Source: Bacillota bacterium (GTDB lineage Bacteria; Bacillota; Dehalobacteriia; UBA4068; UBA4997). From it: 34,139 nt of DNA. This document shows, piece by piece, positions 1 to 34,139 of the stretch. The translations under genes and the position numbers were made by a program. The stretch's first letter is position 1. Each line of letters begins with the position of its first letter. The notes under the pieces are model-generated. The model was given only the letters and a program-made list of their open reading frames with translations. It was not told where the DNA came from and did not search any database. The stretch spans positions 1-34,139 of the forward strand of contig JAETTP010000022.1 of assembly GCA_021769035.1 (NCBI GenBank). Direction: 5' to 3'.

Positions 1-600
1 AGCCCGCTGCGCCAGCTGCACTGCGTATTTTTCCGTGGCCGCAACCAATTCCTCCGCCGGATAGACGGCGTTGACAAAGCCCAGCTCCTTGCCTTCCTCC
101 GCCGTGATGGGCGCGGCCTCAAACATTGCCTGTTTGGCCCGCCAAATGCCGATGGCCTTGGGCAGGAAGTAATGGCCGCCGCAATCCGGCACCAGGCCGA
201 TGTTGCTGAAGCTTTGGATGAATTTTACCCCAGCTGCGGCAAAAACCAAATCACAGGCCAAAGCCAGATTAAAGCCAGCCCCAGCCGCCACGCCGTTCAC
301 CATAGCAATAACCGGTTTGCGGCAGTTAAACAGGGCCTCGCTGGTTTTGCCGGCTGCCTGCACAAAGGCCACCGCCTCATCCTCCTGCTCCAGTGCTTTC
401 AAGGAGCCCAAATCGCCGCCGGCGCAAAAAGCGCGGCCCTGGCCGGAAAAGACAATCACCCGCACCTCCGGGTCAGCCTCCAGCTGCGCCACAGCCGCCA
501 CCACGTCCGCCGCCAGCTCAGCCGTCAGACTGTTCAGTGAATCCGGCCGGTTCAGATACAACCAGCCCACGCCCTGCTTTTTTTCCGTCAATACCAACAT
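1..600 (-). CDS. Enoyl-CoA hydratase/isomerase (crotonase) family, PaaG-like; C-terminus off the left edge
   Basis: The first 200 codons of a crotonase-fold acyl-CoA enzyme are present and the end lies beyond position 1. The ATG at 600 is preceded by a GGGAGGG ribosome-binding site. The oxyanion-hole motif AFCAGGDL lies at about residues 57-64, and a second conserved stretch GVAAGAGFNLALACD at about 103-117. The two glutamates of classical enoyl-CoA hydratase are not seen: the first position reads Asn (about 111) and the second lies in GLVPDCGG, with Asp at about 139. That pattern is known from PaaG-type isomerases and related enzymes, so isomerase or ring-opening activity is as likely as hydration. 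It follows the purine cluster and guanine deaminase on the same strand with a 24-base gap, so it may be co-transcribed, but no metabolic link to purines is evident. The family is certain; the substrate is unknown. Confidence 0.9.
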   Translation of the reverse strand, partial: MLVLTEKKQGVGWLYLNRPDSLNSLTAELAADVVAAVAQLEADPEVRVIVFSGQGRAFCAGGDLGSLKALEQEDEAVAFVQAAGKTSEALFNCRKPVIAMVNGVAAGAGFNLALACDLVFAAAGVKFIQSFSNIGLVPDCGGHYFLPKAIGIWRAKQAMFEAAPITAEEGKELGFVNAVYPAEELVAATEKYAVQLAQRA

Positions 601-624
601 GTTAAAACCCTCCCTTAAAATATA

Positions 625-1416
625 TTAATATAGCTGGCCTGCCTGCTGCTGGTAAGCAACAAAAACCTGCCGGCAGGCCTCGCGGTCTAGCTCCTGCATC
701 TCCAAAGGCGCCGCGCCGCGGCCAGCCAAAAAATCGTAAATAAATTCATCGCGGAAACCAATCGCCGCCGCGTCCTCCCGTGTGCAGCCGTAAACCACTC
801 GGCCAATGTTGGCCCAGATAATTGCCGCCAGGCACATCGGGCAAGGTTCGCAGGAGGTGTAAAGCGTGCAGCCCTGCAAATCGTGGCTGCCAATTTTGGC
901 GCAAGCGGCCCTGATAGCCATAACCTCCGCATGCGCGGTTGGGTCATGGCCAGCCAGCACCTGATTATGCGCCGCCGCCAACACCTGACCGGACGCGTCC
1001 ACCACCACAGCGCCAAAAGGGCCGCCCTCGCCGGCCGTACTGCCTTGCGCCGCCTCCTGCCGGGCTAAAGCCAGCATTTCCCTATCCCAAGCCAAACTCT
1101 CTGCCTTTGCCATATTTACCCGCACCCTTTCCTTTTCTTCCGCCCACAAACGCGGGCAAGCCTGCGCCAGGGTCAGCCGTCCCTGGGCCAGGCGGCGCTT
1201 TTTAGCCGGCGGCAGCTGCTTCACCAAAACCTCCGCCCGTCGGGCCAAACGGGCCAAAGGCAACTCCGCCGCCCACAGCAGACGCACCGGCCGCCGCGGT
1301 TTGGTATATTTGGCGCCCTGCCCGGCGTTATGCTGCGCCACCCGGCGGCGTAAATCCAACGTAAAACCGGTATACATCGTATTATCCCGGCATTGCAAAA
1401 TATAAACAAAAGCCAT
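625..1416 (-). CDS. guaD: GIY-YIG domain joined in frame to guanine deaminase
   Basis: This 263-residue ORF holds two domains. Residues 1 to about 85 resemble the small UPF0213/YhbQ GIY-YIG family (VYILQC at 4-9, [11 protein letters not shown] at 15-25, [14 protein letters not shown] at 35-48, and a conserved-type Glu at 62). Residues 102-263 are a cytidine-deaminase-fold enzyme with zinc ligands His162 (HAE), Cys192 and Cys195 (PCPMC). The stretch from [15 protein letters not shown] to the C-terminal [10 protein letters not shown] region looks like Bacillus GuaD, which converts guanine to xanthine, rather than TadA. Met102 (ATG at 1113) could start a free deaminase: a purine-rich AAGGAAAGG lies 12 bases upstream, and a TAA (1116-1118) in another frame sits 2 bases before it. 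The product could therefore be a fusion, two proteins, or a frameshift artefact. It lies 10 bases after purD, which fits a purine salvage role. Deaminase class is sure; the fusion is uncertain. Confidence 0.85.
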
Positions 1417-1426
1417 TTTTCAACAG

Positions 1427-2710
1427 CTACTTTTGAGCAATTCTTTTCAACGCCTTAGCGCCAATATCCCGCCGGCAGAAGCAATCCGGCCAGCTAATCA
1501 AATCAACCGCCGTGTAAGCCTTGTAAATCGCCTGCTGAATTGTCGGCGCGCAAGCCGTCACACCCAGCACCCGGCCGCCGTCGGTCATCACCTGCTGGCC
1601 GACAAACTTGGTGCCGGCGTGGAAAACAACCGTGTTCGCCTGCTGAGCAGCCTGTTCCAAACCGGCAATCGGCAGCCCTTTGGCATATGAAGCAGGATAG
1701 CCGCCGCTGGCCAGCACCACGCAAACAGCCGCTTCATCGGCCCAGTCCAGCGTACATTCCTGCAAGCGTTCCTCCACCACCGCCAACATAATCTCCACCA
1801 AGTCGGATTTTAAGCGCATCAGCACTGCCTGAGTTTCCGGATCGCCAAAACGGGCATTGAACTCCAGCACCTTAACGCCCTGCGCAGTCAGCATTAAACC
1901 GGCGTAAAGCACTCCTTTATAGGTTCGGCCCTCCTGGCGCATACCATCCACCGCCGGCTGCAAAACCTGGTGCAAAACCTGCTCCGCCAGCTCCGGCGTA
2001 TAAATTGGGGCCGGCGAATAAGCTCCCATACCGCCGGTGTTAGGGCCTTGGTCGTCGTCAAAAACCCGTTTGTGATCCTGAGCGGAAACCATTGGCAGCA
2101 CCGTTTGGCCGTCGCTAAACGCCAGCACGCTGACTTCCTCGCCCTCCAGATATTCCTCAATTACCACTCTGGCCCCGGCCTGGCCAAAAACGTTGCCGGA
2201 AAGCATTGCTTCCACGGCCTCCACTGCCTCGGCCTGGGTCATCGCCACCACCACGCCTTTGCCGGCCGCCAAACCGTCGGCCTTAACCACAATCGGCGCC
2301 GGGTGTTCCGCCAGATAAGCCAAAGCGGCCTCTTTATCCTCAAAAGCCGCATATTTGGCCGTGGGGATATGGTATTTTTCCATAATTTCCTTGGCCAGCG
2401 CTTTGCTGCCCTCCAGCATGGCAGCCTGCTGGCTGGGGCCGAAAATCTTCAAGCCGGCCGCCGTAAACTTATCTACAATGCCTGCGGCCAGAGGAGCTTC
2501 CGGGCCAACCACCGTCAGACCAATATCCTCCGCCTGGGCAAATTCCAACAAGGTATCCACTGCGTCCGCCGGAATATTCACACATTCTGCCAGCTCGGCA
2601 ATGCCAGCGTTGCCAGGCGCACAGTAAATCTGCTCCGCCAGCGGACTCTGGGCCAGCTTCCAAACCAGGGCGTGCTCGCGGCCGCCGCTGCCAACAACCA
2701 GAATTTTCAT
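1427..2710 (-). CDS. purD: Phosphoribosylamine-glycine ligase
   Basis: PurD is the ATP-grasp ligase joining phosphoribosylamine and glycine to give GAR, the second step of IMP synthesis in the cytoplasm. The 427-residue length is normal. The N-terminal loop [14 protein letters not shown] (6-19), the ATP-grasp stretch [26 protein letters not shown] and [11 protein letters not shown] are all present and in family order. I chose ATG 2710 because GAGGTG sits 6 bases upstream; a GTG at 2719 would add three residues but overlaps that ribosome-binding site. It is the last pur gene of the cluster, 18 bases downstream of purH and 10 bases before the guanine deaminase ORF, so it is probably co-transcribed with both. 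Nothing is missing or truncated. Confidence 0.97.
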
Positions 2711-2728
2711 ATATTTCACCTCAAACTT

Positions 2729-4267
2729 TTAATAGTGGAAATGACGTACTCCAGTAAACACCATAGCAATGTCAGCCTCATTAGCAGCCGAAACCGAAAT
2801 AGCATCGTAAATGGAGCCGCCCGGCTGCACAATAGCCGTTATGCCGTGTTTGGCGCAAGCGTCCACCGTATCCCGGAAGGTGAAGAAAGCGTCCGAGGCC
2901 ATTACGGCGCCGAAGCTACGGTGCTGCGCGGAATTGAAAGCCATATCCACCGAGCTGATACGGCTCATCTGGCCTGCGCCTACGCCAATCACCTGGTAAT
3001 CCTTAGCCAAAACCACCGCGTTGGATTTTACATGTTTGGCAACCGTCATCGCAAACTGCATTTGGGCAACTTCCTCAGGGGTGGGCTGCCGATGGGTCAC
3101 CACTCGCATATATTCATTCTTAACTGGCTCCGTGTCCATTTCCTGCAACAGCAGGCCGCCTTTAATCGGATAAAAAGTAATGCCCGGCTTGTAAGCGTCC
3201 AACCCGTCTACCGTAAGCAAGCGCAGTTTGGGCTTAGCAGCCAAAACCGACTGCGCCTCCTCGGAGAACGAGGGCGCAATGATTGCTTCCAGAAAGACCT
3301 TGTTCATCTCCAGCGCACAGGCCAAATCAACCTCCCGGTTTACGGCCACAATGCCGCCATAGGAGGCCAAGGTATCCCCCTCGTAAGCTTTAAGCCAGGC
3401 CTCGCGAATATCCGCGCCCAAGCCAACGCCGCAGGGGTTGGTGTGCTTGATAATTGTGGCGGCCGGCTCCGCAAACTCCCGCACCACATTCATTGCCGCG
3501 TCCAAATCCAGCGTGTTGTTATAGGAAAGCTGCAAGCCGGTCAGTTGCACAGCCTGGCCCACCCCGTGCTCATTATTGCCAAAGCAGCTGTAAAGCGCCG
3601 CCCGCTGCTGGGCGTTTTCGCCATAGCGCAAATCCTGCTGTTTTTCAGCCAACAGCAAAAAACGCTCCGGGAACGCCTCTTTAACGCCGGCCTTATTTTG
3701 CAGATAGGTGGAAATAAATGTATCATATTCCGCAGTGTGGCGGAAAGCCTCCGCCGAAAGCTGCAAACGATAAGCCTCGTCCACCGCGCCGTCCCGCAAA
3801 CGGCGCGCCACCTCCTGATATTTGCCGGGGTCGGTTACCACGGTTACATACTGATAATTTTTGGCAGCCGCCCGAATCATCGAGGGCCCGCCAATATCAA
3901 TATTTTCAATAGCTTCAGCCAGCTCCACGCCCGGCTTGCTGATGGTTTGGCGGAAAGGATAAAGGTTTACCACCACCAAATCAATCGGGGTAATATTATG
4001 CTCCTCCAACTGCGCCAAGTGCTCCGGTGTGCGCATCGCTAAAATGCCGCCGTGGATACGCGGATTAAGCGTTTTCACCCGGCCATCCAAAATTTCCGGA
4101 AAGCCGGTCACTTCACTAACATAGGTGACGGGGATTCCCGCCTCTTTAATCGTCTGAAAAGTACCGCCGGTGGAAACCAGCTCAAAATCCATTTTTACCA
4201 GCTCTTCGGCAAACTCCAAAATCCCGGTCTTGTCTGAAACACTAATAATAGCCCTTCTGGAAGCCAT
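2729..4267 (-). CDS. purH: Bifunctional AICAR transformylase / IMP cyclohydrolase
   Basis: PurH performs the last two steps of IMP synthesis. The 512-residue protein starts with the MGS-like cyclohydrolase domain ([13 protein letters not shown] at 8-20, STGGTFQTI at 32-40, [13 protein letters not shown] at 62-74). It continues with the AICAR transformylase domain: RYGEN at 214-218, [11 protein letters not shown] at about 248-258, and the catalytic Lys-His of [11 protein letters not shown] near 274-275. Length and motif order match the family. The ATG at 4267 has GGAGGGG upstream at good spacing. It sits between purN (35-base gap) and purD (18-base gap). In many Bacillota purN and purH are also adjacent, so the order is ordinary. 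Confidence 0.97.
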
Positions 4268-4302
4268 AAAACTACCCCTCCTATATTTTCAAATTTGTTT
4301 GT

Positions 4303-4929
4303 TTATTCAGCTATACGCACCCTGCGCCCCTCAATATGCAGCTTACCCTCCGCCAAAAGGCGCAATGCCAGCGGATAAATAATATGCTCCTGCTCCAAAA
4401 TACGGGCGGCAAGTTTATCCGCGTCGTCGTCCTCCAAAACCGGCACCGGCGCTTGCAGGATAATCGGGCCGCTGTCCATGTCCTCGTCCACAAAATGCAC
4501 CGTGCAGCCGGCCACCTTCACGCCATATTCAAAAGCCTGGCGTTGGCCGTGCAGGCCTGGAAAACTGGGCAGCAGAGCCGGGTGAATATTCAAAACGCGC
4601 TGCGGAAAAGCCTGCAACAGCACCGGCGTCACCAAACGCATATAACCCGCTAAGGCCACCACCTCCGCGCCGCTGGCTTTAAGCAAACGCACCACTTCAG
4701 CGTCATAATCCTCACGGGTGGCAAAATCAGCCGGCAGCAAAACCTTGGTCGGTACGCCGGCGGCCTCGGCTCGCTGCAAAGCATAGGCCTGCGTTTTATC
4801 GCTCAAAACCAGCACCAGCTCCGCCGGCAGCAAGCCGGACCTAATTTCGTCAATTATCGCTTGCAGATTGGAACCACTACCGGAAGCCAACACCGCGATT
4901 TTCAAGCTTTCATTTTTCAAACTTTCCAA
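4303..4929 (-). CDS. purN: Phosphoribosylglycinamide formyltransferase (TTG start)
   Basis: PurN transfers the formyl group of 10-formyl-THF to GAR. The 208-residue protein has the nucleotide-binding loop LASGSGSNLQAII (14-26), the catalytic Asn114 and His116 in NIHPALLPSFPG, and the catalytic Asp152 in HFVDEDMDSGPII. The start is a TTG at 4929. AGGGAGG lies 7 bases upstream and no nearby ATG in frame would keep the first beta strand. The ribosome-binding site is inside the last codons of purM, and only 2 bases separate the purM stop from this TTG, which suggests translational coupling. Confidence 0.96.
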   Translation of the reverse strand: MESLKNESLKIAVLASGSGSNLQAIIDEIRSGLLPAELVLVLSDKTQAYALQRAEAAGVPTKVLLPADFATREDYDAEVVRLLKASGAEVVALAGYMRLVTPVLLQAFPQRVLNIHPALLPSFPGLHGQRQAFEYGVKVAGCTVHFVDEDMDSGPIILQAPVPVLEDDDADKLAARILEQEHIIYPLALRLLAEGKLHIEGRRVRIAE

Positions 4930-4931
4930 GG

Positions 4932-5972
4932 CTAAACCTCCCTAGCGGTGTAATTAATAACCACGCCGGCCTCGTCTGCACCGCGTTTAGTCATCTGGCC
5001 AATCACAATAGCGTCCGGGCAGCAGCCTTGCACTTTATCGACATCATCTGGGGACACGATAACCACATAGCCAATGCCCATATTAAACACCCGGTGCATC
5101 TCCAGATATTCCACGCCACCTAAACGCTGAATCAGGTCAAAGATAGCCGGAGCCTGCCAGGCCGTAGCGTCGATATGCGCGCAAAGCTCTTTGGCATAAA
5201 CCCGCGGCAGGTTTTCCAGCAGACCGCCGCCGGTTATGTGACACATACCCTTAACCTCCACCTTTTCCAACAGCGGCAAAATATCCTTAACATAAATGCG
5301 CGTAGGCGTAAGCATAGCCTCACCCACTGTTTGGCTCAACTCCTCCACGTATGAGTTAATATTCAGGCTGCCTTCCAGCAGTACACGACGCGCCAGGGAA
5401 AACCCGTTGCTATGCAGGCCAGTGCTGGGCAGGCCCAGCAAAATATCGCCGGGCACCACCTTATCGCCAGTCAAAACCCGGCTTTTATCAGCCACGCCCA
5501 CGGCAAAACCGGCAATATCATATTCATCATCAGGATAAAAACCGGGCATTTCCGCCGTTTCGCCGCCAATCAGAGCGCAACCGGCCTGCTTGCAGCCCTC
5601 GGCAACGCCTTTTACAATCTCGGCCACCTGCTCCGGCACCAGCTTGCCTAAAGCAATATAATCCAGGAAAAACAGCGGCTCCGCACCCTGCGCCAAAATA
5701 TCGTTGACGCACATTGCCACCGCGTCGATACCAACGGTGTCGTGCTTATCCAGCAGCTGCGCCACCCGCAGCTTGGTGCCCACGCCGTCCGTGCCGGAAA
5801 GCAAAACCGGCTGGCGATACTTTTGCACATTCAGCTCAAAAAGCCCGGCAAAGCTGCCCAAATCCGTTAAAACCTCCGGCCGATAAGTGCTCTGTACAAA
5901 GCCTTTCATCTTTTCCACAGCCAGATTACCAGCGTCAATATCCACGCCGGCGTCCTTATAAGAAATTGCCAT
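4932..5972 (-). CDS. purM: Phosphoribosylformylglycinamidine cyclo-ligase
   Basis: PurM closes the imidazole ring of FGAM to give AIR. The 346-residue protein has the N-terminal [12 protein letters not shown], then [12 protein letters not shown] near residue 60-71, the [17 protein letters not shown] signature in the middle, and a glycine-rich [13 protein letters not shown] in the C-terminal half, in the usual PurM order and length. The ATG at 5972 is preceded by AGGAGG at 9 bases. It follows purF by 21 bases and runs almost directly into purN. No missing residues are seen. Confidence 0.97.
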
Positions 5973-5993
5973 TGCAAAACCGCCTCCTGTCTT

Positions 5994-7454
5994 TTATTCT
6001 GAAATACTAAAGTTATATTTTTCCTGGTCTTTATATTGCTGCTTAGGCACCGGCACCGGATACTTGCCGCTAAAACAGCCCTCGCAGTATTTAAGGCCGC
6101 ATTCTTCAATCAGCTTGGGGAAATGCTCCGCTTTAAGATAGCCCAGGCTGTCCACCCCAATCTGTTCGGCCAGCTTGTCCAACGGCACTTTATTGGCAAT
6201 CAGATTTTCCGGCCGATCTACGTCGGTGCCAAAATAGCAAGGATATTTAAACGGCGGCGCGGCAATCCGCAGATGAACCTCCTTGGCACCGGCCGCCCGC
6301 AGAATTTCCACAATCCGCTTGCTGGTGGTGCCGCGCACGATGGAATCGTCCAGCATAACCACCCTTTTGCCGCTGACAGTTTCCCGCAGAGCGTTCAGCT
6401 TGATTTTCACAGAATTTTCCCGTTGGCTTTGGGTAGGCTGAATAAAGGTGCGGGCGATATAACGGTTTTTGATGAAGCCCACGCCGTAAGGGATTCCGGA
6501 TTCCTGCGCGTAGCCCAGGGCAGCGTCCACACCGCTGTCCGGCACGCCGATTACCACGTCGGCCTCCACTGGATAATCCTGCGCCAACAGGCGGCCGGCC
6601 CGCAGGCGGGATTTGTGCACGCTAACCCCCTCGATAGTGGAATCCGGACGGGCAAAGTAACAGAACTCAAAAATGCAAATGCCACCCTCGTTTTTGCCGC
6701 AATGCGTGGTGATACTATGCGGACCTTTTTTGTCGATAACCACAATTTCACCCGGCTTAATATCCCGCACAAACTCCGCGCCGATACATTCCAGCGCGCA
6801 GGATTCCGAAGCAACCAGCCAGGCGTCATCCATGCGGCCCAGGCACAGCGGCCTAAAACCGTAGGGGTCGCGCACGGCCAGCATTTTATCATCACAGCTT
6901 AACACCAGCGAATAAGCGCCTTTTAAATGGAACATTGCAATTTCCACCGCTTCTTCCAGGGTTTCCGTTTGCAGCCATTGCTCAATAATCACGGAACTTA
7001 TCACCTCGGTGTCGGTGGTCGTCTGAAAGGTAATCCCCTTATGCTCCAGGTTAGATTTCAGCTCGGCAGTGTTAATCAAATTGCCGTTATGCGCCAGCAC
7101 CATCAAACCCTTAAAGTGGCGAGAAAGCAACGGCTGTGCGTTAAAGCGATAAGGCTGGCCGGTGGTGGAGTAGCGCGTATGACCGATTGCAATCTGGCCA
7201 CTGCCCAAACCGTCCAAATGCTCCCGCGTGAAAACATCAGGCACCAGGCCCAAATCCTTGTGCAGCGAAACCGTTCCATTGTTGTTGACAGCAATACCGC
7301 AGCTTTCCTGCCCGCGGTGCTGCAAGGCGTAAAGCGCCATATAAGTTTTTTGCACCACGTTGGTTTTGTTGGTGGCGTCGTAAATGCCAAAAACACCACA
7401 GTCCTCGTGCAGCTCGTCCCAAGGGGTTTCCCGCTGCCATTGCTCCTTTTGCAT
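5994..7454 (-). CDS. purF: Amidophosphoribosyltransferase (Bacillus-type, iron-sulfur)
   Basis: PurF commits PRPP to purine synthesis. From ATG 7454 the protein has 486 residues with a short propeptide; Cys19 in DCGVFGIYD would become the N-terminal nucleophile of the glutaminase domain after cleavage. The C-terminal phosphoribosyltransferase domain has the PRPP loop VVMLDDSIVRGTTSKR. Cysteines in CIFEFCYFARPDS, PCYFGTD and YCEGCFSGKYP match the 4Fe-4S ligand positions known in Bacillus PurF, where oxygen destroys the cluster. GAGG lies 9 bases before ATG 7454; an ATG at 7469 would add five residues but has poorly spaced GGGG. A 98-base gap to purB is the largest gap inside the pur cluster. 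I saw no convincing promoter or riboswitch in it. Confidence 0.96.
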   Translation of the reverse strand: MQKEQWQRETPWDELHEDCGVFGIYDATNKTNVVQKTYMALYALQHRGQESCGIAVNNNGTVSLHKDLGLVPDVFTREHLDGLGSGQIAIGHTRYSTTGQPYRFNAQPLLSRHFKGLMVLAHNGNLINTAELKSNLEHKGITFQTTTDTEVISSVIIEQWLQTETLEEAVEIAMFHLKGAYSLVLSCDDKMLAVRDPYGFRPLCLGRMDDAWLVASESCALECIGAEFVRDIKPGEIVVIDKKGPHSITTHCGKNEGGICIFEFCYFARPDSTIEGVSVHKSRLRAGRLLAQDYPVEADVVIGVPDSGVDAALGYAQESGIPYGVGFIKNRYIARTFIQPTQSQRENSVKIKLNALRETVSGKRVVMLDDSIVRGTTSKRIVEILRAAGAKEVHLRIAAPPFKYPCYFGTDVDRPENLIANKVPLDKLAEQIGVDSLGYLKAEHFPKLIEECGLKYCEGCFSGKYPVPVPKQQYKDQEKYNFSISE

Positions 7455-7567
7455 TTTATTGTACCTCATTTCCCCAATTAACCCGGCCTTGCGGCCTTAA
7501 TCCCATTAATAATATATAAACCTAAAAATTATCTAAAAAATGCGAAAACGAAAACCGCAAAGCGTAT

Positions 7568-8866
7568 TTAAAAAATGCCGGCTCGTTTGTAGATATAATC
7601 AAAATGTTTCAGATAATATTCGTAATCAAAGAGAGAGTCCAACTCCTCAATGGAGATAAAGCTCATAACCTCCTCGTCCTGCAACAAATAGTAGGCGAAA
7701 TCCATGTGCTCCTTGGCCGCGGCAATGGCGTTGCGCTGCACCATTTCATAGGCCTGCACACGCGGCACCCCGTGCTCCTGCAAAGCCATCAGCACCCGCT
7801 GGGAGAAGATAAGCCCCTTTGTCATATCCAAATTGTGCTCCATTTGCTCGTGATTAATGCTGATTCCCTGCAAGGTGTCCAACATCATTTGCAGCATATA
7901 ATCCGCCAGCAGGCAGCTATCCGCAATGATTATCCGCTCCGCCGAGGCGTGGGTGTAATCCCGCTCGTCCCAAAGCGGCACATTTTCCAGGGCAGCTATC
8001 GCATTGCCGCGCAAAATCCGGGCCAAGCCGCTAATCCGCTCCGCCTTAACCGGATTTATTTTGTGCGGCATGGCAAAAGAACCGACCATACCGTGCTCAA
8101 AAGGCTCGGCCAGCTCGGCAATTTCCGTACGCTCCAGCGTGCGTATTTCAATCGCAAATTTATCCAGAGTGGAGCCCAAAAGCGCCAACATCAACAGCAG
8201 CTCCGCGTGGCGGTCCCGCTGCAAAATCTGTGTAGCGGAAATGGCCTGCCGCAAATCCAAACGCCGGCAAACGTGCTCCTCAATAAAAGGGTCAATATGC
8301 GCGTATGAGCCCACCGCACCGGAAATTTTGCCCACCGCCACATTGCTACGGGCCTGGTGCAGCCGGGCCAGAGTGCGATCAATCTCCCCCGTCCAAACCA
8401 CCATCTTTAAGCCAAAGGACATCGGCTCGGCGTGCTCGCCGTGGGTGCGCCCCACCATCAAGGTGTATTTATGCGTTTTGGCCAACTCAGCCAGCACGTC
8501 TCGCAGCTGATAAAGCTTGCCGATAATCAAATCCACCGCTTGGCGCATTTGCACAGCCATGGAAGTATCCACCAAATCGGAGGCGGTTATGCCCCAATGC
8601 AGCTTTTTCGCATTTTCCTCGCCAATCCGCTCCGATACAGCCGCAAAAAAGGCCGCCACATCATGCCTAGTCACCGCTTCAATCTCCCGAATCCGCTGCA
8701 AATCAAAACCGGCCTTAGCCACAATATCATCGTAAACTTCCTGCTCCAGCTTGCCCATATCCTTCATTGCTTCACAAACAAACAATTCCACCTGGAGCAT
8801 TTGCTGAAAGCGGTTTTCGTCGGACCAAATTTTTTCCATTTCCGGCAGTCTAAAACGAGCAATCAC
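7568..8866 (-). CDS. purB: Adenylosuccinate lyase (GTG start)
   Basis: PurB cleaves fumarate from SAICAR and from adenylosuccinate, so it serves both IMP and AMP synthesis. The 432-residue length equals the Bacillus/Thermotoga-type enzyme. Seen are TRHDVAAF (66-73), the histidine-containing VGRTHGEHAEPMSFG (138-152), and the fumarase-superfamily signature GSFAMPHKINP at 262-272, whose serine (263) is the expected catalytic residue. The signature reads SFAMPHKIN where SSAMPHKRN is common, a mild variant. Start is GTG 8866, with GAGGTG 8 bases upstream. It occupies the position after purE where purC stands in many Bacillota operons. Confidence 0.96.
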   Translation of the reverse strand: MIARFRLPEMEKIWSDENRFQQMLQVELFVCEAMKDMGKLEQEVYDDIVAKAGFDLQRIREIEAVTRHDVAAFFAAVSERIGEENAKKLHWGITASDLVDTSMAVQMRQAVDLIIGKLYQLRDVLAELAKTHKYTLMVGRTHGEHAEPMSFGLKMVVWTGEIDRTLARLHQARSNVAVGKISGAVGSYAHIDPFIEEHVCRRLDLRQAISATQILQRDRHAELLLMLALLGSTLDKFAIEIRTLERTEIAELAEPFEHGMVGSFAMPHKINPVKAERISGLARILRGNAIAALENVPLWDERDYTHASAERIIIADSCLLADYMLQMMLDTLQGISINHEQMEHNLDMTKGLIFSQRVLMALQEHGVPRVQAYEMVQRNAIAAAKEHMDFAYYLLQDEEVMSFISIEELDSLFDYEYYLKHFDYIYKRAGIF

Positions 8867-8897
8867 GGCTTTTTCACCTCATCCCCAAGCTATCGAC

Positions 8898-9410
8898 TTA
8901 CTTTTGGGCCAGATACCCAGCCACACCCAGCTGCTGCAATTTAGCGTCCTTAGCCAAAACGCCGTCGCGCAGGCCCGCCTTAAAAGCAGCCAGCCGTCCT
9001 GACAAATCACTATCGGACAACGCCAATATCTGGGCCGCCAAGATACCGGCGTTGCGAGCGCCGTCTATCGCCACCGTAGCCACCGGTATGCCGGCCGGCA
9101 TTTGCACCGAGGCCAGCAATGCGTCCAGACCAGCTAATGCGCCGGATTTAATCGGCACGGCAATCACCGGCAGGGTGGTTTCAGCCGCAATTACCCCGGC
9201 CAAATGCGCCGCCCCGCCGGCCCCGGCAATAATCACGCCAAAGCCAGCCTCCGCCGCTCCGGCAGCCAGCTCCGCCGTGCGCTGCGGCGTGCGGTGGGCG
9301 GAACTCACATGCACCTCGTAAGGCAGGCGCAACTCATCCAGCACCTGACAAGCGTTCTGCATAGTTGCCAAATCCGAATCACTGCCCATAATAATCATCA
9401 CTTTTTTCAT
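8898..9410 (-). CDS. purE: N5-carboxyaminoimidazole ribonucleotide mutase (class I PurE)
   Basis: PurE moves the carboxyl group of N5-CAIR to C4, giving CAIR. The 170-residue protein has the phosphate-binding loop MGSDSDLATM (8-17), the active-site SAHRTP (37-42) and AGGAAHLAGVIAAETTLPVI. These are class I PurE features, which implies a PurK partner; no purK is seen in this window. ATG 9410 has GAGGGG 8 bases upstream; a TTG at 9413 would add one residue. It is the first pur gene, 78 bases after thrC. That gap contains an AT-rich stretch but no clear terminator or matched promoter pair, so the pur genes may be read through from trmB-thrC. Confidence 0.96.
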   Translation of the reverse strand: MKKVMIIMGSDSDLATMQNACQVLDELRLPYEVHVSSAHRTPQRTAELAAGAAEAGFGVIIAGAGGAAHLAGVIAAETTLPVIAVPIKSGALAGLDALLASVQMPAGIPVATVAIDGARNAGILAAQILALSDSDLSGRLAAFKAGLRDGVLAKDAKLQQLGVAGYLAQK

Positions 9411-9488
9411 CAATCAAACGCCCCTCATTCCCTGCAGATTTTAGCTATCCGCTAAACATTATTCCCAGATTAAGCCTATTATATTTTC

Positions 9489-11693
9489 TTATATTTTCAG
9501 CAAGTCGCAGACCACCTGTGGCATTTCCGCCGCCTCAGCCACCAGCTTGTGCAGCACCGGTCGCTGCTCCAAATCCCGCAGGGCCGGATGCACCGGCTGT
9601 CCAACAGCCGCCGAAAGCCGCCGCAGAATTTCCGCTTCAGTTTCTTCAGCTGCCGCCGGCTCGCCCAAGGCAGCCAAAACCGCCCGGCCGAACTTAAACG
9701 GGCTGGCTGTGGAAGCCACCACCACCGGCCGTTTATCGCCGCTTTGGGCCAGATAATCCTCGTAAACCGCCACGGCCACCGCTGTGTGTGGGTCCAAAGC
9801 GTAGCCCTGCTCAGTGAAATACTTTTTAATAGTGGCCGCCACCCGATCCTCCGTGGCATAGCCGCCGCTCATTAAGGTTTGCCATTTGGCAAAGGCCGCC
9901 GCGTCCGCCTCAAAACAACCTTTTTCCGCCAAATCAGCGTAAGCAGCCCGCACCTTATCTACATCGCCGCCAGTCATTGCATAGTAAAAACGCTCAAAAT
10001 TGCTGCTAATCAAAATATCCATGCTGGGGCTGGTGGTTTTCACAAAATCCCGCCGCCGGTCATAAACCCCGGTCGCCAGTACATCGGCCAGCACCTTGTT
10101 GCTGTTGCTGGCACAAATCAGCCGGCCAACCGGCAGGCCCATCTCCTTAGCATAGTAGGCCGCCAGAATATTGCCAAAATTGCCGGTGGGCACCACCACA
10201 TTAAAGCTTTCGCCCGGCTGCAAGCTGCCCTGACGTAGCAGCTCGGCATAGCTCCAAAAATAATAAACAATCTGCGGGCACAAACGGCCCCAGTTAATTG
10301 AATTAGCCGAGGAAAACTCCTTGTTGGCCGCAGCCAACCGCTGCTGCATTTCCCTATCTGCAAAAATCTGTTTGACGCCGCTCTGGCAGTTGTCAAAATT
10401 ACCCTTAATCGCCACCACATGCGTGTTATCGCCGTCGGTGGTAGCCATTTGCAGATACTGCGCCTGGCTGACGCCGCCGTGCGGATAAAAACAAATCACC
10501 TGAATGCCAGGTACGTTTTTAAAGCCCTCCAAGGCAGCCTTGCCGGTATCGCCGGAGGTTGCCACCAACACGGCAATCTCGTGGCTGTCACCCTGCAAAC
10601 GTACCGCCTCTGTTAAAAGCCGCGGCAAAATTTGTAGCGCCATATCCTTAAAGGCGGCCGTCGGCCCCTGCCACAGCTCCAAAATATGTAGACCGTCTGC
10701 CAGCTTAACCAGCGGAGCAATCTCCGGTTTGGCAAAATTTCGACCGTAGGAAGCGGACACAATCTCCTGCAAACGCTCCGGCTGATAATCCGTTAAAAAC
10801 AGGCCCAAAATCTTAGCCGCCAAGGTTTGATAGCTCATCGCCTGCAACTCCTGCCAGCTATATTCAAAAGCCGGCAGCGACTCTGGCACAAACAAACCGC
10901 CGTCAGCCGCCAACCCCTGCCGAATTGCCGCCGCGGCATTTTGACCGCCGGCCTCGCCGCCGCGTGTACTGATATATTGCATAGGTTTCACCTCAAAAAA
11001 ATTCTGGTTTGATTCTTTTTCTTCCATATTATTTAACGCCTTAAAGGCAGGCCGGGCTTCCAATCGATAAATCGGCTGGCCCAAGCGCCGAAAACGCATT
11101 TCATACTCCGTAGGCCGGTCTTGCGGCGCAGCTTGCAGAGCATAATCCCAATCCAGCTCCGTCAACCGCCAGCCGGCAGCCAACAGACTATCCGCTGAAA
11201 AGCTGAACAAATTGCGATTGTCCGTTTTCAACCAAAGCTCGCCGTCAGGCGCCAGCAACTCCTTATAAAGCGACAAAAAATTACTGTGCGTCAAACGGCG
11301 TTTGGTATGCTTTGCTTTCGGCCAGGGGTCGGAAAAGTTTAAGTAAATCCGATCCAACTCACCGGGCGCAAAGCAAGTGCCTAACAAGTAAGCGTCCAAC
11401 CACAAAAAGGCCAAATTGGCTGGGGGTGCCGCTACGTTATCCCCCACGGCTTTTGCCAAAACAGAATCATATTTTTCCAGGCCGATAATATTCAAATCCG
11501 GAAAATCCTGAGCCATAGTGTTGGCAAAACGGCCACGGCCGCAGCCAATTTCCAAACACAGCTTTGCCGTCTGGCTGCCCTGGGCGGCAAAATGCTGCCG
11601 CCAACAGCCGCGAGGAGCCGTATCCGCCCGCAGCACCAGCCTGGGCTGCGCCAAAAGCAACTCCTTGCTGCCTGGTATATTTCGCAAACGCAT
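9489..11693 (-). CDS. trmB/thrC: Composite ORF: TrmB tRNA (m7G46) methyltransferase + threonine synthase
   Basis: One 734-codon frame encodes two complete enzymes. Residues 1 to about 215 are TrmB: SAM loop LEIGCGRGRF (47-56), NFSDPWPKAKHTKRRL (119-134) and the C-terminal GQPIYRLEA typical of the family end. Residues 238-734 are PLP-dependent threonine synthase, about 497 residues: MQYISTRGG start, GPTAAFKDM with Lys349 expected to bind PLP, ATSGDTGKAALEGF and VPTGNFGNILAAYYAKEMG. The linker (216-237) is low-complexity. ThrC has its own ATG at 10982 with GAGGTG 6 bases upstream, so free ThrC is very likely made. The join crosses a T7 tract (10995-11001); a tract of 6 or 8 T would end TrmB before ThrC. 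TrmB starts at ATG 11693 behind AAGGAAC. Both activities are sure; the covalent fusion is not. Confidence 0.9.
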   Translation of the reverse strand: MRLRNIPGSKELLLAQPRLVLRADTAPRGCWRQHFAAQGSQTAKLCLEIGCGRGRFANTMAQDFPDLNIIGLEKYDSVLAKAVGDNVAAPPANLAFLWLDAYLLGTCFAPGELDRIYLNFSDPWPKAKHTKRRLTHSNFLSLYKELLAPDGELWLKTDNRNLFSFSADSLLAAGWRLTELDWDYALQAAPQDRPTEYEMRFRRLGQPIYRLEARPAFKALNNMEEKESNQNFFEVKPMQYISTRGGEAGGQNAAAAIRQGLAADGGLFVPESLPAFEYSWQELQAMSYQTLAAKILGLFLTDYQPERLQEIVSASYGRNFAKPEIAPLVKLADGLHILELWQGPTAAFKDMALQILPRLLTEAVRLQGDSHEIAVLVATSGDTGKAALEGFKNVPGIQVICFYPHGGVSQAQYLQMATTDGDNTHVVAIKGNFDNCQSGVKQIFADREMQQRLAAANKEFSSANSINWGRLCPQIVYYFWSYAELLRQGSLQPGESFNVVVPTGNFGNILAAYYAKEMGLPVGRLICASNSNKVLADVLATGVYDRRRDFVKTTSPSMDILISSNFERFYYAMTGGDVDKVRAAYADLAEKGCFEADAAAFAKWQTLMSGGYATEDRVAATIKKYFTEQGYALDPHTAVAVAVYEDYLAQSGDKRPVVVASTASPFKFGRAVLAALGEPAAAEETEAEILRRLSAAVGQPVHPALRDLEQRPVLHKLVAEAAEMPQVVCDLLKI

Positions 11694-11726
11694 ATAACTG
11701 TTCCTTAATATATTTTGAAATTCAGC

Positions 11727-12071
11727 CTAAACATCAGCCAAAAGTTCGTCTATCGCTTTATCCACCTGATCTTTAGTCAGGCCGTGCTCCTTTTCCAGAC
11801 GCAGCTCAATAGCCTGCGCCCAAAAGGACATCTTTTCGGCCATTTTCTTAAATTTCTTACTATTCATATCCTTGCTGCCACCCCGGTCAATCGCATTGGC
11901 AGCCACCACCGTGGCAATAGACTGGCACTTAATCAAGGTTTCCTTATCATATTGCTGATAATTAGACTGCCACTCTGCCGTAACCTCTTTAAAATAGGCG
12001 GCAAACTCCGCAAAAGGAATATCCTCTTCCATCTGCAAATATTCGCGCAATTTGGCAAACAAAGCCTCCAT
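11727..12071 (-). CDS. Unknown 114-residue, helix-rich charged protein
   Basis: I do not recognise this protein. ATG 12071 has AAGGAG 7 bases upstream; an in-frame TTG at 12089 would add six residues but lacks a site. The sequence is soluble and strongly helical in composition, with no signal peptide or membrane segment and only one Cys. Residues about 50-80 are Lys-rich (SKKFKKMAEKM) and the C-terminus (KDQVDKAIDELLADV) looks like an amphipathic helix. It lies between rnpB and trmB-thrC with a 33-base gap to trmB, so it probably heads or joins the trmB-thrC-pur transcript. The RBS, composition and operon position support a real gene. Confidence 0.7.
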   Translation of the reverse strand: MEALFAKLREYLQMEEDIPFAEFAAYFKEVTAEWQSNYQQYDKETLIKCQSIATVVAANAIDRGGSKDMNSKKFKKMAEKMSFWAQAIELRLEKEHGLTKDQVDKAIDELLADV

Positions 12072-12117
12072 TAATCTTCTCCTTTTCAAAGCAAATTCAG
12101 TTATGCCAAATTACAAA

Positions 12118-12479
12118 CCAAGCAAGCCTATAAGCCGGGTTCTGTCGTGAATGAACATCTATCTTGTGCGGCTGTTGCCAGCCGCCTCCTGCGGCCTTTC
12201 CCAGAAAACAAGACGGGCCGCCTTGTGCGTTTTCTTTTGGCCTTGCTTCAGGTGGGGTTTACCTAGCCGGTTGGTCGCCCAACCGCTGGTGCGCTCTTAC
12301 CGCACCGTTCCATCCTTGCCGGTTTGGCGCGTCTGCCAAACTTAGGCGGTTTGTTTCTGTGGCACTTGCCTTGAGATCACTCTCACCGGCCGTTAGCCGG
12401 CACCCTGCCCTACGAAGCCCGGACTTTCCTCAGAGAGAGCCTTTTGGGATTTCCCTCCGCGTTCATCCAGCTTACTTGG
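12118..12479 (-). ncRNA. rnpB: RNase P RNA (bacterial type A)
   Basis: The catalytic RNA of RNase P, which matures tRNA 5' ends. Read on the minus strand, the 5' arm at 12470-12479 pairs perfectly (one G-U) with the 3' arm at 12118-12127 to give a 10-bp P1. The conserved GAGGAAAGTCCGGGCTTC block is at 12414-12431, its P4 partner ACAGAACCCGGCTTATAG at 12128-12145, and the universal GTAAGAGCGCACCAG block at 12286-12300. The size, about 362 nt, and the latter block suggest type A rather than Bacillus type B. Ends are taken from P1 and may be off by a few bases. No protein-coding reading of this stretch is credible. Confidence 0.96.
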
Positions 12480-12531
12480 TTTATGTTTTGGCAAAAATCA
12501 ACAAAAATTTATCTATTTTTATTGACTTCTC

Positions 12532-12560
12532 ATTATAGCATTTTTTTTGGCCTTATGCAA
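12532..12560 (-). promoter_or_regulatory. Promoter of rnpB
   Basis: On the minus strand TTGCAT (12555-12560) and a perfect TATAAT (12532-12537) are separated by exactly 17 bases, with a TG one base before the -10. The predicted start leaves a leader of about 45 nt before helix P1, so the precursor would need 5' trimming. It lies between the LUD gene stop and rnpB. Confidence 0.8.
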
Positions 12561-12589
12561 TCGCTTTTTTAGAAAAAATTCAGGCTGGT

Positions 12590-13195
12590 TTAAAAACCCA
12601 ATTCCTCATCAATCAAGATAACCTCCGCCTCAGCCCGCTTCAAGCAATGCAAATGAATCACCAGCGCATTACAAATGCGGTCCGGGCTTTGGCAATCATA
12701 GCATTTGTCGCCTTTAACAGCGCAAGGCGTGCGATAGCCCTTGCGGGCCGTGTTTTGCGGCGCGGCCACATTGCGGGCCCGCCAAACGGCCTGCTCCAAA
12801 TCAGCGCACAGCTTGTTCACACTGAAAACAAAGTAAACCTTGCCGTGGCCGTAAAGCGTGCCGGCCACCCGGTTGCCGATAGCGTCAATATTCACCAGCT
12901 CGCCATTCACCGTGGCCGCGTTGACGGAAGTCAAAAAAACTTCACCCTCTGTGGTCAGCGGCAGAACCTCAAAAAAGTCCTGCCCCGGCTCCGGGTGCAT
13001 TGGATCAACCACCTGATTATGGCTGGCCAACAAATCGTAAACGCCCATATTATATAAGGTGCGCGAGTCCCCAAAGGCCACCGTGCAGCCGTCAATCTGC
13101 TCGTTTAAGTAAGCGGCCGCCGCCGCACCATTGGCAAAATGCGCTGTTTTATAGCCCTTTTTAGCAAAAGCAGCCAAAACCTGTTCAATATCCAT
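12590..13195 (-). CDS. LUD-domain protein (LutC/YkgG-like, DUF162)
   Basis: A 201-residue LUD-fold protein. Recognisable are FGDSRTLYNMGVYD (41-54), FLTSVNAATVNGELVNIDAIGNR as a split glycine/Asn-rich core (87-109) and the C-terminal VILIDEELGF. In LutABC the LUD protein takes part in lactate oxidation, but no lutA or lutB is nearby, so that role cannot be assumed. Cys165, Cys168, Cys175 and Cys184 (KCYDCQSPDRIC region) form a Cys cluster that may bind metal or an iron-sulfur centre. ATG 13195 has AGGAGG 7 bases upstream; a GTG at 13201 is too close to it. It follows the Nif3-like gene by 15 bases, so it shares that transcript. Family is clear; function is unknown. Confidence 0.85.
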   Translation of the reverse strand: MDIEQVLAAFAKKGYKTAHFANGAAAAAYLNEQIDGCTVAFGDSRTLYNMGVYDLLASHNQVVDPMHPEPGQDFFEVLPLTTEGEVFLTSVNAATVNGELVNIDAIGNRVAGTLYGHGKVYFVFSVNKLCADLEQAVWRARNVAAPQNTARKGYRTPCAVKGDKCYDCQSPDRICNALVIHLHCLKRAEAEVILIDEELGF

Positions 13196-13210
13196 TTTCA
13201 CGCCTCCTAT

Positions 13211-14020
13211 TTACAGTTTGTTTCCCAGTTTATCATAAAATGCCCAAGCGTCCTGTTCCTCAGCGCAGAGGACCTGCAACTCCGGCAAGGCCTCGGCCAG
13301 CTTAGCGCCCAGACGCCTGATACCGATAATCTCCGTGGCAAAATGCGTGCCGTCAATCACCGCAAAACCACTGTGCGCCGCCTGCAAACCAATATGGTGC
13401 TTGCCGTCTGCCGAAAGCAGCGCGTCGCAGCCGGCTGCCTGCGCCTGCGGCCACAAATCCATACCGGCGCCGCCCACCACAGCCAGCCGCCAATACATTT
13501 TACCCTGCTGTAAACCGGCCGCCCATAGCACCGGCTGCTGCAAACAAGCGCTCAGGTGCGCCAGCAGCTCCGCCGCCGCCATAGGCCGTGGCAAATTGCC
13601 GGCCAGCAGCAAAATCTCCGCTGCAGTGTTATTGGGGTCTAAAATTGGCGCAACCTCTTGCAGCTCCAACGCCTCCGCCAATGTCCAGTTAATGCCTCCG
13701 GCCGCGTTATCCCAGTTGGTATGGGCGGCCATAGCCGCCATATTGCGCTGAGCCAAAGCCAAAATCAAATCGCCCTCGTAGCTTCCGGCCAAAACCTGCT
13801 TTTGACCGGTAAAAATAAAGGGGTGGTGGGTTAAAATTAGCTGACAGCCTGCCGCTGCAGCCTGCTCCAGCACTGGAGAGGTCAAATCCAGAGCCACCAT
13901 AACCCGGCTGCATTCAGCTTCTGGATTGCCCAGCAGCAGGCCTGGATTATCCCAATCCGCCGCCAAGACAGGCGGAGCCAACCGCTCCACCGCCTGCACA
14001 ATATCCTTAATTTTCAGCAT
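13211..14020 (-). CDS. Nif3-like dinuclear metal-centre protein (DUF34)
   Basis: A 269-residue member of the Nif3/YqfO family, conserved proteins that form toroidal hexamers with a two-metal site; suggested roles include GTP cyclohydrolase-like or metal-insertion functions and remain unsettled. Motifs seen are the N-terminal DWDNPGLLLG (22-31), LILTHHPFIF with metal-ligand His65 and His66, an AHTNWDNAAGG segment, and the C-terminal DGTHFATE that would supply the remaining ligands. The length is that of the short form without the PII-like insert. ATG 14020 follows GAGGTG by 5 bases. TrmK lies just upstream with an 18-base gap, the same pairing as yqfN-yqfO in Bacillus, which supports the call. 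Confidence 0.92.
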   Translation of the reverse strand: MLKIKDIVQAVERLAPPVLAADWDNPGLLLGNPEAECSRVMVALDLTSPVLEQAAAAGCQLILTHHPFIFTGQKQVLAGSYEGDLILALAQRNMAAMAAHTNWDNAAGGINWTLAEALELQEVAPILDPNNTAAEILLLAGNLPRPMAAAELLAHLSACLQQPVLWAAGLQQGKMYWRLAVVGGAGMDLWPQAQAAGCDALLSADGKHHIGLQAAHSGFAVIDGTHFATEIIGIRRLGAKLAEALPELQVLCAEEQDAWAFYDKLGNKL

Positions 14021-14038
14021 TTAATCACCTCATTGTTA

Positions 14039-14731
14039 TCACAAGCTGCCTATCAGCTTGCCAATGCGGGAGATTTCCTCCTCCAGCTGCTTTTTGCGCT
14101 GCACGGAATCCTGGCTGTTGTTATCCGCCATCGCCGCCAACAGCTGGGTCATATCCGTTTCCTTCAAAATCAAAAAATCTTTAAACAGAGGGTGCCCGTC
14201 GCGCAGCAGCAGCGGGCCAAAGTCCGCCTCCTGATCGGTCAATTCCATTTGGCCCGGCTCGGCGGCAATTATCTCGTAGTAAAAGCCGTCGTCCTCGGCC
14301 AAATCCTCCGCCACAATTTTGAAACCGTTTTCTGCCAGAAAGCGGCGCACGGCCGGAACATTGCGCTGCGGCTGCAAAACCAGCCTTTTGGCCGCCTGAG
14401 CCAGCGGCAAATCGGCTGAGATGATTTCCTTAATTGCCACGCCGCCCATACCGGCCAGGCAGATTACCTCTGCTTCCCCTGGCTGCAAAACCGAAAGGCC
14501 GTCGCCCAAACGCACGTCAATCTGATTTTCCAGCGAGAGCAAACTGGTCAGCTGGCGGGCGGAATCCAGCGGCCGCTTGCCCCTATCGCTGGCAATCACT
14601 TTAGGGGCAATATCATTAACCACCAGATAAACCGGCAGATAACCGTGGTCGGTGCCAACGTCTGCCACGCGCAGGCCGGGCGGGATTTGCCTGGCCACGG
14701 CCTGCAAGCGATTTGAAAGCTTAATTCTCAT
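14039..14731 (-). CDS. trmK: tRNA (adenine22-N1)-methyltransferase
   Basis: TrmK methylates A22 in the D-loop of some bacterial tRNAs using SAM. The 230-residue protein starts MRIKLSNRLQAVARQ, followed by the SAM-binding VADVGTDHGYLP (22-33), ICLAGMGGVAIKEI, and LVLQPQRNVPAVRRFLAENG, all in the order of the YqfN family. I chose ATG 14731, 6 bases after a GGTG sequence; a GTG at 14746 would add five residues. It lies 67 bases downstream of gltX. A six-bp hairpin (14791-14806) at the gltX stop lacks a U-tract, so read-through from gltX is plausible. Confidence 0.93.
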   Translation of the reverse strand: MRIKLSNRLQAVARQIPPGLRVADVGTDHGYLPVYLVVNDIAPKVIASDRGKRPLDSARQLTSLLSLENQIDVRLGDGLSVLQPGEAEVICLAGMGGVAIKEIISADLPLAQAAKRLVLQPQRNVPAVRRFLAENGFKIVAEDLAEDDGFYYEIIAAEPGQMELTDQEADFGPLLLRDGHPLFKDFLILKETDMTQLLAAMADNNSQDSVQRKKQLEEEISRIGKLIGSL

Positions 14732-14798
14732 GCGTTTCACCATCACTTCAATTTATTTAGGATGTCACTTTAATATATTTTACCAACGCCGGGATTTT

Positions 14799-16256
14799 TT
14801 AATCCCCCAATTCCTGCAAAGCCTGCTCAATACGGGACAGGCTTTCTTCCTTGCCAAAGACCTCCATCAACTCGGTTGCGCCGCCGGGCGTCACCAGCTT
14901 GCGGGCCACGGCAATGCGCACCGCCCACATCACCGCCCCGGCCTTAATGCCGCTGGCTTCCGCGTAAGCTTTTAAGAGCGCAAACAGAGCGTCGTTCTGC
15001 CAATCCTGGCAGGCCGCCAGCTTCGGCTGCACCTCCGCCAAAATCTGCCGGCAAAGCTCCGGCGTGGTTTTGTTCTTTTTGTTGGTGTAGGCCGCCAAAT
15101 CAAGCGGCAAACGCTCTGCCACAAAATCCACCATCTCCGTTGCCTCATTAAAGGTGCAAACTCTGGTGTGCAGCAAAGCAGCCAGCTTGTCCAAGCACAA
15201 GCCAGGAGCCGGGCACTTTTGCCGCAGCAACGGAACAATCCTCTCCGCGCAGGTCTGCTCCGGCATTTGCTTGATATATTCTGAATTAAACCAGTTCAGC
15301 TTGCCGTAATCAAACACCGAGGGCGACTTGCTAATGCCCTCAATGGAAAAAATTTTGCAAAGCTCCTCCAGCGTGAAAATTTCTTGATTGCAATCCTTGG
15401 GGCACCAGCCCAACAAAGCGATATAATTGACAATGGCCTGCGGCAGGTAACCGGCTTGCAGCAAATCCTGGAAGCTGACCGCGCCGTGACGTTTGGAAAG
15501 CTTGGAGATTTTGCCGTCCTCATTTTGGCCCATCAGCAACGGCAAATGTACATAATGCGGACGCGGCCAGCCAAAAGCGTCATATAACAGCACGTATTTG
15601 GGGGTGGAAGTCAGATACTCACTGCCGCGCACCACGTGCGTCACTCCCATCAGATAATCGTCCACCACGTGGGCAAAGTTGTAGGTGGGATAACCGTCTG
15701 CTTTCAGCAGGATTTGATCCTGCATTTCCTTGTTCTCCATGCTGATTTCGCCAAAAACCTCGTCAACGTAACTGGTTACGCCCTCCAGCGGAATTTTCTG
15801 CCGGATAACATAAGGCTCGCCATTGGCTAAATGCGTTGCCACCTCATCTGCGGAAAGGTTGCGGCAATGTCGGTCGTAGCCGCCAACGCCGTCGCTCTCG
15901 TCGTGCAACTGCTGCAAACGCTCCGCCGTGCAAAAGCAGTAGTAAGCATGGCCCTTTGCCACCAGCTCCTCCGCATATTTGCGATAAATCTCCTTGCGCT
16001 CGCTCTGCACGTAGGGGCCGTTGGGGCCGCCAATGCCCGGCCCCTCGTCGTAATTCAGGCCGGTTTGGCGCAGGGTTTGCAAAATCACATCCACCGCGCC
16101 CTCCACCAGACGCACCTGGTCGGTGTCCTCAATCCGCACGATAAATTTGCCGTTGCCGGCCCTGGCCAACAGCCAGGCGTAAAGCGCCGTCCGCAAGTTG
16201 CCGATGTGCATAAACCCTGTCGGCGAGGGGGCAAATCTGGTTACTATTTCTGTCAT
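14799..16256 (-). CDS. gltX: Glutamyl-tRNA synthetase
   Basis: Class I aminoacyl-tRNA synthetase charging tRNA-Glu, and probably tRNA-Gln where GatCAB corrects it. The 485-residue length is typical. HIGN at 17-20 is the HIGH motif, KLSKR at 252-256 the KMSKS motif, and RIEDTDQ at 41-47 the glutamate-site stretch. CFCT at 108-111 and Cys131 may be part of the zinc-binding segment found in many GluRS. GGAG lies 4 bases before ATG 16256, which itself overlaps no other gene. It follows the TPR-like gene by 50 bases. No T-box or other leader is visible in that gap. Confidence 0.97.
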   Translation of the reverse strand: MTEIVTRFAPSPTGFMHIGNLRTALYAWLLARAGNGKFIVRIEDTDQVRLVEGAVDVILQTLRQTGLNYDEGPGIGGPNGPYVQSERKEIYRKYAEELVAKGHAYYCFCTAERLQQLHDESDGVGGYDRHCRNLSADEVATHLANGEPYVIRQKIPLEGVTSYVDEVFGEISMENKEMQDQILLKADGYPTYNFAHVVDDYLMGVTHVVRGSEYLTSTPKYVLLYDAFGWPRPHYVHLPLLMGQNEDGKISKLSKRHGAVSFQDLLQAGYLPQAIVNYIALLGWCPKDCNQEIFTLEELCKIFSIEGISKSPSVFDYGKLNWFNSEYIKQMPEQTCAERIVPLLRQKCPAPGLCLDKLAALLHTRVCTFNEATEMVDFVAERLPLDLAAYTNKKNKTTPELCRQILAEVQPKLAACQDWQNDALFALLKAYAEASGIKAGAVMWAVRIAVARKLVTPGGATELMEVFGKEESLSRIEQALQELGD

Positions 16257-16306
16257 TTTTCTCCAATATCCTTTCCGTAATATCTCTATATTTCCGGCCG
16301 GCTGAT

Positions 16307-17305
16307 TTAAGCGCAGGGCTTGGGCCTTTCCGCTTCAGCGGCGGCCGCCTCAACCAACGGCAGCATAAATTCCTCGTCGGTTTCCGGGTTCCAGTAAACC
16401 AACATCACCTGATAATCCAAATAGAACAGAACCGCTTGCAGCATAGCCCGGCTGCCGTCTGGCTCCGGCCGGGAAAGCAAACTGCTCTCGTCTAACAGCT
16501 GCTTTTGCTGCTTCAGCCAATCCAGGCGGATTTTGGACAAACCGGCTTCGTTCATATAAAACACCATTTGCACATCATGCCTTTGAATGGGATAATGAAA
16601 GGTGCAGTATGGACGGGTGTGCTCCAGCTCTTTCAGCTTAAACAACATCCGGAAGCCCATCAGCCCGGCCTCGTTGACTCTAATACAGGATATTGCCTGC
16701 AATTTGTTATCTGCGTTGGGATCCAGCCCCTCCTGAAGCTGCCGGTCATCGTCCGGCTTGATGAAGTGATATTCCATCTGCTCCAGGGTAGCGCCCTCCT
16801 CTATTTCAAGGCACAGGGTGCTGAACTCGTAATCGCCCGGCACCAGCTCCAGACCGTGCTCCACTGCCGCCAAAGCCCCGTCCTTATCGCCAAAATGGCT
16901 GCGCAGCTTAGCCACCTGCAACCACACCCAGGGATAATCCGGCTCTTCATGCGCGCCCGCTTCCGCATAATGCCGGGCCTCCTCCAACAGGCCGCAGTAC
17001 ATCAAAGCCACGGAATAGCGGTAATACCACGCGCCGCAACCATGCGCATTGGCCTCGGAATCCGGCAGCCACTGCACTGTTTTCCAGTAGCAGGCATAAT
17101 CGTCCGCATTGTTGTTGGCGTAGGCATACCACAGGGCAATTTGCAAATCGGCCTTGGCTTCGGCTTCCGTAAAACGGTCGGCCTCAACGCCCGCCTGAAT
17201 AAAATTATCCAACCAAGCCGCCATTTTGTGGTAATAGCCGCCGTTTTCATCTTCAAAGGCTTCCAGCTCGGCAATATCAGCCGGGCTTAGTAATGACGTC
17301 ATCAT
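16307..17305 (-). CDS. Orphan protein with TPR-like repeats
   Basis: A 332-residue protein without a name I can give. Residues about 60-165 have the helix-turn-helix spacing of tetratricopeptide repeats: YYRYSVALMYCGLLEEA and WLQVAKLRSHFGDKDGALA, followed by a helix ending in LELVPGDYE. The rest, from about 170, is a mixed domain rich in aromatic and acidic residues with EFMLPLVEAAAAEAE near the end. There is no signal peptide or membrane segment, so it is likely cytoplasmic and a scaffold or partner-binding protein. GAGG lies 4-7 bases before two consecutive ATGs (17305 and 17302), either of which may start it. A hairpin upstream (17334-17365) separates it from the kor operon; it precedes gltX by 50 bases. 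Confidence 0.75.
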   Translation of the reverse strand: MMTSLLSPADIAELEAFEDENGGYYHKMAAWLDNFIQAGVEADRFTEAEAKADLQIALWYAYANNNADDYACYWKTVQWLPDSEANAHGCGAWYYRYSVALMYCGLLEEARHYAEAGAHEEPDYPWVWLQVAKLRSHFGDKDGALAAVEHGLELVPGDYEFSTLCLEIEEGATLEQMEYHFIKPDDDRQLQEGLDPNADNKLQAISCIRVNEAGLMGFRMLFKLKELEHTRPYCTFHYPIQRHDVQMVFYMNEAGLSKIRLDWLKQQKQLLDESSLLSRPEPDGSRAMLQAVLFYLDYQVMLVYWNPETDEEFMLPLVEAAAAEAERPKPCA

Positions 17306-17333
17306 TTTACCTCATTTTTCTGTTTTATTAGAT

Positions 17334-17365
17334 AACCTCTCCAATCCGGTCAGGCTGGAGAGGTT
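17334..17365 (-). terminator. Hairpin at the end of the kor operon
   Basis: A perfect 10-bp stem (AACCTCTCCA at 17334-17343 with TGGAGAGGTT at 17356-17365) and 12-base loop lie just after the korC stop. In the kor direction the tail is only moderately U-rich (ATCTAAT); on the plus strand it is followed by TTT. It probably ends or attenuates kor transcription, but it could also be a partial terminator. Confidence 0.6.
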
Positions 17366-17370
17366 TTTGC

Positions 17371-17919
17371 TTATTTATTCGCCTGGCTCCGCGCCATCTG
17401 GACACCCTCCTGATAGGCCTGCAAATTAAGCGGTAGCAGCTTGGCCTTAAAATTGTTAGCCAGCGCCTTTTGCACCGCCGCCTCCGATACAATATCCGTC
17501 AGGCCCACCAACACGCCTAAAGCCAGCACGTTAGCGGAAAGCTCGTTGTGCAGCTTATCGCGGGCCACCGCCAGCATTGGCAGGCTGTGCAGCTTAACGG
17601 AGCCGCCCTCCAATCCCGTGGGGCTGACAAAATCACTGTCGATAATCAATATACCGCCCTCGGCAATATCCCCGGCGTATTTGTTATAAGCCTCCTGCGA
17701 GAGGCAAAGCAGTACGTCCGGCACCTTAACCTTGGGATAATAAATCGGCGTGTCCTTGATAACAACCTCGCCCTGGCTGCTGCCGCCGCGGGATTCCGGC
17801 CCGTAAACCTGGCTTTGCGCCGCAAAGTAGCCCTGATAAAGAGCAGCCTCCGCCAGCAGCACTGCACAGCGGATAATCCCTTGGCCGCCGGTGCCGGAAA
17901 ATCTAACCTCAAATTTCAT
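17371..17919 (-). CDS. korC: 2-oxoacid:ferredoxin oxidoreductase, gamma subunit
   Basis: The 182-residue gamma subunit of a four-part ferredoxin-linked oxidoreductase, most likely acting on 2-oxoglutarate. The N-terminal GTGGQGIIRCAVLLAEAA (10-27) is the family hallmark, followed by SQVYGPESRGGSSQGEVVI and a central VPDVLLCLSQEAYNKY. The ATG at 17919 shares its A with the korB TAA stop and has only a weak GGTG-like site, so translation is probably coupled to korB. It is the last gene of the korDABC operon, with a hairpin 6 bases past the stop. Substrate is inferred from the D-A-B-C gene set typical of Kor; a branched-chain 2-oxoacid enzyme is the main alternative. Confidence 0.93.
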   Translation of the reverse strand: MKFEVRFSGTGGQGIIRCAVLLAEAALYQGYFAAQSQVYGPESRGGSSQGEVVIKDTPIYYPKVKVPDVLLCLSQEAYNKYAGDIAEGGILIIDSDFVSPTGLEGGSVKLHSLPMLAVARDKLHNELSANVLALGVLVGLTDIVSEAAVQKALANNFKAKLLPLNLQAYQEGVQMARSQANK

Positions 17920-18749
17920 TATTTATCACCAGCCTTTTCCGCAGCCCCATTTTCCGCCAAAAGCCGGGCCATTTGCTCGCCGTATTCCACAGCCTCGGTT
18001 TCAAAATGCTTGCCAATTATGATTTTGTCTTGCAATTCCTCAGCCGACATTTTGGCCGCCTGCTGCACCGTCACGGTGTTATCGCGCAGCCAGAACAGCA
18101 TTTCCGCCGGCTCCGGTATATCATTGTAGCGGCCGTAGGAAATTGGGCAGGTGGCCACAGCCTCCACCACCGCAAAGCCCTTGTGGCGGCTGGCCTCAAC
18201 CAACAGATTAGTCAGCTGCGCCGCGTGATAAACATCACCGCGGGCCACATAGGTTGCCCCTGCGCCGCGGGCCAGCTCCACCAGGTTAAAGGCGCGGTCA
18301 ATGCTGCCGTAAGGAGCCGTGGTGGCGTGTTTGCCGGTAGGAGTCAGCGGCGAAAACTGGCCGCCTGTCATGCCGTAAATACTATTGTTAATAATAATCG
18401 CCGTCATATCAATATTGCGGCGGCAGGCGTGAATAAAATGGTTGCCGCCAATGGCCGCCGCGTCGCCGTCGCCCATCACCACAAAGGTTTTCAGGCGCGG
18501 CTCACAAACCTTGGCCCCGGTGGCAAAGGCCAGCGCCCGGCCATGCGCGGTGTGTATCGTGTTCAAATCCATATAACCGCTCATTCGGGAAGAGCAGCCG
18601 ATGCCGGAAACCAGCAAAACATCGTCCTGCGGATAGCCCAATTTGTCCAGAGCCCTGGCCAGGGCCGACATCACAATGCCGTTGCCGCAACCTGGGCACC
18701 AAATATGCGGCAGATTGTCCCGAAAATACTTTTCATATACAGCTTCCAT
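17919..18749 (-). CDS. korB: 2-oxoacid:ferredoxin oxidoreductase, beta (TPP) subunit
   Basis: The 276-residue thiamine-diphosphate subunit. WCPGCGNG (17-24), GIGCSSRMSGY (49-59) and the HTAHGRALAFATG stretch match KorB. The TPP/Mg motif runs from GDGD (93-96) with GGNH to the NNSIYGMTGGQ segment at 121-131. The ATG at 18749 overlaps the korA TGA by one base (TGATG), and GGAGG lies 9 bases upstream. It would release CO2 from the 2-oxoacid and pass electrons to ferredoxin via KorD. All expected residues are present, so the enzyme looks functional. Confidence 0.95.
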   Translation of the reverse strand: MEAVYEKYFRDNLPHIWCPGCGNGIVMSALARALDKLGYPQDDVLLVSGIGCSSRMSGYMDLNTIHTAHGRALAFATGAKVCEPRLKTFVVMGDGDAAAIGGNHFIHACRRNIDMTAIIINNSIYGMTGGQFSPLTPTGKHATTAPYGSIDRAFNLVELARGAGATYVARGDVYHAAQLTNLLVEASRHKGFAVVEAVATCPISYGRYNDIPEPAEMLFWLRDNTVTVQQAAKMSAEELQDKIIIGKHFETEAVEYGEQMARLLAENGAAEKAGDK

Positions 18750-19936
18750 CAACAGGCACCTCCCATCACTTCGGCCAGCTTGGCCTCCACGGCCTGTTTA
18801 ATGGTGGCCGGGGTTATCAGGCGGCCGTTCACCTGGTTTACAGACAGGAACGGAATCCCTCTCAGGGCTGCCTTGGCCTCCACGGCCAACTGCCCCATAT
18901 TCATCTCCGGCATTACCACCAGCTTTTTGTCCGCGCAGATTTCCCGGATTTGCGCCGCCGGGAAAGGCCAAATCGTCTTTAAGCGCAACAGCCCTACTTT
19001 TAGGCCCTGCTGACGCAGCTCCTCCAACGCCTCCTGCGCGGAACGGGCCACGGCCCCGTAGGCGATAATCACGCAATCTGCGTCCGCACATTCCAGCTGC
19101 TCCAGCTCGGCAATTTCGTCCACGTGGTCCTCGATTTTATGGCACAGCCGGTTGATAAAGGTTTCCACCTGCGCAGCGTCTGAGGTGTAAAAGCCTGCTT
19201 CATTGTGGGTTAAGCCGGTAAAGTGATAGCGCTCGCCCTGGCCCAGAGGCACAAATGGCGGCACGCCGCTGACCGTGTTAGCAAAAGGCAGATATTTTTC
19301 GCCTTGTTTGGTATCCTTGCCGGCCCTTTCGATAATTTCCGGCTCCGGGTCCTGAGAGATATCAAAGCCCTCCCGCAGGTGGCCGATTTTTTCATCAAGC
19401 AACACAATCACCGGCGTACGATATTTTTCCGCCAGATTGAAAGCTTGAATGGTTGTGTAATACGCCTCCTGCACGGAGGAGGGAGATAGCGCAATGATTG
19501 AATGGTCGCCATGCGTGCCCCAGCGCGCCTGCATAATATCGCCCGATTGAGGCATCGTAGGCAGGCCTGTGCTGGGACCAAAGCGCATTACGTTGATAAT
19601 CACCAACGGCACCTCCGCCACTGCGGCGTAACCAATCAGCTCCTGCATAAGCGAAAAGCCGGGGCCGGAAGTGGCCGTGAAAGCCTTGTGCCCCACCATA
19701 GACGCGCCAATCATCGCCCCGATGGAAGCAATCTCGTCCTCCATTTGCATAAAATAGCGCCCCAGCTTGGGAAATTCCCTGGCTATGTACTCGGCAATTT
19801 CCGTGCTGGGCGTAATCGGATAGCCGCCGAAAAAAGAGGCCCCGGCCTTGATGGCGCCCAGAGCGCAGGCCTCGTTGCCCTGCATCAGCACCACGTTTTC
19901 CCGCAAAGCAGCAGTTTGATTTTTAGGCTCAGTCAT
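18749..19936 (-). CDS. korA: 2-oxoacid:ferredoxin oxidoreductase, alpha subunit
   Basis: The 395-residue alpha subunit, which holds the pyrimidine-binding half of the active site and the CoA-side domains. YPITPSTE (39-46), MEDEIASIGAMIGASMVG and the GPGFSLMQELIGYA stretch identify it. The following INVMRFGPSTGLPTMPQSGD is also typical of KorA. The ATG at 19936 has AGGAGG 7 bases upstream and lies inside the last codons of korD, an 8-base overlap, so the two are translated together. In anaerobes this complex makes or uses 2-oxoglutarate through reversible ferredoxin-dependent chemistry. Confidence 0.95.
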   Translation of the reverse strand: MTEPKNQTAALRENVVLMQGNEACALGAIKAGASFFGGYPITPSTEIAEYIAREFPKLGRYFMQMEDEIASIGAMIGASMVGHKAFTATSGPGFSLMQELIGYAAVAEVPLVIINVMRFGPSTGLPTMPQSGDIMQARWGTHGDHSIIALSPSSVQEAYYTTIQAFNLAEKYRTPVIVLLDEKIGHLREGFDISQDPEPEIIERAGKDTKQGEKYLPFANTVSGVPPFVPLGQGERYHFTGLTHNEAGFYTSDAAQVETFINRLCHKIEDHVDEIAELEQLECADADCVIIAYGAVARSAQEALEELRQQGLKVGLLRLKTIWPFPAAQIREICADKKLVVMPEMNMGQLAVEAKAALRGIPFLSVNQVNGRLITPATIKQAVEAKLAEVMGGAC

Positions 19937-20138
19937 CAGCCGGCACCTCCTTTATCTCAAAACAAAAATCCGGGCAATGCAAGGAACAGCTTTGGCAGCC
20001 AATGCAAGCCTCCACATTAGCCACCTCAGCCTTACCGTCCGGCCGGATTTTCAAAACATCCTTGGGGCACAGTGCGGCGCAAATGCCGCAGGCCTTACAG
20101 GTTTTGGCATTAAGAACAACAGTAAATTTTTTCCCCAA
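19929..20138 (-). CDS. korD: 2-oxoacid oxidoreductase delta subunit, 2[4Fe-4S] ferredoxin (TTG start)
   Basis: A 69-residue ferredoxin-like subunit with two CxxCxxCxxxCP clusters: Cys14, 17, 20, 24 and Cys45, 48, 51, 55, each followed by Pro. It would carry electrons out of the KorAB core. The only usable start is TTG at 20138, since an in-frame TGA lies 9 bases upstream. GAGGAG sits very close to it (2 bases), so initiation may be weak. Its stop overlaps korA by 8 bases. It is the first gene of the operon and follows the promoter-like repeat block. Confidence 0.93.
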   Translation of the reverse strand: MGKKFTVVLNAKTCKACGICAALCPKDVLKIRPDGKAEVANVEACIGCQSCSLHCPDFCFEIKEVPADD

Positions 20139-20148
20139 AACTCCTCAA

Positions 20149-20186
20149 CCCCTTTTCTGATAAGTTTAAACCCCTTTTTCTGATAA
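20149..20186 (-). repeat. Two direct repeats in the kor leader
   Basis: CCCCTTTTCTGATAA (20149-20163) and CCCCTTTTTCTGATAA (20171-20186) recur 22 bases apart, directly before the korD start. On the kor transcript they read UUAUCAGAAAAAGGGG, so each copy also ends in a ribosome-binding-like purine run. They could be an operator, an RNA element or a simple duplication of the RBS region. Confidence 0.7.
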
Positions 20187-20229
20187 TTTTTCCACGGCGC
20201 CTTTCACACCGATTCTTATCACGTTTATT

Positions 20230-20235
20230 ATTATA
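20230..20235 (-). promoter_or_regulatory. Putative kor promoter -10 element
   Basis: On the minus strand TATGGTATAAT gives a perfect -10 with TG extension about 90 bases before korD. No good -35 is found 16-18 bases upstream, so an extended -10 promoter or an activator is implied. The same element recurs at 20341-20346 and 20454-20459, with a variant at 20573-20578, within the tandem repeat. Confidence 0.5.
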
Positions 20236-20578
20236 CCATAGAAACAACGTTATTTTTCTAATTTTACAAATTGCACTATGGTATTGGTTCGCAATGGGCT
20301 CTGCCGGCGCCCTTTGGGCTTGGCACTCGCCTTTGCTCACATTATACCATAGGGACAAGGTTATTTTACCTAATTCTAAAAAATTGCACTATGGTATTTG
20401 TTCGCAATGGGCTCTGCCGGCGCCATTTGGGCTTGGCACTCGCCTTTGCTCACATTATACCATAGGGACAAGGTTATTTTACCTAATTCTAAAAAATTGC
20501 ACTATGGTATTAGTTCGACTACAATTCAATCTACGTACAGCTCCGCTGGACTTGATTTCACTGAGTACTCACATTATA
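20230..20578. repeat. Tandem repeat of about 111-119 bp (three units plus a fourth junction)
   Basis: Units begin at 20230, 20341 and 20454, with a further ATTATA junction at 20573. Each has a conserved AT-rich block of about 57 bases bounded by the inverted ends ATACCATAG and CTATGGTAT, then a second block of about 55-60 bases. The conserved blocks of units 2 and 3 are almost identical; unit 1 has drifted. The second block is nearly the same in units 1 and 2 (two differences in about 55 bases) but unrelated in unit 3, although it ends in the same CTCAC-ATTATA junction. Each unit carries an extended -10 facing korD. The rest of the 554-base gap up to 20692 has no gene I can support. Confidence 0.85.
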
Positions 20579-20617
20579 ACATATTTCTCATATTAATGCA
20601 AGGCTGACTAAACAAAT

Positions 20618-20645
20618 CAAGCGCTTAATTAAAAAAACGCACTTG
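20618..20645 (-). terminator. Weak stem-loop downstream of the ydeI-like gene
   Basis: CAAGCGC (20618-20624) pairs with GCACTTG (20639-20645), with one G-U on the minus-strand RNA, around a T-rich 14-base loop. The tail is AUUUGUUU. It is the only candidate ending the ligA/ydeI transcript; the U-tract is poor, so it is tentative. Confidence 0.3.
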
Positions 20646-20692
20646 TAATTTGAATAATCTCTTTTTAGCCCCTCTCTCCACCCGCTCCGCAG

Positions 20693-21253
20693 TTACATCG
20701 GTTTCAGGTTTTTATTCAGCCTATCCACCAGCCAGGCCATTCTCCTTTCCCGTCCTGCGTCGGTTTTGGCGGCTAAATAGGCTTTGGTGTAGGTCTTTTT
20801 TACAGATAAAGGCATTGCCTGGAAATTGGTAAAGGCCGGCTCATAGGCCGCCAACAGAGCGGCCAGGCAGGCAATCTGCTCCTCATTGACCGGCGCAGCC
20901 TTGGGAGCGTCCCATTGGCCGTTTTGCTTGGCCTCTTCAATTTTCTTCCTGCCAAAATCGGTCATCAGCCCTCTTTCCTCCAGGCCTTTAACCAACGCTT
21001 TGTTCTTTTCCGACCACTTGCTATTCGCCCTGCGTAAGGAAAAATATTTCTTATAGGTTTTAGCGTCAAGGCTTTGCATTTGCCCGTCAATCCAGCCAAA
21101 GCAGAGCGCTTCCTCAAGCGCCTCGGCCGCTTTCAGGGTTTTCGGCCCGCCGGCTTTGCCAAACAAAAGCCAAACGCCCGCGCTGGACAAACAATTTTCC
21201 TCCAGCCATTTTCTGAACTCTTCCCGGCTGGCAAATTGCATCATATCGCTCAT
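20693..21253 (-). CDS. YdeI/OmpD-associated family protein
   Basis: A 186-residue soluble protein of the YdeI family, whose biochemical role is not settled (some members are linked to stress or peptide resistance). Seen are FASREEFRKWLEEN (7-20), GVWLLFGKAGG, the conserved EEALCFGWIDGQMQSLDAKTY split over the middle, and FSLRRANSKWSEKNKALV. The C-terminal third ends KTDAGRERRMAWLVDRLNKN, also usual. GGGGTG precedes ATG 21253 by 4 bases; ATG 21244 is possible but lacks a site. It is 18 bases downstream of ligA, so it is probably co-transcribed, although no functional link is known. Confidence 0.88.
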   Translation of the reverse strand: MSDMMQFASREEFRKWLEENCLSSAGVWLLFGKAGGPKTLKAAEALEEALCFGWIDGQMQSLDAKTYKKYFSLRRANSKWSEKNKALVKGLEERGLMTDFGRKKIEEAKQNGQWDAPKAAPVNEEQIACLAALLAAYEPAFTNFQAMPLSVKKTYTKAYLAAKTDAGRERRMAWLVDRLNKNLKPM

Positions 21254-21271
21254 CTTGCACCCCGCCTTTTC

Positions 21272-23302
<2,031 letters not shown>

Positions 23303-23348
23303 TTACAGCGGCCTTTGCCAAATTGAACGCCACCGTAATCTTCCTTTC

Positions 23349-23382
23349 AATTCAATGTTTAATTCAATTCAATGTTTAATTC
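23349..23382. repeat. 17-bp direct repeat upstream of ligA
   Basis: AATTCAATGTTTAATTC occurs twice in tandem (23349-23365 and 23366-23382), with a decayed third copy after it. It lies in the 121-base gap between ligA and the ArsC/Spx-like gene. It may be a protein-binding site or simple slippage; no -10/-35 pair is convincing there. Confidence 0.75.
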
Positions 23383-23405
23383 AAAGTTTAAGCAAAATTT
23401 CGTCT

Positions 23406-23756
23406 TTATTTAAGCTTTTCCGCCCATTGCTCCGGCTTAAAGCCCACCAAAACGGTATCATCTAGCACCAGCAGCGGCCTTTTCACCAGCATGCCGTCGC
23501 TGGCTAAAAGAGCCAGCTGCTCCTGCTCGCTCAGCTGTGGCAATTTATCTTTAAGCTGCATTTGCTTGTAGAGCACGCCGCTGGTGTTGAAGAACTTTTT
23601 CAGCGGCAGGCCGCTCAGCTTGTGCCAGGTCGCCAGCTCCGCCTGCGTGGGGTTGGCCTCCTTGATATGACGGTCCGTATATTCCAAGCCCTGCTCATCC
23701 AGCCAGCTTTTGGCTCTTTTGCAGGTTGTGCATTTAGGATATTCAATAAAAAGCAT
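23406..23756 (-). CDS. ArsC/Spx/MgsR-family thioredoxin-fold protein
   Basis: A 116-residue protein with CTTC (Cys9 and Cys12) at the start of the first helix in PKCTTCKRAKSWL, then the family blocks EYTDRHIKEANPT, LKKFFNTSGVLYKQM and MLVKRPLLVLDD. This is the arsenate-reductase fold that also includes the RNA-polymerase-binding regulators Spx and MgsR. The CxxC and the RPLLV loop are common to both groups, so arsenate reduction or redox-dependent regulation cannot be decided. ATG 23756 has AGGTAGGA upstream; ATG 23774 lacks a site. It follows gntR by 49 bases with a possible promoter overlapping the gntR end, and ligA is 121 bases downstream. Confidence 0.9.
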   Translation of the reverse strand: MLFIEYPKCTTCKRAKSWLDEQGLEYTDRHIKEANPTQAELATWHKLSGLPLKKFFNTSGVLYKQMQLKDKLPQLSEQEQLALLASDGMLVKRPLLVLDDTVLVGFKPEQWAEKLK

Positions 23757-23797
23757 TTTAATCCTACCTTTCATATTTAATTTTTTTTCACATATAT

Positions 23798-23826
23798 ATT
23801 ATAAGTTATTTTTCAGCCGCTGCAAA
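23798..23826 (-). promoter_or_regulatory. Possible promoter for the ArsC/Spx-like gene
   Basis: TTTGCA (23821-23826; four of six consensus bases) and TATAAT (23798-23803) are 17 bases apart on the minus strand, just at the gntR stop. It would let this gene be expressed apart from ispE-gntR. Confidence 0.45.
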
Positions 23827-24501
23827 TTTAGCTTTAAGCATATTAACCAGGCTTTGTTTGGTATTTTCAATATGATGAGCGGCAGCAAGCGCAGCAGCCT
23901 CGCTATCACGACGTTTCAGGGCCTCGATCAGGGTTTGGTGCTCGCTAAGAGAATTTTGGCGCACCTCCACATTGGCCAGAGAAATAATACGGTAGCGAGA
24001 AAGCTGCTCCATAATATTGCTCATCATTGAAACCAAACGCTCGTTGCGGCTGAAAGTGTAAAGCAATTCATGAAAGCGGGCGTCCATAGCCACCCAGTTG
24101 TCCACATTGCCCTCCTGCCAGGTTTGCTCCATTTTGGCGGCCAGCGCGTCCAGCTGCTCATAATCCGCCGCCTCCATACGCTGCGCTGCCAGCTTAACCG
24201 CCAGAGTTTCCAAAGCAGTGCGGATCTCATAAACCGATTCCACATCATTAACGGAAAGACCAGCCACATAGGCCCCCTTGCGCGGCACCATCACCACGAA
24301 GCCCTCCAGCTCCAGACGGCGGATAGCTTCCCGCACCGGCGTACGGCTAACCCCCATTTCGTCGGCCAGCTGCACCTCCAGCAAGCGCTCGCCCGGCGAA
24401 AGCTGCCCCTGCATAATCGCGTTCATCAAAACGTCAAAAACCATATCGCGCAAGGGCTGATAACCCTCCAAGCGAATTGGCGATAATTTTTCTCTGGACA
24501 T
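23806..24501 (-). CDS. GntR-family regulator, FadR/FCD subfamily
   Basis: A 231-residue DNA-binding regulator. The winged helix-turn-helix occupies about residues 15-80 (LADEMGVSRTPVREAIRRLELEGFV, in parts at 45-69, is the recognition region). Residues about 90-225 are the all-helical FCD ligand domain; the acidic/histidine positions DARFHELLY, LSEHQTLIEAL and AAHHIENT fit the metal-binding FCD type, which usually senses a carboxylate. AGGGAGGG is 6 bases before ATG 24501. It lies 42 bases downstream of ispE and shares its transcript. The target and ligand are unknown; the family position and motifs are sure. Confidence 0.92.
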   Translation of the reverse strand: MSREKLSPIRLEGYQPLRDMVFDVLMNAIMQGQLSPGERLLEVQLADEMGVSRTPVREAIRRLELEGFVVMVPRKGAYVAGLSVNDVESVYEIRTALETLAVKLAAQRMEAADYEQLDALAAKMEQTWQEGNVDNWVAMDARFHELLYTFSRNERLVSMMSNIMEQLSRYRIISLANVEVRQNSLSEHQTLIEALKRRDSEAAALAAAHHIENTKQSLVNMLKAKFAAAEK

Positions 24502-24543
24502 AATCGTCCCTCCCTTAAAGCTTCAAAATCCCAACAAATTGCT

Positions 24544-25404
24544 TCAACAGCCCACAGACGGATTGCGCGTGGTTACGGCCCGCACAAAAGGATATTTACC
24601 CTGCAAAGCCTCGGCGGCAATGGCCGCCCGTTTTTTATCCGCGGCAATGCCCAGCACCGTGGCGCCGCTGCCGCACAGCAAGGCGGCCAAGCCCAAAGAC
24701 TGCAACTCCGCCTTAATCGCCGCCAGCTGCGGAAATAGCTGAAAAGCCGGCGCTTCCAAAGCGTTGTAAAGGCTGGCCCGAATAGCCGCCGGATCGCCTT
24801 GCTGCAAAGCCTGGAGCATTTTCTCCGCCGCCCTGGCCTCAGCTTCGGCTGGCGACCTGTCATATTGCTGATAAACCGCCGCCGTATCCACTGCAAAACC
24901 GGGATTTACCAACACTAAGCGCAGCTCCGGGCAAGGCGGCAGTCGGCGCAGCTGTTCGCCAATGCCGGAAGCCAAAGCAGTGCCGCCAAACAGGCAAAAA
25001 GGCACATCCGCCCCCAGGCGGGCCGCCAAGGCCAGCAGCCGCTCCGCCGGCAGCTTAAGCGCAAACAATTCATTCACGGCCAGCAGCACTTGCGCGGCGT
25101 TGGCGGAGCCGCCGGCCAGGCCGCCGCCTAAAGGTATCTGCTTGTGTAAAGTGATTTTCAAACCGGCGTCCAATGCAAACTCCTGCTGCATCAAAGCCCA
25201 GGCCCGCCAGGCCAGGTTATCCTCCGCACAGGATAGGCCTGGCAAATCACAGCTGAGGGAGGTTTCGGCCGCTGGCTCCACCTCAACAACATCACAAAGC
25301 GAAAGCGTTTGCATCACGCTTTCCAGCAAATGATAGCCATCCGGCCGCCGGCCCAGCACCGCCAGCGTCAGATTAATTTTTGCCGCCGCAATTCCTTGAT
25401 ACAT
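24544..25404 (-). CDS. ispE: 4-diphosphocytidyl-2-C-methyl-D-erythritol kinase
   Basis: IspE is the GHMP kinase of the MEP isoprenoid pathway. From ATG 25404 the protein has 286 residues. AKINLTL with Lys9, RPDGYHLLESVMQTL (20-34), the ATP loop PLGGGLAGGSANAAQVL (91-107), GADVPFCLFGGTALASG and the C-terminal ALLCGSGATVLGI are all in place. GGGGAG is 7 bases before this ATG. An upstream ATG (25443) would add 13 residues not found in the family and has no site. A consensus promoter lies 57 bases upstream and faces away from the fapA promoter. It heads the ispE-gntR unit, and perhaps the genes beyond. Confidence 0.96.
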   Translation of the reverse strand: MYQGIAAAKINLTLAVLGRRPDGYHLLESVMQTLSLCDVVEVEPAAETSLSCDLPGLSCAEDNLAWRAWALMQQEFALDAGLKITLHKQIPLGGGLAGGSANAAQVLLAVNELFALKLPAERLLALAARLGADVPFCLFGGTALASGIGEQLRRLPPCPELRLVLVNPGFAVDTAAVYQQYDRSPAEAEARAAEKMLQALQQGDPAAIRASLYNALEAPAFQLFPQLAAIKAELQSLGLAALLCGSGATVLGIAADKKRAAIAAEALQGKYPFVRAVTTRNPSVGC

Positions 25405-25460
25405 CGCTAATCTCCCCTTGCCAAAATAATCCGTCAAATACATAAAATGCTTCTTTGCAT

Positions 25461-25489
25461 ATTGTATAACAAAAAATGCGGCTTGACAA
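25461..25489 (-). promoter_or_regulatory. Promoter of ispE-gntR
   Basis: TTGTCA (25484-25489) and TACAAT (25461-25466) are separated by exactly 17 bases on the minus strand. Both are five-of-six consensus matches. The predicted leader is about 50 nt. Confidence 0.8.
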
Positions 25490-25588
25490 GATGTCTTCCG
25501 CTTTTTTACTGAAAAAAATGAAAAATATCAAAAACTTTCCTTGCTTCTTAATTTGTACCTAAAAAAAATTAAAAAAACAAGTTATCTC

Positions 25589-25617
25589 TTGTCAAATTTA
25601 CAGTGAGAGTGTATAAT
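25589..25617 (+). promoter_or_regulatory. Promoter of fapA-cheY
   Basis: TTGTCA (25589-25594) and a perfect TATAAT (25612-25617) are 17 bases apart. A-rich runs at 25560-25580 lie directly upstream and resemble an UP element. It diverges from the ispE promoter, the two -35 boxes being 99 bases apart. Between them the sequence is AT-rich without other features I can name. Confidence 0.85.
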
Positions 25618-25677
25618 ATTGTATAGATAAGTTAAATCAGAGGAGATGAACCAAACAAAACATGGAGGTGTTGAAAC

Positions 25678-27480
25678 ATGACGAAGAAAGATTCGTTTAT
25701 AGCTCGCCTGGGGACAACATTAAAAAACACTTCCCTAAAGCTGTTCAAAAACACCCGTTCCAACCAGACACAGCCTGAAAGCATCAAGGAAGAACAAGGC
25801 GAAGCGCCGCCGGTTTTTGGCCAAATGCCTGACGAGCTAACCACGGAAACAGACGAGCAGATGGAAAGCGAACCAAGTTTTATGCAGCCTGAGATTTACC
25901 TGGACGAGCTACAGCTGCCGGACGACAACGCCCTAACCCAGCTGTGGACTCTGTGGGTTGAACAAACCGGCCGCCATAACAGGCCGTTTTTACGGATGCT
26001 AAATCACCCGGATAAGCCGGAAGCCTTAACGCCAGACCAAATTCAAAAGGAGCTTTCTCGCTTGAAATTGACGGTTGTTTCCACCGCCAACAAACGTTTA
26101 AAAAATACCCTGCCCAAAAAGGATGAAGAGGAAATCCCCAATTTGGACGCCCAAATTGTCACCTTTTTAACCGCCGGCCAGATGTCGGCCTGGTTGCTGA
26201 TTTACCCACCGGTGGGCCAAGGCAAGGAAGTTGACGAGGAAATGCTGAAACAGGCCCTAAAGGAAAAAGGCATTTGCTACGGCTTGGACGAGGAATTGCT
26301 GACGGCTATTCCCAAAGATGAGGGGCGTTATTTTCACCTGTATCTTATCGCCCAGGGCGTGCCGCCGGTGCGCGGTCAGGACGGCTATGTGGTGGATTTG
26401 TTTCCGCGCACGATTACCCACGAGTTTACGGTGGATGAATTTGACCGGGTGGACTATATGTCGCTTAACTTCATCCGCAACGTAAGCAAGGGAGAACCAA
26501 TCTGCCGGATTTTTGCTCCCACCAATGGCGTGCCCGGCCGCACCGTGCTAGACCGCGAGCTGACCGCGGTGGACGGCAAAAAAGCCACCGTGCCCGTTGG
26601 CCGCAACACAGAGCTTTCCGAAGACGGCAGCGAGCTTTTGGCCTCTATGACCGGGCACGTGGAATTCAGCGGCCGCAGCTTTCAGGTTAAGCCGGTGCTG
26701 GAAATCCCCGGCAACGTCGATTACTCCACCGGCAATATCAACTTTTTGGGCGATGTACATATTCACGGCGACGTTTGCAGCGGCTTCACGGTGCGGGCCG
26801 TGGGCAGTATCACTGTTGACGGCGTGGTGGAATCCTGCACGATTGAAGCTGGCGGTGATTTGATTATGGTTAAAGGTGCTTTGGGAAACAACCAGGCTGT
26901 TATTCGCTCCCACCGCGGCATTTACACCAAATATTTGGAAAATGCCAGCGTTTGCGCCCATGAGAATTTGCAGGCCGATTGTATTATGAACTGCGATGTT
27001 TACAGCGACGCCACCGTGCAGGTCCGCACCGGCCAGGGAATTATTATTGGCGGCAACATCCACGCAGCCCAGGAAGTGAACGCCACCACGGTTGGCGCAA
27101 AATCGGAAATCCTCACCAATATTATCCTGGGCGGCCTACCCTGCGATAATTTTGAAAAGGAAATGCTAGAACAAGAGCTGGCGAAGTTGCAAGCTGATTA
27201 TGATAAATTTGAAAAACAGCCCAACAGCCCCACTAAGCTTAGCATGATGTCTAAACTGCGTATGAAAATCGCCGTAAACAAAAGCAAGCTGACCCAAATT
27301 AACGAAACCTGGGAAAAATTTCAGGCAGAAAGCGCTTCGGAACAAGACAAAAGACGGCTTATATGCAGCGTCGCCCACCCAGGCACCCAGGTTACCATTG
27401 GCGGCGTCAGCAAAAGGCTGACGCATGAAACTCATATGTGTCACGCTCGCTTGATTGGTAATGAAATTTGTCTTATGTAA
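25678..27480 (+). CDS. FapA-like DUF342 protein
   Basis: A 600-residue soluble protein of the DUF342/FapA family. Residues 1-75 are charged and low in complexity. Residues about 150-340 match the FapA N-terminal region (KGEPICRIFAPTNGVPGRTVL at 271-291, in parts). Residues 340-485 are a repetitive right-handed beta-helix stretch, rich in Gly/Val (GDVHIHGDV at 358-366, GGNIHAAQEV at 458-467). Residues about 490-550 are a coiled coil, and a short C-terminal domain ends it. The family is annotated as flagellar assembly protein A, but no flagellar gene is here; roles in signalling or the cell envelope are possible. ATG 25678 has GGAGGTG 7 bases upstream. A reading frame of 11 codons (25646-25681) overlaps this ATG. 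Function is uncertain; the fold is clear. Confidence 0.88.
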   Translation: MTKKDSFIARLGTTLKNTSLKLFKNTRSNQTQPESIKEEQGEAPPVFGQMPDELTTETDEQMESEPSFMQPEIYLDELQLPDDNALTQLWTLWVEQTGRHNRPFLRMLNHPDKPEALTPDQIQKELSRLKLTVVSTANKRLKNTLPKKDEEEIPNLDAQIVTFLTAGQMSAWLLIYPPVGQGKEVDEEMLKQALKEKGICYGLDEELLTAIPKDEGRYFHLYLIAQGVPPVRGQDGYVVDLFPRTITHEFTVDEFDRVDYMSLNFIRNVSKGEPICRIFAPTNGVPGRTVLDRELTAVDGKKATVPVGRNTELSEDGSELLASMTGHVEFSGRSFQVKPVLEIPGNVDYSTGNINFLGDVHIHGDVCSGFTVRAVGSITVDGVVESCTIEAGGDLIMVKGALGNNQAVIRSHRGIYTKYLENASVCAHENLQADCIMNCDVYSDATVQVRTGQGIIIGGNIHAAQEVNATTVGAKSEILTNIILGGLPCDNFEKEMLEQELAKLQADYDKFEKQPNSPTKLSMMSKLRMKIAVNKSKLTQINETWEKFQAESASEQDKRRLICSVAHPGTQVTIGGVSKRLTHETHMCHARLIGNEICLM

Positions 27481-27530
27481 ATTCAGCAGCCTTAAACTGC
27501 AAATATTTCAATAAAGAAGTGAGTTGAAAA

Positions 27531-27896
27531 ATGGGAAAAAAAATTATGCTTGTAGATGACTCCAAATTGGTTTATATGCAAATTAAACAAATCTTGGCCA
27601 ACACCAATTATGAAATAGTCGAGTATTGCAAGTCGGGTGAAGATGCCTTGGACAAATATGCGCAGGTACAGCCGGATTTGGTGACAATGGATATTATTAT
27701 GCCAGGAATGGACGGTTTGGAAACTGCCAGCATCCTAAAGGAGGAACACCCGGAAGCTAAAATTATTATGCTATCCTCCTTGGCCTATGATGATACTTTT
27801 AAGGAAGCTGAACGTATCGGCGCGGAAGCCTTTGTGGCCAAACCTCTGGAACCTAACGAGCTACTGGCGGCTATTGACGCCGCCCTGGCTGATTAA
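27531..27896 (+). CDS. CheY-like single-domain response regulator
   Basis: A 121-residue receiver domain with no output domain. The acidic pair is Asp9/Asp10 (LVDDSK), the phosphorylation site Asp54 in VTMDIIMPGMDG, the switch Ser82/Ser83 and the conserved Lys104 in FVAKPLEPNE. All residues needed for phosphotransfer are present. It resembles CheY/Spo0F-type stand-alone regulators with the MDGLE stretch common in Bacillota chemotaxis proteins. No histidine kinase is in the window. It lies 50 bases after the FapA-like gene on the same transcript, behind GAAGTGAG, and a strong terminator follows. A link between this regulator and the FapA-like protein is a reasonable inference. Confidence 0.95.
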   Translation: MGKKIMLVDDSKLVYMQIKQILANTNYEIVEYCKSGEDALDKYAQVQPDLVTMDIIMPGMDGLETASILKEEHPEAKIIMLSSLAYDDTFKEAERIGAEAFVAKPLEPNELLAAIDAALAD

Positions 27897-27917
27897 AACT
27901 GCCATTATATCTTTCCT

Positions 27918-27968
27918 TAAATTAAATAAGTATCCACCGGCTAAGCCGGTGGATACTTATTTAATTTA
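27918..27968. terminator. Bidirectional terminator between cheY and adhE
   Basis: A perfect 24-bp inverted repeat (27918-27941 with 27945-27968) around a 3-base loop. The centre is GC-rich (ATCCACCGGC) and both outer arms are AT-rich, so each strand gives a GC hairpin followed by a U-rich tail. The adhE TAA (27966-27968) is the end of the right arm, so the hairpin begins within the gene's stop codon. It would end both convergent transcripts. Confidence 0.93.
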
Positions 27969-30560
27969 GACCGTATAATCAGGACCATAGTAGGCCTTTA
28001 GATACATTTCCTTAATCTCGCTCAGCAAAGGATAGCGCGGATTGGCCCCGGTGCATTGGTCGTCAAAGGCCTGCTCCACCATCTCGTCTAGCGTTTCCAG
28101 GAAATATTGCTCGTCAACATCATATTCCCGAATGGTGGCCTTAACCCCCACAGTCCGCTTCAAATCTTCAATCCGGGCAATCAGCAGACGCACAGCCTCC
28201 GCGTCGCTGGCCGCATTGATACCGCAAAAACGGGCGCACTCCGCATAACGGGCCAGCGTGTGAGGATACTGATACTGCGGAAAAGTACCCATCTTGGGCG
28301 GACATTCTTCGCTATTATATTCCACCACCAGGGAAATCAGTAGCGCGTTTGCCAGACCGTGGGGCAGATGATGAAAAGCGCCCAGTTTGTGAGCCATTGA
28401 ATGACAAACGCCTAAAAAAGCGTTGGCAAAGGCCATGCCAGCCATACACGAAGCGTCCGCCATCTTTTGGCGTGCCTCCATATTATCGCCGTCGTTGTAG
28501 GCGGCAGGCAGATACTCAAAAATGTTGCGCATTGCCCGCAGGGCCAGGCCGTCCGTGTAATCTGTGGCCATCATTGAGGCATAAGCCTCCAGCGCGTGCG
28601 TAAGCGCGTCCAGGCCGCCGGCGCTGGTTAAGCTGGGCGTCTGGGTCATCATATTATCCACGTCCACGATTGCCATATTCGGCAAAAGTTCGTAATCAGC
28701 CAGCGGATATTTCACCCCGCTGTTCTGGTCGGTGATAACCGCAAACGGCGTAACCTCGCTGCCGGTGCCGGAGGTTGTAGGGATCGCAATGAAGTAGGCC
28801 TTTTCCCCCATCTTCGGGAAAGTATAGACGCGCTTGCGAATATCCATAAAGCGCATTGCCAAGTCCTGGAAATCAACCTCCGGGTGCTCGTAAAGAACCC
28901 ACATAATCTTGGCCGCGTCCATAGCGGAGCCGCCGCCCAGGGCAATCACCACATCGGGCTGGAAATCATTCATCACCTTGGCCCCCTCCTCGGCATTGGC
29001 CAGGGTCGGGTCCGGCTGCACATTGGCAAAAACGGTGTTGATAATGCCCAGCTTATCCAGCTTTTCCGTCACCGGCTTGGTGTAGCCATTGTGATAAAGA
29101 TAGGTGTCCGTCACCACAAAGGCCCGTTTTTTATGCAGCACGGTGCGCAGCTCATCCAAAGCAATCGGCATACAACCACGCTTAAAATAAACCTTTTGCG
29201 GTGCGCGGAACCACAACATATTCTCTCTCCTTTCAGCCACCGATTTAATATTCAGCAAATGCTTGGGGCTCACGTTTTCACTCACCGCATTGTTACCCCA
29301 AGTGCCACAGCCCAAAGTCAGCGAGGGCCGCAGACGGAAGTTATACATATCCCCGATACCGCCGTGGCTGGAGGGAGTGTTCACCAGCACGCGGCCGGTC
29401 TGCATAACCGCCGTGAAGTGGGCCAGCTTTTCCCGCTGGCTGGGTTCGATATAAAGAGAAGCCGTGTGGCCCAGGCCGCCGCCCTCCACCAAACGCTCCG
29501 CCTTGCAAACGGCCTCGGCAAAATCCTTGGCATGATACATTGCCAGTATTGGCGAGAGCTTTTCGCGCGCAAACGGCTCGCTCATCTCCACGCTTTCCAC
29601 CTCGCCAATCAGGATTTTGGTGGCAGGGTCAACCTGCAAGCCGGCCATTGCCGCAATTTTGGCAGCGCTCTGCCCGGCAATCGCCGGATTGACCTCTCCG
29701 TCCACCACAATAATCGGCCGCAGCTTATCCATTTCCGCCGGCGACAAAAAATAGCAGCCGCGGGCGGCAAACTCCTGCCGCACCTCTGCGTATATGGAAT
29801 CAAGCACGGTGACGGATTGCTCGCTGGCGCAGATTACGCCATTATCAAAGGTTTTGGAATGAATGATAGAGCTGACGGCCATTTTAATATCCGCCGTTTC
29901 ATCAATCACAGCCGGCACATTGCCCGGCCCCACGCCCACCGCCGGCTTGCCGGAGGAATAGGCCGCGCGCACCATGCCCGGCCCGCCGGTGGCCAAAATC
30001 AAATCGGCCTCTCGCATTACCTGATTGGTCAGCTCCAGATTGGGCTCGTCAATCCAGCCGATGATCTCCTGCGGCGCGCCGGCCGCCACCGCCGCCTCCA
30101 GCAACAGCTTGGCCGCTGCAATGGTGCAGGCCTTGGCCCTTGGGTGTGGTGAAAAAATAATCGCATTGCGGGTTTTCAAGGCCAGCAAGGCCTTAAAAAT
30201 GGCCGTGGAGGTGGGATTGGTGGTTGGTATCACGGCCGCCACCAGGCCCACCGGCTCCGCTATCTTCTTATAACCGTAAGCCGGCTCCTCCTCAATCACC
30301 CCGCAGGTTTTCATATCCTTGTAGGCGTTGTAAACATATTCAGCCGCAAAATGGTTTTTCAGGATTTTGTCCTCCACAATTCCCATACCGGTTTCCGCCA
30401 CCGCCATCTTAGCCAGCGGAATCCGCTGCTGATTGGCCGCTTTGGCCGCCGCGAAAAATATCTTATCCACCTGCTCCTGTGTGTAGGCGGCAAAAGCGCG
30501 CTGAGCCTCACGCATTGACTCAATTTTGGCGCTGAGAGCCGCCTGGTTGTCAACTTGCAT
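27966..30560 (-). CDS. adhE: Bifunctional acetaldehyde-CoA / alcohol dehydrogenase
   Basis: AdhE turns acetyl-CoA to ethanol in two NADH-using steps. The 864-residue protein has the CoA-acylating aldehyde dehydrogenase half (to about 440) with catalytic Cys244 in GVICASEQSV, and the iron-dependent alcohol dehydrogenase half (from about 455). The GLDALTHALEAYAS stretch supplies Asp and His ligands, and GVCHSMAHKLGAFHHLPHG the two remaining histidines. This fits the spirosome-forming family of anaerobes. ATG 30560 has AGGGGG 8 bases upstream. It is 39 bases downstream of the RNase G gene, without a promoter I can support, so read-through or a promoter within rng is likely. No Rex-type operator was seen near the start. 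Confidence 0.97.
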   Translation of the reverse strand: MQVDNQAALSAKIESMREAQRAFAAYTQEQVDKIFFAAAKAANQQRIPLAKMAVAETGMGIVEDKILKNHFAAEYVYNAYKDMKTCGVIEEEPAYGYKKIAEPVGLVAAVIPTTNPTSTAIFKALLALKTRNAIIFSPHPRAKACTIAAAKLLLEAAVAAGAPQEIIGWIDEPNLELTNQVMREADLILATGGPGMVRAAYSSGKPAVGVGPGNVPAVIDETADIKMAVSSIIHSKTFDNGVICASEQSVTVLDSIYAEVRQEFAARGCYFLSPAEMDKLRPIIVVDGEVNPAIAGQSAAKIAAMAGLQVDPATKILIGEVESVEMSEPFAREKLSPILAMYHAKDFAEAVCKAERLVEGGGLGHTASLYIEPSQREKLAHFTAVMQTGRVLVNTPSSHGGIGDMYNFRLRPSLTLGCGTWGNNAVSENVSPKHLLNIKSVAERRENMLWFRAPQKVYFKRGCMPIALDELRTVLHKKRAFVVTDTYLYHNGYTKPVTEKLDKLGIINTVFANVQPDPTLANAEEGAKVMNDFQPDVVIALGGGSAMDAAKIMWVLYEHPEVDFQDLAMRFMDIRKRVYTFPKMGEKAYFIAIPTTSGTGSEVTPFAVITDQNSGVKYPLADYELLPNMAIVDVDNMMTQTPSLTSAGGLDALTHALEAYASMMATDYTDGLALRAMRNIFEYLPAAYNDGDNMEARQKMADASCMAGMAFANAFLGVCHSMAHKLGAFHHLPHGLANALLISLVVEYNSEECPPKMGTFPQYQYPHTLARYAECARFCGINAASDAEAVRLLIARIEDLKRTVGVKATIREYDVDEQYFLETLDEMVEQAFDDQCTGANPRYPLLSEIKEMYLKAYYGPDYTV

Positions 30561-30599
30561 ATCTAAAACCCCCTACAATATATTTAATTAATCTTATAT

Positions 30600-32297
30600 T
30601 TAATTCACCTTAGCGCCGCAAAGCTCAGCACAGGCAAACGTCTGATGAACCTCCGTAATCCGCAGCAGGCGCTTTTGGCCCACAAAAGGCGCGCCGTCCT
30701 GCACCAGCACCACATAACCGTTCACCCGACAGATAGCATCGTTTTTGTTGGCGTTGTGCTTCTCGCACAAAAAACAATCGATAACCTCGCCCACGGCAAA
30801 CGGCGCTTCGTCCAACAGGCCGGTTAAATCCTCGGTTAAAGGCCGTAGCACATAATCCGTCATTTTCAGCTCCGGATTGCCTTTCACGCAAAGCCTTTTG
30901 CCAAACCGCTTTTCCAACGCGGCTTTGGTTTCACCTGCCGGCCCGATTATGTAAGAGGAAACAATCGGGTTGGTTTCAATATAAACGGCCCGCTCCTGCG
31001 TCTGCTCCGCCAGGCTGCTCAAATCGGCCAGAATATCCACAAAAACGCTGTCCTCCGAGGCCACGCTGCCTTTGCCGCCGCAGAACGGACAAGGGCGTTC
31101 AAAAAGCTCCTGCAAGCTGTGGCCGTTCTTTTTGCGGGTCATCTCCAGCAGGCCCAGCTGCGTAAAGCCCAACACGTTGGTTTTCACCCGGTGCTTTTGC
31201 AGCTCCTCATTCAGGGCGGCCAATACCCGGCTGCGCTCCTCGTCCTCTTTCATATCAATAAAATCAACGATAATTATGCCACCCAGGTTGCGCAGCTGCA
31301 TTTGCCGGGCCACCTCCCTGGCCGCCTCCATATTGGTGCGCAACACCACGTCGGCAAAGCTTTGGCTGGAGCTGCCCACGTACTTGCCGGTGTTGACGTC
31401 GATAATAGTGAAAGCCTCCATGTGCTGAATAACCAGATAACCGCCGCATTTTAACCAAACCTTATCCGCCAAGGCCTGACGCAGCTGAGCCGACATATTG
31501 TAAACCGCCATCACATCAAAGCGTGGCTGTTCGATTTTAGGCAGACAGGCCGGTGCAATAAAACCGACAATTTCCGCCAGTTTTGTGGCCGTTTGAGAGT
31601 TGTTCACGTAAATATGGCCAATATCATTGTAAAACAAATCGCGTACCACTCGCTCCAGCAAGCCGGCGTCCTGATAAAGCGGCGCGACGGCTGAGGCGGT
31701 GGCATTTTTGCCCAGCAGCCACTTCCAAAGCTTCAGCAAAGAGCGCACGTCCTGCGCCAGCTCCTCCGCGCTGGCAGCCAGGGCCGCGGTGCGGATAATC
31801 GCCCCCATACCGGCCGGCAAAAGAGAGCGAACCTGCTCCAGCAGGCGTTGGCGTTCCGCTTCGTCCTCAATGCGCCGGCTGATTGTCAGCGTGCTGTTGG
31901 TAGGCAGCAACACCAAAAAACGCCCCGGAAAGCTGGGATTCATCGTCAGCCGGGCCCCTTTGTTGCCGGTGGGTTCTTTTAGCACCTGCACCATAATTTC
32001 CTGGCCGGGGCGTAGCACCTTGTCAATCGTCAGCTCCGGCTCCAGTAGTCGCCCCTCCGCGTCCAGGCGCGGCGCCATCGTGTCCCGCAGGTGCAAAAAA
32101 CCGTTGCGCTCCTCGCCAAAATCCACAAAGGCCGCCTGCATTCCCGGCAGAACATTATCCACCCGCGCTTTGTAAACGTTGCCAACAACGCTATGGCTAT
32201 GCTCGCGCTCAAAAAACACCTCAGTCAGAACATCGTCCTCCAGCAAGGCCACCATTGTTTCAAATTCGTCCTGCTTTACAATAATATTTTTTTCCAT
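30600..32297 (-). CDS. rng: Ribonuclease G/E family endoribonuclease
   Basis: A 565-residue RNase E/G catalytic protein. The S1-like RNA-binding domain lies at about 35-125 (GNVYKARVDNVLPGMQAAFVDFG in parts), followed by the RNase H-like and DNase I-like parts. Catalytic Mg ligands are Asp300 (TIIDVNTGKYVG) and Asp345 (IIIVDFIDMK). CPFCGGKG (403-410) is the zinc link that joins subunits. There is no long RNase E-type degradosome tail. ATG 32297 has GAGG 11 bases upstream, a slightly long spacing. It follows the DUF2344 gene by 59 bases, the usual TIGR03960-DUF2344-rng order, but rplU, ysxB and rpmA, common next genes, are absent and adhE follows instead. Confidence 0.95.
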   Translation of the reverse strand: MEKNIIVKQDEFETMVALLEDDVLTEVFFEREHSHSVVGNVYKARVDNVLPGMQAAFVDFGEERNGFLHLRDTMAPRLDAEGRLLEPELTIDKVLRPGQEIMVQVLKEPTGNKGARLTMNPSFPGRFLVLLPTNSTLTISRRIEDEAERQRLLEQVRSLLPAGMGAIIRTAALAASAEELAQDVRSLLKLWKWLLGKNATASAVAPLYQDAGLLERVVRDLFYNDIGHIYVNNSQTATKLAEIVGFIAPACLPKIEQPRFDVMAVYNMSAQLRQALADKVWLKCGGYLVIQHMEAFTIIDVNTGKYVGSSSQSFADVVLRTNMEAAREVARQMQLRNLGGIIIVDFIDMKEDEERSRVLAALNEELQKHRVKTNVLGFTQLGLLEMTRKKNGHSLQELFERPCPFCGGKGSVASEDSVFVDILADLSSLAEQTQERAVYIETNPIVSSYIIGPAGETKAALEKRFGKRLCVKGNPELKMTDYVLRPLTEDLTGLLDEAPFAVGEVIDCFLCEKHNANKNDAICRVNGYVVLVQDGAPFVGQKRLLRITEVHQTFACAELCGAKVN

Positions 32298-32356
32298 TAC
32301 AACTACAACCTCATTATTTTAATACCAATTCTCAGTAATTTTTATCGTCCGACGTT

Positions 32357-33043
32357 TCAAGGCAGGCTGCGCTCCCCGGCGGCGTTTTGCACAAACAGAC
32401 CCGCCCGGGCCAGCCGGCACGGCAAGCCTGCCGGCAACAGCTGCTGCAAAACCTCGCTCGCTTTCACACTGCCCCCCTCCGCAAAGGGGATTTCCAAATG
32501 CAGCCGGTTTTCCGCCAACTCAAGCAGCTGCACGCCGGCCCTCAAATCAATAGTTTTGGGGCGTTTTTTAGGGTGATAACGGACAATTTCCAACTTATCC
32601 GCCGCCCAAAAGGCCTGCACATTGGCGGCCAGCTGGGGCAGCAAGGGATCCGCTGCCGGAAATTCCGCCTCAAAAACCGCCAGATTAATCACCGCCATCA
32701 GGGCCGGGCCGGGCTCAAACAGTAGCCGGGCCTGCAAAACCCGCACAGCCGCCGGCAAAGCCTGATTTAAACGCCGGCAGACCTCCTCCGGCGGCACAGC
32801 CTCGCGTAGCTGTAAATCACCCAGCTCCTGCCAGCCCTCCTGGCCAACGCCGCGCGGCGGGCCAAAGCTGATTTTAGGATGCGGATTAAAGCCCTCGGAA
32901 TAGGCCACCGGCAAATCAGCCCGCAGCAAGGCCCGGTTAAACAGCTTGAGCAAATCCAAATGGGAAAGAAATTTAAGCACGCCCGTCACCTGATAAACAA
33001 AACGAACCGTCACAGGCTGGGCAGCCGGCTCTTGCAAACTCAT
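32357..33043 (-). CDS. DUF2344 (TIGR03936) protein
   Basis: A 228-residue protein of the family found next to, or fused to, TIGR03960 radical SAM proteins. RFVYQVTGVLKFLSHLDLLK (14-33), FNRALLRADLPVAYSEGFNP (35-54) and HPKISFGPP (55-63) identify it. The ATG at 33043 overlaps the TGA of the upstream radical SAM gene by four bases (ATGA), so translation is coupled. The pair's role is unknown; adjacency to RNase G has suggested an RNA- or ribosome-linked role, which I cannot test. No odd feature is seen. Confidence 0.92.
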   Translation of the reverse strand: MSLQEPAAQPVTVRFVYQVTGVLKFLSHLDLLKLFNRALLRADLPVAYSEGFNPHPKISFGPPRGVGQEGWQELGDLQLREAVPPEEVCRRLNQALPAAVRVLQARLLFEPGPALMAVINLAVFEAEFPAADPLLPQLAANVQAFWAADKLEIVRYHPKKRPKTIDLRAGVQLLELAENRLHLEIPFAEGGSVKASEVLQQLLPAGLPCRLARAGLFVQNAAGERSLP

Positions 33044-34139
33044 CTTTCGGCCTCCTTTTCCCCCGCAGGCTTAATATAATGGTTGTCGCAAGCCAAAGCC
33101 TGGCAAACGCCGCAGCCGTTGCAGGGCCCTTTGCGGCAATCGGCCGTTTTCTCCGCCACCGCCGCTTTTTGCCATTCCCGCCACAGCCATTTTTTGCTGA
33201 CTCCGCAATCGATATGCTCCCATGGCAGCAGCTCGTCCTCCGCAAAGCAACGCTCCGCATAGGCGGCCGGGTCAATGCCCGCCTGCGCAAAGGCTTGCAG
33301 CCATTTGTCATAAGCAAAATGTTCATGCCAGCTGTCAAATTTGCAGCCCAGCCGGTGCGCAGCCAGCAACACCGGGCCCAGCCGCCGGTCGCCCCGGCTG
33401 AAAACACCCTCCAAAAAACTCAGCTCAATATCGTGACAATTCAGCCGCGCCCCGCGTATTGGCTTAAATTCCGCATATAAAAGCTCCCGCTTGCGGGCCA
33501 GTTCCTCTCGGCTGTTCTGGCCGAACCACTGAAAAGGCGTGTGGCTTTTCGGCACAAAAAAAGCCACGCTGACCGTAATACTCAACGGCCGTTTTCGCTG
33601 CTGATTACGGGCCAAAGCCAAAATCTGTTTAGCCAGTTGGGCAATCCCTCGCAAATCGTCGTCTGTTTCATAAGGCAGGCCGGCCATAAAATAAAGCTTA
33701 ATGGAATTCCAGCCGGCCGCCAAGGCCGCCTCAGCCGCCGCAAAAATATCCTCCTCGGCAACGCCCTTGTTAATAATATCCCGCAGACGTTGCGTGCCGG
33801 CCTCAGGCGCCAGGGTCAGCCCACCCTTGCGCACCGTTTGCAGCTTTTCCGCCAAACCGACGGAAATCGCGTCCACCCGCAGGCTGGGCAGCGACACGCT
33901 TACCCCAGCCGCACTGTGCTCCGCCAATAGCTGCTCAATCAGCGAGCCCACACAGGAATAATCCGCCGTGGAAAGGCTAATCATTCCCAGCTCGTCATAA
34001 CCCGTAGCCGCTAGCGCCGCGGCAGCCTGCTTGCGCAGCACCTCCGGCGATTTTTCCCGTACCGGCCGATAGATAATCCCAGCCTGGCAAAAGCGGCAGC
34101 CGCGGTTGCAGCCGCGCATAACCTCCACCACAGCTCGGT
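33040..34139 (-). CDS. TIGR03960-type radical SAM protein; N-terminus off the right edge
   Basis: The last 365 residues of a radical SAM protein are in the window; the frame is open to the edge (first full codon at 34137). CNRGCRFC near the edge is the Cx3Cx2C site binding the 4Fe-4S cluster and SAM; EVMRGC just before it is typical. Further on are GLTLAPEAGTQRLRDIINK and KLYFMAGLPYETDDDL, a common order in MiaB/HemN-like radical SAM enzymes. The C-terminal part has several Cys in CRKGPCNGCGVC, a motif typical of TIGR03960. The N-terminal B12-binding-like domain known in the family would lie beyond the edge. Any start at 34131 (GTG) would be internal. It is coupled to the DUF2344 gene. The reaction is unknown. 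Confidence 0.93.
   Translation of the reverse strand, partial: RAVVEVMRGCNRGCRFCQAGIIYRPVREKSPEVLRKQAAAALAATGYDELGMISLSTADYSCVGSLIEQLLAEHSAAGVSVSLPSLRVDAISVGLAEKLQTVRKGGLTLAPEAGTQRLRDIINKGVAEEDIFAAAEAALAAGWNSIKLYFMAGLPYETDDDLRGIAQLAKQILALARNQQRKRPLSITVSVAFFVPKSHTPFQWFGQNSREELARKRELLYAEFKPIRGARLNCHDIELSFLEGVFSRGDRRLGPVLLAAHRLGCKFDSWHEHFAYDKWLQAFAQAGIDPAAYAERCFAEDELLPWEHIDCGVSKKWLWREWQKAAVAEKTADCRKGPCNGCGVCQALACDNHYIKPAGEKEAER

Follow-up and report, generated by a model that had tools for sequence, protein, structure and literature searches.

A TrmB–threonine synthase fusion gene shared by a bacterial family, with a probable internal start for thrC

Does a single gene encode both the tRNA methyltransferase TrmB and the threonine synthase ThrC, or are two separate genes made to look like one by the length of a homopolymer? 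The question is raised by a 34,139-nucleotide stretch of bacterial DNA (the window, by which the whole of this stretch is meant), in which positions 9489-11693 of the minus strand form one uninterrupted, ATG-initiated open reading frame of 734 codons (734 amino acids). An earlier note on this DNA had assigned TrmB and threonine synthase to this single frame, as we also find. It had further proposed that the fusion hinges on a tract of seven T at the join, which could be a sequencing or assembly error, a slippage-controlled switch between fused and separate products, or part of a real fusion with added internal initiation. The features needed to weigh these options are the following:

11055..11693, minus strand: TrmB domain, tRNA (guanine46-N7)-methyltransferase, residues 1-213 (PF02390, 1.1e-39; NF001080 and TIGR00091 above cut-off; 1yzh, 7nyb, 2fca)
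10983..11054, minus strand: linker, residues 214-237, which varies in sequence and length among relatives and is always in frame and stop-free
10995..11001, minus strand: T7 tract (coding strand) with an in-frame T TTT TTT heptamer, in this genome only
10993..10995, minus strand: TGA in the -1 frame that overlaps the Shine-Dalgarno, shared by 9/9 genus members and probably what is left of the former trmB stop
10989..10994, minus strand: GAGGTG, the Shine-Dalgarno of thrC inside the fused frame, without variation in the genus (computed duplex energy -11.5 kcal/mol, 9/9)
10980..10982, minus strand: ATG (Met238), where free ThrC probably starts internally, aligned with the N-terminus of the relatives' stand-alone ThrC and of solved chains
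9489..10982, minus strand: ThrC domain, threonine synthase, residues 238-734 (TIGR00260, 250 bits; PF14821, PF00291, PF24857; 8g1y, 1.4e-137)

Pfam and NCBIfam models match TrmB over residues 43-211 and ThrC over residues 239-686 of the 734-residue protein. The specific models for TrmB score above their cut-offs (TIGR00091, 140 bits against 112.65; NF001080, 142.9 bits against 132), and so does TIGR00260 for ThrC, at full length (250 bits against 167.1). Since the solved TrmB chains 1yzh, 7nyb and 2fca align with residues 1-213, and the closest solved ThrC chains begin to align at residues 237-240 (8g1y covers residues 240-728), both enzymes are complete. The first half is a full-length homologue of stand-alone TrmB (TIGR00091/NF001080; 7nyb, 2fca, 1yzh) and has the same active-site motifs, but its C-terminus continues into ThrC. 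The second half is likewise a full-length homologue of stand-alone ThrC (TIGR00260; 8g1y), contains the PLP lysine motif and retains its own Shine-Dalgarno and ATG; the difference from stand-alone ThrC is that it also forms the C-terminal half of a fusion with TrmB. One TrmB-bearing fusion is already known, the bifunctional PrmC-TrmB protein (NF002421, PRK01544), in which the partner is different and TrmB lies in the second half of the model; the protein described here scores 32.7 bits with NF002421 against a cut-off of 567.

In Escherichia coli TrmB, loss of D144, H151, R154, R155, D180, T217 or E220 reduces activity to <10% (PMC10130221). The equivalents of these essential residues, as assigned by motif (D122, H129, R132, R133, D158, T195 and E198), are invariant, and so are the ThrC motifs GPTAAFKD, in which K349 is expected to be the PLP lysine, and TSGDTG (loop T379-G384). 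With these residues and motifs retained, both halves of the protein look active, as far as activity can be read from sequence.

On the coding strand the join is CAG AAT TTT TTT GAG GTG AAA CCT ATG CAA. Its T tract is exactly 7 nucleotides long (A7 on the plus strand, 10995-11001), as had been counted, and the frame arithmetic put forward for it is right: eight T would give TTT TTT TGA and six would give TTG AGG TGA. That the frame would close at once with 8 or 6 T, together with the error-prone nature of homopolymers, is what could be said for truly separate trmB and thrC genes joined by a sequencing or assembly error. However, nine other separately assembled genomes of the same family are fused in frame without a T7, the T runs beside GAGG in their joins being of at most four T, or absent. 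The nearest relative (G006, 92% protein identity) has AAAAATTTT over an equal number of bases; in the comparison of CAGAAAAATTTTGAGG with the window's CAGAATTTTTTTGAGG the base count is kept and the letters differ. These observations refute the error reading, to which we attach practically no probability. Since the nearest relative has other letters over the same base count, the frame is no miscounting artefact and the T7 is best explained as an incidental product of substitution in the window's species, unrelated to the join. The window contains 12 runs of 7-8 A or T, four of which lie within likely genes, so the T7 alone is not unusual. The idea that the fusion hinges on this tract was thus mistaken: all 10 family genomes are fused and the other nine lack it. 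The dependence holds only in the trivial sense that any frame-shifting indel within the linker would separate the genes again, because both other frames have stops there.

Slippage on the T7, either during transcription or by -1 ribosomal frameshifting on T TTT TTT into the TGA, would yield free TrmB besides the fusion and could serve as a regulated switch. The heptamer is in the right phase with a -1 frame TGA directly after it. All nine genus genomes share this TGA, and the equivalent place in G006 is occupied by A AAT TTT, also a possible slippery heptamer. Nevertheless, no such heptamer is found in the other seven genus members or in G009, the single genome of the sister genus, which have GAT TTT, GCT TTT, GAT ATT, GAT TAT, GCA AAT or GAT AAG instead, and T7 runs are found in other genes of the window too. 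A slippery tract is therefore not conserved, as the T7 is confined to this genome and a heptamer to this genome and G006, and a slippage-controlled switch is unsupported as a general mechanism and very improbable. Some free TrmB could conceivably arise by such a leak in the species of the window, with no conserved device behind it.

Comparison with relatives had been suggested as a check. The same uninterrupted, stop-free fusion was found in 10/10 family genomes, nine from the genus (the window's own included) and one from the sister genus. The genus genomes are all drafts; in G007 the contig starts inside TrmB and the join is present. A single Thr_synth_N match and a single true Methyltransf_4 match (cut short by the contig end in G007) were found per genus genome, both inside the fusion gene, and no second copy of ThrC or TrmB was found in the genus genomes; further weak PF02390 (Methyltransf_4) matches are short, partial and in other open frames. 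The cell therefore has no separate gene of either protein family as a fallback. G009 is fused through the join, with a run of N further on, inside ThrC. A split ThrC in this genome was considered and rejected: the run of about 190 N (L031, about 1686-1878) splits the ThrC match in searches, and no biological break is visible.

The earlier note had also remarked on a separate ATG for ThrC with GAGGTG 6 nt upstream, and both elements are where it placed them (10980-10982 and 10989-10994). GAGGTGA before Met238 is invariant in 9/9 genus genomes within an otherwise variable linker. The GAG and GTG codons at the junction are kept in 9/9, while elsewhere in these genes GAG makes up 29-84% of Glu codons and GTG 47-69% of Val codons. 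Shine-Dalgarno strength, computed as the energy of the duplex with a 16S 3' tail, is -11.5 kcal/mol at the junction in 9/9, which ranks first among the 8-17 internal ATGs of each copy; trmB's own Shine-Dalgarno, where readable, is weaker (-4.8 to -8.3). In G009 the junction site is weaker (-7.4) but still first among internal ATGs. Shared ancestry could account for part of the invariance of GAGGTGA, and a strong Shine-Dalgarno alone is no proof of use. Because the thrC Shine-Dalgarno is both strong and conserved, free ThrC (about 54 kDa) is probably made besides the fusion, by predicted internal initiation. Our literature search for internal initiation in fused genes found no paper. The presence of the fusion throughout the family and the conserved strong Shine-Dalgarno support the last of the three options, and we hold with high confidence that the fusion is genuine and fixed, with internal initiation of thrC very probably retained.

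How could such a gene have arisen? Elsewhere in the class, trmB is separate and lies directly upstream of thrC in the genomes in which the two genes were located together. The gaps between these unfused genes are mostly of -4 to +37 nt, with a few of 75-99 nt and one of -40 (L018, as given by the stop-finding script). Translational coupling, by termination-reinitiation at overlaps or short gaps, occurs in closely spaced native gene pairs, and its efficiency drops steeply by 14-38 nt (PMC10666635). The unfused relatives resemble such pairs in having gaps mostly of -4 to +20 nt and, in several cases, a Shine-Dalgarno that lies within the end of trmB or overlaps it, whereas the fused family lacks in-frame termination between trmB and thrC. 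Since most gaps fit the coupling range, translational coupling probably preceded fusion. In one family of unfused relatives (f7) the TGA that ends trmB shares bases with the Shine-Dalgarno (AAATGAGGT), and in two of its genomes (G036 and G040) it is in frame with thrC. TGAGGTGA is present in 9/9 of the fused genus, where its TGA is in the -1 frame. The simplest account, for which the ancestral stop position is taken from the different family f7, would be that a tightly spaced trmB-thrC operon pair in the family ancestor became one frame, most likely when a small indel moved the trmB stop overlapping the thrC Shine-Dalgarno (TGAGGTGA) out of frame. The product of the gene would be a TrmB-linker-ThrC protein of about 80 kDa. 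With the thrC Shine-Dalgarno and ATG retained, internal initiation is very probable and would give a free ThrC of about 54 kDa, while TrmB would exist in the fused form only.

A second TrmB-ThrC fusion was found in another family of the same order (G010, family f2; L013 1501-3630). Its linker is different and very short (about 9 residues, CSMQKEDRH) and is open in all three frames; AAGGAGG precedes the ThrC ATG, and the junction Shine-Dalgarno is again of -11.5 kcal/mol. A maximum-likelihood tree built from 37 ThrC proteins requires two changes between the separate and the fused state, a number already imposed by its well-supported branches, making the second fusion independent of the first. 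Of 398 genomes surveyed across the phylum, 145 had a match at E <= 1e-140, and none of these showed a further fusion; at this threshold a more diverged fusion could be missed. In yet another family of the order (f4), three genomes (G012, G015 and G017) searched with the fusion as query gave a match to ThrC alone, and no TrmB match at E<=1e-3; one of them, G012, has 96% completeness. TrmB may have been lost or have strongly diverged in that family.

The length of the linker, measured from QPI close to the TrmB terminus (in G009, KPI) up to the methionine of ThrC, bears on whether the fused form matters to the cell. Family linkers are of 32, 29, 30, 30, 24, 21, 21, 21, 18 and 20 codons, all in frame and stop-free. 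These seven distinct lengths (18, 20, 21, 24, 29, 30 and 32 codons) imply at least six changes, all of them multiples of 3. Each linker has at least one stop in each of the two other frames, so that an indel shifting the frame would have split the gene in two again, and separate genes are viable in most relatives. Were the frame free to vary, six changes of length would all be divisible by three with a probability of about (1/3)^6 = 0.001, a rough estimate that assumes independent changes. This sits uneasily with the view that the fusion is real but neutral, i.e. that an operon pair lost its stop, that the cell relies for threonine synthase entirely on free ThrC initiated internally and that the fused form is tolerated run-through: no linker has returned to the separate state through the at least six changes of length. 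On the other hand, the strong retained Shine-Dalgarno makes abundant free ThrC likely, and no pathway is known to link m7G46 methylation with threonine synthesis. Neutrality differs from our preferred explanation, a genuine and fixed fusion with internal initiation, only in the purpose of the fusion, and the likelihoods given to the two are not mutually exclusive; we regard it as unlikely, while giving it some weight. Selection for the fused enzyme as such, with tethering or co-regulation linking tRNA maturation or the use of SAM to threonine supply, would accord with a fusion that arose twice in one order and was kept in frame through repeated change of the linker, but seems to us a decidedly long shot. 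We know of no functional reason for pairing a tRNA modification enzyme with an enzyme of amino-acid biosynthesis.

The genuine and fixed fusion offers a clean example of a tightly spaced operon pair that became one gene with the downstream start retained, and a single order contains genomes with separate genes, genomes with the fused gene and a second fusion of independent origin. The TrmB-ThrC pairing is a testable oddity and no major surprise. Gene callers should neither split TrmB-ThrC nor label it as a frameshift. No published TrmB-threonine synthase fusion was found in a literature search; the domain pair is new as far as could be searched, while the process itself is ordinary. Surveys of prokaryotes have covered conserved frame transitions, and also fused against adjacent genes (PMC3711429).

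The surroundings of the gene were also inspected. Upstream of trmB-thrC lies a bacterial RNase P RNA of class A (12115-12478, minus strand; 292.6 bits), the sole Rfam match in the window at the gathering threshold. Between it and the fusion is an open reading frame of 120 amino acids (11727-12089, minus strand) with no Pfam match; in the sister genus an open reading frame of similar size (112 amino acids; L031 218-556, plus strand) directly precedes the fusion. The fusion is followed at 4303-9413 (minus strand) by purine-type genes of the formyltransferase, AIR synthase, amidotransferase/phosphoribosyltransferase, adenylosuccinate lyase and AIR carboxylase families.
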